NCBI RefSeq assembly: GCF_006547045.1
Contig: NZ_CP041242.1
Span: forward strand, 754,001-818,000
DNA length: 64,000 bases
Origin: Lysobacter alkalisoli
GTDB taxonomy: Bacteria; Pseudomonadota; Gammaproteobacteria; Xanthomonadales; Xanthomonadaceae
Direction of reading: 5' to 3'
Shown here: positions 1 through 64,000 of the stretch, piece by piece
How positions within the stretch are numbered: the first letter of the stretch is position 1
Layout of the letters: every line of letters begins with the position of its first letter
Translations under genes and position numbers: made by a program
The notes under the pieces: model-generated
Seen by the model: the letters and a program-made list of their open reading frames with translations, nothing else
What the model was told of the DNA's origin: nothing
Databases searched by the model: none

Positions 1-1
1 T

Positions 2-466
2 GAGGCCCATGCGGGTGTCGGGGTCGAGCCGGTACCGCCGGGCCAACTGTGGGATGAGGTCCTCAACAGTGCCGGGGGCGGGTGGAGGCTGCGCTTCGAC
101 GAACAATGGTACGAGGATGTCGATCGCGACTGGCCGGAGCAGTGGCCGTTGAACGTGCAGTGTCCGGTGCAGGTGCAGGTGCTGCGCGAGGATGTTGCCG
201 ACAGCCGCTGCTTCGAAGCGGCGGGCGATGGCTGGCTGCAGGTGCGACAGGCTTGCCGCGGTCGCATCGACAGCGAGGGCGGCACCCTGGTGGCGCGCGA
301 TGCGGACGGGCTGCCCCTGGCGCCGCTGCCGGCGGACGCGCGGGAACACGCATTGCGCTTCTGGGGCGAGCCGGTCGAGGTGGAGTACACCCTGCGCGAT
401 TCCCGGGTATTGCGACGGCAAGTCCGCCTGCCGCGCAGCGAAGGCGCAACCATGCAGGGCTGGTAA
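2..466 (+). CDS. Hypothetical protein, 5' truncated
   Basis: The frame is open from the window edge and stops with TAA at 464-466, so only the C-terminal ~154 residues are visible. The fragment is acidic and tryptophan-rich near its start (WDEVLN, FDEQWYEDVDRDW), with spaced cysteines (VQCPV, DSRCFE, RQACRG) and a C-terminal beta-rich stretch ending in TMQGW. I do not recognise the family. An internal TTG at 149 could be a start, but the frame continues convincingly upstream, so the gene most likely begins outside the window. A perfect hairpin follows the stop. Confidence 0.6.
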   Translation, partial: EAHAGVGVEPVPPGQLWDEVLNSAGGGWRLRFDEQWYEDVDRDWPEQWPLNVQCPVQVQVLREDVADSRCFEAAGDGWLQVRQACRGRIDSEGGTLVARDADGLPLAPLPADAREHALRFWGEPVEVEYTLRDSRVLRRQVRLPRSEGATMQGW

Positions 467-490
467 GCGCGGCCCGTCGGTCCCGGCCGT

Positions 491-514
491 TCCCGGCACC
501 GCATGGTGCCGGGA
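491..514. terminator. Hairpin between converging genes
   Basis: TCCCGGCACC and GGTGCCGGGA form a perfect 10-bp stem with a GCAT loop. It lies 24 bp after the stop of the first gene and just past the stop of the reverse ORF at 521. No T-run follows on either strand, so it may act as a bidirectional terminator or RNA 3' end only weakly. Confidence 0.5.
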
Positions 515-520
515 GGCCGC

Positions 521-691
521 TCATCCCCGCGTGACCGGCGCCTGACGGTACTGTCGCGCCATCGCCGGGTCGAAGCAGCAGAATTGCATCTCCATCGGCC
601 GGGTCGCGGCCGGCCAGCCATGCCTGTACGGTTTGCACCGCGGGCGGCACGCCTGCGCGAAGACCTCCAGAGGTACGCGCATGCTGTTCAT
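521..691 (-). CDS. Small hypothetical protein (56 aa)
   Basis: The ORF reads MNSMRVPLEVFAQACR and continues for 56 residues, rich in Cys, Arg and Pro (ACRPRCKPYRHGW, MQFCCFD). GGAG lies nine bases before the ATG at 691; another in-frame ATG is at 700. No opposing gene covers this strand here and the ORF ends at the strong hairpin, which supports a real small gene. I recognise no domain. The cysteine and histidine spacing might hint at metal binding, but that is only a suggestion. Confidence 0.4.
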   Translation of the reverse strand: MNSMRVPLEVFAQACRPRCKPYRHGWPAATRPMEMQFCCFDPAMARQYRQAPVTRG

Positions 692-908
692 GAACGTCAT
701 CTCCGCGGCAGGCGGAGGGTGCCACACTGCTTCCGGGCCGCGGGCGAGGGACACGGTTCTCCGGCCCCAGGCAGCGCCTTTGCCAAATCCGGCGGCATCC
801 GACCAAAGGTGTCAACTAATAGCCCACGCGTGCGTTGGCTGCCGGTGTCAGACTTGTCGATCAGCCGGCTTTCGGGCCGTATTCCTCTCCACCATCATCG
901 AGACCCGC

Positions 909-2033
909 ATGTTTCCTCACCGCAACGCTCCTGCCGTCCGCCGCCTGGCCTGCCTGACCGGCGCGCTGCTGCTGGTCGCCGGCCTGGCCGCCTGCAGCCG
1001 TGGCGAACAAGGGGGTGCCGATGCGATGCCGGCGATCCCGGTCACCACCGTCGAGCTGCAGATGCAGTCCTGGAGCGATACGGTGCAGGCGTTGGGCACG
1101 GTCAAGGCGCACGAGTCGGTCACGGTCACGGCCAAGGTCAGCGAGACCGTGCAGCGGGTGCATTTCGAAAGTGGCCAGGAGGTCGCGGCCGGGGCGCCGC
1201 TGGTCACCCTCAGCGGCGACGTCCAGCAGGCCGCATTGACCGAGGCGCTGGCAGCTGCCGATGAGGCCGACCGCCTGTACAAGCGCCAGGACGAGCTGGC
1301 CCGGCAACAATTGATCGCGGCCTCGCAATACGATGCCCAGCGCGCGACCCGTGACGCCGCGCGCGCGCGCGTGCAGCAGATCCGCGCCCAGCTCGGCGAC
1401 CGCGTGATCCGGGCACCGTTCTCCGGTGTGCTCGGCATCCGCCAGGTCAGTCCCGGTGCGCTGGTCACCCCGGGCACGCCGATCGCAACCCTGGACGACA
1501 CCCGTCGCGTCTACGTCGATTTTCCGGTGCCGGAATCGCATCTGGCCCACCTGGCGGTTGGTCAGCGACTGGACGGGCGCACGAATGCCTGGCCCGAGCG
1601 CGGTTTCGAGGGGGTGGTCAGCACCATCGACGCGCGTATCGATCCGGCGACCCGCGCGGTGACCGTGCGCGGAGACTTCGACAATGCCGACCGCGCATTG
1701 CGCCCGGGCATGCTGCTGCAGGTGACCTTGAGCCGTCCGGAGCGGCTGGCGGTGGTGGCGCCGGAAATTTCGGTGGTGCAGGTCGGCAACAGTTCGTATG
1801 TGTTCCGGGTCACCGATGAGGGCACCGTCGAGCGCGTCGATGTCAGCGTCGGCTCGCGGCGCGAAGGCCAGGTCGAGATCGCCTCTGGCCTGGAGGCCGG
1901 CAACCGCATCGTCGTCGATGGGACCGGCAAGCTGAGGCCGGGCAGCCGAGTCCGTGAAGGTGCGTTGCCCGATGCGGATGCAGGTCCCCCTGGCGACCGG
2001 GCACGGCAACGTGTCCCATCCCAACAGCGTTGA
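909..2033 (+). CDS. RND efflux periplasmic adaptor lipoprotein
   Basis: Membrane-fusion (adaptor) subunit of a tripartite RND drug or solute efflux pump, 374 aa. The N-terminus is a lipoprotein signal with lipobox LAAC at about residues 28-31, so the mature protein should be anchored to the inner membrane facing the periplasm. The biotinyl-lipoyl motif (TVKAHESVTV ... GQEVAAGAPLVTL) is split by a helical hairpin (EALAAADEADRLYKRQDELARQQ), followed by the beta-barrel part (VIRAPFSGVLG) and the membrane-proximal domain. It lies 13 bp upstream of the pump gene, so the two form an operon. No outer membrane TolC partner is adjacent. Substrate cannot be predicted. Confidence 0.9.
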   Translation: MFPHRNAPAVRRLACLTGALLLVAGLAACSRGEQGGADAMPAIPVTTVELQMQSWSDTVQALGTVKAHESVTVTAKVSETVQRVHFESGQEVAAGAPLVTLSGDVQQAALTEALAAADEADRLYKRQDELARQQLIAASQYDAQRATRDAARARVQQIRAQLGDRVIRAPFSGVLGIRQVSPGALVTPGTPIATLDDTRRVYVDFPVPESHLAHLAVGQRLDGRTNAWPERGFEGVVSTIDARIDPATRAVTVRGDFDNADRALRPGMLLQVTLSRPERLAVVAPEISVVQVGNSSYVFRVTDEGTVERVDVSVGSRREGQVEIASGLEAGNRIVVDGTGKLRPGSRVREGALPDADAGPPGDRARQRVPSQQR

Positions 2034-2046
2034 CAGGTCCTGAGCA

Positions 2047-5000
2047 ATGAACTTCTCCGAACTCTCGATCAAGCGCCCGGTGTTCGCCACCGTGATGAGC
2101 CTGTTGCTGATCGTGCTCGGCGTGATCTCGTTCTCACGCCTGACCCTGCGCGAGTTGCCGGCCATCGACCCGCCTGTGGTGTCGGTGGACGTGCGTTATC
2201 CGGGAGCATCCGCGGCGGTGGTCGAGACCCGCGTCACCCAGGTGCTGGAGGACGCGTTGTCGGGCATCGAGGGCGTGGAGACGATCTCATCGCGCAGCGT
2301 CAACGGCCGCTCCAGCGTGACCATCGAGTTCACCCTGGACCGCGACATCGAGGCCGCCGCCAACGACGTGCGGGACAAGGTCAGTGGCGTTGCCGACCGC
2401 ATGCCCGACGAAGCCGATCCGCCCGAGGTGGAGAAGGCCGACAGCGATTCGGACACGGTGATCTGGCTCAACATGAGCAGCACCACGATGGATACGCTGG
2501 AGCTGAGCGACTACGCCGAGCGCTACGTGGTCGACCGCCTGTCGAGTCTCGATGGCGTGTCCACGGTGCGGGTCGGCGGCCAGCAGCGCTATGCGATGCG
2601 GGTCTGGCTCGACAGCGACGCAATGGCAGCCCGCAACATCACCGCCAATGATGTCGAGGATGCGCTGCGCGCGGAGAACGTCGAGCTGCCGGCCGGACGG
2701 ATCGAGTCGAGCGCACGCGATTTCACCCTGCGCCTGGCGCGCAGTTACCTTGCGCCCGAGGACTTCGTCGGCATTCCGCTGCGCAAGGGCGACGACGGCT
2801 ACGTGGTGCGGTTGGGCGACGTGGCCCGGGTCGACCTGGCCTCGGCCGAGCGCCGCGCCTACTACCGCAGCAATGGCGAGCCGAACATCGGCCTGGGCAT
2901 CAACAAGACCTCGACCGCGAACGCGCTGGAGGTGGCGCGCGCCGCCCGCGCCGAGGCCGAGCGCATCCAGCCGACCCTGCCGCAGGGTACCGACATCTTC
3001 GTCGCCTTCGACAGCACGCTGTTCATCGAAGCGGCGATCGATCGCGTCTACCACACCCTGGTCGAGGCGATCATCCTGGTGCTGCTGGTGATCTGGCTGT
3101 TCCTCGGCAGTTTCCGTGCCGCGCTGGTGCCGGCGGTGACGGTGCCGGTGTGCCTGGTCGCCGCTTTCATCCCGCTGTACGCGTTCGGTTTCTCGATCAA
3201 CCTGCTGACCCTGCTGGCGGTGGTGCTGTGCATCGGCCTGGTGGTCGACGACGCGATCGTGGTGCTGGAGAACATCCAGCGCCGCACCGACCTGGGCGAG
3301 CCGAAGCTGGTCGCAGCCAAGCGCGGCACCAAGCAGGTCGCGTTCGCGGTGATCGCGACCACCGCGGTGCTGGTGGCGGTGTTCCTGCCGATCGGCTTCA
3401 TGGAGGGCAACACCGGGCGCCTGTTCCGTGAGCTGTCGGTGGCGCTGGCCGGCGCGGTCGCGATCTCGGCCTTCGTCGCGCTGACGTTGAGTCCGATGAT
3501 GGCCTCCAAGCTGGTGCGCCCGCACAGCGAGGAGAACTCCAACCGCGTGCATCGCTGGATCACCGCGCGGCTCGACGGCCTGGGCGTGCGCTATCGCCGC
3601 TTTCTCGACCACAGCGTCGAGAAACCATGGCTGTTCGGTGGGTTGATGGTGGTTGCGGTGGTGGCGATAGGCTTGTTGATGCGGGTGCTCCCGACCGAAC
3701 TGGCGCCGGCCGAGGACCGCGGCGCCTTCTTCATCTCGATCGTCGGACCGGAGGGTGCGGGTTTCGACTACACCGTCGACCAGATCCAGCAGGTCGAGCA
3801 GATCATGGCCGAGCAGATCGCTGGCGACGGCAATGGGAAGCGTCCGATCCAGCGCGCCAACACCCGCGTGCCAGGCAGCTGGGGCGTCAGCGAGGAGATG
3901 CACACCGGCAACGTGATCGTGTTCCTGTCCGACTGGCGCGAACGTGACCTGAGCACGAACGAAGTGGTCGATCACCTGCGCAGCGAGCTGTCCCAGCTGA
4001 CCGGCGTACGCGCGATGCCGCGCGTGCGTACCGGCCTGGTGCGCAGTGGCGGCCAGCCGCTGCAGATGGTGCTCGGCGGACCCAACTACGAGGAGCTGGC
4101 CGACTGGCGCGATCGCATCCTCGCCCGAATGGACGAGAACCCCAACCTGTACGGCGCGGATTCCGACTACAAGGAAACCCGTCCGCAGATGCGGGTGCGG
4201 ATCGACAGCCAGCGCGCCGCCGACCTCGGTGTGAGCGTGAGCGCGGTCGGCCGCGCGCTGGAAACGATGATGGGCAGCCGTCGCGTCACCACCTTCGTCC
4301 AGGACGGCGAGGAATACGACGTGATCGTGCAGGCCGACAAACCGGCACGCGCCACCCCGGCCGATCTCGAGAAGATCCAGGTCCGTGCCCGCAACGGCGA
4401 GCTGGTGCCGCTGTCGAACCTGGTCACGCTGACCGAACTGGCTGAGCCGGGCAGCCTCAACCGCTTCAACCGACTGCGTGCGATCACCATCAGCGCCGGC
4501 CTCGCCGAGGGTTATCGCCTTGGCGATGCGATCGACTGGATCACCGGGATCGCGGACGAGGAACTGCCTGAATACGCCCAGATCGACTGGAAGGGTGAAT
4601 CGCGCGAGTTCCAGAAGGCCGGCAGCGCGGTGATACTGACTTTCGCGATGGCCCTGCTGATCGTCTACCTGGTGCTGGCGGCGCAGTTCGAGAGTTTCAT
4701 CCACCCGTTCGTGATCATGCTGACGGTGCCGCTGGGCGTGCTGGGCGCGTTGCTCGGCCTGATCGTCACTGGCGGCACGTTGAACCTGTTCAGCCAGATC
4801 GGCATCGTCATGCTGGTCGGCCTGGCGGCCAAGAACGGCATCCTGATCGTCGAGTTCGCCAACCAGTTGCGCGATGCGGGACGCAGCATCCACGAGGCGG
4901 TCGTCGAAGCTGCCGGCGTCCGCCTGCGGCCGATCCTGATGACCTCGATCGCGACCGTGGCCGGTGCGCTGCCGCTGGTGATCGCCGGCGGCCCCGGCTC

Positions 5001-5184
5001 GGCCAGCCGTTCGACGATCGGTGTGGTGGTGATCGCCGGCGTGTCGTTCTCGACCCTGCTGTCGCTGTTCGTGGTGCCGGTGTTCTATGTGTTGCTGGCG
5101 CGCTATACCCGCTCGCCGGATGCGGTGAAGAACGAGCTGGAGGCGCTGGAGAAGCAGACGCCGGAAGTGGGTGGGCTGGCCTGA
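2047..5184 (+). CDS. RND multidrug efflux permease (HAE1 family)
   Basis: Proton-driven inner membrane pump of the AcrB/MexB type, 1,045 aa, the usual family length. It starts MNFSELSIKRPVFATVM with the canonical first transmembrane helix. The proton-relay aspartate pair is visible in TM4 (LVVDDAIVVLENIQ), and the second half repeats the fold (GIVMLVGLAAKNGILIVEFA). Two large periplasmic loops follow TM1 and TM7. It is cotranscribed with the adaptor gene upstream. Its last 82 bp overlap, on the opposite strand, the 3' end of cobA. The family exports drugs, dyes, detergents or metabolites; nothing here fixes the substrate. Confidence 0.93.
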   Translation: MNFSELSIKRPVFATVMSLLLIVLGVISFSRLTLRELPAIDPPVVSVDVRYPGASAAVVETRVTQVLEDALSGIEGVETISSRSVNGRSSVTIEFTLDRDIEAAANDVRDKVSGVADRMPDEADPPEVEKADSDSDTVIWLNMSSTTMDTLELSDYAERYVVDRLSSLDGVSTVRVGGQQRYAMRVWLDSDAMAARNITANDVEDALRAENVELPAGRIESSARDFTLRLARSYLAPEDFVGIPLRKGDDGYVVRLGDVARVDLASAERRAYYRSNGEPNIGLGINKTSTANALEVARAARAEAERIQPTLPQGTDIFVAFDSTLFIEAAIDRVYHTLVEAIILVLLVIWLFLGSFRAALVPAVTVPVCLVAAFIPLYAFGFSINLLTLLAVVLCIGLVVDDAIVVLENIQRRTDLGEPKLVAAKRGTKQVAFAVIATTAVLVAVFLPIGFMEGNTGRLFRELSVALAGAVAISAFVALTLSPMMASKLVRPHSEENSNRVHRWITARLDGLGVRYRRFLDHSVEKPWLFGGLMVVAVVAIGLLMRVLPTELAPAEDRGAFFISIVGPEGAGFDYTVDQIQQVEQIMAEQIAGDGNGKRPIQRANTRVPGSWGVSEEMHTGNVIVFLSDWRERDLSTNEVVDHLRSELSQLTGVRAMPRVRTGLVRSGGQPLQMVLGGPNYEELADWRDRILARMDENPNLYGADSDYKETRPQMRVRIDSQRAADLGVSVSAVGRALETMMGSRRVTTFVQDGEEYDVIVQADKPARATPADLEKIQVRARNGELVPLSNLVTLTELAEPGSLNRFNRLRAITISAGLAEGYRLGDAIDWITGIADEELPEYAQIDWKGESREFQKAGSAVILTFAMALLIVYLVLAAQFESFIHPFVIMLTVPLGVLGALLGLIVTGGTLNLFSQIGIVMLVGLAAKNGILIVEFANQLRDAGRSIHEAVVEAAGVRLRPILMTSIATVAGALPLVIAGGPGSASRSTIGVVVIAGVSFSTLLSLFVVPVFYVLLARYTRSPDAVKNELEALEKQTPEVGGLA

Positions 5185-5918
5185 CCTCCCACCCGCGCGA
5201 CATCGGACAGCACGGTACCGACCAGGATCACACCGGGCTGTTGCGGTACGAATTCCGGTGGAGCCTGGGTCAGTGCGGCCAGGGTGGTGAGTCGACGCTG
5301 CTCGCCGGGCTGGCTGGCGGACTGGACGATGGCGACCGGGGTGTCGGCATGCATGTGCATGGCAAGGCACGCAGCCAGCGACTGGATGCGGCGCATGCCC
5401 ATGTAGATGGCGAGCGTGGTGCCGCTGCGGGCGAGCGCGGCCCAGTCGGGCTCGCCGTGGTCGTGGGTGTGGGCGGTGACGAAGGTGACGCCGTGGCAGT
5501 GGTCGCGATGGGTCAGCGACACCCCCAGCGCGGCGGCGGCGGCGAAGGCGGCGCTGATGCCGTTGATGACCCGGACGCGGATGCCGGCGGCCTGCAGGAA
5601 TTCGATCTCCTCGCCGGCGCGGCCGAACAGCAGCGCGTCGCCGCCCTTGACCCGTACCACCCGCAGGCCCTGCAGGGCGTAGCGGCGCATCAGCCGGCAG
5701 ATGAAGTCCTGCGGGGTGGAGCGACAGCCGGCGCGTTTGCCGACACGGATCACCCGCGCTCGGGCAGCGAATTCGACGATGTCCGGATTGACCAGTTCGT
5801 CGACCAGCAGCACTTCGGCCGCCGCCAGTGCCTTGACTGCCTTGAGCGTGAGCAGGTCGAGGTCGCCGGGGCCGGCGGAGAGCAGGGTGACCTCGGGTTT
5901 GGCTTGCATCGCGGACAT
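5103..5918 (-). CDS. cobA: Uroporphyrinogen-III C-methyltransferase
   Basis: Single-domain SUMT, 271 aa, which uses SAM to methylate uroporphyrinogen III to precorrin-2 on the way to siroheme. Siroheme is the cofactor of the NirB nitrite reductase encoded in the same operon. The glycine-rich loop LLSAGPGDLDLLTLKA, the LVDELV segment, VVRVKGGDALLFGR and VINGISAA are all present. ATG 5918 is chosen because GGAG lies eight bases upstream; ATG 5909 and GTG 5927 are alternatives. It is the last gene of the nitrate assimilation operon. The final ~27 residues, rich in serine and phenylalanine, run antisense into the RND pump gene and look like a non-conserved extension. Confidence 0.93.
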   Translation of the reverse strand: MSAMQAKPEVTLLSAGPGDLDLLTLKAVKALAAAEVLLVDELVNPDIVEFAARARVIRVGKRAGCRSTPQDFICRLMRRYALQGLRVVRVKGGDALLFGRAGEEIEFLQAAGIRVRVINGISAAFAAAAALGVSLTHRDHCHGVTFVTAHTHDHGEPDWAALARSGTTLAIYMGMRRIQSLAACLAMHMHADTPVAIVQSASQPGEQRRLTTLAALTQAPPEFVPQQPGVILVGTVLSDVARVGGQASPPTSGVCFSSASSSFFTASGERV

Positions 5919-5942
5919 CAGCGGCACTCCGTTTCAGATGAC

Positions 5943-5968
5943 GTCATCTCCGCCTTCGCGGGGATGAC
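5943..5968. repeat. REP-type palindrome in operon spacer
   Basis: GTCATCTCCGC, loop CTTC, GCGGGGATGAC form an 11-bp stem with one G-T pair. It sits in the 78-bp gap between the nitrate reductase and cobA. The same GTCAT-CCCCGC core is found in the composite repeat at 8785-8900. Such elements often stabilise or end upstream mRNA, which would lower cobA expression relative to the reductase genes. Confidence 0.7.
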
Positions 5969-5996
5969 AGTGTTGAATTTCTCCAACTGCAATGGC

Positions 5997-8765
5997 TCAT
6001 GCCGGTTGTGCTTGCCGGGCAAGCCGGGTGAGCTGCGGAATGCAGGAGCCGCAGACGGTGCCGCAGCCCAGTTGTTGTTTGAGTTCGGCGACGCCGGCAC
6101 CCATCGCGACGCACTCGCGGATCGTCGATTCGGCGACCTGGCGGCAGACGCAGACCACCGGGTCGCGGACGACGTCGACGGCCGCAGTGGAGAACGCCGC
6201 CAGCCGCGAGCCCTGCCAGGGGTGGCCTGACAGGACGCGTTGCAGCAATGACCCGAAGACTGCACCGGACCCGGTTTCGGTCCAGAGCAGGCCGTCGATG
6301 AAGCTGGTGTTGTCATCGGCACGCCAGGCCACGCGCTTGAGCAGGCCGCGGCGGGCATCGCGGTACTCGAGGGTGTCGGGGCCGGCGGCGAGATCCAGTG
6401 CATCGTCCAATGCCTGCAGCCATTGCATCGGCATTGGCGCGTCGGCGGCGATGCGCAGCACCAGCCAGGCCGGACCGTCGAATGCGTCCGCTTCGACGGT
6501 ACGTTCGACATGCAGGCCGATGCCCGCATAACCACACGCCTTGAGTAGCGGTTGCACCGCTTTGCGCATCGCCAGCACGTCGCCGCGGCGCGCGGCCTGC
6601 AGGTGCCAGCCGAAACCGGCCTTCTCCACGCGCACCGCGGCGTGCTTCAACTCCGGTTGCTGCGAACGGCTGTCGGTGGCCGGTTGGCTGACCTCGTTGA
6701 TGCCGCCGCTGGACAGGAACTGGCCGCTCCAGTGCATTGCGGCGAATACGGTGCCGGAGCCGACCTCGTCGCTCGGCTCCAGCGGCAGTACCAGCTCGCC
6801 GCGGGCGCTGGCCACGCGCACCAGTTCGCCGGCCTTGAGGCCGCGACGCGCGGCATCGTCGGGATGCATGTGCAGCGACGGTTCGGGGCTGTGGGCGAAC
6901 AATTGCGGTACGCGGCCCGTGCGCGACATGCCGTGCCACTGGTCGCGCAGGCGGCCGGTCAGCAGGCGCAGCGGGTAGCGTGCGGAAATCGGTTCGGCCA
7001 CCGGCCGGAATGGCGTGACATGGAAGCATGCACGGCCGTCGGCGGTGGCGAAGCGGCCGTCGGCATAGCGGCGCGCCTGGCCCTGCCGGCTGCCGCTGGG
7101 GAATGGCCACTGCTGCGGGCCATCGGCCTCCAGGCGCGCATGATCGAGGCCGCCGATGTCGAGGTCGCGGCCGATGGTCAACGCGGTGTGCTCGTCGAAG
7201 ATCTGTGCCGGCGTATCGAAGGCGAACATCGGCCCGGTGCCCGGCCCGGCCAGGCGCGCCTCGATCCGGCGCGCGACCTCGCGCACGATCCACCAGTCAT
7301 GCCGCGCCTGCCCCGGCGCCGGCACCGCCGCGCGCACGCGCGAGATGCGGCGCTCGGAGTTGGTGACGGTGCCATCCTTCTCGCCCCAGGTGGTGGCCGG
7401 CAGCAGCACGTCGGCGTAGGGCACGGTGTCGGTGTCGCGGAAGGCCTCCTGCACGATCACGTACTCGGCGCGCTGCAGGGCGTCGCGCACGCGGGCGATG
7501 TCGGGCATCGAATGCACCGGATTGGTGCAGGCGATCCATACCGCCTTGACCTTGCCGCTGCGCACCGCCTCGAACAGTTCCACCGCCGCCAGTCCGGGGC
7601 GCGGCGACAGGCTGCCCGGGGCCAGTTTCCATAGCTGCTCGACCTCGGCACGGTGGGTGGCGTTGGTGATATCGCGGTGTGCGGCCAGCATGGTCGCCAT
7701 GCCGCCGACCTCGCGCCCGCCCATCGCGTTGGGCTGCCCGGTCAGCGAGAACGGACCGGCACCGGGCCGGCCGAGCTGGCGCGTGGCCAGATGCAGCTGG
7801 ATCAGGGCGAGGTTCTTGTCAGTGCCGTGTGCGGACTGGTTCAGGCCCATGCAGTACAGCGACAGCGTGGCAGGGCTGCGGCCGAACCACTCGGCGGCGG
7901 TGATGAGGTCGGCAGCGGAAATACCGCAAATCTCGGCGGCCATGCGCGGGGTGTAGTCGCGCAGCAGCTGCTTGAGTTCGTCGAAGCCGGTGGTGTGGTG
8001 GGCGATGAAGTCCGCGTCCACCCATCCTTCCCAGATCAGGTGGTGGAGCATGCCGTTGAACAGGGCGACGTCGGTGCCGGGCTGGATGGCCAGGTGCAGG
8101 TCGGCCATTGCCGCGGTATCGGTGCGGCGCGGGTCGATCACGATCCAGCGCACGTCCGGGTCGCGCTCGCGCGCTTCCTCCAGCCGTCGGAACAGCACCG
8201 GATGTGCGTAGGCGGCGTTGCTGCCGGCGAACAACACGGTCTTCGCGTGCTCGAGGTCCTCGTAGCAGGTCGGTGGACCGTCGGCGCCGAACGCGAGCTT
8301 GTAGCCGGTCACCGCGCTGGACATGCACAGCCGCGAGTTGGTGTCGATGTTGTTGGTGCCGATCAGACCCTTGGCCAGTTTGTTGAAGACGTAGTAGTCC
8401 TCGGTCAGCAACTGCCCGGAGATGTAGAAGGCAACCGAGTCCGGCCCGTGCCGCTCGATGATGTCGGCCAGGCGCGCGGACACGGTGTCCAGCGCCAAGC
8501 CCCAGTCGACCGGGCGACGCTGCTCGTGGCGCTGCGCGCGCAGTTCCGGTTGCAGCACGCGGCCGTGCAGGTTGCGCGCGGTTTCGGCCAGGGTGCGGCC
8601 CTTGCTGCACAGGCGGCCGTGGTTGGCCGGGTGTTGCGGATCGCCCGCGACGCCGACGATACGCTCGCCCTCGCTCTCGATCAGCACGCCGCAGCCGACG
8701 CCGCAGTAGCAGCAGGTCGAGCGCGTGACCGTGCGCGCGGAGCGAGCGGGGCCGGCACCATCCAT
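5997..8765 (-). CDS. nasA: Assimilatory nitrate reductase, large subunit
   Basis: Molybdopterin guanine dinucleotide enzyme of 922 aa that reduces nitrate to nitrite in the cytoplasm. The N-terminal 4Fe-4S cluster cysteines are seen in CCYCGVGCGV and GRLCSKGRT. The Mo-bis-MGD core follows (SRLCMSSAVTGYK, WIVIDPRRTDTA) and the molydopterin dinucleotide-binding domain (YPLRLLTGRLRDQWH) lies near residue 640. The C-terminus is an extra BFD-like 2Fe-2S domain (VCVCRQVAEST ... GCGTVCGSC), typical of NasA/NasC/NarB-type assimilatory enzymes. GAGG lies seven bases before the ATG. It is the fifth gene of the operon, after nirD and a REP-bearing spacer. The symbol varies between organisms (nasA, nasC, narB). 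Confidence 0.95.
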   Translation of the reverse strand: MDGAGPARSARTVTRSTCCYCGVGCGVLIESEGERIVGVAGDPQHPANHGRLCSKGRTLAETARNLHGRVLQPELRAQRHEQRRPVDWGLALDTVSARLADIIERHGPDSVAFYISGQLLTEDYYVFNKLAKGLIGTNNIDTNSRLCMSSAVTGYKLAFGADGPPTCYEDLEHAKTVLFAGSNAAYAHPVLFRRLEEARERDPDVRWIVIDPRRTDTAAMADLHLAIQPGTDVALFNGMLHHLIWEGWVDADFIAHHTTGFDELKQLLRDYTPRMAAEICGISAADLITAAEWFGRSPATLSLYCMGLNQSAHGTDKNLALIQLHLATRQLGRPGAGPFSLTGQPNAMGGREVGGMATMLAAHRDITNATHRAEVEQLWKLAPGSLSPRPGLAAVELFEAVRSGKVKAVWIACTNPVHSMPDIARVRDALQRAEYVIVQEAFRDTDTVPYADVLLPATTWGEKDGTVTNSERRISRVRAAVPAPGQARHDWWIVREVARRIEARLAGPGTGPMFAFDTPAQIFDEHTALTIGRDLDIGGLDHARLEADGPQQWPFPSGSRQGQARRYADGRFATADGRACFHVTPFRPVAEPISARYPLRLLTGRLRDQWHGMSRTGRVPQLFAHSPEPSLHMHPDDAARRGLKAGELVRVASARGELVLPLEPSDEVGSGTVFAAMHWSGQFLSSGGINEVSQPATDSRSQQPELKHAAVRVEKAGFGWHLQAARRGDVLAMRKAVQPLLKACGYAGIGLHVERTVEADAFDGPAWLVLRIAADAPMPMQWLQALDDALDLAAGPDTLEYRDARRGLLKRVAWRADDNTSFIDGLLWTETGSGAVFGSLLQRVLSGHPWQGSRLAAFSTAAVDVVRDPVVCVCRQVAESTIRECVAMGAGVAELKQQLGCGTVCGSCIPQLTRLARQAQPA

Positions 8766-8784
8766 CAGGCGGCCTCAACAAACC

Positions 8785-8900
8785 CGTCATCCCCGCGAAG
8801 GCGGGGATCCATGGACGTCATGCCATGAAATAACAAAGTCCATGGATAGCCGCCTGCGGCGGCACGATAAGGCAACCCGCTTTCGCGGGAATGACGAGCA
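8785..8900. repeat. Composite REP element (inverted pair)
   Basis: The 163-bp nirD-nasA spacer holds three palindromes. ATCCCCGC-GAAG-GCGGGGAT lies at 8789-8808. ATCCATGGAC at 8807-8816 is mirrored by GTCCATGGAT at 8838-8847. CCCGC-TTTC-GCGGG lies at 8877-8890. The outer ends, GTCATCCCCGCGAA and TTCGCGGGAATGAC, mirror each other, so the whole is a BIME-like pair of inverted REPs. It lies inside a transcribed operon and may fine-tune mRNA stability. Confidence 0.8.
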
Positions 8901-8928
8901 AGAGTGGGCTTTCGCGGAGCTGTTCCCA

Positions 8929-9297
8929 TCACGCAGTGGTCTCCTCTTCTTCGGCAGGCGTGGCTTCTTCCAGCGCCTCCAGCGGCAACCACACCCGGCC
9001 ATCGACCACCCGCACCGGGAAGCCGCGCGCGCACCCCACGTCCGGCGCACAGGCATTGCCGCTTTCCAGCTCGATGTTCCAGCCATGCAACGGGCAGGTC
9101 ACGGTGTCGCCGGCGACAATTCCCTGCGACAGCGGACCACCTTTGTGGGGGCAGCGATCGGCCAGCGCGAACACGCGATCGGCCGCGGGGCGGAACAGCG
9201 CGATGTCGTCATCACCCATGCGTTCGATCACGCGTGCGCCGAGCACCGGGATGTCGTCGAGCGCGCAGACCTGGATCCACTTTCCTGCATCGCTCAT
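8929..9297 (-). CDS. nirD: Nitrite reductase small subunit
   Basis: Rieske-fold small subunit (122 aa) of NADH-dependent assimilatory nitrite reductase. It has Rieske-like metal ligands (RCPHKGGPLSQG and TCPLHGWNIEL), unlike E. coli NirD, which lost them. It partners NirB and helps pass electrons to the siroheme centre that reduces nitrite to ammonium. The start ATG lies one base after the nirB stop (TGA-G-ATG), and the strong GGAGG needed for it sits inside the end of nirB, so the two are translationally coupled. The C-terminus is a glutamate-rich tail. Confidence 0.93.
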   Translation of the reverse strand: MSDAGKWIQVCALDDIPVLGARVIERMGDDDIALFRPAADRVFALADRCPHKGGPLSQGIVAGDTVTCPLHGWNIELESGNACAPDVGCARGFPVRVVDGRVWLPLEALEEATPAEEEETTA

Positions 9298-9298
9298 C

Positions 9299-11758
9299 TC
9301 AATCCTCCAGCACGGCGGCAATGCGACGGTCCGGGCGCAGCCGCGTGTACTCGCGTGGGGGTTGCGCCTGCCGTACGCGCTCCGCCCAGGGGTCGGGCAG
9401 CCCTTCCAGCGCGTACAGCAGGCGCTCGAACAGCGCGCGGCGATTGCCGGCGTCCTCGATCACCTTCTGCCTGACGTAGTCGAGTCCGACACGGGCGATG
9501 TAGTGCACGGTGCGGTCGAGGTAGTAGGCCTCCTCGCGGTACAGCTGCAGGAAGGCGCCGACCAGCTCCTTCACCTCGTCGCCGGTCTTCACCTTGGCCA
9601 GGAACTGCGCAACCTCGGTCTTGATGCCGCCGTTGCCGCCGACGTGGATCTCCCAGCCCGAATCGACCGCGATGATGCCGACGTCCTTGATCCCCGACTC
9701 GGCGCAGTTGCGCGGACAGCCGGACACCGCCAGCTTGACCTTGTGCGGACTCCACATGTTGGCCAGCATCGTTTCCAGTTCGATGCCCATCTGGGTGCTG
9801 TTCTGGGTGCCGAAGCGGCAGAACTCGCTGCCGACGCAGGTCTTCACCGTGCGGATCGACTTGCCGTAGGCGTGGCCGGACTTCATGCCGAGATCACGCC
9901 AGACGTCGACCAGATCCTCCTTCTTCACCCCGAGCAGGTCGATGCGCTGGCCGCCGGTGACCTTGACCATCGGGATTTCGTACTTGTCGGCGACGTCGGC
10001 GATGCGGCGCAACTCGGACGGGTTGGTCACCCCGCCCTTCATCTGCGGCACCACCGAGAAAGTGCCGTCCTTCTGGATGTTGGCGTGGGCGCGCTCGTTG
10101 ATGAAACGACTCTGCGGATCGTCCGCCGCCTCGCGCGGCCAGGTCGAGAGCATGTAGTAGTTGACCGCCGGGCGGCAGGTCGCGCAGCCGTTGGGCGTGC
10201 GCCAGCCCATCTTCTCGTAGGCCTGCGCATGGGTGACCAGGTGGTGTTCGCGGATCGCCTTGCGCACCTCGCCGTGGCTGAGGTCTGTGCAACCGCACAC
10301 GGCCTTGGTCTTCGGCGTCTCCTGGAAGCTGGAACCGAGGCAGTTCATCAGGATCTGCTCGACCAGTCCGGTGCACGACCCGCAGGAGCTGGCCGCCTTG
10401 GTGTGCTTCTTGACCTCGTCGACGGTAAACAGGCCCTGCTCGCGAACCGCCTTGACGATCGTGCCCTTGCACACGCCATTGCAGCCGCAGACCTCGTCGC
10501 CGTCGGCCATCTTCGCGATGCGGTCCTGGCCGCCGGTGCCGGCGTCGCCGATCGCGTTCTCGCCGAACATCAGCTGGTCGCGGAATTCATCGACCGGGGT
10601 ACCATCCTTGATCAGCCTGAAGTACCAGCCCCCGTCGCCGGTATCGCCGTACAGGCAGGCGCCGACCAGTTTGTCGCCTTGCAGGACGAGCTTCTTGTAC
10701 AGGCCGTCGGACGGGTCCGAAAGCACCACTTCCTCGGTGCCTTCGCCGCCCATGAAGTCTCCGGCCGAGAACAGGTCGATGCCGGTGACCTTGAGCTTAG
10801 TCGAGGCCACCGAACCCTTGTAGATACCGATGCCGAAGGTCGCCAGGTGGTTGGCGCAGACCTTGGCCTGCTCGAACAGCGGCGCGACCAGGCCGTAGGC
10901 GATGCCGCGATGGCTGACGCATTCACCGACCGCGTACACGCGCGGGTCGTAGGTCTGCAAAGTGTCGTTGACGACGATGCCGCGGTTGCAGTGGATGCCG
11001 GCCTCCTGCGCGAGTCGGGTGTTGGGGCGGATGCCGGCGGCCATCACCACCAGGTCGGCCGGCACCTCGTCACCGTCGGAGAAGCGCACCGCGGTGACCT
11101 CGCCGTCCGGGTTGCCGACCAGCTCGGTGGTCGAGGTGTTGAGGCGGAACTTCAGCCCGCGCTCGGTGAGCGACTTCTCCAGCATCTGTCCCGCGGTCGG
11201 GTCGAGCTGGCGTTCGAGCAGCCAGCCGGCCAGGTGGACGACGGTCACGTCCATGCCTCGCAGTTTCAGGCCGTTGGCGGCCTCGAGGCCGAGCAGGCCG
11301 CCGCCGATCACCACCGCACTCTTCTTCACCTGTGCGGTGTCGATCATGGTCCGGGTGTCGTGGATGTCGCGGTAGCTGATCACCCCCTGCAGATCCTTGC
11401 CGGGGACCGGCAGGATGAAAGGTTCGGAACCGGTGGCGACCAGCAGGCGGTCGTACTCGGCCTCGGTGCCGTCGGCGGCGATCACGCGGCGGCGGATGCG
11501 GTCGATCTTCACCACCTCCTTGCCGACGTGCAGGCGGATGCCGTTCTCCTCGTACCAGGACAGCGGGTTGAGGATGATGTCCTTGAACGCCTGCTCGCCG
11601 GCCAGCACCGGCGACAGCAGGATGCGGTTGTAGTTCGGGTGCGGCTCGGCCCCGAACACGGTGATCTCGTACATGTCCGGCTGCAGCTTGAGCAGCTCCT
11701 CAAGCGTGCGGATGCCGGCCATGCCATTGCCGATCACGACGAGCCTGGGCTTCTTCAT
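9299..11758 (-). CDS. nirB: Nitrite reductase large subunit (NADH)
   Basis: Cytoplasmic siroheme nitrite reductase, 819 aa, reducing nitrite to ammonium with NADH. It begins with an FAD-binding domain (LVVIGNGMAGIRTLEELL) and an NAD-binding Rossmann motif (AVVIGGGLLGLEAANGL). Two BFD-like 2Fe-2S domains follow (CGCNGVCKGTI ... CGSCTGLV and CGCTDLSHGEVRKAI ... CATCRP). The C-terminal half carries the siroheme and 4Fe-4S cysteines (TCVGSEFCRFG and SGCPRNCAESGIKD). The start at 11758 is supported by AGAGGAAGAA immediately upstream. It is third in the operon, 43 bp after the acetyltransferase gene. Confidence 0.96.
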   Translation of the reverse strand: MKKPRLVVIGNGMAGIRTLEELLKLQPDMYEITVFGAEPHPNYNRILLSPVLAGEQAFKDIILNPLSWYEENGIRLHVGKEVVKIDRIRRRVIAADGTEAEYDRLLVATGSEPFILPVPGKDLQGVISYRDIHDTRTMIDTAQVKKSAVVIGGGLLGLEAANGLKLRGMDVTVVHLAGWLLERQLDPTAGQMLEKSLTERGLKFRLNTSTTELVGNPDGEVTAVRFSDGDEVPADLVVMAAGIRPNTRLAQEAGIHCNRGIVVNDTLQTYDPRVYAVGECVSHRGIAYGLVAPLFEQAKVCANHLATFGIGIYKGSVASTKLKVTGIDLFSAGDFMGGEGTEEVVLSDPSDGLYKKLVLQGDKLVGACLYGDTGDGGWYFRLIKDGTPVDEFRDQLMFGENAIGDAGTGGQDRIAKMADGDEVCGCNGVCKGTIVKAVREQGLFTVDEVKKHTKAASSCGSCTGLVEQILMNCLGSSFQETPKTKAVCGCTDLSHGEVRKAIREHHLVTHAQAYEKMGWRTPNGCATCRPAVNYYMLSTWPREAADDPQSRFINERAHANIQKDGTFSVVPQMKGGVTNPSELRRIADVADKYEIPMVKVTGGQRIDLLGVKKEDLVDVWRDLGMKSGHAYGKSIRTVKTCVGSEFCRFGTQNSTQMGIELETMLANMWSPHKVKLAVSGCPRNCAESGIKDVGIIAVDSGWEIHVGGNGGIKTEVAQFLAKVKTGDEVKELVGAFLQLYREEAYYLDRTVHYIARVGLDYVRQKVIEDAGNRRALFERLLYALEGLPDPWAERVRQAQPPREYTRLRPDRRIAAVLED

Positions 11759-11801
11759 TTCTTCCTCTGTCTCCAGCCTGGGCAGGTGGGGGCTGCCGGT
11801 T

Positions 11802-12311
11802 TCACCGTGCTTGTTCCCGTGCATGCGGGGCCTGCCTCGCGGGTTGCAGCATCCGCGTCATGAACGCGCTATGCGGATCCTCGGCGTACTGCGCGAACGG
11901 CCCGCAGGTTTGGAATCCGTAGCGTGCGTACAGGGTGCGCGCCGCGCTGAATTCGGGTTGCGTACCGGTCTCCAGGCTCAACTGCCGGTAGCCGCGCCGT
12001 TGCGCTTCCTCCAGCAGGTGGCGCAGCAGCGCCGACGCCACGCCCCGGCGCTGGTGCCGCACCGAGGTGCGCATCGATTTGATCTCGCCATGGCCCCGGT
12101 CGAGCTGCTTGAGGGCGATGCAACCGAGCAGCTCGCCGTCGCTCCATGCGCTCCAGAAAGTGACCTCCGGTGTTCGCAGGCGGTCGAGGTCCAGTGCATG
12201 CACGCTCTCCGGTGGCGAGATCCGGTGCATCTCGTCCAGGTGCTCGCGCAGCAACGCGGCGATCTCAGGGCCGGTCAGCGGGTCGACTTGGATCTGCATG
12301 TCCGTCCTCAT
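11802..12311 (-). CDS. GNAT family N-acetyltransferase
   Basis: Small (169 aa) acetyltransferase of the GNAT fold. The acetyl-CoA pyrophosphate loop RHQRRGVASALL (Q/RxxGxG/A pattern) and the following beta-bulge region (RQLSLETG ... ARTLYARYGF) are clear, with GLxG-like GELLGCIAL before them. Its start overlaps the narK stop by ATGA, and it precedes nirB in the same operon. A GNAT between narK and nirB is found in some proteobacterial nitrate operons, but the substrate is unknown; it might acetylate an amino compound or a protein of this pathway. Confidence 0.85.
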   Translation of the reverse strand: MRTDMQIQVDPLTGPEIAALLREHLDEMHRISPPESVHALDLDRLRTPEVTFWSAWSDGELLGCIALKQLDRGHGEIKSMRTSVRHQRRGVASALLRHLLEEAQRRGYRQLSLETGTQPEFSAARTLYARYGFQTCGPFAQYAEDPHSAFMTRMLQPARQAPHAREQAR

Positions 12312-13516
12312 ACCCGTGCGGTGCCCGTCGCGGCCCAGTGCATGCGCCAGCGCTGCTTGACGCCCACCAGGCACAGCGACGCAGACAGTGCCACGGCGGC
12401 GAACAGCCACAGGCCGATCGAGTAGCTGCCGGACTGCTGCTTGATCACACCCATGCCCGCCGCCAGCACGAAGCCGCCGACGCCACCGGCCATGCCGATC
12501 AGTCCGGTCATCAGGCCGATGTCGCTGCCGAAGCGCTGCGGCACCAGCTGGAACACCGCACCGTTGCCGGCTCCCAGGCACAACAGCGCGACCACGAACA
12601 GCGCCACCGTTGTCGCCGCGCCGCCGGTGCCAAGCGCGGTGGCGGCCACCAGCACGCTCACCGCGACATAGACCATCTGCAACGAGCGTGTGCCGCCGAT
12701 GCGGTCGGCGATCACGCCACCGAGCGGGCGCATGGCCGAACCGGCCAGCACGCAGGCCGCGGTTGCCCAGCCGGCGATCTTGGGCGCGAAGCCGAACTCG
12801 TCATGGAAATAGCCCGGCAGCACGCTGGCGAAGCCGACGAAGCCGCCGAAGGTGATTGCGTAGAAGAACATGAACCACCACGAGTCGCGATTGCCGACCA
12901 GCACGCGGCCGTAGTCGGCCAGGCCCTTGCGCGGCACCTCCACCGGTGCGTCTTTCGCATACAGGAAGAAGATGGCCAGGACCACCGCCAATGGAATGCA
13001 GGCCAGCCCGAATACGTTCTGGTAGCCGAAGGCCGCGGCCAGCGCCGGCGCGAACAGTGCCGCCAGCACGGTGCCGGAATTGCCGGCACCGGCGATGCCG
13101 AGCGCGGTGCCCTGGTGCTCGGGCGGATACCAGCGCGAGGCGAGTGGCAGTGCGACCGCGAACGAGGCACCGGCCACGCCGAGCATCACCCCCAGCAACA
13201 GCACCTGGCCGAAACTGTGCACGCCCAGCGACCACGCCACCAGCAGCGCAATGATCACCATAACCTGCGCCAGTAGACCGGTGGCGCGTGCGCCGATGCG
13301 ATCGGCGAGCAGGCCGAGGAACAATCTCAGCACCGCGCCGCACAGGATCGGCACCGCCACCATCAGCGCGCGTTGCTGGGTATCCAGTGCCAATGCCTGC
13401 GCGATCTGCACCTGCAACGGTCCCAACAGGTACCAGACCATGAAGCTCAGGTCGAAGTAGAGGAACGCCGACAGCAGTGTGGGTGTGTGCCCGGACTGCC
13501 AGAAGGATCGATTCAT
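12308..13516 (-). CDS. narK: Nitrate/nitrite transporter (MFS, NarK/NasA type)
   Basis: Major facilitator of about 402 aa with twelve predicted membrane segments that imports nitrate for assimilation. Family markers include the MFS loop LGLLADRIGARATG and the glycine-rich nitrate signatures GVAGASFAVALPLASRWYPP and LGIAGAGNSGTV, plus GLIGMAGGVGGF. ATG 13516 (MNRSFW) is preferred because AGGAG lies nine bases upstream; ATG 13525 abuts the AGGAG. It is the first gene of the nitrate operon, about 75 bases downstream of an intrinsic terminator-like leader hairpin and ~190 bases from the sigma-54 promoter. Confidence 0.93.
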   Translation of the reverse strand: MNRSFWQSGHTPTLLSAFLYFDLSFMVWYLLGPLQVQIAQALALDTQQRALMVAVPILCGAVLRLFLGLLADRIGARATGLLAQVMVIIALLVAWSLGVHSFGQVLLLGVMLGVAGASFAVALPLASRWYPPEHQGTALGIAGAGNSGTVLAALFAPALAAAFGYQNVFGLACIPLAVVLAIFFLYAKDAPVEVPRKGLADYGRVLVGNRDSWWFMFFYAITFGGFVGFASVLPGYFHDEFGFAPKIAGWATAACVLAGSAMRPLGGVIADRIGGTRSLQMVYVAVSVLVAATALGTGGAATTVALFVVALLCLGAGNGAVFQLVPQRFGSDIGLMTGLIGMAGGVGGFVLAAGMGVIKQQSGSYSIGLWLFAAVALSASLCLVGVKQRWRMHWAATGTARV

Positions 13517-13590
13517 GCACGCCATCTCCTGAAGGTGTCGCCACCGGTTGTGCCGGCAGCGACGCGGTGGGGGGTCGAAGCGAAGCTTCG

Positions 13591-13634
13591 AAACAAAAAC
13601 GGCGCCTTCCGGCTCGCACCGGAAAGACGCCGTT
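13591..13634 (-). terminator. Leader attenuator of the nitrate operon
   Basis: On the minus strand AACGGCG and CTTTCCGG pair with CCGGAAGG and CGCCGTT around a TGCGAG loop, and the stem runs straight into TTTTTGTTT. This is a textbook intrinsic terminator placed between the promoter and narK. NasT (ANTAR) proteins act by blocking such leader terminators. The six-base loop with G at position 4 partly fits the ANTAR target; position 1 is T rather than the expected A. A 7-bp hairpin (TCGAAGC-TTC-GCTTCGA) follows it. Confidence 0.85.
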
Positions 13635-13649
13635 GTCTGCGTGGCAGGA

Positions 13650-13670
13650 CCGTCGTTGGCCCGGCGACGG
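13650..13670 (-). promoter_or_regulatory. Upstream leader hairpin (possible NasT target)
   Basis: CCGTCG and CGACGG form a 6-bp stem with a nine-base loop, sixteen bases before the attenuator. ANTAR target RNAs usually have two adjacent stem-loops, the second overlapping the terminator, so this could be the first. Its loop is larger than the usual six bases. A direct repeat ACAACGGCGT at 13689-13698 and 13627-13636 means the 3' arm of the terminator has an alternative partner early in the transcript. Confidence 0.45.
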
Positions 13671-13714
13671 AAGCTGGTTGTCGCGGTCACGCCGTTGTGC
13701 CCGCATCCCTTGTC

Positions 13715-13731
13715 TAGCAATCAGCGTGCCA
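13715..13731 (-). promoter_or_regulatory. Sigma-54 promoter of the narK-nirBD-nasA-cobA operon
   Basis: The minus strand reads TGGCACGCTGATTGCTA, an exact match to the -24/-12 consensus TGGCAC-N5-TTGCW. It predicts transcription starting near 13704 and nitrogen control through RpoN and an activator of the NtrC class. A perfect 14-bp palindrome at 13749-13762 lies just upstream. Confidence 0.88.
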
Positions 13732-13748
13732 GGATTTGCGTGGCAATC

Positions 13749-13762
13749 GTTTCATATGAAAC
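13749..13762. promoter_or_regulatory. 14-bp palindrome upstream of the sigma-54 promoter
   Basis: GTTTCATATGAAAC is a perfect palindrome centred about 50 bp before the predicted start site. It does not match the classic NtrC box (TGCACC-N5-GGTGCA). It could bind another regulator of nitrogen metabolism; no regulator can be assigned from sequence. Confidence 0.5.
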
Positions 13763-13882
13763 ACGATGCGATTCAAGGCATTGGCGACATCACGCAGCGT
13801 TGCGCAGCGGATGCGCCCCCGCGCAATGCACAACATCGGCGCAGGACTGCATCATGTTTGTGCGGTGCATCAACACCTCGCA

Positions 13883-13951
13883 GTCCGGGCAAGCGAAGCG
13901 CACCCGGGACCGAGTGCTGGATAGCTGGACGTGTTCCGCTTGCCGGGCTAC
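13883..13951. repeat. GTAG-family REP element, diverged copy
   Basis: This begins GTCCGGGCAAGCGAAGC, continues GCACCCGGGACC, and ends CGCTTGCCGGGCTAC, so the two ends are near-mirror images. It matches in sequence and layout the element at 40514-40604. It lies just downstream of nasS and before the nitrate operon promoter, so it may separate the two transcription units. Confidence 0.65.
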
Positions 13952-13973
13952 GACTGATCGGGCCTGCGTGCGG

Positions 13974-15053
13974 TCAGGCCAAGGTGTTGTCATCGTGCGG
14001 AACACTGTTCCGGCTGTCGCTTGCGGGCAGAAGGATGCCAAGCGCGCGCGCAGCCTCCCGATACGTGTCGAGGCGCAGTACATCGCGCAGCCGGTCGTCC
14101 TCATTGGATGCACCGGCTTCGGGCAACCAGCCCCAGCGGCGGAACTGTCGCAGGAACCATCGCGCATCCGACAGCCACGGAAAGTTGGCTTCGCCTCCGG
14201 CATGAAAGCGCATCATCTCGCCGGCCGGTTCGTCCGCACCCGCCAGCAGGCACGCCGCAAGGCGTTCCTCCGGCAGGCCGATCGCGTCGGGTGCCGCCAG
14301 CCAGGCCACCGCATCGCGGCGATGCCCGGGTTCGTCCAGCCAGCGGCAGGCTTCCAGCACGGCCGTGGTCAGGGCCCGCGCGACATCGGGTTGCAGCGCG
14401 GCGAACTCGCGCCGGCAGGCCAGCACCTTTTCCGGATGGCCCGACCAGATGCGTCCGCTGCGGATCACCCGCCGGCCGGCGCCGATCGCTTCGGCCTGCG
14501 CACCCCAGGGTTCGCCGGCGCAGAAGCCGTCCAGTTCGCCGGCCGCCAGCGCCTGCGGCATCTGCGACGGCGGCAGGCTGACCGCTTCGATATCGCGCAT
14601 CGGATCCACGGCTTGCGCGGCCAGCCAGTAGTACAGCCACAGTGCATGCGTGCCGGTCGGGAAGGTCTGCGCCAGCACCGGCCGCCGCGGCAGCGAGCGC
14701 AGCAGGTCGGCCAGTGGTTCGCCATCGACATGCCGGGCTGCCAGCGCAGGCGACAGGGTGATCGCCTGGCCGTTCTGGTTGAGTCCGAGCAGGATCGCCA
14801 GGTCGGCCTGCGGGCCGCCGATGCCAGCCTGCACGCCATGGACCAGCGCCGCCATCGCGTGCACCGCGTCCAGTTCGCCCGACAGCAGGCGGTCGCGGAT
14901 CGCCGCCCACGAGGCCTGCCGGTGCAGGCGCAGGCGGATGCCATGCTTGCGGTCCAGGCCCAGGCGGACGGCCGCGACCAGCGGCGCCGCGTCGATCAGC
15001 GGCACGAAGCCCACATCCAGCATGCATGCCCCGTGGTGGTCGATCACATTCAT
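13974..15053 (-). CDS. nasS: Nitrate-sensing protein NasS
   Basis: A 359-aa protein of the NrtA/NasS family (periplasmic-binding-protein fold) with no signal peptide, as expected for cytoplasmic NasS rather than the transporter subunit NrtA. Family features visible are LDVGFVPLIDAAPLV at the N-terminus, the LSGELDAVHAMAAL segment, FPTGTHALWLYYWLA, and GELDGFCAGEPWGAQA. In known systems NasS binds and holds the ANTAR protein NasT when nitrate is absent and releases it when nitrate binds. It lies 19 bp after nasT on the same strand and upstream of the operon it should control. Confidence 0.9.
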   Translation of the reverse strand: MNVIDHHGACMLDVGFVPLIDAAPLVAAVRLGLDRKHGIRLRLHRQASWAAIRDRLLSGELDAVHAMAALVHGVQAGIGGPQADLAILLGLNQNGQAITLSPALAARHVDGEPLADLLRSLPRRPVLAQTFPTGTHALWLYYWLAAQAVDPMRDIEAVSLPPSQMPQALAAGELDGFCAGEPWGAQAEAIGAGRRVIRSGRIWSGHPEKVLACRREFAALQPDVARALTTAVLEACRWLDEPGHRRDAVAWLAAPDAIGLPEERLAACLLAGADEPAGEMMRFHAGGEANFPWLSDARWFLRQFRRWGWLPEAGASNEDDRLRDVLRLDTYREAARALGILLPASDSRNSVPHDDNTLA

Positions 15054-15072
15054 CGGCTTCGTCCCAGCATGT

Positions 15073-15645
15073 TCACCCCAGCAGATCGGCCATGGCGATG
15101 ATCCGGCGGGCCACGTCGGCCAGCTTCACACCCTGTTTCATCGCCTGCTGGCGCAGGGCCGTGTAGGCCTCCGCTTCGCTCATGCCGCGTTTGTCCATCA
15201 GCAGGCCCTTGGCGCGGTCGACATCCTTGCGATCGCGCAGTTTCCGTTCGAGATCGTCGAGCCGATGGCGGGCATGTGTCTGCTGCTCGAAGCGCGCCAT
15301 CGCCACGCTCAGGATCGGTGCCAGCCGCGACGGCGCCAATCCGTCCACCACGTAGGCGGCGACGCCGGCACCCAGTGCGTCGCGGATCAACTGGTCGTTG
15401 CCGTCGGCACTGAACATCACCACCGGCTTGGGCGCATGCCGGTCGAGCATCGCCAACTGCTCCAGGGTGTCGCGCGAAGGAGAGTCGACGTCGAGGATGA
15501 TCACGTCCGGCTGCAGCTGCTCCACTGCCTTGAGCAGGCCGGCTGCCGCCGCATGCGGCAGCACCTCGTAACCGGCAGCCTCGAGTGCGCCCTTGAGATC
15601 GGCGACCGGCTTGTCGGTATCGTTGACGAGGAGGACGCGCAGCAT
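15073..15645 (-). CDS. nasT: ANTAR antiterminator NasT
   Basis: RNA-binding antiterminator of 190 aa. Residues 1-120 are a response-regulator-like receiver (LRVLLVNDTD, D52 in IILDVDS) and residues ~130-185 the ANTAR domain (LRDRKDVDRAKGLLMDKRGMSEAEAYTALRQQAM), with the conserved alanine and the helical bundle intact. The receiver is atypical: ND replaces the usual acidic pair, which fits NasT proteins that are controlled by NasS binding rather than phosphorylation. Target: the leader of the narK operon (13591-13704), which has the expected terminator. Confidence 0.93.
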   Translation of the reverse strand: MLRVLLVNDTDKPVADLKGALEAAGYEVLPHAAAAGLLKAVEQLQPDVIILDVDSPSRDTLEQLAMLDRHAPKPVVMFSADGNDQLIRDALGAGVAAYVVDGLAPSRLAPILSVAMARFEQQTHARHRLDDLERKLRDRKDVDRAKGLLMDKRGMSEAEAYTALRQQAMKQGVKLADVARRIIAMADLLG

Positions 15646-15691
15646 CGTGATGGGGGCTTGGTTCGGTCGGCTTGACGTGGCTCTTCACTGC

Positions 15692-15708
15692 ATGTTGCCA
15701 TGCAACAT
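15692..15708. promoter_or_regulatory. Palindrome between nasT and cysG
   Basis: ATGTTGC-CAT-GCAACAT is a perfect 7-bp inverted repeat in the 99-bp divergent gap between nasT (minus) and cysG (plus). Its position suits an operator shared by the two promoters. The binding protein is unknown. Confidence 0.45.
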
Positions 15709-15744
15709 AAGTCACCGCGAGCCCCTCGCCAACGGGAGCCCCTC

Positions 15745-16734
15745 ATGCCGCTTTACCCGCTGTTCGCCGATCTGCGCGGCCGCGAGGTGCTGGTCGTCGG
15801 CGCTGGCGAAGTCGCCACGCGCAAGGTCGAGGCCCTGCTCCATGCCGGTGCGCGGGTGTGCGTGTGCGCGCCGGAGCTGGGCGCCACGCTGGCACGCTGG
15901 CATGCCGCAGCACGGCTGGAACATCGCCCGCAGGCATTCGACCCGGACTGGCTCGATGCGTTCTGGCTGGTGGTCGCCGCGACCGATGACGGGGTTTTCA
16001 ACGCGCGGCTGGCCGCCGAGGCCGGACAGCGCAAGCGACTGGCCAACATCGTCGACGACGCGGCCTTGTCCACCTTCCAGGTCCCGGCGATCGTCGACCG
16101 CGCGCCACTGCTGGTCGCGATCTCCTCTTCCGGTGCCGCGCCGATGCTGGCCCGCCGGCTGCGTGCGCAGCTGGAAACACAGCTGGATGCGTCATGGGGC
16201 CGGCTCGCAAACCTGTTCGCACGCCATCGCGACGCGATCCGTCAGCGTTTTCCCGAGCTTGCGCAACGCCGTCGCTGGTACGACGCGATCATCGACGGCC
16301 CGGTGCCGGCATTGTTGCGAGCCGACCAGGACGATGCCGCCGAACGGGCGCTGCTGGCCGCACTCGACGCGCCGGTCACTGGCGCCGGCGGCGTGGCCCT
16401 GATCGTTGCCGATGGCGACCCGGAGCAGTTGACCTTGCGCGCGTTGCGGGTGATGAACCAGGCCGACGTATTGTTCCACCATGACGGCATCGACCCGGGG
16501 CTGCTGGCTTTGGCTCGCCGCGATGCACCGCGCGAGCCGTTCGTGAAACCGTTCCTGAAACCGGACGGGTTCCTGGTCGAACGGGTCGTCACGATGGCGG
16601 GGCAGGGGAAGCGGGTGGTGGTGCTGGATACGGCCGACACCGACGCCTCCAGTCGTGCCCTGTCGGCCGGACTCGAAAAGCACGGCGGGGCACTTGAACT
16701 GATCACCTGCGCCGGGGCGGCGCGGTTCCTGTAG
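15745..16734 (+). CDS. cysG: Siroheme synthase with a degenerate C-terminal half
   Basis: The first ~210 residues are a complete precorrin-2 dehydrogenase/ferrochelatase (MPLYPLFADLRGREVLVVG, GAGEVATRKVEALL, VVAATDD, ANIVDDAALSTFQVPA), the enzyme that oxidises precorrin-2 and inserts iron to give siroheme. The rest (~110 residues) resembles only the first part of the methyltransferase domain of CysG (VALIVADGDPEQLTLRALRVMNQADVLF). It lacks the GAGPGD glycine loop, and the KGGDP region is replaced by VLDTADTD. Total length is 329 aa against ~457 in E. coli CysG. The methylation step is therefore probably done by the separate CobA in the neighbouring operon. GGGAG precedes ATG 15745. Confidence 0.85.
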   Translation: MPLYPLFADLRGREVLVVGAGEVATRKVEALLHAGARVCVCAPELGATLARWHAAARLEHRPQAFDPDWLDAFWLVVAATDDGVFNARLAAEAGQRKRLANIVDDAALSTFQVPAIVDRAPLLVAISSSGAAPMLARRLRAQLETQLDASWGRLANLFARHRDAIRQRFPELAQRRRWYDAIIDGPVPALLRADQDDAAERALLAALDAPVTGAGGVALIVADGDPEQLTLRALRVMNQADVLFHHDGIDPGLLALARRDAPREPFVKPFLKPDGFLVERVVTMAGQGKRVVVLDTADTDASSRALSAGLEKHGGALELITCAGAARFL

Positions 16735-16816
16735 CAAGCCGTTGAACAAGTCCCCGGCCGAGCGCGTCCGGGACGAATGAGGCCGGGAACTTTCGTGCCT
16801 GACGGGCGCAGAGAAT

Positions 16817-16838
16817 CCCGGGCGCGGGATCGCCCGGG
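16817..16838 (+). terminator. Hairpin after cysG
   Basis: CCCGGGCG, loop CGGGAT, CGCCCGGG form an 8-bp GC stem about 80 bp downstream of the cysG stop. Only TTG follows, so its strength as an intrinsic terminator is doubtful. Confidence 0.4.
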
Positions 16839-16954
16839 TTGCCGCACCAGGGCGTCATGCCCAGCCACCACGGTCCACTCCGCTACCGATTCCGGGTATC
16901 GTGGCCCCTTCTTTGCCGGGCCGGCCCCGGAGATTCGAGAGGGGAGTCGATAAC

Positions 16955-18439
16955 GTGGACAAACTGGTCACCTTGCTCAACGACATCATCTGGAGTCCGC
17001 CGCTGGTCTACCTGTGCCTCGGCGCGGGCCTGTACTTCTCGATCCGGACCCGCTTCATGCAGGTGCGCGGCGTGAAGGAGATGATCCGGTTGCTGTTCAG
17101 CGGCCAGGCCTCGCAGGCGGGCGTGTCCTCGTTCCAGGCGCTGGCGATTTCGCTGTCCGGTCGTGTCGGCACCGGCAATATCGCCGGCGTGGCGACCGCG
17201 ATCGCCTTCGGTGGACCGGGTGCGGTGTTCTGGATGTGGGTGGTCGCCTTCCTCGGCGCCTCGACCGCCTATGTCGAATCGGCACTCGGACAGATCTACA
17301 AGGAGAAAGACGACAACGGCCAGTACCGCGGCGGCCCGGCCTACTACATCGAAAAGGGGCTGGGACTGAAGTGGTATGCATGGATTTTCGCGGTGGTGAC
17401 CGTGGTCGCGACCGGCTTCCTGTTGCCTGGCATCCAGGCCAACAGCATCGCCAAGGGGCTGAACGAAGCCTGGGGCATCGCGCCGGCGGTGACCGCGGCC
17501 GGCGTGGTGGTGGTTCTGGGTTTCATCATCTTTGGCGGCGTCAAACGCATCGCCCATTTCGCCCAGGTGGTGGTGCCGTTCATGGCGCTGGCCTACATGC
17601 TGGTCGCGCTGGTGATCGTGTTCATCAACATCCAGCAGGTGCCGGAGGTGTTCACCCTGATCATCAAGAGTGCGTTCGGCATGGAGGCCGGGTTCGGTGC
17701 GGTGGTCGGTCTGGCGGTGCAGTGGGGCGTCAAGCGCGGCATCTATTCCAACGAAGCCGGCCAGGGCACCGGCCCGCACGCCGCTGCCGCAGCCGAGGTC
17801 TCGCACCCGGCCAAGCAGGGCTACGTGCAGGCTTTTTCGGTCTATGTCGATACCTTGCTGGTGTGCTCTGCCACTGCCTTCGTGATCCTGTCGACCGGCA
17901 TGTACAACGTCTACGATCCGGCCAGTGCCATCGATCCGGCGACCGGCCTGCATGCCGCCAACCTGGTGACCAACCTGGCCGGTGTCGAGCATGGCCCCGA
18001 GTTCGCCCAGCATGCGATCGAGTCGGTGCTGCCGGGGTTCGGCAAGTCGTTCGTAGCGCTGGCGCTGCTGTTCTTCGCCTTCACCACCCTGATCGCCTAC
18101 TACTACATGGCCGAGACCAACATCGCCTACATCAACCGCAAGGTGCACCGGCCGTGGATGGTGTTCGTGCTGCGCATCGGCATCATGGCCGCGGTCACCT
18201 ATGCTGCGATCGGCCGCGTCGGCACCGCTTGGGACCTGGGCGACATCGGCGTCGGCCTGATGGCGTGGCTCAACATCATCGCGATCCTGATCCTGCAGAA
18301 ACCGGCCCTGGCTGCGTTGCGCGACTATGAGCGGCAGAAGAAAGCCGGCCAGGATCCGGAGTTCGACCCGGAAGCGCTGGGCATCCGCAATGCAGGGTTC
18401 TGGGAGCGGCGCAAGAAAGGCGATGACACAGGCGCATGA
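16955..18439 (+). CDS. Sodium:alanine/glycine symporter (AGCS family)
   Basis: Secondary transporter of 494 aa importing alanine or glycine with sodium. It has about ten or eleven hydrophobic segments and the AGCS signatures SLSGRVGTGNIAGVATAI and KRGIYSNEAGQGTGPHAAA. The start is a GTG at 16955 preceded by GGGGAG with eight bases of spacing; a TTG/GTG farther upstream would lack that signal. The C-terminus is charged and cytoplasmic. The stop overlaps the next gene by ATGA. Confidence 0.92.
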   Translation: MDKLVTLLNDIIWSPPLVYLCLGAGLYFSIRTRFMQVRGVKEMIRLLFSGQASQAGVSSFQALAISLSGRVGTGNIAGVATAIAFGGPGAVFWMWVVAFLGASTAYVESALGQIYKEKDDNGQYRGGPAYYIEKGLGLKWYAWIFAVVTVVATGFLLPGIQANSIAKGLNEAWGIAPAVTAAGVVVVLGFIIFGGVKRIAHFAQVVVPFMALAYMLVALVIVFINIQQVPEVFTLIIKSAFGMEAGFGAVVGLAVQWGVKRGIYSNEAGQGTGPHAAAAAEVSHPAKQGYVQAFSVYVDTLLVCSATAFVILSTGMYNVYDPASAIDPATGLHAANLVTNLAGVEHGPEFAQHAIESVLPGFGKSFVALALLFFAFTTLIAYYYMAETNIAYINRKVHRPWMVFVLRIGIMAAVTYAAIGRVGTAWDLGDIGVGLMAWLNIIAILILQKPALAALRDYERQKKAGQDPEFDPEALGIRNAGFWERRKKGDDTGA

Positions 18440-19299
18440 ACGGGAAGGATTCACCCTGGCAGCGTCGCCGGCAGCATGACCGGCGACAGCAGGCCGGCGG
18501 CAACGACGCCGGCACGCATGGCACAGGAGCGCACGATGCAGATGTACGCGATGCCGGGGCGCGCGACGCGGGTGCACGCGAGCTGCGCCTGTATGGTTTG
18601 AACGCGGTGCGGGCGATGTTCGCACGTCGACCCGAAGCCTTGCGCAAGCTGTATCTGGCCGAATCCCGCATCCCCGAGTTGCAGCCGCTGTTGAAGTGGT
18701 GCGTGGCCCACCGCATCGGCTACCGCGTGGTCGATGAGGACGACCTGCGCCGGTTGGCCGCCAGCAGTCATCACGAGGGCGTGGTGGCCGACGTGTTGCG
18801 GGAGGCACCGCTGTCGCTGTCGACCTGGCTGCAGCAGTTGCCGGATGGACCGCAATGCGCATTGTGGCTGGACGGTGTCGGCAACCCCCACAACCTGGGC
18901 GCGATCCTGCGCTCGGCCGCCCACTTCGGCGTGTCGGCGGTGTTGCTGCCCGGCCATTCGACGCTGGCCCTGTCGGGTGCCGCTGCGCGGGTGGCCGAAG
19001 GCGGCGCCGAAGCGGTGCCGCTGGTGCGCCTGGGGCGTGCCGACAATGCCGTCGCCCAGCTGCGCGGCGCCGGCTTCAGCCTTGCCGCGACCGTGGTCGA
19101 AGACGGTACCGACCTGTTCGCCACTGCGCTGCCGGAACGGCTGGTCTACGTGCTCGGCGCCGAGGGCGAAGGCATGGATCGTGCTTTTGCCGGCGCCTGC
19201 GACCTGAGCCTGTCGATCCCGGGCACCGGCGCGGTCGAAAGCCTCAACGTCGCCTCCGCCACCGCCGTGCTGCTGGCCGCCTGGCGGTCGCGGCACTGA
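18436..19299 (+). CDS. TrmH/SpoU family rRNA 2'-O-methyltransferase
   Basis: A 287-aa enzyme. The first ~50 residues are basic and low in complexity (repeats of DAG/RDAGARD), followed by an SpoU substrate-binding domain (LRLYGLNAVRAMFARRPEALRKLYL) and the trefoil-knot methyltransferase. The three SpoU motifs are seen: VGNPHNLGAILRSAAHFGV, VYVLGAEGEGM and LSIPGTGAVESLNVASATAV. Members methylate a ribose in 23S rRNA (RlmB, G2251) or tRNA; which target applies is unclear, since RlmB itself is usually shorter. It overlaps the symporter stop by four bases. Confidence 0.88.
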   Translation: MNGKDSPWQRRRQHDRRQQAGGNDAGTHGTGAHDADVRDAGARDAGARELRLYGLNAVRAMFARRPEALRKLYLAESRIPELQPLLKWCVAHRIGYRVVDEDDLRRLAASSHHEGVVADVLREAPLSLSTWLQQLPDGPQCALWLDGVGNPHNLGAILRSAAHFGVSAVLLPGHSTLALSGAAARVAEGGAEAVPLVRLGRADNAVAQLRGAGFSLAATVVEDGTDLFATALPERLVYVLGAEGEGMDRAFAGACDLSLSIPGTGAVESLNVASATAVLLAAWRSRH

Positions 19300-19378
19300 G
19301 CCAGGTCGACTTCCGGTTCAGCTTGCACGCGTGATGATCGGCACCGGTATGCGCCAGTGCCCGGCAATGGATGAAACC

Positions 19379-20614
19379 ATGAAGCCAGTCCTGACATTCA
19401 TGTCCCGTCCCGTCCTGTTCCTGCTACTGCTACTGCTCTCTTCCGTTCCGGGTGCGGCCATCGCGCGCGGGTCGTTCGCGGTCGACTACAGGGTCGAGCT
19501 GCTGCCCGCGCGTGGCGACGCGCAGGTGGTGATCGCGACCAAACCCGTCGATGGGCGTTTGATCCGTCTGAAGATGGCGCTGCCGCAGGCACGCTATCGC
19601 GACCTGCGCGGCAACGGCGAAATCGAGCGCGACGGCGAGCTTGTCACCTGGACGCCGCCAGCGCAGGGCGGTACGTTCCGCTACCGGGTGCGCATCGACC
19701 ATCGCCGTCGAGGCGACGGTTTCGATGCGCGGATCACCGATGATTGGGCACTGCTGCGTGGCGACGACCTGTTTCCGCCGATGCAGGCGACTGTCACCCG
19801 CGGCGCCGATTCGCGTGCTCGCCTGCGCTTCGTGCTGCCGGAGGGCTGGAGCGCAGTGACTCCGTATTCATCGACAGGCGACGGCAAGACCTTCGTGGTG
19901 GTCGACAGCGAACGGCGCATGGACCGCCCGAAGGGCTGGATGCTGTTTGGCCGGATCGGGGTCCGCCGCGACACCATCGCCGGAAGCAGGATTGCGGTGG
20001 CCGCGCCGGTCGGCCAGGGCGCCCGTTTCGGCGACCTGCTGGCCTTCGTCACCGCGATCGCCCCGGAAGCGCAACGTGCCTTCGGGAAGTTGCCGTCGCG
20101 GTTGCTGGTGGTCCAGGCCGGCGACCCGATGTGGCGCGGTGGTCTGTCGGGACCGCAATCCATCTACCTGCATGTCGAGCGGCCGTTGATCAGCGGCAAC
20201 GGCAGCAGCACCCCGGCACATGAACTCGTCCACGTCGTCACGCGTCTGTCCGCGGACGCAGGCGACGACTGGATCGTGGAAGGTCTGGCCGAGTACTACT
20301 CGATCGAGCTGACACGCCGTGCCGGCCTGCTCAGCCGGCGCCGCGCCGACAAGGCGCTCGACTGGATGCGCGCGCACGGCCGCGGCGTCATCCGGCTGCA
20401 GACCAGCCGCGCCAGCGGCAAGGTCACCGCGCGCGCGGTCGTGCTGTTCGCCGACCTCGATGCCGAAATCCGCGCCGCCGGCGACCACAGCCTGGACGAC
20501 GTGGTGCGGAAGCTGATGCGGAAGCGCCAGGTCAGCCGCGCGGCACTGCGCGCGGCCGTGAGCGACGTGCTGGGCAGGGAATCGCGCACCCTGCGCAGTA
20601 CCTTGCTCGATTGA
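19379..20614 (+). CDS. Exported HExxH metalloprotease-like protein
   Basis: About 411 aa with a signal peptide (MKPVLTFMSRPVLFLLLLLL ... AIARG). A zinc-site motif HELVH at about residue 280 is followed 20 residues on by WIVEGLAEYYS, the HExxH...E pattern of gluzincins such as M1/M61 aminopeptidases. The N-terminal half is beta-rich. The start is uncertain: ATGs at 19331, 19334, 19367 and 19400 are also in frame, and 19379 gives the best signal sequence. Probably a periplasmic or secreted peptidase; substrate unknown. Confidence 0.75.
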   Translation: MKPVLTFMSRPVLFLLLLLLSSVPGAAIARGSFAVDYRVELLPARGDAQVVIATKPVDGRLIRLKMALPQARYRDLRGNGEIERDGELVTWTPPAQGGTFRYRVRIDHRRRGDGFDARITDDWALLRGDDLFPPMQATVTRGADSRARLRFVLPEGWSAVTPYSSTGDGKTFVVVDSERRMDRPKGWMLFGRIGVRRDTIAGSRIAVAAPVGQGARFGDLLAFVTAIAPEAQRAFGKLPSRLLVVQAGDPMWRGGLSGPQSIYLHVERPLISGNGSSTPAHELVHVVTRLSADAGDDWIVEGLAEYYSIELTRRAGLLSRRRADKALDWMRAHGRGVIRLQTSRASGKVTARAVVLFADLDAEIRAAGDHSLDDVVRKLMRKRQVSRAALRAAVSDVLGRESRTLRSTLLD

Positions 20615-20622
20615 GCGCGCTG

Positions 20623-22212
20623 CTATTCCCCTTGCTTCGGCGCGCTGCCGAAGCCGCCTTCGGCCGAAGCGGCGAGGTAGGCGAACACGGCATAGGCGGC
20701 AACGTTCTGCGCCAGCGCTGCGGGGTCGATCTTGTCGAAGGTGTCGTCCGGGGTGTGGTGCAGATCGAAATAGTCGGTGCCGTCCTGGGCCAGTCGCGCC
20801 CAGGCCAGGCCTTTCTCCACGAACGGGATCAGGTCCGGACCGGGGCCGCCCTGGCCTGGCAGGTGCTCGATGCCAAGCGGTGCGAGCGCCTCGGCGATGC
20901 GGCGCTCGGCATCGGCCGCATAGTCCGGCGCCGAGCTGGAGTAGCCATATATGCGGCCGGCACCGAAGTCGCTTTCGGCACCGATCACGTGCAGTTCGAT
21001 GTCTTCCTCGTGCGCCTCGGCATAGGCGCGGCCGCCGTGCAGGCCTTGTTCCTCGTTGGCCCAGGCGATCACCCGGATGCTGCGTGCGGGGCGCCCGCCA
21101 TCTGACTTGCCGAGCTTGCCGATCAGCGCTCCGGCGGCCATGGTGATGCCGACACCGGCGGCATCGTCGACCGCGCCGGTGCCCAGGTCCCAGGAATCGA
21201 GGTGACCGCCGATCACCACCACTTCCTCCGGCCGCTCGCTGCCGTCGATCTGGCCGATCACGTTCTGCGAGGTGTATTCGCCGTCCCAGCCGCAGTCCAG
21301 CGCCAACTGCAGCCGGGTCGGGCCGAGCGCAAGCAGGCGGGTCAGCTGCTCGGCATCGGGCACCGACAGCGCGGCCGCGGGGATCGGGGTCAGGCCTTCG
21401 TCGAAGCGGGTGATGCCGGTATGCGGCATGCGGTGCGAATCGGTGCCGGCCGAGCGCATGATGAACGCCGCGGCGCCGGCGCGGATCGCGGCCGACGGGC
21501 CGCCGCTGCGCACGCGGCTGCCGGGGCCGTAGCCACTGCCGTCGCGGGCACGCTCCATCTTGTAATCCACAAAGGCGATCTTGCCGGCCAGCGAACCGGC
21601 CGGGACAGCTTCCAGTGCGGCCAGGTCGGCGAAACGCACCACCTCGCCTTCGACCGTGCCGGCCGGACTGCCGCCCAGGGCGGTGATGGTCAGCGGCTGT
21701 GCATGCGGACCGAGTACCCGTGCACTCTCACTGCGGCGTTCCCACTTCGGAAAGGTCACCGGCTCGGTCCAGACCTTGTCGTAGCCGAGCTCCTTGAATT
21801 TGGCCACCGCCCAGGCCACTGCCCGGGCATCGGCCTCGCTGCCGGCCAGGCGCGGGCCGATCTCGGTGGTCAGCGATTCGGTGACCCGGTAGGCCAGGTC
21901 GCTGGCCAGTCCCTGCTCGCGCAGGGTGGCGGCGGTGGCCATCGCGCTGTCGGGAATGACCGTTGGCCCGGGTTGCGCGGCGAATGCGGGGGCGGCGGCG
22001 CCGGCGGTGATCAGCAGGGACGTGGCTAGTGCACTGCGCGTGACAAATCGTGAGATGGAGGGTGGTGGATCTGGGTGCAGATCAAGGCGTGAGGAGGAGG
22101 CATGGCAGTCGCCATGGCGACGACGAGCAACGTCGAACTGCGCCCAAAAACGCCGCCAGACGCTCACGACTTGTTGCGTGTAGTGCACTTGAGCCAGCAG
22201 CGGTGCGCGCAT
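20623..22212 (-). CDS. M28 family zinc aminopeptidase, exported
   Basis: Metallopeptidase of the M28 family. The co-catalytic zinc ligands are visible in GGHLDSWDLGTGAVDDAAG (His, Asp), ANEEQGLHGG (Glu-Glu), GAESDFGAG (Asp) and LHHTPDDTFDKID (His). A PA domain insert lies between residues ~200 and 330. A signal peptide (SALATSLLITAGAAAPAFA) begins unusually late, about residue 65 if ATG 22212 (GAGG eight bases upstream) is used. No nearer ATG, GTG or TTG is in frame close to the signal sequence. The true start is therefore unresolved. It faces the preceding gene convergently with a gap of only eight bases. Confidence 0.85.
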   Translation of the reverse strand: MRAPLLAQVHYTQQVVSVWRRFWAQFDVARRRHGDCHASSSRLDLHPDPPPSISRFVTRSALATSLLITAGAAAPAFAAQPGPTVIPDSAMATAATLREQGLASDLAYRVTESLTTEIGPRLAGSEADARAVAWAVAKFKELGYDKVWTEPVTFPKWERRSESARVLGPHAQPLTITALGGSPAGTVEGEVVRFADLAALEAVPAGSLAGKIAFVDYKMERARDGSGYGPGSRVRSGGPSAAIRAGAAAFIMRSAGTDSHRMPHTGITRFDEGLTPIPAAALSVPDAEQLTRLLALGPTRLQLALDCGWDGEYTSQNVIGQIDGSERPEEVVVIGGHLDSWDLGTGAVDDAAGVGITMAAGALIGKLGKSDGGRPARSIRVIAWANEEQGLHGGRAYAEAHEEDIELHVIGAESDFGAGRIYGYSSSAPDYAADAERRIAEALAPLGIEHLPGQGGPGPDLIPFVEKGLAWARLAQDGTDYFDLHHTPDDTFDKIDPAALAQNVAAYAVFAYLAASAEGGFGSAPKQGE

Positions 22213-22236
22213 TCGGTAAACCTCGGGCTGGAAAAG

Positions 22237-22270
22237 ACGAAGCCGCGAGCTTAGCAACTCGCGGCTTCGT
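22237..22270 (-). terminator. Strong hairpin upstream of the M28 peptidase gene
   Basis: ACGAAGCCGCGAG and CTCGCGGCTTCGT make a perfect 13-bp stem with an eight-base loop, followed on the minus strand by CTTTT. It looks like an intrinsic terminator for transcription arriving from the mscL side, or an attenuator for the peptidase gene that begins 25 bases later. Confidence 0.7.
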
Positions 22271-22606
22271 GCCGGGGTGTCTCAAGTCATGCGTGACTTG
22301 ACGGTTTTTGGTCGCAGTCTTGAATGCCGCTCATGGCTGCATGCCGATAGCCTGTTTCTCGCTCTGGGGATGGCGGCTTCGGAAGGAGTCGCCGCCCGTC
22401 GCCTTTCGCGAGCGTGAAAGCTCGTTGCTTCGGCAAGTCTTCTTCGGGCGCCGACAACGTGTCCAGAAGTCGGAGGCCCTGCCTTTACGAGACACGCCGT
22501 GAACCCATCCATGGGGGCTCATCCGAAACATCCATGTTTCGGAAGGTCTCGCAAAGGCAGGGCCTCCGACTTCCGCGTTTACGTTCCCGCACTTGGGAGA
22601 AGAGCC
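22271..22606. other. Non-coding gap dominated by a palindromic element
   Basis: No convincing gene lies between the hairpin at 22237-22270 and mscL. Short frames across it give Arg/Ser-rich peptides with no start signals. The right half is the folded repeat at 22467-22572. The left half (22290-22460) has one small hairpin-like segment (CGAGC ... GCTCG near 22410) and nothing else I can name. Confidence 0.6.
22467..22572. repeat. Large folded palindromic element
   Basis: Two 27-bp arms, 22467-22493 and 22546-22572, are inverted copies that differ at one base. The 52-bp interior holds two more hairpins, CCCA-TCCA-TGGG at 22504-22515 and TCCGAAACA-TCCA-TGTTTCGGA at 22522-22543, which share the same TCCA apical loop. 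Folded, it is a three-way junction. It lies between mscL and the M28 peptidase gene. It looks like a dispersed mobile non-coding repeat of this lineage, but no second copy is in this window. Confidence 0.75.
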
Positions 22607-23020
22607 CTATTTCTTCAGCGAATCGCGGATCTCGCGCAGCAACAGCACTTCCTCGGCCGGCTCGGCCGGCGCTTCCTCGGCCGGAACCTCGGCCTTCTTC
22701 AGCCGGTTGTAGGCCTTGATGAAGAGGAAGATCACGAACGCGATCAGCAGGAAGTCGATGACGGTCTGGATGAAGGCGCCGTACTGGATCGCGACTTCGG
22801 CCACCTCGGCGCCGGCCGCGTCGACCGTGGCCGGGCTGAGCACGTACTTCCAGTCGCTGACGCTCGCGCCACCGGTCAGTCCGCCGATAACCGGCATGAT
22901 GATGCCGTCGACCAGGGCGGTAACGATCTTGCCGAATGCGGCACCGATCACCACTGCCACGGCAAGGTCGATCACGTTGCCCCGTGCAATGAATTCCTTG
23001 AACTCGCTGACCATTCCCAT
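22607..23020 (-). CDS. mscL: Large-conductance mechanosensitive channel
   Basis: Inner membrane safety valve of 137 aa that opens on osmotic downshock. The N-terminal amphipathic helix and first transmembrane helix are canonical ([31 protein letters not shown]), as are the second helix ([25 protein letters not shown]) and the cytoplasmic C-terminal helix ([13 protein letters not shown]). The start ATG 23020 has GGAG eight bases upstream; ATG 23014 is the other option. Monocistronic. Confidence 0.96.
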
Positions 23021-23093
23021 GCGGCGTACTCCAGGTGGATTTGAGTCGCGACAGGCTACCGCAAAGCGCGCGGTGGCAGGCAGGGGCAAATAC

Positions 23094-23831
23094 TCAGCCT
23101 GTGGCCGGGGGCAGGATCCGTCCGGCCAGTGCCGGCAGGCCATCGAGCGTCGCCTCGTAGCTGTCGCCGGCTTGCAGCGGACCGACCCCAGCCGGAGTGC
23201 CCATGAACACCAGGTCGCCTGCGCGCAGGGCATACAACTTCGACAACTCGTGCAGAATTTCCGGCACGGTCCAGATCAGGTCGTCGAGCGAACCGCGCTG
23301 GCGGGTTTCGCCATTGACCGCCAGCGCGATCGTGCGCCCGGCCAGCGCGCCGATTTCCGCTGCCGGTACCAGCGGACCGACCGGTGCGGAGAAGTCGAAC
23401 GATTTGCCGGTGTCCCACGGCAGCCCCTTGGCCTTGGCCGCCGCCTGCAGGTCGCGGCGGGTCAGGTCGAGGCCGAGGCCATAGCCGTAGACCAGCGAGC
23501 CGGCCGCATCCGGCGCAAGCATGCCGGGCGGAGCGTCCGTGCCGAGCGCCACCACCAGTTCGACCTCATGGTGCAGCTCTCCGGTGCCGGGCGGGTAGGG
23601 AACCCGACCGTCCAGCACCAGCGCATCGGCGGGCTTGAGAAAGAACACCGGTTGGCCGCGGTCGGCCTTGCCGGTCGGCACGGTAGCGCCCATTTCGCGC
23701 GCGTGGTCGGCGAAGTTGCGGCCGACGCAATAGATGCGGCGGACCGGAAAATACAGGCTGGAGGCACGGAGCTCGTCGTGGCCGTGGACCGGGATGCGCG
23801 GTGTTGCCGGCGCCGGGATGACGTCGACCAT
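23094..23831 (-). CDS. Fumarylacetoacetate hydrolase family protein
   Basis: About 245 aa of the FAH fold. Features are [16 protein letters not shown] near the N-terminus, the metal-binding glutamates in [24 protein letters not shown] and the C-terminal [19 protein letters not shown]. Closest in layout to acylpyruvate/fumarylpyruvate hydrolases (YcgM type) that cleave C-C bonds in aromatic acid breakdown, or to oxaloacetate decarboxylases (FAHD1). The precise substrate cannot be told. ATG 23846 is an alternative start. Confidence 0.88.
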
Positions 23832-23874
23832 GGGCAAGGCTCTCATCGGGCCGGCGACGGTGCCGGCGGGGCGC

Positions 23875-24258
23875 TCAGCCTACCGGAGGGCGGCGGTCGC
23901 GCTCCAGTCCATCGTGTCCCGGTCCGTCGTGTACGAGTCCGTCGTGTTCCAGCACGTCACGCTCCGGTCGGACATCGCCGGTGCTGTTGCGGTCGACCAC
24001 GCGGTACTCGCCGTCGACGACGTTGCCTGCGCGCGCGACCGGCTTGCCGCGCCGTTGCCACCATCGGTACAGCAGGCCGGCGGCGATCATCGCCGCACCG
24101 ACCACCACGCTGAACATGACCAGCAGTGCCAGCAGCACCAGCCCGACCGCACCACAGGCAATACGCAGCCAGCGCTGGCGCGGCTTGCGTGGCGAAGCCG
24201 CGGCGCGGATTCGGTCCTGGAAGCGGGCATGGTCGAAACGGAAGGTGTGGGCGAACAT
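23875..24258 (-). CDS. Hypothetical membrane protein (127 aa)
   Basis: It begins MFAHTFRFDHARFQDRI, has a basic stretch (SPRKPRQRWLR) and then two adjacent hydrophobic segments (~residues 32-65, IACGAVGLVLLALLVMFSVVVGAA region), and ends in a charged His/Asp-rich tail (VLEHDGLVHDGPGHDGLERD). The tail is a short imperfect repeat of HDGL. I recognise no named family. It is transcribed toward the FAH-family gene but separated by 43 bp. Confidence 0.6.
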   Translation of the reverse strand: MFAHTFRFDHARFQDRIRAAASPRKPRQRWLRIACGAVGLVLLALLVMFSVVVGAAMIAAGLLYRWWQRRGKPVARAGNVVDGEYRVVDRNSTGDVRPERDVLEHDGLVHDGPGHDGLERDRRPPVG

Positions 24259-24428
24259 CGGTCGTTGTCAGGTAGTCGTGACACAATCCGGCAACATTGC
24301 CGAGGCGCGAGTATCGGGCGCCGGCCATATGACCGTGTAATGAATTCGTTAATCGAATGTGGCGGCAGGAGGAATCCAGGCCTGTCTGCCTGCTTCGAAC
24401 CCCCGCCGTTGCGAGCTGCCACGCCGAC

Positions 24429-24767
24429 ATGACCGCCCAGCCACTTCTTGATCTCGAACGCCTGCCGGACGGCGCCCTGGCCGAAGTCGAGGCCGTGCTC
24501 GACGGCGATGCCGAATCACTACTGTTGTTGCGCGACGGCGATGCGGTGCGTGCCTGGCTCAACATCTGTCCCCATGCCGGTCGCCGTCTCGACTGGGCGC
24601 CAGGCCAGTTCCTGCGCAGCAAGGACGGCCTGCTGGTCTGCGCCGCCCACGGTGCCAGCTTCGAACTGGAGAAAGGCGAATGCGTGGCCGGTCCTTGCCG
24701 TGGCGACGCGCTGCGGCCGGTCGCCGTGGAAGTGCGCGACGGGGCGGTGTGGCTGGTGGGAGGGTAG
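24429..24767 (+). CDS. Rieske 2Fe-2S protein
   Basis: Small (112 aa) soluble Rieske domain. The cluster ligands are in NICPHAGRRLDW and LVCAAHGASFEL, the CxH...CxxH pattern of ferredoxin-like Rieske proteins. No signal peptide and no oxygenase domain are attached. It is a stand-alone electron carrier or a regulatory domain; no partner reductase is next to it. It is divergent from the membrane protein gene at 24258. Confidence 0.87.
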   Translation: MTAQPLLDLERLPDGALAEVEAVLDGDAESLLLLRDGDAVRAWLNICPHAGRRLDWAPGQFLRSKDGLLVCAAHGASFELEKGECVAGPCRGDALRPVAVEVRDGAVWLVGG

Positions 24768-24933
24768 GGGCCGGATCCAGAGGGGCTGATGTGCCGACAG
24801 GGTGACAGCGCCTCGACCCTGTGCGCGGCAACCGACCAACGGTAGGCCGACGCGGCTGCAGGTGACCGTTGGATACGGAGTGCAAGCGCGAGGGGGGACG
24901 CGCAGGCCCGTTCCCATTAGCGAGGACTTATCG

Positions 24934-25499
24934 ATGAAATCCACACTCGTGCTGGTCGCGCTGCTCACTGCCCTTGGCACTGTCGCGACCGCGTCCGCCC
25001 AGCAACCCGGTGCCGGCGAGGCCGCCAAGGTCCGCAAGGGTTATGCCATCAATCCGGTACCGCTCAACATGGTTGGCAAGAACCCGCAACTGGTCGGCCT
25101 GGGCAGCTACATCGTCAACGGCCAGGGCGCCTGCACCGATTGCCACACCAGTCCGCCGTACGTGGCCGGTGGCGATCCGTTCCTGGGGCAGCCGACGGTG
25201 ACCAACGTCGACGGCTTCCTCGCTGGCGGTACCGAGTTCGGTCCGTTCATCTCGCGCAACCTCACCCCGAACGCGAGCGGCCGGCCGGACTGACCCTTGA
25301 GCAGTTCCTGTTCGTGCTGAATACCGGTGCGGACTTGAAGGGCCGTCCACCGTTCGTGCCCTCGCAGGAAGCCGACCTGCTGCAGGTGATGCCGTGGCCG
25401 GTGTACCGGGGCATGACCGAACGCGACAAGCGCGCCATCTACGAGTACCTGCGCGCGATTCCCTGCCGCGGCAGTGCGAGCAGGTGTGGCGATGGTTGA
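24934..25499 (+). pseudogene. Cytochrome c family protein, frameshifted
   Basis: A signal peptide (MKSTLVLVALLTALGTVATA) and one haem motif CTDCH (about residue 69) open the reading frame, which stops at 25293 after NASGRPD. The rest of the family continues in another frame (LTLEQFLFVLNTGADLKGRP ... MPWPVYRGMTERDKRAIYEYLRAIPC) to 25499. The break falls in the short repeat GGCCGGCCGG, so loss of one CCGG unit would explain it. This is either a recent inactivating slip or a sequence error. If intact it would be a periplasmic electron carrier of ~187 aa. Confidence 0.8.
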
Positions 25500-25516
25500 G
25501 ACGCACGGAAACAGGC

Positions 25517-25550
25517 AGGCCGCGTGCCGTCGCTTTGACGACACGCGGCT
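25517..25550 (+). terminator. Hairpin after the cytochrome gene
   Basis: GCCGCGTG and CACGCGGC pair, with a shorter inner CGTC/GACG stem, 18 bases past the stop at 25499; TTCTC follows. Probably the transcript end of the cytochrome gene. Confidence 0.5.
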
Positions 25551-25561
25551 TCTCGTCAGCC

Positions 25562-25670
25562 CAAGTCGCCGACTTCCCAGGACAACAGGTCGACCAGCAA
25601 CACCGCGATCGCGGTGTAGGCCAGCGGCGACGGTGCGATGTGGCTGGGCGAGGGATAGGGCCGGCAATCC
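25562..25670 (-). pseudogene. 3' remnant of an SLC13-type permease gene
   Basis: A minus-strand frame ending TGA at 25562 encodes IAPSPLAYTAIAVLLVDLL plus a short tail. It aligns with the last residues of the intact permease at 30394-32232 (GAPLSLIYTTIAVLMVNLLF), and the DNA also aligns (CACCGCGATCG, CGGTGCG blocks). Upstream the frame loses similarity and runs into the COG0523 gene. Best read as the surviving tail of a lost duplicate; similarity is short, so this is tentative. Confidence 0.4.
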
Positions 25671-25715
25671 CGCCCCGGCCCCGCGCCGCCTGTCGTCGGG
25701 ATAAGCGGTTCTCCG

Positions 25716-27050
<1,335 letters not shown>

Positions 27051-27120
27051 CGGCGGATCCTTGGCTTGCGGGTGGCTTGCGACGTGTCGGGCGGGACGCC
27101 CATGACTTCAGGGACATTGA

Positions 27121-27146
27121 AATTGAAATGTTATAACATTTCAATT
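27121..27146. promoter_or_regulatory. Zur box between divergent operons
   Basis: A perfect 26-bp palindrome: AATTGAAATGTTA followed by its exact mirror. The core GAAATGTTATAACATTTC closely matches the proteobacterial Zur operator. Placed between the COG0523 GTPase (minus) and the TonB receptor (plus), one site can repress both when zinc is ample. Confidence 0.92.
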
Positions 27147-27201
27147 CAGTCCAATCCCGCAACCATCGGCCGTGCCCGTCAAGGGTGCGCCGCCCGTCCT
27201 G

Positions 27202-29385
27202 ATGCCGAACTTCCGAACGTCTCCGCACCTCACATTCCGCCCCGCCCGCCTGTCTCCCATCGCCGCTGCGTTGGCCCTGGCCTTGAGCGCCGCGGCCCAT
27301 GCCAACGATGACCTCGGTCGTCGCGCGACCGAACTCGACGCCGTCGAGGTGAAGGTCAGCACCGCGACCCGTAGTGAGCGGCTGCTGTCCGACGTGCCGG
27401 TGCGCACCGAGGTGCTGCGCGGGGAGGACATCGAGCTGCGCGCGGTGCTGGACTTCTCCCGCGCAGCCGAACTGATCAACGGCCTGCGGGTGGAAAGTAA
27501 CTGCCAGAACTGCAATACCTCGGAAGCGCAGCTGCTCGGCCTGGGTGGCGCCTACAACCAGGTGCTGTTCGACGGGGTGCCGCTGATGTCGACGCTGGGC
27601 AGTGTGTACGGGCTGGAACAGATTCCGGCGGCCTTCATCAATACCGTGGAAGTGGTGAAGGGCGGTGGCTCGTCGCTGTACGGCCCGGGTGCCGTGGCCG
27701 GCGTGATCAACCTGATCCCGCAGCGACCGGTCAACAACGGCGGTTTCCTGCGCTATGGCGTGGACGTGCAGAAGGGCGAACCTCAGCACAACCTGGACGG
27801 CCGGGTCGACCGGCTGTCCGGCGATCGGCGCCTGGGTGTGTCGGTGGTCGGCCAGGCATCGAGCAACGACGCCATCGACTTCAACGGCGACGGCTACAGC
27901 GAGATCACCGAGAAGGACCAGCAGATGCTCGGCGTGCAGGGCTGGTACAGCCTGGGCGACGACAGCATGTTGCGCGCCAATTATCAGTTCACCCGCGAAA
28001 AGCGCCGTGGCGGAAACCGGCTCGACCAGCCGGAATGGCGGGCCAACATCGCCGAGTCGCTGGAGACGAAATACCACCGCGGCGGCGTGAACTGGGAGCG
28101 GATCGTCAGCGACCGTTTCGATTTCAGCCTGGGCTATGCATTCGCCTGGATCGAGCGCGACAGCTTCTATGGCGGCCTCGGCGACGTGGCCACCGATCCG
28201 GCCGACCCCGATTTCGATCCGGCCGATCTGGACCCGACCGTGCCGGGCAGTCCGGCATCCGTTTCATGGAACCAGTACGGCCATACCGAAAACCCGCTCC
28301 ACTACCTCGACAGTCAGTTCAACTGGTATCTCGGTGCGCATGCCGTTGCCTTTGGTCTGCAGTACAAGCGTGAGTCGGTGCGTGACGGTAACCGCAACGC
28401 GGTGGGTGGCCGGGTGGGGCCGGTCAGTGACGAACGCTTCACCAACATCGGCCTTTACGTGCAGGACGAGTGGGCCGTCGATGAGAACGTCGACCTGGTC
28501 CTCGGCCTGCGTGCCGACAGGCATTCGGCATTGGACAAGGCCATCTTCTCGCCGCGTGTCGCACTGGCCTGGGCCGCCAGCGACAGATTGAAGCTGCGTG
28601 CCGGGCTGTCGACCGGCTTCCGGGCCCCGGAAGTGTTCAGCGAAGACCTGCACGTCGAAACCCTGGGCGCCGAGCCGATCCACATCCGCAACGCGGAGGG
28701 TCTGGTCGAGGAGCGCGCAGCGACCGGCATGTTCGGTCTCGATTGGCGCTCCGATCCGGCCGAGCCGCGCTGGACCTGGGATGCCACCGTCTCGTGGACA
28801 CGGCTGCGCGACACTTTCGTGCTCAGCGAGATCCGCGACGACGGCGATGGTGGGCTGTACCAGCAGCGCGACAACGCATCGGGTTCCCGCGTGGCGGGAG
28901 TCGAGACCAACCTGGGCTGGCAGCCTGGCGAGGCCTTCCGGCTGAGTGCCGGCGTGGCCTGGTACCGGTCGCGCCATGACGAGGCGCAGGTGGTGTTCGA
29001 TGACCGCGACGAAGGTGGCGACACCGTCATCGCCACCCGCGAATACCTGAAGACGCCGGAGTGGAGCGGACTGGCACAGGCCATCTGGTCGCCGAACGGG
29101 GACTGGGATGCCTATCTCGGCCTGAAGTACACCGGCCGGATGCAGGTGCTGAACAACACCACCGGGACGTTGAACCGCAGCCCCGAATTCTGGGTGGTGG
29201 ACATCGGTGCCACGCGCCACTTCCACGGTGCCGACGGCGGGGGCTGGGATGTGTCGTTCGGGTTGCGCAATCTGTTCGACCAGCGCCAGAAGGACCTGGA
29301 AGCCGGGGCCGATCGAGACAGTGAGTATGTCTATGGTCCGCGTTTCGCGCGCTCGATCTATGCAGGTGTCCGCTATGCATTCTGA
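27202..29385 (+). CDS. TonB-dependent receptor, zinc-regulated
   Basis: Outer membrane gated channel of about 727 aa with signal peptide (LSPIAAALALALSAAAHA). The plug (TRSERLLSDVPVRTEVL ... GSSLYGPGAVAGVINLI) and 22-strand barrel ending in aromatic YAGVRYAF are typical. The plug has a NCQNCN motif (about residue 97), a CxxC that could bind a thiophilic metal. Under the Zur box it probably imports zinc or a zinc complex (ZnuD-like function). GTG 27172 is an alternative start. A thioredoxin gene and a MerC-like gene follow closely, forming an operon. Confidence 0.88.
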   Translation: MPNFRTSPHLTFRPARLSPIAAALALALSAAAHANDDLGRRATELDAVEVKVSTATRSERLLSDVPVRTEVLRGEDIELRAVLDFSRAAELINGLRVESNCQNCNTSEAQLLGLGGAYNQVLFDGVPLMSTLGSVYGLEQIPAAFINTVEVVKGGGSSLYGPGAVAGVINLIPQRPVNNGGFLRYGVDVQKGEPQHNLDGRVDRLSGDRRLGVSVVGQASSNDAIDFNGDGYSEITEKDQQMLGVQGWYSLGDDSMLRANYQFTREKRRGGNRLDQPEWRANIAESLETKYHRGGVNWERIVSDRFDFSLGYAFAWIERDSFYGGLGDVATDPADPDFDPADLDPTVPGSPASVSWNQYGHTENPLHYLDSQFNWYLGAHAVAFGLQYKRESVRDGNRNAVGGRVGPVSDERFTNIGLYVQDEWAVDENVDLVLGLRADRHSALDKAIFSPRVALAWAASDRLKLRAGLSTGFRAPEVFSEDLHVETLGAEPIHIRNAEGLVEERAATGMFGLDWRSDPAEPRWTWDATVSWTRLRDTFVLSEIRDDGDGGLYQQRDNASGSRVAGVETNLGWQPGEAFRLSAGVAWYRSRHDEAQVVFDDRDEGGDTVIATREYLKTPEWSGLAQAIWSPNGDWDAYLGLKYTGRMQVLNNTTGTLNRSPEFWVVDIGATRHFHGADGGGWDVSFGLRNLFDQRQKDLEAGADRDSEYVYGPRFARSIYAGVRYAF

Positions 29386-29407
29386 GCGCGGACATGGAGA
29401 CGCTTTC

Positions 29408-29938
29408 ATGGCCTGGGCGTGCTGTGCACTGCTGATGCTGTGGCCGCTGGCCGCGACGGGGCAGGCGGCCAGCCCCGGGTTACGCGAGACGCTGGTGGAT
29501 GCCCTGGTGATCCCGGACGAGACGCGATTCAGCCGACATCGTTGGGGGCACGAGCCGGATGTCGTCGTGCTCTATTTCGGTGCCGACTGGTGCGCGCCGT
29601 GCCACGCCTTCGTGCCGGAGCTCAAGCGCGTCCATGCGGCGCTCAAGGCGGCCGGCGCGGATACCGAGGTGGTCTACGTCAGCCTCGACGAATCGGAGGC
29701 CGACATGCGCCGCTACATGAATCGCCAGCGGATGCCATGGCCGGCGATCGACTACCGCCGGTCGCGGATGCTGGTGTCCGTGCGCGCGCTGGCCGGCCGG
29801 GCACCGCCCAACCTGGTCCTGGTGGACCGCGAGGGCGAAGTCATCGCCAGTGGCTGGGACGGAGGCCGCTATACCGGCCTGAAGCCGGTGCTGGAAGCCT
29901 GGGTGGATGCGGTATCGAGACCCCGTGATTCGCAATGA
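29408..29938 (+). CDS. Exported thioredoxin-fold protein
   Basis: About 176 aa with a signal peptide (MAWACCALLMLWPLAATGQA) and a TlpA-like thioredoxin domain whose active site is FGADWCAPCHAF (CAPC). The cis-proline loop is in RAPPNLVLVD. ATG 29408 has GGAG eight bases upstream; an ATG at 29375 overlaps the receptor stop. Predicted periplasmic thiol-disulfide enzyme. In this zinc-regulated operon it may reduce cysteines of the receptor CxxC motif or of a metal-binding partner, which is inference. Confidence 0.85.
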   Translation: MAWACCALLMLWPLAATGQAASPGLRETLVDALVIPDETRFSRHRWGHEPDVVVLYFGADWCAPCHAFVPELKRVHAALKAAGADTEVVYVSLDESEADMRRYMNRQRMPWPAIDYRRSRMLVSVRALAGRAPPNLVLVDREGEVIASGWDGGRYTGLKPVLEAWVDAVSRPRDSQ

Positions 29939-29994
29939 CTTCGCGCGGTAGCAATCGCTGCGCGCGCTGCAAAGTAGCAACTGGAGATTCCGGC

Positions 29995-30369
29995 ATGGCA
30001 CGCACACCCGCTGCGCTACTCGACGCCTCCGCCATCACCCTGTCCACGCTATGCCTGCTCCACTGCCTGGCGCTGCCGCTGCTGGCCGCGGCACTGCCCC
30101 TGCTTGGAGCTTGGGCGGAAGAGGAGTGGGTGCATGTGGTTTTCGTCATCATCGCCGTGCCGTTGTCCGGCCATGCGCTGTGGCGAGCGCACCGGTTGCG
30201 GCGCCTGCCCCGGGCGTTGCTTGCGTTGGCGACGGCGGGGCTGGCCTGCCTCGTCGCAGGCGCAGTGGAAATGGTGCCCGGGGCATGGGAAACGGTCGTC
30301 ACCGTGGCTGGCAGCCTGATGCTGGCCGGTGCGCACCTGTGGAACTGGTCACGCCATCACCGCCACTGA
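29995..30369 (+). CDS. merC-like: MerC-domain membrane protein
   Basis: Integral membrane protein of 124 aa with four hydrophobic segments. The first helix carries the MerC cysteine pattern (TLSTLCLLHCLALPLL). MerC proteins of mercury operons move metal ions across the inner membrane; chromosomal relatives are often linked to TonB receptors of metal uptake. ATG 29995 (GGAG eight bases upstream) is preferred over ATG 29935, which overlaps the thioredoxin stop. Third gene of the zinc-regulated operon, it could take the imported metal from the periplasm. Confidence 0.82.
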   Translation: MARTPAALLDASAITLSTLCLLHCLALPLLAAALPLLGAWAEEEWVHVVFVIIAVPLSGHALWRAHRLRRLPRALLALATAGLACLVAGAVEMVPGAWETVVTVAGSLMLAGAHLWNWSRHHRH

Positions 30370-30393
30370 CTGGCGTGCCGGGGCGGAGTTCCC

Positions 30394-32232
30394 TCAGAAG
30401 AGCAGGTTCACCATCAGCACCGCGATCGTGGTGTATATCAGCGACAGCGGTGCGCCGATCTTCCACAGTTCCTTGCCGGTATAGCCCGCAGGGCCGGTGA
30501 TCATCGAGATGACCGGGTTGGATGCGGTCACGAAGTTGTTGGATGCCGACAGCGCCACGATCAGCGCGAACGCGGTCGGGCTGCCGCCAGCCGCCAGGGC
30601 GATGTTGATCGCCAGCGGCACGACGACGATGGTTGCGCCGACATGACTGATCACCAGCGAGAACGCGGTCGTCAGCAATCCCAACAGCAGCTGCATGATC
30701 CAAATCGGTGTGCCTTCGGGCAGTTGCTCGATGCTGTGGCCGGCGACCCAGGCCGCCGCGCCGCTGGAATCCATCGCCCAGCCCAGCGGGATCAGGCAAG
30801 CCATCAGGAACACGGTTTTCCAGTTGATCGCCGAGTAGGCTTCATCGATGTGGATCACGCCGGCGAGCAGCATGCCGGCCACGCCGGTCATCAGCGCCAG
30901 CGACACCGGCAGCCGCGACGACAGCGCCAGCAGCATGGCCACCGCGAAGATGCACATCGCGATCTTGAACTTGTGCGGCCGCTGCTCGCCTTTCGGGTAG
31001 TCGGTCACCACCACCAGATCCTTGCCGGCGGCGGCCTTGGCCAGGTCGGTCCAGATGCTGTGCAGCACCAGCATGTCGCCCGAGCGCAGCGGCTGGTCGC
31101 GGACCTCGTCGCGCAGCACGGTCTTTTCGCGGTTGATCGCCAGCAGGCTGATGCCGCGTTGCTTGCGCAGTTCCAGCTCGCGGCCGCTCTTGCCGATGAA
31201 GCCCGATGTCGGCGGAATCACCGCCTCGGAAATGCCCGCACGGCTGGGGTTGAACAGGTCGCCGAAGTGGCGCAGCCGCGAAGTCATGCGCAGGAAGTTG
31301 TTCTGGGCGAAGTCGGCGATCTGCTGCTTCGGCCCCATCGCCCCGAGCACGCTGCCGACCCAGATGCGGGTATCGGCCGGCGGCGCCAGTCGCGATTCGT
31401 TGTTGGACTTCAGTGCCAGCAGCAGCGGTACCCCATGCAGGGTTTCGGCCTCGCCCAGCGACATGCCGACCAGCGGACTGTCGGCGGTGACGGTCAACTC
31501 GTAGACATCGCCCTCGATGCCATAGGCCTTGGCGAAGTAACTCTGGGTGCGGGCCGGGGTTACCCCCTTGCCGGTGTCGTCGCGTTCGAGTTTCTTGCCG
31601 GCGAAGTGGAAATAGACCAGTGCCGCCGCGAGCAGGGTCAGGCCGATCGGCATCGGCGCGAACATCTTCAGCGGTTCCAGCGAGGCCGCGCCGGAGGGCA
31701 GGTTGCTGTTGGCCGCGACCAGCAGGTCGTTGAGCAGGATCAGCGGCGAACTGCCGACCATGGTCAGCGCACTGCCGGTGATGATCGCGGCGGCGATCGG
31801 CAGCAGCAGTCGCGGCAGTGACAGGCCGGTGCGCGAGGACAGCCGCGAGGCCACCGGCAGGTACAGCGCCATCACCGCCGGATTCTGCATGAACGAGGAG
31901 TTGAGGCCGGCGATCGCGCCGGTCAGCAGCATCAGCCGCTGTTCGACACCGTGCGCGCGTCGCAGCAGCCAGCCGGCGAGCCGGTTCAGTGCCCCGGTCC
32001 GGTCAAGCCCGGCACCGAGGATCATGGTGGCGATCACGCTGATCACCGCCTGGCCGGAAAAGCCGTTGAACAGTTCGGTCGGCGCGACCAGACCGGACAG
32101 TCCCAGCATCACCAGCACGCACAGCGCGACCACGTCGGCGCGGATGCGCTCGAACAGGAACATCACCATCGTGAAGCCCACCAGCCCGAGGACGAGCTTC
32201 ATGTCGGTGGTGAGCGTCAGTGCGGTGTCCAT
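30394..32232 (-). CDS. SLC13/DASS-type permease with RCK_C domains
   Basis: Inner membrane transporter of 612 aa. Membrane segments flank a central soluble part (residues ~210-400) carrying two RCK_C (TrkA-C) domains (VYELTVTADSPLVGMSLGEAE and ISEAVIPPTSGFIGKSGREL). The signature GLNSSFMQNPAVMALYLPVA and its mirror ASNNFVTASNPVISMI are the paired hairpin motifs of sodium:anion symporters. The family imports sulfate, dicarboxylates or other anions; the substrate is not evident. It is convergent with the MerC-like gene. Confidence 0.88.
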   Translation of the reverse strand: MDTALTLTTDMKLVLGLVGFTMVMFLFERIRADVVALCVLVMLGLSGLVAPTELFNGFSGQAVISVIATMILGAGLDRTGALNRLAGWLLRRAHGVEQRLMLLTGAIAGLNSSFMQNPAVMALYLPVASRLSSRTGLSLPRLLLPIAAAIITGSALTMVGSSPLILLNDLLVAANSNLPSGAASLEPLKMFAPMPIGLTLLAAALVYFHFAGKKLERDDTGKGVTPARTQSYFAKAYGIEGDVYELTVTADSPLVGMSLGEAETLHGVPLLLALKSNNESRLAPPADTRIWVGSVLGAMGPKQQIADFAQNNFLRMTSRLRHFGDLFNPSRAGISEAVIPPTSGFIGKSGRELELRKQRGISLLAINREKTVLRDEVRDQPLRSGDMLVLHSIWTDLAKAAAGKDLVVVTDYPKGEQRPHKFKIAMCIFAVAMLLALSSRLPVSLALMTGVAGMLLAGVIHIDEAYSAINWKTVFLMACLIPLGWAMDSSGAAAWVAGHSIEQLPEGTPIWIMQLLLGLLTTAFSLVISHVGATIVVVPLAINIALAAGGSPTAFALIVALSASNNFVTASNPVISMITGPAGYTGKELWKIGAPLSLIYTTIAVLMVNLLF

Positions 32233-32240
32233 TCGAGGCT

Positions 32241-32338
32241 AGTGGAGAGTGGAGAGGAGTGAGAAACGAGTGAACGGCAAAATCGCGGCTACATGTGGCT
32301 GCGGGATCGAAACTCTCACTTCTCGCTCCTGTCCACTT
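32241..32338. repeat. Imperfect inverted repeat (AGTGAGA-rich)
   Basis: The arm AGTGGAGAGTGGAGAGGAGT at 32241 (continuing GAGA) is mirrored imperfectly by CTCTCACTTCTCGCTCCTGT at 32313 (continuing CCACTT). It fills the ~100-bp gap between trmB and the SLC13 permease gene on the minus strand. Purine-rich AGTGAGA repeats like this look unlike the neighbouring coding DNA. It may end the trmB transcript. Confidence 0.5.
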
Positions 32339-33080
32339 ACGTTCCGCCCTTGTCGTACAACAGGTCCCAAACCCCATGCCCGAGCCGCTGCCCACGGCTC
32401 TCGAAATGCGTCTGCGGACGCCACTCCGGCCGCGGCACCGAGCCGCGCGGGCCGGCGCGGTTGCTCAGGTCTGCGGTGGCATCGAGTACATCCCACATCT
32501 GTTCTGCATAGTCCTGCCAATCGGTAGCCAGGTGCAAGCGTCCACCGGGCGCGAGCTTGGACACGATCAGGTTCGCGAACGCGGGCTGTACGAGGCGACG
32601 CTTGTGGTGGCGCTTCTTGTGCCAGGGATCGGGGAAGTAGATGCGGATTTCATCGAGGCTGGCGTCGGCGATCTCGTTCTCCAGCACCTCGACCGCGTCG
32701 TGATGATAGATGCGGACATGGTCGCTGCCGTCCTCGGCCAGGGCATTGAGCAGGCGGCCGACGCCGGGCGCGTGCACTTCGATGCCGATGTAGTCGCGGC
32801 TCGGGTCCTGCTTGGCAGCGAAGCGCAGCGCCTCGCCGTTGCCGAAGCCGATTTCCAGCACCCGCGGCGCGGCGCGGCCGAAGGCGGCGTCGAAGTCGCG
32901 TGGGGTGCCCGTGTAATCGAGGCCGAAGCGTGGCCAGGCCTCGTCGAATGCACGCTGCTGGGCCGGGGTGAAGCGGCCCTGGCGGAGCACGAAGCTGCGG
33001 ATCTTGCGGTGGCCTTCCTCGACGGTGAAGGGCTTGGGGGGTGCCTTGCTGCCAGAGGGCTTGTCGGACGCTCCGGTCAT
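32337..33080 (-). CDS. trmB: tRNA (guanine-46-N7)-methyltransferase
   Basis: SAM-dependent enzyme of 247 aa making m7G46 in tRNA variable loops. The SAM motif [12 protein letters not shown] and the family motifs [33 protein letters not shown] and [12 protein letters not shown] are intact. Its ATG overlaps the thiG stop by one base (TGATG), so it is coupled to thiG. The N-terminus is lysine/proline-rich. Confidence 0.96.
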
Positions 33081-33874
33081 CAGCCGATCAGCCCGTCAAC
33101 CGGGCTCGAGGCCGAGGCATAGCGCTTGCGCGGGATGCGCCCGGCCTTGAACGCGGCGCGACCGGCCTCGACCGCGAGCTTCATCGCGTGCGCCATCAGC
33201 ACCGGATCCTTCGCGCCGGCGATGGCGGTGTTCATCAGCACGCCATCGCAGCCCAACTCCATCGCGATCGAGGCATCCGACGCGGTGCCGACGCCGGCAT
33301 CGACGATGATCGGCACCTTCGCGTTCTCGACGATTTCCAGCAGGTTGTAGCGGTTCTGGACGCCAAGTCCGGAACCGATCGGCGCCGCCAGCGGCATCAC
33401 CGCCACGCAGCCGATCTCTTCCAGTCGCCTGGCCAGGATCGGATCGTCGGAGGTGTAGACCATCACGTCGAAGCCGTCCTTCACCAGCGTTTCGGCAGCG
33501 GAGAGGGTGGCAATCACGTCCGGGAACAGGGTCTTCTGGTCGCCGAGTACTTCCAGTTTGACCAGGTTGTGGCCGTCGAGCAGTTCGCGGGCGAGGCGAC
33601 AGGTGCGCACCGCGTCGTCGGCGGTGTAGCAACCTGCGGTGTTGGGCAGGATCGTGTATTTCTCCGGCGGCAGCACGTCGAGCAGGTTGGGCTCGTCCGG
33701 GTTCTGGCCGATGTTGGTCCGGCGGATGGCGACGGTGACGATGCCGGCGCCGGCGGCCTCGGTGGCGAGGCGGGTCTCTTCGAGATCCTTGAATTTTCCG
33801 GTGCCGGTGAGCAGGCGCGAGGCGTAGGTCTTGCCCGCGATGACGAGCGGGTCGGTGTGGTGGGGGGCGTTCAT
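33080..33874 (-). CDS. thiG: Thiazole synthase
   Basis: TIM-barrel enzyme of 264 aa that builds the thiazole phosphate of thiamine from deoxyxylulose phosphate, dehydroglycine and sulfur from ThiS. Motifs are [47 protein letters not shown] (the Schiff-base lysine region), PIGSGLGV and [11 protein letters not shown]. Gene order thiS-thiG-trmB on the minus strand. Start at ATG 33874. Confidence 0.96.
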
Positions 33875-34059
33875 CCGCGCATTATCACATCTCTTGCGGC
33901 GAGCTCGTGGCGAGCCTGGCCGGTCTGGCCAGTGAATTGCGGACACGTAGCCGGCGCCTTGGGGCCCTGGGTAACGGCGCGGTGGGCACCGTAGGCGCGA
34001 GCGGGGGATTTGGAGGCACGGCCTGGAACCCGAAGTTTGCAACGCGAACTTTGGGAGCA

Positions 34060-34081
34060 TCATTGGCGTATGCGCCAATGA
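34060..34081. promoter_or_regulatory. Hairpin between thiS and thiG
   Basis: TCATTGGCG-TATG-CGCCAATGA is a perfect 9-bp stem, 11 bp downstream of the thiS stop in the 217-bp thiS-thiG gap. No T-run follows on either strand, so it may mark an mRNA processing or partial stop site. No TPP riboswitch (thi box) was seen here. Confidence 0.5.
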
Positions 34082-34091
34082 AGATGGCTGC

Positions 34092-34289
34092 TCACCCACC
34101 TCCCAGTGCGTGCACGATCTCGATGCGGTCGCCTTCGGACAGGGGGTGTCCGGCATGCCGCCCGCGCGGCACGATCTCGCCATTGACCTCCACCGCGACC
34201 CGGCGCAGGGCCAGGCCTTCGGCTTCGAGCAGGGCGGCGATGGTGGTGGCTTCGGTCCGGCGCGGTTCGCCGTTGAGGGTGATCTCCAT
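34092..34289 (-). CDS. thiS: Sulfur carrier protein ThiS
   Basis: Ubiquitin-fold carrier of 65 aa beginning [21 protein letters not shown] and ending [10 protein letters not shown]. The terminal Gly-Gly is thiocarboxylated and donates sulfur to ThiG. It is the first gene of the thiS-thiG-trmB cluster, 217 bp before thiG. Confidence 0.93.
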
Positions 34290-34331
34290 GGCGGCATTGT
34301 CCCGCCGCCGGGGCGGGGTGTGAAGGGTGGT

Positions 34332-34348
34332 CCCGGGCTTTGCCCGGG
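34332..34348. repeat. Short GC hairpin
   Basis: CCCGGGC-TTT-GCCCGGG in the divergent gap between thiS and the esterase gene. It resembles the core of the GTAG-type REP elements but lacks their ends. Confidence 0.4.
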
Positions 34349-34540
34349 TGCCGCCATGCTGTATTTCATGACGCACTGCGGCGTGAGTCATGGCGGCATG
34401 GCCTGTAATGCTGTGTCCATCCGCTGGCGTATGCCGGAGGGATGCATGCATGCCATGACCGCAATCGCGGAGCCGCCGAAGGATGGCCTGTGCCACGGTC
34501 TGCCTTGGGCTTGATCCACCGAACGACATTAGGGATATCG

Positions 34541-36403
34541 ATGAGAACACTTGAAATGAAGGCCCCCGTCCGCACCGGGCTGGCCGCCGCGTTGGTCGCG
34601 TCAATGGCGCTCGCTGCCGCCACGCCGGCCATGGCGCAGACCTTCTCGCAGACCGTCTTCTTTGGCGACAGCCTGACCGATTCGGGCCACTATCGGCCGG
34701 CGCTGGTGGAGGCCGGCGGACCGTCGGCGGCGATCCTCGGCAAGTTCACCACCAACCCGGGCCTGGTCTGGGCCGAGTATCTGGCCGACTTCTACGGCGC
34801 AGCGGCTCACAGCGCGAACCAGGGTGGCACCAATTACGCCGTCGGTGGCGCGATGGTGGCGACCGACCGCAGCGGCGCCCTGGGTCCGACCCCGTCGCTG
34901 GCGACCCAGGTCGGCAACTACCTGTCCACCACCGGCGGCCGGGCCGATGCCAATGCCCTTTACACCCTGTGGGGTGGCGCCAACGACATCTTCGCGGTCA
35001 CCGCCGGCGCGCCGGCGGAGCAGACCATTGGTGCCGCGGTCAGCGCCCAGATCGGCCTGGTCGGCAGCCTGCAGGCGGCCGGCGCGCGCTACATCCTGGT
35101 GCCGACCATTCCCGATATCGGCGGCACCCCCGGCTTCCTGGCCCAGGGGGCGCAGGCATCGGCGATCGGCACCCAGCTGTCGACGGCCTACAACGACGCG
35201 CTGTTCGGCGGCCTGGCTGCGTCCGGGCTGCGGGTGATCCCGCTGGATACCTTCCACCTGCTGCAGGAGATCAGCGCCAATCCGGGCGCCTACGGTTTCA
35301 GCAATGTCACCGGCACCGCCTGCCAGCCGCAGATCACCGCGCAGTCGATCACCTGCCATCCCGGTACCTACGTGAGCCCGGATGCGGATCGGACCCATGT
35401 GTTTGCCGACGGCGTGCATCCGACCAGCTCGGCGCACGCGGTGCTGGCCCAATATGCGGTGTCGGTGATCGAGGCTCCTCGCCTTGCGGCGGTGATGCCG
35501 CATGTCGAAGCCCAGACCGGCCGCAATCGTGCCGATCGCGTCGCCGCCCAGGTCGTCGGCCGCACGCAGGATTCCGGCATGCGCCTGTGGGCCGACGTGC
35601 GCGGTGATTACCAGAAGTTCGACGATGGTGCCGGCCTGATGGTCGACGGCGAGGGTGCCGGCCCGGCGCTCAGCGTCGGTCTCGACTGGCGCAGCGGCAA
35701 CCTCGTCTACGGCGGCTTCCTCGGACATGGCCGGCAGAAGCTCGACTTTGGCCGTCACCATGGCGACATCTCGATCGACGACACCGCGCTCGGCGGCTAC
35801 CTCGGCTGGCGCAACGGCCAGGCGTGGGTGACCGGCCAGGTCGGTTACAGCTGGTCCAGCCATGACTTCGACCGCAAGATCGTGCTCGGCGATGCCACCC
35901 GCCTGCACCGCGGCTCGGCCGATGGCAGCAACCTGACCGTCGCCCTCGATGCCGGCTACGAGTTCGCCCGCGGCACGACGCGCCATGGGCCGGTGCTGTC
36001 GCTGGTCTCGCAGCGGATCAAGATCGACGAGATGCGCGAGGACCAGCCGTCGCTGGCGACCTCGCTCGCCTATCCCGAGCGCGATGTCGACTCGCTGGTC
36101 GGCCGGCTCGGCTGGCAGGCCCGGTTCAACGTCGACGGCCACATCTCACCGTACGCGCGGCTGACCTGGGATCGCGAATTCGAGGATGCCGATGAGGAAG
36201 TCTTCGCCCGCCTGCAGTCGTTGCCGGCTTCCGCACCGTACGCGGTGCCGGGGCTGTCCATCGACAAGGATTACGGCACCCTCGTGTTCGGTGCGCGCAG
36301 CAGGCTGTTCGGGATGGATGCCGACATCGGCCTGACCGGCACGGTCGCGCGGAACGGCCAGGATGCGGTGTCGCTGTTCGCGAGCCTCGGTCGCGGCTTC
36401 TGA
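34541..36403 (+). CDS. estA-like: GDSL esterase autotransporter
   Basis: A 620-aa outer membrane esterase. Signal peptide (LAAALVASMALAAATPAMA), then an SGNH/GDSL hydrolase domain with the nucleophile in VFFGDSLTDSG, the GGANDIF block and the catalytic Asp-His in DGVHPTSSAH. The last ~270 residues are an autotransporter beta-barrel (MRLWADVRGDYQKFDDG ... SLFASLGRGF, ending in Phe). Same layout as Pseudomonas EstA, which hydrolyses short-chain esters at the cell surface and affects motility and rhamnolipids. AGGGA lies six bases before ATG 34541. Confidence 0.93.
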   Translation: MRTLEMKAPVRTGLAAALVASMALAAATPAMAQTFSQTVFFGDSLTDSGHYRPALVEAGGPSAAILGKFTTNPGLVWAEYLADFYGAAAHSANQGGTNYAVGGAMVATDRSGALGPTPSLATQVGNYLSTTGGRADANALYTLWGGANDIFAVTAGAPAEQTIGAAVSAQIGLVGSLQAAGARYILVPTIPDIGGTPGFLAQGAQASAIGTQLSTAYNDALFGGLAASGLRVIPLDTFHLLQEISANPGAYGFSNVTGTACQPQITAQSITCHPGTYVSPDADRTHVFADGVHPTSSAHAVLAQYAVSVIEAPRLAAVMPHVEAQTGRNRADRVAAQVVGRTQDSGMRLWADVRGDYQKFDDGAGLMVDGEGAGPALSVGLDWRSGNLVYGGFLGHGRQKLDFGRHHGDISIDDTALGGYLGWRNGQAWVTGQVGYSWSSHDFDRKIVLGDATRLHRGSADGSNLTVALDAGYEFARGTTRHGPVLSLVSQRIKIDEMREDQPSLATSLAYPERDVDSLVGRLGWQARFNVDGHISPYARLTWDREFEDADEEVFARLQSLPASAPYAVPGLSIDKDYGTLVFGARSRLFGMDADIGLTGTVARNGQDAVSLFASLGRGF

Positions 36404-36492
36404 CCGTGGCCGGGGATGCCCGGGTCCTCGTGGCCCGGGTGTTCATCGCCGCATTGCTTCATGACGCGCGCGCGGCGTAGACTTCGCAGCAC

Positions 36493-36566
36493 GCGGGTGT
36501 AGTTCAATGGTAGAACCTCAGCTTCCCAAGCTGATGGCGTGGGTTCGATTCCCATCACCCGCTCCA
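36493..36566 (+). tRNA. tRNA-Gly (anticodon CCC)
   Basis: 74 nt with acceptor stem GCGGGTG/CACCCGC, anticodon stem-loop TCAGC-TTCCCAA-GCTGA (anticodon CCC, reading GGG), T-arm GGGTTCGATTCCC, U73 discriminator and an encoded CCA. Confidence 0.97.
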
Positions 36567-36634
36567 GCATTGCAGCGGCGGTCCCGTGTATCGGGGCCGC
36601 CGCTTTTCATTGGCGGTGTGCTTCCGGAGGCTTG

Positions 36635-37111
36635 ATGTCATCCACGATCGTGCTCGGCTGGCGGGAGTGGGTCGCCTTACCCGCACTGGGACTGGACGCG
36701 GTGCGGGCCAAGGTCGACAGCGGCGCGCGCAGCTCGGCATTGCATGTCGACCGGCAGTGGCGGTTCGTCGAGCGCGGTGCGCCGTGGGTCGGCTTCGCGT
36801 TGACCCCGGGCGATGCCGCCGGGCACAGCATCGAAGCCGCCGCGCCGGTGTTCGACGAGCGCGAGGTCACCGACTCCGGCGGCCATGCGACCCGGCGGGT
36901 GTTCCTGCGCACTCCGATGCGGCTGGCCGGGGTCGAGCGCGAGATTGAAATAAACCTGTCGGACCGCCGCGGCATGCTGTTCCCGATGCTGTTGGGGCGC
37001 ACCGCCATCGCCGGAACGTTCACGATCGATCCGGCACGATCCTTCCTCCATGGCCGGCTTGAGCCGGGCATGGCCGCCGTCGTCCACCGCCGTCCCGGCC
37101 CTTTCCGGTAA
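36635..37111 (+). CDS. rimB: RimB/RloA-type retropepsin-like protease
   Basis: 158 aa of the family once called ATP-dependent zinc protease, now known as retropepsin-like aspartic endopeptidases. The single-domain active site is in [15 protein letters not shown]. In Pseudomonas the homologue RimB works with RimK and removes or modulates poly-glutamate added to ribosomal protein S6. Here it lies 19 bp upstream of rimK, consistent with one operon. GGAGG precedes ATG 36635. Confidence 0.88.
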
Positions 37112-37130
37112 TTTTCCCGGTGATTCCGTC

Positions 37131-38042
37131 ATGAAGTTCGCGATCCTCTCGCGCAACGCCAAGCTGTATTCGACCCGGCGCCTGGCCGAAGCGGCCCGCG
37201 ATCTCGGCCATTCCGTGCGCGTGCTCGACCCGCTGCGCTGCTACATGCGCATCGCCAACGACGACTTCCAGATGCACTACAAGGGTCGGGCGATGTCGGG
37301 CTACCACGTCGTCATCCCGCGCATCGGCGCATCGGTCACCCGCTATGGCAGTGCGGTGCTGCGCCAGTTCGAGTTGATGGACACTTTCACCCCGAACCCG
37401 TCCGACGCCATCCTGCGCGCGCGCGACAAGCTGCGCAGCCACCAGATGCTGGCGGCGCAGGGGATCGGTCTTCCCGCGACCGTGTTTGGCGACAATCCGG
37501 ATGACACCAACGACCTGCTGTCGATGCTCGGCCCGCCGCCGCACGTGATCAAGTTGAACGAAGGCACCCAGGGCGCGGGGGTGATGTTGACCGAGAAGCT
37601 GTCGGCCTCGCGCGGGGTGATCGAGGCGTTGCGCGGGCTTTACGCGCAGTTCCTGGTCCAGGAGTTCGTGGCCGAGGCCAAGGGCGCGGACCTGCGCTGT
37701 TTCGTGGTTGGCGGCAGGGTTGTCGCGGCCATGAAGCGGCAGGCACCGAAGGGCGACTTTCGCTCCAACCTGCACCGTGGCGGTCGTGCGCGTGGCATCA
37801 AGGCGACGAAGGCCGAACAGGATGTCGCGATCCGTGCGGCGCGCGTGCTCGGTCTCGGTGTGGCCGGTGTCGACCTGATCCGTTCCGCGCGCGGCCCGCT
37901 GGTGCTGGAGGTCAATGCCTCGCCAGGGCTGGAGGGCATCGAAGAGGCGAGCGGGGTCGACATTGCCGCCGAGATCGTCAGCTACAGCGCCCAGCGCCAC
38001 AAGCGCCGCGCGGCCAAACGGGCAGCGGCGAAGCGAAAATAG
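37131..38042 (+). CDS. rimK: Ribosomal protein S6 modification protein (ATP-grasp)
   Basis: ATP-grasp ligase of 303 aa that adds glutamates to the C-terminus of ribosomal protein S6 and can make poly-alpha-glutamate. It begins [18 protein letters not shown]; the ATP-grasp motifs include [31 protein letters not shown] and [15 protein letters not shown]. The C-terminus is strongly basic ([12 protein letters not shown]). Downstream of rimB. Confidence 0.95.
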
Positions 38043-38061
38043 AGATCTATTTTTGGAAGAT

Positions 38062-38108
38062 GATAGGCGAAGTTTAGGATTTTTAGGAGAATTTAGGCGA
38101 TTTTTTAG
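38062..38108. promoter_or_regulatory. Phased TTTAGG repeats
   Basis: GATAGG at 38062 and TTTAGG at 38073, 38082 and 38092 are followed by TTTTAG at 38103. The spacing is 9-11 bp, about one helix turn, in an AT-rich island unlike the surrounding DNA. Direct repeats on one face of the helix are typical of OmpR/PhoB-class regulators, and such a regulator is encoded 380 bp downstream. A TTGACG -35-like box follows at 38122. Confidence 0.55.
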
Positions 38109-38121
38109 TCGAGCTGCATGC

Positions 38122-38295
38122 TTGACGCCTTGTGCCTTTAACGATGGTTTAATCGGATCCGGGGTAGGCTTGCCCTGCCGCAGCTCTGCAGCTTCCAAGT
38201 CAGTCGGCTGGATACAGCAGGTTACGGTATCGGGGCAGTACCCCTTGCATTATTGGCCCAGGCGCGGCGACCCCGCCCTGGGCCCTTTTATTGTT
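38122..38295 (+). ncRNA. Candidate small RNA
   Basis: TTGACG (38122-38127) and TTTAAT (38148-38153, long spacing of 20) could be promoter boxes. About 130 bases later a strong terminator ends the unit: GGCCCAGGCG pairs with CGCCCTGGGCC (one bulge) at ~38255-38284 and is followed by CTTTTATTG. Between them are small hairpins such as GGGG-CAGTA-CCCC at 38232. No ORF with a start signal fits. The G/C-rich loops recall xanthomonad sRNAs such as sX13, but I cannot confirm the family. Confidence 0.5.
38255..38295 (+). terminator. Intrinsic terminator
   Basis: GC-rich stem GGCCCAGGCG/CGCCCTGGGCC with a ~9-base loop and a CTTTTATTG tail, about 200 bp upstream of the response regulator gene and 210 bp past rimK. 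It is too far from rimK to be only its terminator. Confidence 0.75.
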
Positions 38296-38486
38296 TGCGC
38301 TGTGGCATACCTGGATGCATTTGCCACATCGTCCACCGAGGGCTCTGGCAGAATCGACTGATCCTCCGTGTGGCGGAACCGTGCGGCAAAGGGCCGGTCC
38401 AATGGCTGCTGGCCGACGGCAGATCGTCCAGCGGCGGCTGCGCCAACGTGGCCGCCATCCTTACCTTGTCATTGAAAGGAAGTGTG

Positions 38487-39170
38487 ATGCGCATACTCGT
38501 GATCGAGGACAATCAGGACATCGCTGCCAACCTGGGCGACTTCCTAGAGGATCGCGGCCACACCGTCGATTTCGCCGCCGATGGCATCACCGGTCTGCAT
38601 CTGGCCGTGGTGCACGACTTCGACGCCATCGTGCTCGACCTCAGCCTGCCCGGCATGGACGGCCTGGAGGTCTGCCGCAAGCTGCGCAACGAGGCGCGCA
38701 AGCAGACCCCGGTGCTGATGCTTACCGCCCGCGACACTCTGGACAACAAGCTGGCCGGCTTCGACTCCGGTGCCGACGACTACCTGATCAAGCCGTTCGC
38801 GCTGCAGGAAGTCGAAGTGCGATTGAACGCACTCTCGCGCCGCGGCCGCGGCGTGCAGACCCGGGTGCTCAACGTCGCCGACCTGGAATACAACCTCGAC
38901 ACGCTCGAGGTCCGTCGCCAGGGCAAGCTGCTGCAGCTCAATCCGACTGCGTTGAAGATCCTGCAGGCATTGATGGAGGCCTCGCCGGCGGTGGTCACCC
39001 GGCAGGAGCTGGAGACCCGGGTCTGGGGCGAGGAGCTGCCGGACTCCGACAGCCTGCGCGTGCACATCCATGGTTTGCGCGCGGTGGCCGACAAGCCCTT
39101 CGAAGTGCCGCTGATCCAGACCCGTCACGGTATCGGCTATCGCATCGCGGCGCCCGATGACCGCAGTTGA
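38487..39170 (+). CDS. OmpR-family response regulator
   Basis: DNA-binding regulator of 227 aa. Receiver domain with acidic pocket (VIEDNQD), phospho-acceptor Asp (IVLDLSLPGMDGLEV), Thr (LMLTARD) and Lys (YLIKPF). The C-terminal winged helix shows LNPTALKILQALMEASPAVVTRQEL and THRHGIGYRI-like RHGIGYRIA. AAAGGAAG lies just upstream of ATG 38487. The sensor kinase gene overlaps its end by 14 bp. Regulon unknown; a PhoP-like role is possible. Confidence 0.93.
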   Translation: MRILVIEDNQDIAANLGDFLEDRGHTVDFAADGITGLHLAVVHDFDAIVLDLSLPGMDGLEVCRKLRNEARKQTPVLMLTARDTLDNKLAGFDSGADDYLIKPFALQEVEVRLNALSRRGRGVQTRVLNVADLEYNLDTLEVRRQGKLLQLNPTALKILQALMEASPAVVTRQELETRVWGEELPDSDSLRVHIHGLRAVADKPFEVPLIQTRHGIGYRIAAPDDRS

Positions 39171-40512
39171 TGTGACGCCCCGCCGGTTGCGCCGGCGCAG
39201 GCGGTTCCGCCGTCAGCTGCGCAGCCGCATCATCCTGGCCTTCGTCCTGCTCGGCTTCGGGCTGACCGCATTGTTCGCATGGGCGACCAACTACACCCGC
39301 AACCGGGTGGAGAACCAGTTGGTCGAGGACGTGATGAACAGCAACATCGACGAGTACGCGCGGCGGTTCTATTCCGACCCGACCCGCAATCCCGACCTGC
39401 CAGTGCAGCAGATGCTCGCACGTGTGGTGAAACGCGAGAACTTCGAGACGCTGCGGCTGGAAGAGCCGGACTGGTACGAGTTCGGCGATGGCATCCACAA
39501 CGTCACCGGCACCAATCCCGACGGCTCGTCGTTCGCCTACAAGCTGGCGGTGCGCAAGACGTCGGACGAATGGTTCTTCCTTGCCTACGACATGACCCAG
39601 GCCGTGCGTGGCGAGGCGCAGTTCAATCGTGCGATTTACGGCGCGGTACTGGTGTTTACCCTGCTGTCGCTGCTGATCGGCTGGTGGTCGGCGTCGCGGG
39701 TCATGAGCCCGGTGTCGGAGCTGGCGCGCCGGCTCAAGGAGGCTGGCGGCAGTTCGAAGCCGGAGCAACTGGCCAGTCACTTTCCCGACGACGAGGTCGG
39801 TCAGCTGGCCGAGGCGCTGGACGACTACGCGACCCGCCTGACCGAGGTGGTCAAGCGCGATCGCGAGTTCAACTCCGATGTCAGCCATGAACTTCGCACG
39901 CCGCTGGCGGTGATCAAGGGTGCGGTCGAGCTGCTGCTGTCGCGGCCCGATCTGGACGACAAGAGCCGGGCCCGTCTGTTGCGCATCCAGCGTGCCGAAC
40001 AGCAGGGCACCGACCTGATCAGCGCGCTGCTGCTGCTGTCGCGCAGCGAGCGCGGGCATGGCGCCACCGACGTCGGAAAGGTTGCCGAGCAACTGCTCGA
40101 CGTCCACCGCGCGCAGATCGCCGGCAAGCCGCTGGAGCTGCGGATCGAGGGGCATAGCGAACTGGTGGTCGATGCCCCCGAGGCCGCGGTGTCGGTCGCA
40201 CTGGGCAACCTGATCGGCAATGCGGTCAAGTACACCCGGCAGGGCGAGGTGATCGTGCGTCTGTTGCCCGAGGCGGTCGAGGTGATCGATTCCGGCCCCG
40301 GCCTCAGTCCCGAGGATGCGGCCCGCCTGTTCGAGCGGGGTTATCGCGGCAGTCATGCCGGTCATTCGCAGGGTGGCGGCATCGGCCTGTCGATCGTGCG
40401 CCGCCTGTGCGAGCTGTACGGCTGGAGCGTGCGGGTTGCCCCGGGCCGAGTCGAGGGCGTGGTGGCGACGCTGGGTTTCGTACCGGGCGAGGAGCGTAAA
40501 CCCCTCGATTGA
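39157..40512 (+). CDS. Sensor histidine kinase
   Basis: Membrane sensor of 451 aa partnering the preceding regulator. A very basic N-terminus (RRLRRRRRFRRQLRSR) leads into TM1 (IILAFVLLGFGLTALFA). A ~120-residue periplasmic domain follows, then TM2 (AIYGAVLVFTLLSLLIGWW), HAMP and the HisKA box (FNSDVSHELRTPLAVIKG). The ATPase has N (GNLIGNAVKYT), G1 (VIDSGPGLS) and G2 (GGGIGLSIV) boxes. The F box is short. Its signal is unknown. Confidence 0.93.
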   Translation: MTAVDVTPRRLRRRRRFRRQLRSRIILAFVLLGFGLTALFAWATNYTRNRVENQLVEDVMNSNIDEYARRFYSDPTRNPDLPVQQMLARVVKRENFETLRLEEPDWYEFGDGIHNVTGTNPDGSSFAYKLAVRKTSDEWFFLAYDMTQAVRGEAQFNRAIYGAVLVFTLLSLLIGWWSASRVMSPVSELARRLKEAGGSSKPEQLASHFPDDEVGQLAEALDDYATRLTEVVKRDREFNSDVSHELRTPLAVIKGAVELLLSRPDLDDKSRARLLRIQRAEQQGTDLISALLLLSRSERGHGATDVGKVAEQLLDVHRAQIAGKPLELRIEGHSELVVDAPEAAVSVALGNLIGNAVKYTRQGEVIVRLLPEAVEVIDSGPGLSPEDAARLFERGYRGSHAGHSQGGGIGLSIVRRLCELYGWSVRVAPGRVEGVVATLGFVPGEERKPLD

Positions 40513-40513
40513 A

Positions 40514-40604
40514 GTAGCCCGGGTAAGGCGAAGCCGCACCCGGGGACCCTCGTGACGGCCACGGGTGCGGTTTCCCCGCGCCACAGGGTGATGTCGTGGG
40601 CTAC
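40514..40604. repeat. GTAG...CTAC REP element
   Basis: It starts GTAGCCCGGGTAAGGCGAAG, then GCCGCACCCGGGG, and ends GGGCTAC; inner arms GCCGCACCCG and CGGGTGCGGT also mirror each other. The head GTAG and the layout fit the REP family associated with RAYT transposases in Stenotrophomonas and relatives. It fills the gap between the convergent kinase and ilvE genes and probably serves both as a transcript end. A diverged copy is at 13883-13951. Confidence 0.75.
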
Positions 40605-40620
40605 AGCGTGAAGTGATCGC

Positions 40621-41541
40621 TCAGAGCGGCTCCAGCCAGCCGTATTTGTCCGGCGTGCGGCCGTCGAACAGGCCGAAGAACAGCTCCTGCATGCGGCGGG
40701 TGACCGGACCGGGCTTGCCGGCGCCGACCTGGCGCCCATCGACCGAGCGGATCGGCGTGATCTCGGCCGCGGTGCCGCACATGAACAGCTCGTCGCACAG
40801 GTACAGGTATTCGCGCGGCAGGTCGCGTTCGATCACCTCGATGCCAGCATCGCGGGCCAGGGTGATCAAGGTGTTGCGGGTGATGCCGTTGAGCAACGCG
40901 GCACTGACCGGGGTGGTGTGCAGGGCGCCATCGAACACCAGGAACAGATTCTCGCCCGCGCCCTCGCTGAGCAGGCCGGTCGAGGCCAGCGCGATGCCCT
41001 CGCCGAAGCCCAGTCGCCGCGCTTCGCGCGCGATCAGCTGGCCGGACAGATAGTTGCCGCCGGCCTTGGCACCGGCCGGGATGGTGTTGGGCGCGAATCG
41101 CTGCCAGCTCGAGACGCAGGCGTCGATGCCGGTCTCCAGCGCCTCGTCGCCGAGGTAGGGGCCCATGAACCAGGTGGCCACGCTCATTTCGATCGGCGTG
41201 TCGGCCGACAGCCCGAAACCGCCCAGGCCGCGCCAGGCGAACGGACGCAGGTAGGCGCGGGTCAGCTCGTTCCTGCGGATCACCTCGCGACAGGCTGCGT
41301 TGAGCGTCGCCAGGTCGTACGGCAGTTCCATGTCGTAGATCCGGGCTGAGGCATACAGGCGCCTGTTGTGGTCGGTCAGGCGGAAGATCGCCGGGCCGTC
41401 CGGTGTCTCGTAGCTGCGGATGCCCTCGAAGACCGACGAACCATAGTGCAGCGCATGCGCCATGATGTGGGTGGTCGCATCCTGCCAGCGCTTGATTTCG
41501 CCGTTGTGCCAGATCCAGTCGGGGTACTGCATTGCGTGCAT
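40621..41541 (-). CDS. ilvE: Branched-chain amino acid aminotransferase
   Basis: PLP enzyme of 306 aa, fold type IV, for the last step of valine, leucine and isoleucine synthesis. Conserved parts are WIWHNGEIKRWQDATTHIMAHALHYGSSVFEG, the lysine in GAKAGGNYLSG, EGAGENLFLV and CGTAAEITPIRSVDGR. A second start, ATG 41532 (MQYPDW), is equally likely. Confidence 0.95.
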   Translation of the reverse strand: MHAMQYPDWIWHNGEIKRWQDATTHIMAHALHYGSSVFEGIRSYETPDGPAIFRLTDHNRRLYASARIYDMELPYDLATLNAACREVIRRNELTRAYLRPFAWRGLGGFGLSADTPIEMSVATWFMGPYLGDEALETGIDACVSSWQRFAPNTIPAGAKAGGNYLSGQLIAREARRLGFGEGIALASTGLLSEGAGENLFLVFDGALHTTPVSAALLNGITRNTLITLARDAGIEVIERDLPREYLYLCDELFMCGTAAEITPIRSVDGRQVGAGKPGPVTRRMQELFFGLFDGRTPDKYGWLEPL

Positions 41542-41599
41542 CCGTGGTGTCGGGAAAGTCGCTCATTCTGCCGCGTGGCGCGGCCGCTGGCGATGGGCC

Positions 41600-42340
41600 T
41601 CAGCCACTGATCCACCAGCAGCCGAAGTGGCGGGTCAGGCCGAACACGGTGCTGGTGGCGTGGGCGTCGTTGCTCCCGGTCTGCTCGATGCGCAGGGCCA
41701 CCGGGCGCGGACGTGGGCGCGGCGGCGGCGATGGAGTGGTTGCTGCCTCATGCCTGGCGGCGGTACCGCCATCGGCCGTGGGCATGGCCGGATCCTCATC
41801 GTCGGCAGCAGTGGCGCGAGCACCGGTCCAGGCCCAGGTTTCCCATGCCGGGACGTGCCGCTCCGGTGCCGATGGCATGTCCGGGCCGGTGGCCGCGTCT
41901 GCCGCTGCGGCGGGCGCGGACTCCGGCTCCGACTCCGACGGCAGGACCGGCACGATGCCCACCAACGGCCGCTGGACCATGCGGTCGAGCCGCTCGATCG
42001 TCGCATAGCCGCTGCCCGACGACATGCCGGTCCAGTGGTAGAGGCCGGCGAGATGGTTGCCATCGCGGGCGTCGAAGGCCAGGGTCATCTCCATCACCAG
42101 TTCATCGACGCTGCGCATGCAGCGCGGACGCAGCGCGCCGGCACGGCTGCCGGTGGAGCCGCTGATGTCGGGCAGGCGGGCGACGCTGTCGACGTCCTCG
42201 CAGCGCTGGTCGGTGAACACGCTGGTGCCGTCGGGCGCGGTGCAGCGGCGGATCTGTGCTTCGGCGTCGTCCGGCCAGCCGGATGCCAGGCCCGCCAGCG
42301 CAGGCAGGAGCAGGGCGACGATCAGGCGGGGCGATGGCAT
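41600..42340 (-). CDS. Exported DUF4124-like protein, paralog A
   Basis: 246 aa with a signal peptide (LIVALLLPALAGLASG). The region RRCTAPDGTSVFTDQRCED resembles the DUF4124 module (a Cys-x-Tyr-like strand with TDxxC). A conserved core LAGLYHWTGMSSGSGYATIERLDRMVQRPLVG and a Cys near the end (HFGCWWISG) follow, separated by a Pro/Ala-rich linker. It shares this plan with the protein at 43976-44614. Function unknown; likely periplasmic. Confidence 0.72.
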   Translation of the reverse strand: MPSPRLIVALLLPALAGLASGWPDDAEAQIRRCTAPDGTSVFTDQRCEDVDSVARLPDISGSTGSRAGALRPRCMRSVDELVMEMTLAFDARDGNHLAGLYHWTGMSSGSGYATIERLDRMVQRPLVGIVPVLPSESEPESAPAAAADAATGPDMPSAPERHVPAWETWAWTGARATAADDEDPAMPTADGGTAARHEAATTPSPPPRPRPRPVALRIEQTGSNDAHATSTVFGLTRHFGCWWISG

Positions 42341-42399
42341 CCCGGCAGCCTAGCGCCGCTGGTATCCGCCGTCATCCTGGCCGGGACGCCGCTGCCCCC

Positions 42400-43224
42400 T
42401 CAACGCAACCGTTCGATCACGCTCTGCGTCGGCTTGGCCAGGTTCAACGTGTAGAAGTGCAACGACGGCGCGCCGCCGTCGATCAGGCGCTGGCACAGCT
42501 GCGCGACCACCTCGGCGCCGAACGTGCGGATGCTCTCGGCATCGTCGGCATAGGCGAGCATGCGCTGGGCGACCCAGCGCGGGATCTCGGCGCCGCACAT
42601 CTCCGAGAAGCGGCGGATCTGGCTGAAGTTCGAGATCGGCATGATCCCGGGCACGATCGGGATGTCGATGCCGGCCGCGCGCACGTCGTCGACGAAGCGG
42701 AAGTAGGCATCGGCGTTGTAGAAGTACTGGGTGATCGCGCCGTCGGCGCCGGCCCGGACCTTGGCGATGAAGTGCTTCATGTCCGCGTGGGCGTCGCGCG
42801 CCTGCGGGTGCATCTCGGGGTAGGCGGCGACCTCGATGTGGAAATGGTCGCCGGTTTCGGCGCGGATGAACTCGACCAGTTCGTTGGCGTAGCGCAGGTC
42901 GCCCGGGCTGACCATGCCCGAGGGAAGGTCGCCGCGCAGGGTCACCAGCCGCTTCGCGCCCATCGCCCGGTACAGCTTGAGCAGGCCGCGTATCTCCTGC
43001 CGCGAACCGCCCATGCAGGTGATGTGCGGCGCTGCGCTGTAGCCGTGGGCGGTGGACAGGTTCTGGATCGCCTCGGGCGTGTGGCTCAGGGTCGAACCGC
43101 CGGCACCGAAAGTCACGCTCACGTACTCGGGTGAATGCGTCTTGAGCTTCTTCGCGGTGCGCTCGAGCTGCGCGCGCTGCTCGTCGGTCTTGGGCGGATA
43201 GAACTCGAAGCTGATCGGGATCAT
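42400..43224 (-). CDS. metF: Methylenetetrahydrofolate reductase
   Basis: Flavoprotein of 274 aa that makes 5-methyltetrahydrofolate for methionine synthesis. It opens ISFEFYPPKTDEQRAQL (the catalytic Glu lies in SFEF/Y), with YVSVTFGAGGS, LVTLRGD, ITQYFYNADAYFRFVDD and GIMPISNFSQIRRF. It is part of a local methionine-cycle group with ahcY and metK. A 12-bp palindrome lies 53 bp upstream of its start. Confidence 0.95.
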   Translation of the reverse strand: MIPISFEFYPPKTDEQRAQLERTAKKLKTHSPEYVSVTFGAGGSTLSHTPEAIQNLSTAHGYSAAPHITCMGGSRQEIRGLLKLYRAMGAKRLVTLRGDLPSGMVSPGDLRYANELVEFIRAETGDHFHIEVAAYPEMHPQARDAHADMKHFIAKVRAGADGAITQYFYNADAYFRFVDDVRAAGIDIPIVPGIMPISNFSQIRRFSEMCGAEIPRWVAQRMLAYADDAESIRTFGAEVVAQLCQRLIDGGAPSLHFYTLNLAKPTQSVIERLR

Positions 43225-43276
43225 GCGCGGTGTCGCGGATGGGGGTGGCGGCAGTCTATCTCTTTATCGCGATGAA

Positions 43277-43288
43277 TGTAAAATTTTA
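43277..43288. promoter_or_regulatory. Palindrome upstream of metF
   Basis: GTAAAATTTTAC is a perfect 12-bp AT-rich palindrome in a GC-rich context, 53 bp upstream of metF and 108 bp upstream of the divergent DUF3228 gene. It does not match the MetJ or MetR consensus. Its position suits an operator for metF. Confidence 0.5.
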
Positions 43289-43395
43289 CGGGTGAGGGCC
43301 TTGCGATGGCCTCGGGGAAGGATGTGCCGCCGGCATCAGTGCGACGCCCGAGGGCGGGACGGTACCCTGTGGGTCGTCTTCGCCAACGCACGCCC

Positions 43396-43953
43396 ATGTC
43401 CATCGTCCTCACCGACTTCGCCCGTGCCCGCCTGTTTCCGAAGGAAACGCGCCGCAACACCATCCAGGACTGCACGCCGGAGCAGTTCGAGCAGCGCTTG
43501 AACGAGGAATCACCGCTGAAAGTGCTCGACGGCTATGCGCCGTTCTGCCGGCTGCACGTGCATCGCAACTGGACCTCGACCCGCTGCCTGACCGTGCCGA
43601 TCACCGACGACAACCGGCAGCTGCTGCGCTCCGCCTACGAAGCGCGCACCCGGGACGAGCTGCCGGTGCTGGCGCGCTGGTTCGAAGGCGTCGAACCGCC
43701 GGTCGCGGAGTACCTGGTCGTGATCCTCTACAGCGCCGAACAGATGGCGAAGGAGGGCGCACCCATCGACGGCGACTGGGGCATCGTCGGCTGCCTCTAC
43801 ACCGCCGAGCCGGAGGAAATCCCGATGGCGCCGATCACCATGATGCGCAACGCGCTGGGCGTGGAGGAGGGCGGATCAGGTGTGCCGCTGGATCGCGAGG
43901 CGTATCGCAAGGCCGTGGCGTTCTGGGAGGGCAATGCGAACTGGCGGCCGTGA
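43396..43953 (+). CDS. DUF3228 family protein
   Basis: 185 aa, starting MSIVLTDFARARLFPKETRR. It is a soluble protein with conserved blocks GYAPFCRLHVHRNWTSTRC, YLVVILYSAEQMAKEG, DWGIVGCLYT and PMAPITMMRNALG. I recall this as DUF3228; no function is known. It is divergent from metF with the AT-rich palindrome between them. Confidence 0.8.
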   Translation: MSIVLTDFARARLFPKETRRNTIQDCTPEQFEQRLNEESPLKVLDGYAPFCRLHVHRNWTSTRCLTVPITDDNRQLLRSAYEARTRDELPVLARWFEGVEPPVAEYLVVILYSAEQMAKEGAPIDGDWGIVGCLYTAEPEEIPMAPITMMRNALGVEEGGSGVPLDREAYRKAVAFWEGNANWRP

Positions 43954-43975
43954 TGCAGGCGCTTCTGGCAATGGC

Positions 43976-44614
43976 TCAGGCAATCCATGCGTGGCGCAGG
44001 AAGTAGCAACCGCTGTCGCGGCGAACGTCGAAGTCGGCAACCTTCTGCATGCTGGCGTCCTGCAGGATCACCTGCATGGTGCCGCTATCGCCGGCCTCCG
44101 GTGCACCCATCCCCATGGTCGCACCGAAATACTCCGCATCCACCACGGCCAGTCCCACCAGTTGCTCGATCCGCGTCATGACCTGCATCGCCTGATTGTG
44201 CGACATGCCGGCCCAGTCGAAGCTCTCGGCGATACGGTTCACGTTTCCCAGCACCACGGACGCGCGCAGGTCGAGCGCCAGCTGCCGCGGCGTGGTCGCG
44301 CAACCGTGAGCCAGCGGACGACGGGCCGCCACCGCCACCGATCCCGCCAGCAGGCCATGCTCGACCAGCGGTTCGCCGGTCAGTCGCGATTCGTGGCGAC
44401 GTTCGCGCCGGATCCGGTTCAATAGTTCGGTGGACAGGATCACGTGCGCGCCGCCGAGGCTGCGGCATCCGGTGTCGGTGTAGGCATGCGTGCCGTCGGG
44501 CATCGCGCAGCGTGCGACGCCGGTTGCGGCCTGGGCGCCGCGGGGCGCCGCAGAGCTCAGCGCAACCGCAAAGGTGGTGGCGAAGGCGAGGGTGGACACC
44601 AGCAGCGCACGCAT
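43976..44614 (-). CDS. Exported DUF4124-like protein, paralog B
   Basis: 212 aa with signal peptide (LLVSTLAFATTFAVALSSAA). VARCAMPDGTHAYTDTGCRS matches the same module as paralog A, then NRIAESFDWAGMSHNQAMQVMTRIEQLVGLAVVD and a terminal GCYFLRHAWIA. The two genes flank metF and the DUF3228 gene, so they probably arose by local duplication. Paralog B lacks the long Pro/Ala linker of A. Function unknown. Confidence 0.72.
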   Translation of the reverse strand: MRALLVSTLAFATTFAVALSSAAPRGAQAATGVARCAMPDGTHAYTDTGCRSLGGAHVILSTELLNRIRRERRHESRLTGEPLVEHGLLAGSVAVAARRPLAHGCATTPRQLALDLRASVVLGNVNRIAESFDWAGMSHNQAMQVMTRIEQLVGLAVVDAEYFGATMGMGAPEAGDSGTMQVILQDASMQKVADFDVRRDSGCYFLRHAWIA

Positions 44615-44808
44615 GGCGGCGGTCCGTGGCTTGCCTTGATCGGCACAAGCACAAGATCCGCCTGCGGGCGTGCAAGCCGCGTCCTGAAGTGGCCAACCGC
44701 AGCTGAATTCACGCCGATCCAACGAACGCGTTCAGAGGGGGTTTTGCTGCTTCCAATAATGCGGCGCGTGATCCACGCCGCAGGCTCCGGAGCGTGCGCG
44801 AGGCGAAG

Positions 44809-44835
44809 ACGGGGCCGGCACGCGGCCGGCCCCGT
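44809..44835 (-). terminator. Hairpin after ahcY
   Basis: ACGGGGCCGGC and GCCGGCCCCGT form a perfect 11-bp stem six bases past the ahcY stop. On the minus strand it is followed by CTTCG, so the T-tract is poor, but the stem is strong. Confidence 0.6.
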
Positions 44836-44840
44836 TTCGA

Positions 44841-46286
44841 TCAATAGCGGTAGTGCTCCGGCTTGAACGGTCCGTCGACCGGCACGCCGATGTAGTCGGC
44901 CTGTTCCTGGGTGAGTTTGGTCAGCTTGACGCCGATCTTCTCCAGGTGCAGGCGGGCGACTTCCTCGTCGAGTTTCTTCGGCAGCAGGTAGACCTTGTTC
45001 TCGTACTGGTCCTTGTTCGCCCACAGGTCGATCTGGGCGAGGGTCTGGTTGGCGAACGAGTTGCTCATCACGAAGCTGGGGTGGCCGGTGGCGCAGCCGA
45101 GGTTGACCAGGCGGCCCTCTGCGAGCAGGAAGATCGCGTTTCCGTTCGGGAACACGAACTTGTCGACCTGCGGCTTGATGTTGATTTTCTCCACGCCCTT
45201 GAGCGCATACAGCGCGTCGACCTGGATCTCGTTGTCGAAGTGGCCGATGTTGCAGACGATGGCCTGGTCCTTCATCGCCTGCATGTGCTCGACAGTGATG
45301 ATGTCCTTGTTGCCGGTGGTGGTGACGTAGATGTCGCCGCGGCCCAGGGTGCTCTCGATGGTGTTGACCTCGAAGCCTTCCATCGCCGCCTGCAGGGCGC
45401 AGATCGGGTCGATTTCGGTGACCACCACGCGCGCGCCATAGGCACGCAGCGAGTGCGCGCAGCCCTTGCCCACGTCGCCGTAGCCACACACCACAGCGAC
45501 CTTGCCGGCCAGCATCACGTCCATCGCGCGCTTGAGGCCGTCGGCCAGCGACTCGCGGCAGCCGTACAGGTTGTCGAACTTGGACTTGGTGACCGAGTCG
45601 TTGACGTTGATCGCCGGCACCAGCAGCTTGCCGTCCTGAGCCAGCTGGTAGAGGCGGTGGACGCCGGTGGTGGTCTCCTCGGACACGCCCTTCCAGTCCT
45701 TGGCCACGGTGGTCCAGAAGCCGGGGCGCTCCTTGGCGACGCGCTTGAGCAGGTTCTTGATGACCTGTTCCTCGTGCGAGGCGGCCTTTTCGTCGACCCA
45801 ATTGGAGCCGTTCTCCAGTTCCAGACCCTTGTGGATCAGCAGGGTCACGTCGCCACCGTCGTCGACCACCAGCTGCGGGCCGAGGAAGCCGCCCTTGCCG
45901 TCGGGGAAGCTCAGTGCCTGCAAGGTGCAGTCCCAGTATTCCTCCAGCGTCTCGCCCTTCCAGGCGAACACCGGGGTGCCGGAGGCGGCGATCGCGGCGG
46001 CGGCGTGGTCCTGGGTGCTGAAGATGTTGCACGAGGCCCAGCGCACGTCGGCGCCGATGTCCTTCAGCGTCTCGATCAGCACCGCGGTCTGGATGGTCAT
46101 GTGCAGCGAGCCGGTCACGCGCACGCCCTTGAGCGGCGCGTCACTTGCATGCTTGCGGCGGATCGACATCAGGCCCGGCATCTCGTGCTCGGCGATGTCG
46201 ATTTCCTTGCGGCCCCAGTCGGCCAGGGTGATGTCGGCGATCTTGTAGTCGCCGTCCTGGGAGAAGGTCTTCTGTACAGCGTTCAT
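44841..46286 (-). CDS. ahcY: Adenosylhomocysteinase
   Basis: NAD-dependent S-adenosylhomocysteine hydrolase, 481 aa, which removes the product inhibitor of methyltransferases by splitting it to adenosine and homocysteine. Features are [33 protein letters not shown], the NAD loop [22 protein letters not shown] and the C-terminal [25 protein letters not shown]. An SAH riboswitch lies in its leader, so expression should rise with its substrate. Confidence 0.97.
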
Positions 46287-46308
46287 CGTGGAGTAGCTCC
46301 GGTTTTTC

Positions 46309-46356
46309 CGCCTCTCCCACCTGCGGGAGAGGGTAGGGGTGAGGGCAGGCCGTCAA
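46309..46356. repeat. Dispersed CCTCTCCC...GGGAGAGG repeat
   Basis: GCCTCTCCC-ACCTGC-GGGAGAGGGT followed by AGGGGTGAGGGC, in the ahcY leader between the riboswitch and the start codon. A related copy is at 49309-49345. This looks like the common intergenic repeat of gammaproteobacteria; here it may form a hairpin near the ribosome site. Confidence 0.6.
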
Positions 46357-46365
46357 GCCTCGCCA

Positions 46366-46447
46366 AACCGGGCGCCGTTGGTACGTGTTGAGCCCCGCCG
46401 AGCCTGGCCGCGCGGTGTACCGTGCGGTCGCAGCGCCCCTCGGCGGA
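46366..46447 (-). promoter_or_regulatory. SAH riboswitch of ahcY
   Basis: On the minus strand CCGCCGAGGGGCGCTGCGACC, a variable stem (GCACGGTACACCGCGC), GGCCAGGCTCGGCGG and, after a linker, AACGGCGCCC reproduce the S-adenosylhomocysteine riboswitch consensus. P1 is CCGCCGAG/CTCGGCGG and the pseudoknot GGGCGC/GCGCCC is intact. A -10-like TAGAAT at 46459-46464 starts transcription just before it. SAH binding should turn ahcY on. Confidence 0.93.
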
Positions 46448-46584
46448 AGCGAGCGGTAATTCTATCGTTTTTCGGAATCGGGATGCCGGGAGCGGGCGAC
46501 AGGCGCGGATGTCGGCAACCGGTAACCGCGCGTTGCTACAATCCGCATTCGCCATTCATATTTCACATTCTTGAAGGGATTCTC

Positions 46585-48480
46585 ATGGAAGGAACCAGCG
46601 ACAGCCGGGAATACGTCATCCGGGCCGAGGACGAACTGGCCGCTATCGCCGGGCGCTACGGCGTCACCCTGCAGATGCTCGATGCCGCCAATCCGGAGCA
46701 TCAGCTGTCGGTCCGGCGGCTGGTCGCCGGCGAGGCGTTGAATATTCCGCCAGCGCCTATGAGCGTGACCGGCGGCATCGATGAACGTGGTTTCAGTCCC
46801 GCTGCCGGCGTTTCGGGCAACAGCTTCGGCGTGTCCAGCCAGGTCGACGGCGTCGGGCACGCGCTGGAGTGGAATCCGGGCGACGGCAGCCTCAAGGGCG
46901 CGGTGCAGGGTTCGGTGCCGCTGCCGCAGCTGGGTGGGGTGCGGGTCGGTGCGGGCGGCAGCGTCGAGAGCGGCGTGCGCACGGTCGGCGGCAACACCGA
47001 GGTCAGCCTGTCGCAGGAAGTCGTGGCAGCGTCGGTCAGGCACAGCGCGGATGCCGGCAGCGTCTCGGCCGAGGCCATGCTCAGCGCCGGAAGCCGGGTG
47101 AAGTACGGGGTGATCCTGCCAGGCGAGGGACGCGATTTCGCCGAGGCCGCGCGGATCAACCCGTTCGACCCGACCACGGTCCCGGATGGCGCGACAGTCA
47201 CCCTGAATCAGCAGGATTTCGCCGGCACCGCCTTCGAGGCGACGTTCAGGCACATCGCGATCAGCAGCCAGCTGAGGGAGGCCGAGGGCGTCAGCTATTC
47301 GATCACCCGCGACGGCGACTCTGTGCGGGTGGTGATGGGGCCGAACCAGGCCGTGGAGGCGTTCAACGCGGTGGGCGTGAAGTCCGATATCGCGACCGCG
47401 ATGCTCGGCCGCCAGGACGCGCTGGGCAGCTCCATGCTGCAGACCGCGCGTTTCGACCTCTCCTCGCCCGATGGCCAGGCGGCGTTCGCGCACTTCGTCG
47501 GTACCGGCGAGGTCGCGCACCAGACGCCCGGCGTCAGCGAGGTCGCGACGATCCAGCGCACCGACTTCAATTCGCAGACCCGGCTGCAGTTGGGTCTGGG
47601 ACCGGAACAACTGCGCCTGCAGGCCGACCTGGCCGGACCGGCGAACACCGGGCAGTTCGTCACCACCACCTATGCCGACGGCTCCTACGCCCGGACTTCA
47701 GATCTGCAGTATTCGGGCAACGTGCCCCTGCAGGTGGTGCAGCGTTTCGACGCCGACGGCAACGAGCTTGCCGGCATGCGGGCCTACCGCTTCACGGTCG
47801 ACACCGACCGCCCCGAAGCCAGCTGGGTGGAGCGCAACATGCTCGGCCGTAACGAGGCCGCGGAGGAGCGTGCGATGGCGGAGATGCTGAACGTCGCGAT
47901 CGCCGGCGATCCGCGGGCCAGCGGCGGGCCGGTCCAGGCGGGCGACAAGGTCGTCATCGAGTTCAACGAAACGCAGATGCGGGCGTTCATGGGGCAGGTG
48001 CAGGCCGCCTCGCAACAGGACCGCAGCTGGATCGAGCAGCGCCAGGCATCCGGTCAGCCGGTCGAGAACATGGAGTTCGCGATCTCGATGGCGCGGCGCA
48101 TCGGCAGCGAGCCGTATGCGTTCTCGGAAAATCTGTACCGCTACTCGATGGGCGATCCCGCCGATGGCCGCTTCACTGCCATCGACGCGACGGTGCGTTC
48201 GGCGCAGGGCGCGGTGCTGAGCGGAACCGAATGGCGCCGTCCCGATCCTGCGCCGGAAATCGGCAGCCTGCCTCGCGACGCGGACCCCTCCCGGCTGTTC
48301 GATCATCTCGATCGGGCCGCGGAACAGGGCGGTCCCGCGCTCGACCGGGCGATCCGCGACGTCGGTGCTTCCGATCATGCGCGGGCGCTGCGCGAGGAGG
48401 CCGAGATGCGGGTGGATGCGCAATTGCAACAGGCTGCCGAGCAGGCCCAGGGCCGGCAGCAGGAAGCCCTGCAGCGGTGA
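46585..48480 (+). CDS. LysM-domain protein of unknown function (631 aa)
   Basis: The start ATG has AAGGGA just upstream. Residues ~9-55 form a LysM-like fold (YVIRAEDELAAIAGRYGVTL ... LVAGEALNIPP). There is no signal peptide. Residues ~90-180 are Gly/Val/Ser-rich with beta-type repeats. A large middle part contains FNAVGVKSDIATAML and a YADGSYARTSDL strand pattern. The C-terminal ~60 residues are helical and glutamine-rich (DAQLQQAAEQAQ). A Q-rich tail without a signal peptide recalls X-T4SS effectors, but the XVIPCD motifs are not visible. The next gene encodes a membrane protein that could be its partner or immunity protein. Confidence 0.7.
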   Translation: MEGTSDSREYVIRAEDELAAIAGRYGVTLQMLDAANPEHQLSVRRLVAGEALNIPPAPMSVTGGIDERGFSPAAGVSGNSFGVSSQVDGVGHALEWNPGDGSLKGAVQGSVPLPQLGGVRVGAGGSVESGVRTVGGNTEVSLSQEVVAASVRHSADAGSVSAEAMLSAGSRVKYGVILPGEGRDFAEAARINPFDPTTVPDGATVTLNQQDFAGTAFEATFRHIAISSQLREAEGVSYSITRDGDSVRVVMGPNQAVEAFNAVGVKSDIATAMLGRQDALGSSMLQTARFDLSSPDGQAAFAHFVGTGEVAHQTPGVSEVATIQRTDFNSQTRLQLGLGPEQLRLQADLAGPANTGQFVTTTYADGSYARTSDLQYSGNVPLQVVQRFDADGNELAGMRAYRFTVDTDRPEASWVERNMLGRNEAAEERAMAEMLNVAIAGDPRASGGPVQAGDKVVIEFNETQMRAFMGQVQAASQQDRSWIEQRQASGQPVENMEFAISMARRIGSEPYAFSENLYRYSMGDPADGRFTAIDATVRSAQGAVLSGTEWRRPDPAPEIGSLPRDADPSRLFDHLDRAAEQGGPALDRAIRDVGASDHARALREEAEMRVDAQLQQAAEQAQGRQQEALQR

Positions 48481-48586
48481 AGCCCGGCGGGAGGCAGCGT
48501 TGATCATCGTGCGGCCGGGCAGGCCGTTGGCGCGATGTCCCTCCGCCGCACTCCGGCCCGACCCGCACCGGGACGGAGAATGATGT

Positions 48587-49153
48587 GTGAATACTGAAAA
48601 TCTGAAGGAAACCGTGGTTCGCGCCGCCGAGCTGCTGGACCTGTTCAAGCGTCGAAGCGAGGAAACCGGGCGAGCCAATCGCGACAATGCCGCGCGCCTG
48701 CAACGCGTGGTCGAGGAGGCGCCGCAGCAGATCCGCAAGGCTGCCGACGATGCGCTCGGGCGTGTCTCCGGCGATGTCGCGCAGGCGGTCAAGGGCGGGC
48801 TCGGCAATTCGCTGAACGAGTTCCAGCGAGCGGCCGGCGACAGCCGCAAGCAGGTCGATGCGGCAGGGCAGGGTTTCGCCCAGCTGGCCCGTCAGGCGGC
48901 GACGCTGGAGAAGCGGCTGCTGATGGTCACCACCGCGGTCGGGCTGGTCCTGCTGCTGGCGCTGGCCATCGGCTCGGTCGGGCTGTGGTATCTGCAGCGC
49001 GAGGTTGCGCGCAACCAGGTCGAGCTCGAGTTGCTGCGCGCCTACAACCGGGCCGATGTCACCCTCTGCCATGACGGTCGGCTGTGCGCGCGTCTTGAAC
49101 CGGGCAGCGCCAACGACGGCAAGGAATACCGCCTGGTCGCACCCCGTCGCTGA
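48587..49153 (+). CDS. Single-pass coiled-coil membrane protein
   Basis: 188 aa from a GTG start (GGAG eight bases upstream). Residues 1-110 are helical, charged and probably coiled coil (VRAAELLDLFKRRSEETG ... EEAPQQIRKAADDALGRV). A single membrane helix (LLMVTTAVGLVLLLALAIGSVGLWYL) is followed by a short soluble domain with two cysteines (VTLCHDGRLCARLEPG). It follows the LysM gene by 106 bp on the same strand and the two probably work together. I recognise no family. Confidence 0.68.
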   Translation: MNTENLKETVVRAAELLDLFKRRSEETGRANRDNAARLQRVVEEAPQQIRKAADDALGRVSGDVAQAVKGGLGNSLNEFQRAAGDSRKQVDAAGQGFAQLARQAATLEKRLLMVTTAVGLVLLLALAIGSVGLWYLQREVARNQVELELLRAYNRADVTLCHDGRLCARLEPGSANDGKEYRLVAPRR

Positions 49154-49278
49154 CGGGAGTTCCAAGGTCGCTTGGGGGCGTGCTCCGCCATCAGCCGGGC
49201 CTTGGGTAGCGCCGGAGCGGCGACACGACGATCCGGCCTGACGCCGCGATTGGAGGCGTTGGCGGAGCCGGAACGACC

Positions 49279-49300
49279 ACGGGCCGCTTGCGCGGCCCGT
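49279..49300 (+). terminator. Hairpin after the LysM gene pair
   Basis: ACGGGCCGC-TTGC-GCGGCCCGT, a perfect 9-bp stem followed by GTCTT, lies between the convergent membrane protein and metK genes. Confidence 0.6.
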
Positions 49301-49308
49301 GTCTTACC

Positions 49309-49345
49309 CCAACCGCAACCCTCTCCCGTGAGGGAGAAGGGTTCA
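49309..49345. repeat. Second copy of the CCTCTCCC repeat
   Basis: AACCCTCTCCC-GTGA-GGGAGAAGGGTT is an inverted repeat with one unpaired A near the 3' arm. It matches the family at 46309-46356 and lies between convergent genes near the 3' end of metK. Confidence 0.6.
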
Positions 49346-49366
49346 ACGGCGGGCTTCAAGGACCAG

Positions 49367-50593
49367 TTACAGCTTGGCTGCCTTGCGCAGTTCCTCGGCC
49401 TTGTCGGTCTTCTCCCAGGAGAAGGCGGTCGCGGTCTGCTTCTTGCCGTCGGCATCGATGTAGCCGACTTCCTTCGGCTTGCGGCCGAAGTGGCCGTAGG
49501 CCGCGGTCTGCTGGTAGATCGGGTGGATCAGGTCCAGCATCTTGACGATGCCGTAGGGGCGCAGGTCGAAGTGCTTGCGGATCAGCTTCTCGATCTTGTC
49601 GTCGCTGATCTTGCCGGTGCCGAACGTGGTGACCGAGATCGAGGTCGGCTCGGCCACGCCGATGGCGTAGGACACCTGCACCTCGCACTTGTCGGCCAGG
49701 CCGGCGGCGACCACGTTCTTGGCCACGTAGCGGGCGGCGTAGGCGGCCGAGCGGTCGACCTTGGACGGGTCCTTGCCGGAGAACGCGCCGCCGCCGTGGC
49801 GGGCCATGCCGCCGTACGTGTCGACGATGATCTTGCGTCCGGTCAGGCCGCAGTCGCCGACCGGGCCGCCGATCACGAAGATGCCGGTCGGGTTGATGTG
49901 GACCTTGTTCTTCGGCAGCGACTCGTACCATTTCTTCGGCAGCACCGGCTTGAGGATGTGCTCGCGCACGGCCTCGACCAGGTCCTTCTGCCTGATGCCC
50001 GGGTCGTGCTGGGTCGACAGCACCACCGCGTCGAGGCCGATGATGCGGTTGTCGTTGTCGTAGCGCAGGGTGACCTGGCTCTTGGCGTCCGGGCGCAGCC
50101 AGGACAACTTGCCGTTCTTGCGCACCTTGGCCTGCTGCTCGACCAGGCGGTGGCTGTAGTAGATCGGCGCGGGCATGAATTCCGGCGCCTCGTTGCAGGC
50201 GTAGCCGAACATCAGGCCCTGGTCGCCGGCGCCCTGTTCTTCCGGCTTCTTCTGCTTCTTCTTGCTGCCATCCACGCCGGCGGCGATGTCAGGCGACTGC
50301 TTGCCGAGCATGTTGATGATCGCGCAGGTGTGGCCATCGAAGCCGACGCTGGAATTGTCGTAGCCGATCTTGTTGATGACCTTGCGGGTCAGCTCCTCGA
50401 TGTCGACCCAGGCGGTGGTGGTGACCTCGCCGGCGACGATCGCGGCACCGGTCTTCACCATCGTCTCGCAAGCGACGCGCGCACGCTTGTCCTGCGCGAG
50501 GATCGCGTCGAGGACGGCATCGGAGATCTGGTCGGCGATCTTGTCCGGATGGCCTTCGGACACGGATTCGGAGGTGAACAGGTAGCTGGACAT
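49367..50593 (-). CDS. metK: S-adenosylmethionine synthetase
   Basis: Makes SAM from methionine and ATP, 408 aa. Motifs are [44 protein letters not shown], the P-loop-like [21 protein letters not shown] and [21 protein letters not shown] lysine-rich insert ([10 protein letters not shown]) precedes GAGDQG, seen in xanthomonads. GGAG seven bases upstream supports ATG 50593. The leader has a possible attenuator abutting the ribosome site. Confidence 0.97.
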
Positions 50594-50600
50594 GCGGCGG

Positions 50601-50642
50601 CTCCAAAAAAGGATGTTTATCCTTCGATTCGGATGAAAGGAT
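50601..50642 (-). promoter_or_regulatory. Possible attenuator in the metK leader
   Basis: In transcript order: ATCCTT (50642-50637), AAGGAT (50624-50619), ATCCTT (50614-50609), then four more T and GGAG, the ribosome site. AAGGAT can pair with either ATCCTT. Pairing with the second makes a small terminator-like hairpin with an AAAC loop and a T-run; pairing with the first frees it. Stems are only six bases, so stability is modest. Confidence 0.5.
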
Positions 50643-50880
50643 GGCCGCGCATGATACCGAAGTGCGGGCCGGGGTGCATTGTGCATGTTACGGGGGTTGC
50701 CGGAGATTAAGGCGTCTGCCCGTCATCCCGGCTTGATCAGCCATTCGGCTGCTGTAAAGCGCTAGCGCCGGGATAACGGTGAGACTGTCATGGCTCTGTC
50801 GCCGGGACGACATCTGATTGTCGCGGGCTGGCGCGAAGCTGCGCGCAGGCGGCCAAAGGCTGGCGTGACGCTTGAAACGT

Positions 50881-52608
50881 ATGGGCAAGATCGAACAGCG
50901 CCTGCAGCAACGTTTTCCGCACTGGTTCTCCGGGCGCCGCGCCCGACTCTCCCGTCCCCTCCTGCGCACCCTTGGTCGCTGGTCGCGGCTGGATGCGGCG
51001 GAACGCTTCCTGGAGGACAACGGCCATCTGCGTGGTTTCGACTTCGTGTCCGCGGCATTGGACTTCCTGCAGACGCGCTACAGCCATGACCCGGCCGAAC
51101 GGGCGCGCATCCCGGCCCGCGGGCGGCTGCTGATCGTCGCCAACCATCCGTCCGGGGCGCTCGATGCGCTGGCCCTGCTTGACCTGGTCGGCAGCGTGCG
51201 CCGCGACGTGCGGATCGTCGCCAACGATCTGCTGTCGGTGATCGACAGCCTCGACGACCTGCTGCTGCCGGTGAGAATCCTCGGCGGGCGACCGGGCGCG
51301 GACAGCCTGCGCGCGGTCGAGGCCGCGCTGGAGGCCGAACAATGCGTGATCGTGTTCCCGGCCGGCGAAGTCGCCCGACTCGGGCTGCGCGGGGTCACCG
51401 ACGGGCGCTGGCGGCGCGGCTTCCTGCGTTTCGCGCGTGCGACCGGGGCGCCGGTGCTGCCGATCCGGGTCGAGACGCGCAATTCGGCGTTCTTCTACGG
51501 TGCCTCGGCGCTGTTCAAGCCGGTGGGCACCGCCTTGCTCGCGCGCGAGATGTTCGCCCGCCGCCAGCGCCGGATCGCGCTGCGGATCGGCCGGCCGCTG
51601 AACCTGTCGGCGGATGCGAAACCGACCGAGGTGCTGCGCCGGGTACGGCGCGAACTGTTCTCGATCGGCACCCGGCACGAACGACCGGCAATGGCCGGGC
51701 CGGAACCGCTGATCGATCGCGTCGACCCGGTGCAGATCCGGGCCGGAGTCGAAGCCATGACCCTGCTCGGCGAGACCTTCGACGGCAAGCAGATCCGGGT
51801 CGGTCGACTGGCTACGGGCGCACCGTTGCTGCGCGAGATCGGCCGCTTGCGCGAGCTGACTTTCCGCCAGGTCGGCGAGGGCACCGGACGCCGGCTCGAT
51901 GTCGACGAGTACGACGGCTGGTACGAGCACATCCTGGTCTGGGACGCGGCCCAGTCGCGGATCGCCGGCGCCTACCGCATCGCCCGCGGTGCCGATGTGC
52001 TGCCGATGCGCGGGATGGCCGGGCTCTACACCGCATCGCTGTTTCGCTATGCCGATGAAACCGTGCCGCGCCTGCTCGAAGGCATGGAGCTGGGGCGCAG
52101 CTTCGTCGCGCCGGAGTACTGGGGCAGCCGCAGCATCGACTACCTGTGGCAGGGGATCGGGGCCTATCTCGCCCGTCATCCGGATGTGCGCTACCTGTTC
52201 GGGCCGGTCTCGATCAGTGCCGCGCTGCCGGTCGAGGCACGCGAACAGATCGTCGCTTACTACGCACGCTACTACGGCGGCGAGGCCGGGCAGGTGGTGT
52301 CGAACCGGCCGTTCCGGTATCGCGCTGCGCCGCCGGACTTCGATCCGGCGCTTGACGCCGCCACCGCGTTCCGGGTGCTGCGCGACAACCTCGATGCGCT
52401 CGGCGCGACCCTGCCGATGCTCTACAAGCAGTACACCGACCTGTGCGAACCGGGTGGCGCGCGTTTCCTCGCCTTCGGCGTCGATCCGGACTTCAGCGAC
52501 TCGGTCGACGGCCTGATCGAGGTCGACCTGGACAGGTTGCGACCGAAGAAACGCGCCCGCTACCTTCGAATTCCCGGCCACCCGCAAGACGTGGGCGCCC
52601 GCGCATGA
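50881..52608 (+). CDS. olsF: Bifunctional ornithine lipid acyltransferase
   Basis: 575 aa with two acyltransferase halves. Residues ~1-270 are PlsC-like: the HxxxxD site is in NHPSGALDAL and the FPAGEVAR block follows. Residues ~300-570 are an OlsB-like GNAT domain (VRLATG... LRELTFRQVGEG, YDGWYEHILVWD, ELGRSFV-like MELGRSFVAPEYWG, LFGPVSIS). In OlsF proteins the C-terminal half adds a 3-hydroxy acyl chain to ornithine and the N-terminal half adds the second chain, giving phosphorus-free ornithine lipids. TTG 50872 is an alternative start. Confidence 0.85.
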   Translation: MGKIEQRLQQRFPHWFSGRRARLSRPLLRTLGRWSRLDAAERFLEDNGHLRGFDFVSAALDFLQTRYSHDPAERARIPARGRLLIVANHPSGALDALALLDLVGSVRRDVRIVANDLLSVIDSLDDLLLPVRILGGRPGADSLRAVEAALEAEQCVIVFPAGEVARLGLRGVTDGRWRRGFLRFARATGAPVLPIRVETRNSAFFYGASALFKPVGTALLAREMFARRQRRIALRIGRPLNLSADAKPTEVLRRVRRELFSIGTRHERPAMAGPEPLIDRVDPVQIRAGVEAMTLLGETFDGKQIRVGRLATGAPLLREIGRLRELTFRQVGEGTGRRLDVDEYDGWYEHILVWDAAQSRIAGAYRIARGADVLPMRGMAGLYTASLFRYADETVPRLLEGMELGRSFVAPEYWGSRSIDYLWQGIGAYLARHPDVRYLFGPVSISAALPVEAREQIVAYYARYYGGEAGQVVSNRPFRYRAAPPDFDPALDAATAFRVLRDNLDALGATLPMLYKQYTDLCEPGGARFLAFGVDPDFSDSVDGLIEVDLDRLRPKKRARYLRIPGHPQDVGARA

Positions 52609-52642
52609 ACCCCCGGCAACTGTCTCCACTCCCGTAGCGCAG

Positions 52643-53458
52643 TTGCCACCCCGGCGACGCGCCGTCTTCATTTCTGATGTTCATCTGGGTTCAAAGCACT
52701 GTCACGCAGCGGAGCTTGCCGATTTTCTCGGCAGTCTGCGTTGCGATCGCCTGTACATGGTCGGCGACATCGTCGATCTGTGGTGGATGGCGCAGCGCCG
52801 CGCGCGCTGGGATGCGGCACACAACCGCGTGGTCGAGGCCCTGCATGCGCTGCGCCGGGCTGGCACCGAGCTGATCTACGTGCCCGGCAATCACGACCGC
52901 CCGATCCGCCGCTTCTGCGGGCTGGCGCTGCCGCGCATGCAGGTACGCCGCCGTACCATCCACGCCACCGCCGACGGCCGCCGCCTGCTGGTCACCCATG
53001 GCGATGACTACGATGCCATCACTCATTTCGGCAACCTGCAGGAAAAACTCGGCGACTGGTTGTACTACCGCATCCTCAGCGGCAACCGGATGTTCAACCA
53101 TGCGCGCCGCGCGCTGGGCATGCGCTACTGGTCGCTGTCCGAGTTTCTCAAGCGCCGGAGCGGTGCGGCCGAACGCTATATCGGCCGGTTCGTCCAGGCC
53201 GGGGTCGACGACGCATGCCGGCGCGGACTGGACGGCATCGTCTGCGGACACATTCATCGTGCCGATCTGTTCGAACGCGATGGCTGCATCTACGCCAATG
53301 ACGGCGACTGGGTCGAAAGCCTGACCGCGCTGGCCGAGGATCCGGACGGCACCCTGCGCCTGCTCTCGCATCGCGGCGACGTGCTGGTATCGCTGCCGGC
53401 GCGTGAGCGGTTCGTGGGGATGGACACCGGTTCGGACGCGCTGCCGGATGCGGCCTGA
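52643..53458 (+). CDS. LpxH-like metallophosphoesterase
   Basis: 271 aa of the calcineurin-like phosphoesterase fold. Metal ligands are in FISDVHLGSKH, GDIVDLWW, GNHDRPIR, VTHGDDYD and CGHIHRAD. The long insert (KLGDWLYYRILSGNRMFNHARR) is typical of UDP-2,3-diacylglucosamine diphosphatase relatives (LpxH/YbbF superfamily). Only a TTG start (52643) is available after the upstream gene, 34 bp away. It may act on a lipid-linked diphosphate; the exact substrate is unknown. Confidence 0.82.
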   Translation: MPPRRRAVFISDVHLGSKHCHAAELADFLGSLRCDRLYMVGDIVDLWWMAQRRARWDAAHNRVVEALHALRRAGTELIYVPGNHDRPIRRFCGLALPRMQVRRRTIHATADGRRLLVTHGDDYDAITHFGNLQEKLGDWLYYRILSGNRMFNHARRALGMRYWSLSEFLKRRSGAAERYIGRFVQAGVDDACRRGLDGIVCGHIHRADLFERDGCIYANDGDWVESLTALAEDPDGTLRLLSHRGDVLVSLPARERFVGMDTGSDALPDAA

Positions 53459-53507
53459 GCCGGCGTACGCGGCAGCCTGCAGGGCGGTCGACACGGTGGC
53501 ACGGGGC

Positions 53508-55985
53508 TCAGTGTAGCCGTGTCCGAAGGTCGACCACCCATGGGTGGTCCTCGCCAAACCCCTCGGAAAACACATCTGCGGCGTACCGGTAATGCACTTC
53601 TGCCTGCTCGGGGCGCGACTGCTTCTCGCGCAGGCTTCCCATGGTGCGTTCCAGCATCGCTCTTCTGAAGTTGTTGGCTGGCAGAGTCCTGGATGCATTC
53701 GAGAGAGCCTCTTCGAGATGGGTTTCGGCCCGGTCGAGCTCTCCTTTCATGATGTGCGCGCTGGCCAGGTTGTCCTGCACAAGCAGCACGTGAGCCTGGT
53801 TGCGATGTCCGGCATCGCTTGCGAGCCGGAGGGTGTGTTCGAGCAGTTCGATGGCCTCGTCGGGACGCTGTGAGGCCACCAGCGCCTGGCCGAGCCGGTT
53901 CATCGTGTAATGCGTCCATTTATGCGCCTCTCCGTGGACTTCGATGCGCTCATGCAGGACATGCCGGAGTTGCGTCAGGGCGGAATCGCTGTCACCCCGC
54001 TCGAGGCTGATCTGCCCGAGGTAATGCGCCATCGTCAACGTCATCGGGTGCCGGGGACCGACGATGCGCGTCAGGTCGTCATGGATCGTGCGGAACCGGG
54101 TTTCGGCCTCGTCCCATTTCCCGCGCAGAAGCAGGATGTCGGCCAGCGACACGCTCTCCCACAGATATTGCAGATGGTAGGGGCCGAGTTCGTCACGGGA
54201 CGCAGCCAGTGCGCGGCGCGCCAGCGTTTCGGCATGTTCCCAGCGGTTGATTTCTGTGTACAGGTCGGACAGCTTCCAGTCGATGGCCGCCACCTGATCG
54301 GGCGCATGGGTGACGGCAGCGAGGCGCGCGGACTCGAGTTCGGTCAGGGCAAGATCGATCATCCCGGTCTCGTAAAGCAGCTGGACATGGTCTCGTCTGG
54401 CCTGAAGGGTGATCGGGCTGTTCCAGCCGGAATGCTTCCGCCGCGCTTCGAGGAGATGGCGATAAAGTTCTTCCGCCCGCGTGTACTGGCTGTCGAAGGT
54501 GGCCGTGCGCGCGAGTTGCTGCTCGATATCGAGCGTCAGGTCTGCCTCGTTCCCCAGTGACAAGCGGGCGTCGGACAGCGCCTTTTCCAGTCGCGTGCGC
54601 GCCGTGCCCCACAGTCCGAGCCCGAAGTAGGCGCGACCGAGCGTCAAGCCGATCTGTGCGCGTGCGGCAGGGCTGTGTACTCGCTGGCCATCGAGCCGGG
54701 CTTCGGCGTTTTCAAGCATGGCCATGACGGTGATTCTGGCGGGCTCGGTGCCCGGTTCGATGTAAGGATCGATCGATGCCAGCACGTCTTCGTTGAGGAA
54801 TGAATTGACTTCACTGGCAAGGGTGGCTTGTTCCTCGGCCCGTCGCCATTGGATCGATGTCGCCACGATCCCGGCCAGCATCGCGGCGATCGCGACTCCG
54901 GTTGCCGATGCCAGCCACTTCTCGCGCAGGGCCCATTGCATCACACGCTGGATGACATTGAGCGGGCGTGCACTGACCGGGTGGCCTTCGAGGAACCGTG
55001 AAAGATCGTGGGCCAGGGCCCGAGCGGTGCGATAGCGCTGATCCGGCCTGCGGCGCAGGCAGCGCATCACGATGGCTTCCAGGTCGGGCGGCAGCGGGCG
55101 CTGTCCGCGCGGCCGGCGGACGGCAGCCTGGGCAACGTTGCGGATGATCTCCTTGGTATCGTCGCCCTCGAATGGCGGCCTGCCGGTCAGCGACTCGTAC
55201 AGGATCGCGCCCAGCCCCCAGACATCGGTGGTCCGGCTCAGGCGCGGTCCGATCTGTACCTGCTCCGGAGCCATGTAGCCAGGCGTGCCGGAAATACAGT
55301 CGTTCTCGACGCCATCGGTGTTGTCTACGCGACGGGCGAGGCCGAAGTCGGTGATGTGCGGTTGACCATCGGCATCGATCAGCAGGTTTCCCGGTTTGAG
55401 GTCCAGGTGCAGGATGTCGAGCCGGTGCGCGTAGTGGACCGCTTCCGCGACCGTCAGGATCATCCGTGCCGCATCGGCCGGCGGCAACGGGCCATCGCGA
55501 TCGATCTGCTCCGCAAGCGTGCAGCCCTCGATGTACTGCATCGCGAACCAGGCCTGGCCGCGGCTTTCACCGATGCCATACACGGCGACGATGTTCGGGT
55601 GTTGCAGGCGGGCGGCATGGCGGGCTTCACGGTACAGGCCGGCGATCAGCTCCGGTGATGCCCAGATGCCAGTGTCGAGCAGCTTGATCGCGACGTCGCG
55701 TTGCAGCGACAGCTGGCGCGCCTTGTAGACCATGCCCATGCCGCCACGGCCGATCATCGACACCAGCCGGTAGTCGCCGAGATCGCATTGTGTCGGGTCG
55801 TCGAGATCTGGACCGGGACGCGAAGGCGGCGCGGTTTCCGGCCGCAGCGTGCGCAGTGCCGGTGACGTCTTGCCGGCATCCGGCCTTGAGCGGTCGAAGA
55901 TGCCACGCGCGATCGCGGAGTTGCGCCACCAGCGTGACGGTCGTGCCGGACCGGGGCCGCAGGGTGGTTGCGTCGACCCGGTCAT
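53508..55985 (-). CDS. Membrane Ser/Thr protein kinase with TPR tail
   Basis: 825 aa. Residues ~70-335 are a Hanks-type kinase: glycine loop IGRGGMGMVYKA, Lys101, DFG at 213-215, and YMAPEQ. The catalytic loop reads HLDLKPGN (193-200) instead of HRDLKPGN, so the usual arginine is lost. One membrane helix (~358-378) separates it from about 430 residues of tetratricopeptide repeats that should lie in the periplasm. Its start overlaps the sigma factor stop (TGATG), so the two are coupled. Such kinases are known to switch on the partner ECF factor by phosphorylation. Confidence 0.9.
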   Translation of the reverse strand: MTGSTQPPCGPGPARPSRWWRNSAIARGIFDRSRPDAGKTSPALRTLRPETAPPSRPGPDLDDPTQCDLGDYRLVSMIGRGGMGMVYKARQLSLQRDVAIKLLDTGIWASPELIAGLYREARHAARLQHPNIVAVYGIGESRGQAWFAMQYIEGCTLAEQIDRDGPLPPADAARMILTVAEAVHYAHRLDILHLDLKPGNLLIDADGQPHITDFGLARRVDNTDGVENDCISGTPGYMAPEQVQIGPRLSRTTDVWGLGAILYESLTGRPPFEGDDTKEIIRNVAQAAVRRPRGQRPLPPDLEAIVMRCLRRRPDQRYRTARALAHDLSRFLEGHPVSARPLNVIQRVMQWALREKWLASATGVAIAAMLAGIVATSIQWRRAEEQATLASEVNSFLNEDVLASIDPYIEPGTEPARITVMAMLENAEARLDGQRVHSPAARAQIGLTLGRAYFGLGLWGTARTRLEKALSDARLSLGNEADLTLDIEQQLARTATFDSQYTRAEELYRHLLEARRKHSGWNSPITLQARRDHVQLLYETGMIDLALTELESARLAAVTHAPDQVAAIDWKLSDLYTEINRWEHAETLARRALAASRDELGPYHLQYLWESVSLADILLLRGKWDEAETRFRTIHDDLTRIVGPRHPMTLTMAHYLGQISLERGDSDSALTQLRHVLHERIEVHGEAHKWTHYTMNRLGQALVASQRPDEAIELLEHTLRLASDAGHRNQAHVLLVQDNLASAHIMKGELDRAETHLEEALSNASRTLPANNFRRAMLERTMGSLREKQSRPEQAEVHYRYAADVFSEGFGEDHPWVVDLRTRLH

Positions 55986-56725
55986 CAGCCAGCTGCCACG
56001 TTGGATCCGCCAGGGATGCCGACGATTTCGCGCAGGGCCTCCAGTTCAGCCTCCAGGCTTTCGGCGTCGGTCACGGTCTGCACCAGTTCCGCCTGTACCA
56101 GCTCGCGCAGGCGCTGGCGCATCCGGTGCACGTGCACGGCCACGGTGTTGGGCTTCATGCCCAGCCGGCGAGCGACGATCTGGTAGTCGGCGGCGGTGGG
56201 CTTCTCGACCAGGAATCCGTTGATCGCTTCGTACAGTGCGGCCTTGTCGGGACCGCGGCATTCGCGTTCCAGTGCATGACCTGCATTGCGCAGCACGGTC
56301 AGGGCCCAGGCATGGTTGAAGGCCTGTTCGGGGGAACGTCCGGGATAGGGATCGCCGAGGTTGTCGTCGAGTTCGACCTGGCGCAGGTCGCCGCCGCGGC
56401 AGGCTGCGGCCCGGGCGGCATGTTCGTTGCTCAGGAAGCGGTTGAGCGCGGTCAGCAGGAACGAACGGAAGCGCCCGCGCCCGGGGTCGGCGCGCCGGTC
56501 CCAGCGCTGTTCGATCAGGCGGGTGAAGAATTCCTGGGTCAGGTCCTCGGCGTCACTGGTGTCGTGGCCGCGGCTGCGCAGATAGCTGAGCACCGGGCGA
56601 CGATAGGTTTCGCAGATAGCGACCAGGGCCTCCTGCGATTGCCCAGGCTGGTCGTGTCCATGAACGATGATGCTCCAGTGGGTGGTTGCGAATCGGGACA
56701 CGCCAGCCTCCGGTATCGCGAGCAT
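55985..56725 (-). CDS. ECF sigma factor linked to a Ser/Thr kinase
   Basis: 246 aa, with region 2 FATTHWSIIVHG ... YLRSRGHDTSDAEDLTQEFF and region 4 (VARRLGMKPNTVAVHVHRMRQRLRELV). The insert FRSFLLTALNRFLSNEHAARAAACRGG after region 2 marks the sigma group often found next to Hanks kinases and lacking an anti-sigma factor. Expected to direct RNA polymerase to a small regulon when the downstream kinase is active. The start is uncertain upstream; ATG 56725 (MLAIPEAG) is chosen. Confidence 0.88.
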   Translation of the reverse strand: MLAIPEAGVSRFATTHWSIIVHGHDQPGQSQEALVAICETYRRPVLSYLRSRGHDTSDAEDLTQEFFTRLIEQRWDRRADPGRGRFRSFLLTALNRFLSNEHAARAAACRGGDLRQVELDDNLGDPYPGRSPEQAFNHAWALTVLRNAGHALERECRGPDKAALYEAINGFLVEKPTAADYQIVARRLGMKPNTVAVHVHRMRQRLRELVQAELVQTVTDAESLEAELEALREIVGIPGGSNVAAG

Positions 56726-56867
56726 GCACCCCCTGTCTTGATGCCCAACGGGGGAGAGGGGTGGTTGCAGGCCACCGCAGCGTGATTGGCAAGTGAACTC
56801 CTGACAGACGGCGGCGGCTCGCCATCGGCGGACAGGCACCCGGGCGTGGGCGCCTGTCCGCCTGACC

Positions 56868-57209
56868 TCACGGTTGCCGTTCCTGGGGCCGGACTTCAGC
56901 CTTCGCGATCGCCTGGGACGGAGCCTGGCGGGGGGCGAGTTCGACCTTGTCACCGGCCAGCAGTCGATTGAAGGTCTCGGGGCCGATGGCTTCTTCCAGC
57001 TGCTTCTTCTTGCGGTCGTAGACGATGCGGTACTCGGGGTACGGGGTGCGGGCGCCGAGAACCATGCGGACATGGCGCTCGCTGACGCCGGAAATTTCCG
57101 ACAGGGCCTTGACCGAAGCTTCGTCTGCGGATGCGGGGGAGGGCGCGGCGATGAGGGCTACGCTGATGGCGGCGAGGGAAAGCACGCCGAAGTTGCGGGG
57201 GGTGTTCAT
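56868..57209 (-). CDS. Exported hypothetical protein (113 aa)
   Basis: Signal peptide MNTPRNFGVLSLAAISVALIA with AxA cleavage (SPASADE). The mature part has a helix-turn-helix-like stretch (VKALSEISGVSERHVRMVLGARTPYPEYRIVYDRKKKQL) and a Pro/Gln/Arg-rich tail. An exported protein with an HTH-like motif is odd; the similarity may be only structural. It lies 143 bp upstream of the ECF sigma gene on the same strand. Confidence 0.65.
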   Translation of the reverse strand: MNTPRNFGVLSLAAISVALIAAPSPASADEASVKALSEISGVSERHVRMVLGARTPYPEYRIVYDRKKKQLEEAIGPETFNRLLAGDKVELAPRQAPSQAIAKAEVRPQERQP

Positions 57210-57463
57210 GGCGGTCTCCTGGTGGGTGTGCCGGGTACCTGGCGGGATGCGCAGGCCTCTCGTGCCCCGGCAGTGACTACTTCAGGATTCCATCGCGGTT
57301 ATGACAATGGGCGATGCCCGGCTGCTATCAGTTGGTGCCGATGCAAGAACAGGTCGCCTGGCGGTGGCTGTCTGTGCCGTGGGGCGGGCATGATGACGAG
57401 GTGAACGCCCTGTCCACGCGTGTTCAGGCATGCTCGCGCCGATCGAGGAAGACCGGGGGGCGG

Positions 57464-58888
57464 ATGTCCAGACAGTGCGGGGCGCGTATCGGAGGCGGGG
57501 GACGGCGGGCCTGGGTCGCATGTTGGGTTTCGCTTCTGATTGCCCCGTCTCTGATCGCCGCCAGCGCCACACAGGCACAACCGCAGCCCGGACACGTGCC
57601 GCTGGATTTCGAGCAGGCACAGCGGCGCCTGTTGGAGGTGTCCGACGCGATGGCGGCGGCGGAAGCCGGAGTGCGCGGCAAGGCGGCCGAACTGGAGGCG
57701 AGCCGGCGCTTGCGGCTGCCCGAGATCGGTATCGACGTCCGTCGCATCCAGTTCGAGAAGACCCTGGAGCTTCCGCTGGGATCGCTGGCGCCCGTGGCCG
57801 AGGACTACGGGATCCAGTCGCCATTGACGTTCGAGTTTCGCGACTGGCGCACGCGCCCCTCGCTGACCGCGATCCTGCCGCTGTATACCGGCGGACGCAT
57901 CCCGGCCGCCCGCAATGCCGCCGCCGCGGCCCTGCGCCAGAGCGCTGCGGAGCGTGAGCTGGAATCGCAGTCGTTGATGGTGCAACTGGTGCAAGCGTAC
58001 TTCGGCCAGCAGCTGGCCGAGCTTGCCGTGGACGTGCGCCGCGACGTCCGCGATGGACTGGAGCGCCACTTGGCCGATGCGCGCGCGCTTGAGCGGGAAG
58101 GTATCGCGACCCGTGCGCAACGGTTGCAGGCAACGGTGGCCCGGGATCGAGCCGAGCGCGACTACCAGGCCGCGATGGGTGATCTTGCAAGCGCCCGCGC
58201 CACGCTGGCCCTGCTGTTGCGGGCCGGCGGCGATGTCGAGCCGACCTCGGGGCTGTTCGTCCACGATGCTCCGGTCGAGACGCTGGATGCACTCATCGCC
58301 TCAGCGGCTACCAGTCACCCGCAGCGCCTGCGGCTGCAGGCGCTGTCCGAACAGGCGAGCGAGTCGGTGCGCGTGCATCGCGCGGAACTCAAGCCGCAGG
58401 TGTTCGCGTTCGGCCAGTACGACCTGCGGCATGGTGATGCACTGTTGACCGACCCCGACTGGGTGATCGGACTGGGGCTGAAGTACACCTTCCTTTCGGG
58501 AGGCGGGCGGATGCAGCGGCTTGCCGCGGCGCACGCGCAGCACGATCGTGCCGAGGCCGGGCTGCGCGAAGCCGGCAACCGGATCGAGATCGGCATGACC
58601 CGTGCCTGGAACGCGATGGAGACCGCACGCCGGCAGTTCGGACTGCTGGACAGTGCGATCGCCGAGGCGGAGGAGAATCTGCGCCTGCAGGAACTGTCGT
58701 TCCGCGAGGGCATGGCGACCTCGCTCGATGTGGTCGATGCCCGGCTGGCGTTGGGGGCGGTGCGGGTCGAGCGGGCGCAGGCGGCGTATGCGTACGACGT
58801 CGCGCTCGCGCAGCTGCTGGAGGCCGGCGGCCAGGCGCACCGCTTCCTCGAATATTCCCATACCGCGGACAAGGTGCTGGTGCCATGA
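57464..58888 (+). CDS. TolC-family outer membrane efflux protein
   Basis: 474 aa with signal peptide (RAWVACWVSLLIAPSLIAASA). Two repeats of the outer membrane efflux fold are seen, with coiled-coil helices (AEAGVRGKAAELEASRRLRLPEI, RNAAAAALRQSAAERELESQ) and GLKYTFLSGGGRMQRLAAAHAQ. It is the first gene of an exporter operon; the HlyD-like gene overlaps its stop by ATGA. GTG or TTG starts upstream are possible but 57464 gives a sensible signal peptide. Confidence 0.88.
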   Translation: MSRQCGARIGGGGRRAWVACWVSLLIAPSLIAASATQAQPQPGHVPLDFEQAQRRLLEVSDAMAAAEAGVRGKAAELEASRRLRLPEIGIDVRRIQFEKTLELPLGSLAPVAEDYGIQSPLTFEFRDWRTRPSLTAILPLYTGGRIPAARNAAAAALRQSAAERELESQSLMVQLVQAYFGQQLAELAVDVRRDVRDGLERHLADARALEREGIATRAQRLQATVARDRAERDYQAAMGDLASARATLALLLRAGGDVEPTSGLFVHDAPVETLDALIASAATSHPQRLRLQALSEQASESVRVHRAELKPQVFAFGQYDLRHGDALLTDPDWVIGLGLKYTFLSGGGRMQRLAAAHAQHDRAEAGLREAGNRIEIGMTRAWNAMETARRQFGLLDSAIAEAEENLRLQELSFREGMATSLDVVDARLALGAVRVERAQAAYAYDVALAQLLEAGGQAHRFLEYSHTADKVLVP

Positions 58889-59910
58889 ACGACGACCTGC
58901 AAAGGGATGCTTCAACGCCAGTGGCGGCAGGGCCCGGTGCAAGGGCGCGGCGATGGTGGCCGCTGCTGGTGGTGATGGTGCTCGGGTTCGGGATCTGGCT
59001 CGCATTCCGCGCGCCTCCGGACCGGGTCCAGGCGATGGCCGATGCCGACAGCGTGAAGGTTGCGGCCAAGATCACCGCCCGGGTGGCGCGCCTGCTGGTG
59101 CGGGAGGGCGACCGTGTCGAAGCGGGGCAGGTGCTGTTCGAACTGGACAGCCCGGAGGTCGCAGCCAAACTCGAACAGGCCGAGGCGATGTTGGCTGCGG
59201 CGCGCGCGCAGGCGGAAAAGGCGGAAGAGGGCGCGCGCAGCGAGGAGATCCGGGCCGCCGAAGCGAACTGGAAACGCGCGGCGGCCGGGCGCGATTTCGC
59301 TCACGCCACCTGGCGTCGTCTCGAGAATCTGCATGCCGAGGGCGTGGTCAGCCGGCAACGTCGTGACGAGGCGCTGGCGCAGGCGCGCAGTGCCGAGGAA
59401 CAACAGGCGGCTGCGCGGGCGCAATACGACCAGGCCCTGGCGGGCGCGCGCAGCCAGGATCGCGATGCCGCGCAGGCACAGGTCAGGCAGGCAGAGGCGG
59501 CGGTGGCGGAAGTACAGGCGGCGCGCGCTGAAGTGGCCGGGCATGCGCCGGTTGCAGGCGAGATCGGCACACGACTGGTCGACGTGGGCGAACTGGTGCC
59601 GGCGGGCTACCCCGTGTTCACCCTGGTCGACCTCGATGCGATGTGGGTGGCCATGTACCTGCGCGAGGATCAGTTTGGCGGCGCGTCGGTCGGCAAGCGC
59701 ATCAACGGCCACATCCCCGCGCTCGAGCGCGAGGACGTCGAGTTCGAGATCTACTACATCGCCCCGGCCGGCGATTTCGCCACCTGGCGCGCGACCCGGC
59801 AGTCGTCCGGCTACGACGTGAAGAGCTTCGAGGTCAGGGCCCGGCCGGTCGAGCGGATCGAGGGGTTCCGGCCCGGCATGAGCGTGCTGTTCCGGTGGCC
59901 GCAGCGCTGA
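58885..59910 (+). CDS. HlyD-family membrane fusion protein
   Basis: 341 aa with an N-terminal membrane anchor (WWPLLVVMVLGFGIWLAF). Lipoyl halves (VKVAAKITARVARLLVREGDRVEAGQVLFEL and VAGEIGTRLVDVGELVPAGYPVFTLV) flank a long Ala/Glu/Arg coiled-coil hairpin. Like YhiI/YbhG type adaptors it links an inner membrane ABC-2 permease with TolC. It overlaps the TolC gene by four bases. Confidence 0.92.
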   Translation: MNDDLQRDASTPVAAGPGARARRWWPLLVVMVLGFGIWLAFRAPPDRVQAMADADSVKVAAKITARVARLLVREGDRVEAGQVLFELDSPEVAAKLEQAEAMLAAARAQAEKAEEGARSEEIRAAEANWKRAAAGRDFAHATWRRLENLHAEGVVSRQRRDEALAQARSAEEQQAAARAQYDQALAGARSQDRDAAQAQVRQAEAAVAEVQAARAEVAGHAPVAGEIGTRLVDVGELVPAGYPVFTLVDLDAMWVAMYLREDQFGGASVGKRINGHIPALEREDVEFEIYYIAPAGDFATWRATRQSSGYDVKSFEVRARPVERIEGFRPGMSVLFRWPQR

Positions 59911-59930
59911 CTACTACCGGAGCAGGCGCA

Positions 59931-61084
59931 ATGCAGCGGATGCTGGCGGTCACGCGGCGCGAACTGGTCTTCCTGCGGCGACATCCCTGGGAAGCGGGCA
60001 TGTCGACCTGGCTGCCCTGCCTGATGATGGCCCTGCTCGCCTGGCAGTTGAGCGCCGGCGGCATCCGCGAACTGCCGATCGCGGTGGTCGACCAGGATCG
60101 TTCCGAAGCCAGCCGCGAACTGCTGCGCGGGCTCGACGCCAGCCCCGGACTCCGGGTCAGCGCCCGCCCAGGCGACCTCCGGCAGGCCTGGTCGCTGGTA
60201 CGTCGGCTGGAGGTGTATGCCGTGGTCTATCTGCCGCCACGCAGCATGGAGGTGAAGGTCGGGGAGCCCGGCACCGTGTTCGCCTACTACAACGCCAGCT
60301 ATCTCAGCGCTGGCCAGTCGGCATCGCGCGATATCGGGATGTGGTCGATGCGTTCAACCGTCGTCTGGTGCAGCGCGAGGTGGCGCTGCAGACGGGTCCT
60401 GGAAACGTACGCGGCGTGCCGGTCGCGGTGCAGGGTACGGTCCTGTTCAACGCTGCACGCAGCTACGAGCGATTCCTGCTCGGGCTGTTCTTCCCCGCGC
60501 TGCTGCTGCTGGCTGCGGCGATGGCGATGGTCAGCGCGTTCGGACGTGAGTTCCGCGACACAACCGCCAGCGACTGGCTCCACAGCGCCGATGGCCGCAT
60601 GTCGGTGGCGGTGATCGGCAAACTGCTCCCGTACATCGCGTTGTTCATGCTCTATGGCATGGCCGGCATCCTGTGGATCTGTGCCCGCAGTGGTGCACCC
60701 GCGGGCAGTCTGCTGATGCTGGCGGCCGGGCAGGCGGCGCTCTACGCGGCCTATGGCGCGGTCGCGCTGCTGCTGGTCGGCGCGACACGCGACATGGGTA
60801 CCTCGTTATCGGTGATGGGGCTGTACGCAGGCACCGCAATGGCGTTCAGTGCGGGCACCTTCCCGATGCTCGAAGCGCCGCTGTTCGCTCGCGTGTGGAG
60901 CACGCTGCTTCCCTTCAGCCACTACGTGAAGCTGCAGGCGCAGCAACTGGACATGGGGTCGGCGTGGACGGTGTCGCTGTGGCCGTTGGCGATGCTGCTG
61001 CTGTTCGTGGTGATCGCGGGCGGGCTGGGCCTGAAGATGGTGATGCGCGCGTTGCCCGCACATGCCGGAGGAAAGTCCTCGTGA
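59931..61084 (+). pseudogene. ABC-2 type permease, frameshifted
   Basis: It begins MQRMLAVTRRELVFLRRHPWEAG (GGAG eight bases upstream) with TM1 and a periplasmic domain (ELPIAVVDQDRSEASRELLR ... VFAYYNASYLSAGQSASRDIG). The frame then fails near 60340, in the run ATCGGGATG. The rest (VVDAFNRRLVQREVALQTG ... five membrane helices ... LKMVMRALPAH) continues one frame over to 61084. One missing G would explain it. It may be a sequence error, since the flanking operon is intact and coding quality is high on both sides. Confidence 0.85.
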
Positions 61085-62208
61085 GGACGTTCTGGCACGC
61101 TCTGCGTGCGACCCTGCGGGCGGTTTTCGCCGACCGCTATGCACGCAACACGATGATCGGCGCGGTGGTGCTGTATTCGTTCCTGTATCCGGCCGCATAC
61201 CGGCATGAAGTGGCAAGCCGATTGCCCGTGGCCATCGTCGATCAGGATCGCAGTCCGATGAGCCGCGACCTGCTGCGCACGATCGATGCGGTGCGCGCGG
61301 TGAAGGTGGCGGCGGCAACGGAGTCGGTCGATGCGGCCGCGGCACTGGTCCGGCAGGGCAGGGTGGAAGGCATCGTCGTGATCCCGGCCGGTTTCGAGCG
61401 CGACATCCTGCGCGGCGGGCAGGGGCAGGTGGCACTGTATGGCAACGGTGCCTTCCTCGGGCGCGCGAGTACCGTGCTCAATGGCGTTGGCGATGCGGTA
61501 CGCGGGTTCGCGATGGATGCGGCACGGGTTCAGGCGCGGTTCGCCGGTGCGCCGACGCAGGTGCCGCTGCAACTGGTGCAACGACCGCTGTTCAATACCC
61601 GCGAGGGGTACGGCAGCAGCATCGTGCCGGGCGTGGCGGAACTGATCGTGCATCAGACCTTGCTGGTCGGAATCGGCGTGCTTGCCGGCGGGATGCGCCG
61701 CAGGCGCGGACGGCGACTGTCGTGGCGGCCGGTCGAGTTGGCCGGTATCGCGACCGCCTTCCTGCTGATCGGCGCCTTCGGCCTGCTGTACTACAGCGGC
61801 CTCGCCTTTTGGATTCAGGATTATCCGCGCGGCGGCAACCTGGCGGGACTGCTGGTCGCGGGCGGGTTGTTCCTCGCCGCCACGGTCCTGTTCGGCCTGT
61901 GGCTGGGCAGCTTCTTCAGTACCCGCGAGCGGGCGTTCCAGTACGTGGTGGCGACCTCGCTGGTGCTGTTCATGCTCGCCCACCTGTCGTGGCCGGTGAC
62001 CTCGTCGCCGGATGCGCTGCGATGGCTGGCGGCCCTGTTGCCAAGCACGCCGGGAATCAACGCCATGGTGAGGCTGAACCAGATGGGCGCTTCGCTTGGC
62101 GAGGTGGCGCCGCAACTGTGGAACCTGGCGGCGCTGGTCGTGCTGTACGGGCTGTCGGCGCTCTGGCGCTATCGCGCCAGGGATCGAGCAGGGGGATTTC
62201 GTTACTGA
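61081..62208 (+). CDS. ABC-2 type permease
   Basis: 375 aa starting at GTG 61081, overlapping the previous stop by GTGA. The layout matches its neighbour: TM1, periplasmic domain (LPVAIVDQDRSPMSRDLLRTIDAV), then five helices and a charged C-terminus. The two permeases are likely a heterodimer in the exporter with the upstream HlyD and TolC proteins. No ATP-binding subunit is encoded in or near the operon. Confidence 0.88.
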   Translation: MRTFWHALRATLRAVFADRYARNTMIGAVVLYSFLYPAAYRHEVASRLPVAIVDQDRSPMSRDLLRTIDAVRAVKVAAATESVDAAAALVRQGRVEGIVVIPAGFERDILRGGQGQVALYGNGAFLGRASTVLNGVGDAVRGFAMDAARVQARFAGAPTQVPLQLVQRPLFNTREGYGSSIVPGVAELIVHQTLLVGIGVLAGGMRRRRGRRLSWRPVELAGIATAFLLIGAFGLLYYSGLAFWIQDYPRGGNLAGLLVAGGLFLAATVLFGLWLGSFFSTRERAFQYVVATSLVLFMLAHLSWPVTSSPDALRWLAALLPSTPGINAMVRLNQMGASLGEVAPQLWNLAALVVLYGLSALWRYRARDRAGGFRY

Positions 62209-62273
62209 CGGCATGTCCACGGACACCAGACAGCGGTTACGCTCCCGGTTACGAGTCGCCATCCTCCAACTGC

Positions 62274-63383
62274 ATGGATTCCCTCACCCAGATCGTCCTC
62301 GGCGCTGCCGTCGCCGCGGCCATCGCACCGCCGCAGCATCGTCGCGCGGCCCTGCTGGCCGGCGCTGCGCTCGGCACCCTGCCGGACCTGGACGTGCTGC
62401 CGGTCAACCTGCTCACCGACGACCCGGTGCTGCGGATGACCTGGCACCGCAGCTTCAGTCATTCACTGCTGGTGCTGCCGCTGGTCGCCTGGATGATCTG
62501 GGAATGGTGCCGGCGGCGTGGCGGGCGGGTGGCCGAGTCGCCGCGGCGCTGGTTCTGGGCGATCCAGCTGGCCTTGTGCACGCATCCGCTGCTCGATGCA
62601 TTCACCGTCTACGGCACCCAGTTGCTGTGGCCGCTGCCGTTCAAGCCGGTGATGTGGTCGAGCGTGTTCATCATCGACCCGCTGTATACGGTCTGGCTGC
62701 TGCTGGCTTGCATGATCGCGTGGTTCCTGCGCGAACGGCTGGCGGCGCAACGGATGCTGCTGGTCGGGTTGTCGCTGAGTTCGCTGTACCTGCTGGCCTC
62801 GCTGGGTGCCAAATCGATGGTCGAGCGCGAGGCGGAGCGTTCGCTTGCGGCGGTGGGACTGGAGGACGCGCCGCGGTTCTCGGTGCCGATGCCGTTCAAC
62901 ATCCTGCTGTGGCGGGTAGTGGCGATGACGCCATCGGGCTTCGTCGAGGGCGAGCGTTCGCTGGTCGTCGACCGCGGAGCGATGACGTTTCGCGAGTATC
63001 CCTCCGACCGGCACGCCATGGCGACGGTATCGGACTACTCCGCTGTGCGCCGGCTGGCCTGGTTCAACCACGGCTTCATGAAGGCCGAGCAGCGCGACGG
63101 GATGCTGGTGCTCAGCGACCTGCGGATGGGAGCGGAACCCGATTACAGCTTCCGTTTCGTGGTGGCCGAGCGCGACGGCGAACGCTGGCGCGAGATTCCG
63201 TCGCGGCAGAAGCAGTGGCCGTGGGAGGCGAGTCGCAGGCTGGGGGGCATGTGGCAGCGGATCTGGCACGCGCCGGTCGATGAGGCTGCTCCGGCGGCCG
63301 CCGCGGCCACCGGAGTGGCTGGTGAGACGGAGAGAAGAGGAAGCGGGCCGGCCGGTGCCCGATCGCGCACGGCCGATCAGTAG
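62274..63383 (+). CDS. YdjM-family membrane-bound metal-dependent hydrolase
   Basis: 369 aa. N-terminal MDSLTQIVLGAAVAAAIAPPQHRRAALLAGAALGTLPDLD carries the family metal site (with HRSFSHSLLVLPLV and LCTHPLLDAFTVYG His/Asp motifs). About five membrane helices precede a soluble C-terminal domain. The C-terminus is Ala-rich and disordered. Members are LexA-regulated in E. coli (YdjM); no LexA box was recognised here. Function in the cell is unknown. It overlaps the methyltransferase gene on the other strand by 7 bp. Confidence 0.85.
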   Translation: MDSLTQIVLGAAVAAAIAPPQHRRAALLAGAALGTLPDLDVLPVNLLTDDPVLRMTWHRSFSHSLLVLPLVAWMIWEWCRRRGGRVAESPRRWFWAIQLALCTHPLLDAFTVYGTQLLWPLPFKPVMWSSVFIIDPLYTVWLLLACMIAWFLRERLAAQRMLLVGLSLSSLYLLASLGAKSMVEREAERSLAAVGLEDAPRFSVPMPFNILLWRVVAMTPSGFVEGERSLVVDRGAMTFREYPSDRHAMATVSDYSAVRRLAWFNHGFMKAEQRDGMLVLSDLRMGAEPDYSFRFVVAERDGERWREIPSRQKQWPWEASRRLGGMWQRIWHAPVDEAAPAAAAATGVAGETERRGSGPAGARSRTADQ

Positions 63384-64000
63384 ACCGTCGCGCGCGCCTG
63401 TACGAAGGCGTAGAAGAACACCGCGTTGGGGTCGTTCTGCACCTGGTGCATTTCCTGGCGCATGCCCTCGACCACGTCGGGGGTGACCTTGCCGGCGGCG
63501 ATCAGCTGTTCGGCGGCAGACAGCAGCAGTTCTTCCCAGAACGCGATCATGGTCTTGCGCCGGGCCGGTTCGCGGTTGTCGAAGTAAAAGGTCTTGACCT
63601 CGGTGGCGACGTCGCGGAAGCCGCCGGCCAGCAGCAGGTTGCCGAGCTTGGCGCCGACGAACGGATCGCCGCCGCTGTCGTACTGGAAGTCGTTGAAGGC
63701 CATCCAGTAGCGCCAGGTGTTGGGTGAGTACGGGTCGAGCAGGAACGAGGAGTTCATCACCTCGGTGATGTAGACGGTCGAGCCGGGCGCCAGCACCCGG
63801 CGGACTTCGTTGAGGACACGCGCCGGTGCGGGCACGTGTTCGAGCACCCAGCACAGGAAGGCGGCATCGAAGCTGCGCGGTTCGAATGGCAGTTCGGTGG
63901 CGTTGGCGTGGTGCAGTTCGTAGCGGCCCTGCAGCCAGGGCATCCGGCCGAGGTTGTCGCCGGCGGCGGCAAGCTGGCTCTCGTTGAGGTCGACGCAGGT
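63377..64000 (-). CDS. SAM-dependent methyltransferase, 5' truncated
   Basis: The frame stays open to the window edge (TCVDLNESQLAAAGDN ...), so the N-terminal SAM motif I lies outside. Visible parts are the ATELPFEPRSFDAAFLCWVLEHVP motif (post-I/II), LNEVRRVLAPGSTVYITEVM and a C-terminal helical region. It is a class I methyltransferase of the UbiE/Methyltransf_11 type; substrate unknown. Confidence 0.85.
   Translation of the reverse strand, partial: TCVDLNESQLAAAGDNLGRMPWLQGRYELHHANATELPFEPRSFDAAFLCWVLEHVPAPARVLNEVRRVLAPGSTVYITEVMNSSFLLDPYSPNTWRYWMAFNDFQYDSGGDPFVGAKLGNLLLAGGFRDVATEVKTFYFDNREPARRKTMIAFWEELLLSAAEQLIAAGKVTPDVVEGMRQEMHQVQNDPNAVFFYAFVQARATVY

Follow-up and report, generated by a model that had tools for sequence, protein, structure and literature searches.

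Three NasT-type hexaloops and two predicted gates in series before a nitrate-assimilation operon of Lysobacter alkalisoli

The window analyzed here, a stretch of 64,000 nucleotides from Lysobacter alkalisoli (contig NZ_CP041242.1, positions 754,001 to 818,000), harbors a set of nitrate-assimilation genes preceded by a leader region and by the genes nasT and nasS. This arrangement raises the question of which signals would admit RNA polymerase into the operon, and by which elements of the leader those signals would be read.

The operon and its predicted regulators

The following genes, given in window coordinates, are relevant to this question:

15073..15645, minus strand: nasT, receiver plus ANTAR RNA-binding antiterminator, 190 aa
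13974..15053, minus strand: nasS, NMT1-like binding protein (PF13379, 6.4e-79)
12308..13516, minus strand: narK, encoding a nitrate transporter and opening the operon (start read from sequence)
9299..11824, minus strand: nirB, nitrite reductase large subunit (TIGR02374, 932.5 bits)
8929..9321, minus strand: nirD, nitrite reductase small subunit (TIGR02378, 94.4 bits)
5997..8765, minus strand: nasA-like assimilatory nitrate reductase, molybdopterin oxidoreductase with a C-terminal BFD domain
5103..5927, minus strand: uroporphyrinogen-III C-methyltransferase (siroheme; TIGR01469, 242.1 bits)

The last five genes read as a nitrate-assimilation operon, narK-nirBD-nasA-uroporphyrinogen methyltransferase. 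The narK product (query 12308-13513, with the first Met left off) scored 270.9 bits against TIGR00886, below the cut-off of 311.7, and an AGGAG motif at 13526-13530 precedes the narK start. For the nasA-like gene, none of the listed NCBIfam models passed its cut-off, the NasC/NasA models falling below it.

Pfam profile searches recovered in NasT both the ANTAR domain (PF03861; 74.8 bits against a cut-off of 27.3, 4.5e-21) and a receiver-like N-terminus (PF00072; 47.4 bits against 30.2, 2.5e-12), and a genome search at E<=0.01 returned NasT as the one ANTAR protein. Of the 11 residues with which EutV contacts RNA, seven are identical in NasT (R142, K143, K149, E160, Y164, R168, and M172), two are conservative K/R swaps, and two are changed (N173 to K170 and R175 to G172). 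The closest PDB match of NasS was the nitrate-binding protein NrtA (2g29, 2e-51), and the two have in common the motifs QASW, NGQ, GTH, and HPEK, which we take to be the nitrate-ligand positions of NrtA. NasS is expected to be an NrtA-like nitrate sensor, with NasT held inactive in the absence of nitrate. On this point the first-pass annotation of the DNA, which had placed an ANTAR-bearing nasT and a nasS upstream of the leader, is borne out.

These two proteins, and a leader of this type ahead of genes for nitrate assimilation, also characterize the NasS-NasT systems of Paracoccus denitrificans, Azotobacter vinelandii, and Pseudomonas, as far as the accessible parts of the literature describe them. 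NasT is reported there to bind the nasA leader, of which one hairpin is required (available portions of PMC3795266 and PMC5424462). Set against those systems as described, the locus studied here is distinguished by its three A1/G4 hexaloops and its adjoining predicted NtrC/sigma-54 promoter.

Hairpins and terminator of the leader

In the dual-hexaloop RNAs of EutV and NasR, the loops carry A1 and G4 and are closed by a C:G pair, and the second hairpin overlaps a terminator (available portions of PMC3369931 and PMC7496416). The leader upstream of narK contains the following elements:

13683..13704, minus strand: hairpin H1, GCGGGCAC[AACGGC]GTGACCGC, with one G.A mismatch, beginning 12 nt after TTGC
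13647..13662, minus strand: hairpin H2, GGGCC[AACGAC]GGTCC, putative P1 hairpin, which opens the ANTAR core pair
13625..13638, minus strand: hairpin H3, AGAC[AACGGC]GTCT, putative antiterminator hairpin, second of the core pair (P2)
13592..13634, minus strand: predicted intrinsic terminator, a long GC-rich hairpin (-27.1 kcal/mol) followed by a U tract

All three hairpins bear a C-[A..G..]-G hexaloop with A1, G4, and the closing C:G pair. These loops contradict the earlier view of the hairpins as deviating from the ANTAR loop pattern in the literature, and the lineage variant of the RNA target proposed along with it holds in the number of hexaloops (three, not two) but not in the loops themselves, which fit that pattern. 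The third hairpin had been overlooked in the first reading. Three motifs arose in 0 out of 20,000 shuffles, and the leader was the sole three-motif tile among the 2,242 tiles of the window.

A comparison with leaders of other Lysobacteraceae, which the first-pass annotation had proposed, revealed the element to be conserved in 35 distinct leaders, many of them from close Xanthomonas species. Nine out of 43 family sources gave no H3/terminator by rule; two of these (L171 and L190) have the full architecture on reading, and the other seven have no narK in the stretch examined. The 35 rows were obtained after dropping L169 (a duplicate of L168) and adding L042 and L046, with L041, L043, and L048-L051 left out as copies or near-copies of named loci; no leader was seen in L055.

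The hexaloop motif was kept in 35/35 of these leaders at both H2 and H3 and in 33/35 at H1, and its loss from L044 and L054 implies that H1 is not essential everywhere. Pairs altered on both sides amounted to 6/8 in H1, 5/7 in H2, and 1/4 in H3, where the other three are invariant; judged from this alignment, the H1 and H2 stems covary across the family. Overall, 93.1% of the 652 stem cells were paired, against only 33.5-48.4% with slid partners. Twelve of the 19 stem pairs change on both sides, a number reached by 1/500 shuffles, and the covariation score exceeded that of all 500 shuffles, which ignore kinship in an alignment containing many close Xanthomonas sequences. H2 and H3, being two stems with A1/G4 hexaloops and closing C:G pairs in every aligned leader, read as the standard ANTAR pair. 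The usual description of ANTAR targets, perhaps not a strict one, is of exactly two hairpins; three were observed in 33/35 family leaders and in 14/43 others, and such three-loop leaders would loosen that definition.

The strong intrinsic terminator that had been placed between promoter and narK was found in each of the 35 aligned leaders, its presence having been a condition for their selection. Since the loop and 3' stem of H3 constitute the 5' arm of the terminator, the two structures are mutually exclusive, and the second ANTAR hairpin is thereby predicted to overlap and exclude the terminator; their fold energies are -2.4 kcal/mol for H3 and -27.1 kcal/mol for the terminator. The consensus fold (34/35 rows) contained H1, H2, and H3 when the terminator 3' arm was withheld, as in the nascent RNA, and H1, H2, and the terminator when it was included. 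For the window leader alone, the single-sequence probabilities of H1, H2, and H3 were 0.02, 0.39, and 0.54 in an RNA ending at 13622 and 0.92, 0.01, and 0.004 in one ending at 13612, and equilibrium folding did not favor the three hairpins jointly. The RNA ending at 13612 was no better folded than shuffles (z 0.76), and the whole leader was (z -2.78). Such single-sequence equilibrium folding is uninformative here because of competing pairings.

H1 is likely an extra NasT site, and its most likely role is that of an early loading site. A loading step has a precedent in EutV, for which it was proposed that one dimer, unable to hold both loops, loads on the first and is handed over to the second; an extra single hexaloop was also reported in the EutX RNA (both from the available portion of PMC8934654). 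In 34/35 leaders the distance from TTGC to the beginning of H1 is 12-13 nt, which puts the hairpin at the predicted RNA 5' end; H1 lies 36-49 nt from H2 in Lysobacteraceae, unlike the 21-26 nt between H2 and H3. Both features would suit an alternative in which NasT binds H2 and H3 alone and H1 serves as a 5'-terminal stem, shielding the mRNA or preventing misfolding of the leader, its loop being conserved for other reasons; so would the loss of EutV antitermination with a linker 20 nt longer (PMC8934654, as available) and the 29/43 leaders outside the family that have no third loop by rule. This alternative is opposed by the letters of H1 itself, since the stem and loop positions 3, 5, and 6 vary whereas the closing C:G, A1, and G4 are kept in 33/35 leaders. 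It is opposed also by the third A1/G4 loop in 14/43 leaders outside the family, whereas 15 other letter pairs, used as controls, averaged 0.33. These outside loops (one of them, in L163, doubtful, as it may fall in coding sequence) lie 28-43 nt upstream of the standard pair and are spread over nine or ten families besides Lysobacteraceae. Only two of the 14 show a sigma-54 site within 130 nt, so that for most of them no transcript start would be expected right before the loop. We consider binding to H2 and H3 alone unlikely, though deserving of attention, and favor the use of H1 by NasT. Relative to the EutV and NasR RNAs, then, the leader shares the hexaloop pattern and the terminator overlap, and NasT largely keeps the EutV contacts; it differs in the third hexaloop at the 5' end and in its presumed sensor, NasS, in place of phosphorylation or a NIT domain.

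The predicted promoter and the proposed gates

Upstream of H1, the following sites were detected:

13716..13731, minus strand: candidate sigma-54 -24/-12 promoter, TGGCACG-CTGA-TTGCT, a perfect match to the consensus TGGCACG-N4-TTGCT
13827..13843, minus strand: proximal NtrC-like site, 10/12 consensus bases
13848..13864, minus strand: distal NtrC-like site, 9/12 consensus bases, not beyond chance alone

The -24/-12 promoter claimed between nasS and the leader is thus upheld: its consensus occurs once in the 64 kb, where 0.02 matches were expected and 2/100 shuffles reach as many, and it is present in 34/35 aligned Lysobacteraceae leaders, at a near-constant distance to H1. The two NtrC-like sites, absent from the first reading, are 21 bp apart and were scored against an NtrC consensus of 12 bases. 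The best such site scored at least 10/12 in 29/35 sources compared with 3.1% of shuffles, among which a score of 9/12, that of the distal site, is common. A single rpoN (456 bits) and a single NtrC above cut-off (659 bits) are encoded in the genome. A -24/-12 consensus with upstream enhancer-like sites, as expected of a sigma-54/NtrC promoter, is therefore present at the sequence level. The operon might instead be read from the nasT promoter or from a sigma-70 promoter, with the -24/-12 site unused. In keeping with this, the start is predicted from sequence, L054 has no consensus site, and outside the family a sigma-54 site was found within 130 nt upstream of H2 in only 14/43 leaders; the perfect consensus here, its conservation and constant spacing in the family, and the NtrC-like sites upstream of it nevertheless make an idle promoter highly improbable.

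In the reading that we prefer, two gates would operate one after the other. Under nitrogen limitation, NtrC bound upstream would activate sigma-54 RNA polymerase at 13716-13731, and the transcript would start at ~13704, right at H1. The second gate, derived from family knowledge and leader anatomy, would be closed without nitrate: NasS would hold NasT, the weak H3 would lose to the terminator, and transcription would stop at ~13592. With nitrate, NasS would release NasT, which would grip the C-[A..G..]-G hexaloops in their order of emergence (H1, H2, H3) and keep H3 folded, leaving the terminator without its 5' arm and allowing the polymerase to continue into narK. We hold it to be highly probable that NtrC/sigma-54 and NasS/NasT gates act in series at this locus, with H1 as an extra NasT hexaloop and the Rfam motif RF03032, treated below, as the same element.

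Control through both nitrogen status and nitrate, already suggested by the first-pass annotation, is well supported by the conserved -24/-12 site, the NtrC-like sites, the presence of rpoN and ntrC, and the terminator-excluding ANTAR hairpin. It is a control of a known kind: the Klebsiella nasF leader (NasR) combines Ntr-controlled initiation with nitrate-controlled antitermination (available portion of PMC5424462), although the sensor there is a one-component NIT-ANTAR protein, unlike NasS-NasT here.

As a separate observation, a NasT hairpin is predicted for narK of Bradyrhizobium diazoefficiens, but loss of nasT there raises narK (PMC6759348, as available), a behavior that counts against the proposed NasT control of narK.

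The leader does contain the direct repeat ACAACGGCGT that had been noted earlier as giving the terminator arm an alternative early partner, a role rejected here for want of conservation; the repeat reads as two of the ANTAR hexaloops. Early pairing of the terminator 3' arm with the H1 copy, as a base-pairing anti-terminator, is scarcely credible: AACGGCG, complementary by eye to part of that arm, is found at H1 in 27/35 leaders, but the exact 10-mer is there in only 10/35, the H1 loops AACGGG, AACGAC, AACGAG, AAAGCC, and AATGCC partly break the pairing while keeping A1/G4, and the consensus fold has no such pairing.

Relation to the Rfam motif RF03032

The Rfam motif RF03032 (narK RNA), probably described in Weinberg 2017, matched the leader with 22.9 bits, below its cut-off of 43.2, and this was still the best match in the genome. 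The sub-threshold match had not been part of the first reading. H2 aligned to the hairpin of the motif and H3 to its 3' part. The hexaloops recur in the RF03032 hits, several of which also have a terminator and a sigma-54 site; the motif differs in drawing a single hairpin and in taking in apparent promoter DNA. RF03032 appears to be the same element, namely -24/-12 promoter DNA followed by two NasT/ANTAR hexaloops, by which a motif named after its downstream gene would gain a likely protein partner, NasT, and part of it is suggested to be promoter DNA. Weak matches to the Rfam families snoZ206, mir-263, and IRES_Bip were taken as chance.

We lean toward a broader reading, with some reserve, in which a sizeable share of NasT leaders make up a recurrent three-hexaloop class of ANTAR target, with an early loading hairpin upstream of the standard pair, and RF03032 represents a sigma-54 promoter plus NasT pair rather than a self-standing sensing RNA. 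If true, the recruit-and-hand-over model of ANTAR antitermination would become testable through natural variants, since relatives with two or three loops allow loading and hand-over to be probed with simple mutants. Neither three-loop NasT leaders nor the RF03032 identity was found in the available portions of the ANTAR literature searched; the presumed source paper of the motif and the Azotobacter study (Wang 2012) lie outside that literature.

NasT was present in 11/15 genomes with RF03032 hits, against 97/369 overall (p 1.3e-4). Two hits counted as misses, in G248 and G481, have no NasT, NasS, NarK, NirB, or NasA match in the surrounding stretch and look coding by eye, and are probable false positives. 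A model built from Lysobacteraceae leaders only (R1) overlapped 8/16 RF03032 hits at E<=0.05, at the same positions in shared genomes. At that threshold 77 genomes were matched, only 38 of them with NasT, which indicates that weak R1 matches are largely noise; at E<=1e-4, only 18/97 NasT genomes were recovered. The R1 match in G437, without NasT and counted as a miss, is probably false as well (RuBisCO-like coding by eye), and G348 and G297, matched at E<=0.001 and counted as NasT genomes, have no clear leader by eye. Outside the family, 16/17 genomes matched at E<=1e-4 carry NasT (p 2e-9), the single exception looking coding by eye, and the genome studied here has one strong target RNA, at 55.3 bits, the next scoring 20.3.

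The nasT–narK locus and its regulatory proteins

The leader studied here lies in the intergenic stretch that separates nasS from narK, within a set of genes encoded on the minus strand. The host is a member of the family that includes Pseudoxanthomonas and Xanthomonas.

15073-15645, minus strand: nasT, encoding the ANTAR antiterminator NasT
13974-15053, minus strand: nasS, encoding NasS, an NrtA-like putative nitrate sensor
between nasS and narK: intergenic stretch of 457 nt
13716-13731, minus strand: -24/-12 site, TGGCACG-CTGA-TTGCT
13683-13704, minus strand: hairpin H1, GCGGGCAC[AACGGC]GTGACCGC, with one G.A mismatch
13647-13662, minus strand: hairpin H2, GGGCC[AACGAC]GGTCC
13625-13638, minus strand: hairpin H3, AGAC[AACGGC]GTCT
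13592-13634, minus strand: terminator
12308-13516, minus strand: narK
downstream of narK, minus strand, in order: nirB, nirD, a nasA-like reductase gene and a siroheme methyltransferase gene

Divergent from nasT, the region 15700-16734 (plus strand) encodes the N-terminal part of a siroheme synthase with merely a partial methyltransferase domain, and a separate methyltransferase is found at the operon end (5103-5927).

NasT aligned with the structure of EutV, a comparison ANTAR protein (6wsh, 9.3e-19), and the EutV contact residues were mapped onto it by an offset that places all 11 named contacts. NasT retains R139, K140, K146, E157, Y161, R165, and M169 (NasT numbering), R144 and K174 being swaps and K170 and G172 changes. 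When read against what we assume to be the receiver lysine motif, the canonical lysine is apparently absent (AYVVDGL at that place), which fits control by NasS instead of phosphorylation. The match between NasS and NrtA spans 336 residues. The genome encodes a single ANTAR protein and harbors just one strong target, which scores 55.3 bits against 20.3 for the runner-up.

Promoter, leader hairpins, and the proposed mechanism

The -24/-12 site is perfect and constitutes the one match in the 64 kb, against 0.02 expected; the genome encodes one RpoN and one NtrC above the cut-off, with two more NtrC-type proteins below it. Upstream of this site we observed two NtrC-like sites, 21 bp apart and near -128 and -149, bearing 10/12 and 9/12 bases of what we take to be the NtrC consensus. 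Across the sources of the 35 Lysobacteraceae leaders described below, the best NtrC-like site scored at least 10/12 in 29/35 versus 3.1% of shuffles, a best score of 9/12, as in the window's distal site alone, being frequent in shuffles (22%). Counted by eye, 30/35 sources have their best site near -140 or -162, and in 13/35 the two top-scoring sites fill both positions.

With a predicted RNA start at about 13704, the leader comprises three hexaloop hairpins, each with the closing C:G pair, A at loop position 1, and G at loop position 4 (A1/G4) that genetics, SELEX, and EutV work have found in ANTAR hexaloops (PMC3369931, PMC7496416, and PMC8934654). None of 20,000 dinucleotide shuffles matched the count of three motifs, and of the window's 2,242 tiles only that of this leader holds three. 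Pairing in the terminator begins at the base that opens the H3 loop, so that the two structures are mutually exclusive.

At the level of sequence, the promoter, the NtrC-like sites, the three loops, the H3/terminator exclusion, the single ANTAR protein, and the single strong target are established. In the mechanism we propose, NtrC and sigma-54 would start transcription, nitrate would release NasT, and NasT would keep hold of H3. Published work already covers NasS–NasT antitermination, the dual hexaloop, and the control of nitrate assimilation by NtrC (PMC3795266, PMC5424462, PMC3369931, PMC7496416, and PMC8934654), and a survey lists 66 predicted sigma-54 promoters for ANTAR-group genes (PMC12316311). 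PMC6759348 reports that narK goes up in a Bradyrhizobium nasT mutant, which speaks against easy generalization.

Conservation within Lysobacteraceae and the possible role of H1

NasT was detected in 16/149 Lysobacteraceae genomes (E≤1e-20), and 35 distinct leaders, drawn from family sources among the matches listed, were aligned. Because an H3-type hairpin that overlaps a terminator was the criterion for inclusion, the conservation of the H3 motif (35/35) and of the terminator follows from selection; H1 (motif in 33/35) and H2 (35/35) played no part in the choice. Two further leaders (L171 and L190) display all three motifs on reading. Standard pairs fill 93.1% of 652 stem cells, and sliding the partners lowers pairing to 33.5-48.4%. 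Both-side changes occur in 12/19 pairs (H1 6/8, H2 5/7, H3 1/4), a number reached by 1/500 shuffles, and the covariation score exceeds all 500, in a control that ignores relatedness while many rows are Xanthomonas species. With the locus L054 left out, Alifold predicted H1, H2, and H3 for RNA ending before the terminator 3' arm; in the full-length leader, the terminator took the place of H3, and H1 and H2 stayed. Folding of the single window sequence does not by itself favor three hairpins; hence, binding or co-transcriptional order must favor them.

The distance from TTGC to H1 is 12 or 13 nt in 34/35 leaders, and the loops are spaced by 36-49 nt (H1-H2) and 21-26 nt (H2-H3). PMC8934654 argues that a EutV dimer cannot hold the two loops of a pair at once but moves from the first loop to the second, and that lengthening the linker by 20 nt abolishes its action. 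Because the dimer moves from loop to loop, our best guess is that H1 serves as an early loading site; as the H1-H2 gap is about 15 nt longer than H2-H3, H1 is unlikely to replace H2 and would more likely be an extra site.

Two leaders depart from the common pattern. L054:4847-4988 (genome G065, which shares the window's genus label) retains H2, H3, and the terminator but has neither a consensus -24/-12 site nor the loop motif of H1, as though promoter and H1 had been lost together; L044:4522-4665 has an intact H1 stem with the loop ATCCAC, devoid of G4, comprising a natural loop mutant.

Relation to RF03032 and distribution outside the family

The Rfam family RF03032 ("narK RNA") matches the narK leader weakly (22.9 bits), yet this is its best place in the genome. 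Read by eye, its consensus start, GGCaCAgcucUUGCU, looks like a -24/-12 promoter. Two A1/G4 hexaloops come next, CC-AACGGC-GG and CGAC-AAAGAC-GUCG; Rfam depicts a hairpin at the former only. In our view, RF03032 and the NasT hexaloop pair are probably one element; our literature search for "narK RNA" or "narK motif" found no paper naming either. At E≤0.001, RF03032 occurs in 15/369 genomes of the class, 11 of them among the 97 with NasT (E≤1e-25; p 1.3e-4); in two of the other four, the stretch with the match also encodes an ANTAR-bearing protein, and the last two lack one. GGCA-N8-GC stands at the model start in 8/16 matches, the six best included (a ninth, in L033, sits in the hairpin), a descriptive count and no test, since the model itself rewards these letters. 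R1, a model of H2 and H3 built from Lysobacteraceae leaders only, overlaps 8/16 RF03032 matches and at E≤1e-4 hit 19 genomes, 18 with NasT (16/17 without the family, p 2e-9). The NasT share falls to 23/27 at E≤0.001 and 38/77 at E≤0.05, which indicates that weak matches are largely noise.

Among 91 NasT or RF03032 loci (15 from the family), 59 have paired hexaloops, the second of which overlaps a terminator, against 0/91 after shuffling each once. A looser scan outside the family yielded 56 leaders, with one A1/G4 loop upstream of H3 in 44 and two in 12. The strict C-[A..G..]-G rule yielded 43 distinct leaders out of 84 outside-family loci: 14 of them carry a third hairpin, placed 23-56 nt before H2, and 29 by this rule do not, with controls of 0.33/43 on average for 15 other letter pairs and 3/43 when the search interval was moved 150 nt upstream. 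By search labels, the 14 represent ten families, or nine without the doubtful L163. A sigma-54 site within 130 nt of H2 occurs in 14/43 leaders and in just 2/14 three-loop ones; thus, three loops and a sigma-54 start are not linked outside the family. The NasT locus of Silvimonas amylolytica (L207), uncounted by the strict rule, combines three loops with a sigma-54 site when read by eye.

In Caballeronia and Burkholderia relatives (L198-L206, L208-L212, L216, and L218; NasT identity 57-61%), the scan of the retrieved stretch found no hexaloop pair with terminator. Four hexaloop leaders, L251 (G448), L257 (G430), L258 (G275), and L262 (G409), lie on other contigs or distant from the detected nasT; a nasS- or ANTAR-like match adjoins three of them, and these genomes may harbor second NasS–NasT sets or a wider regulon.
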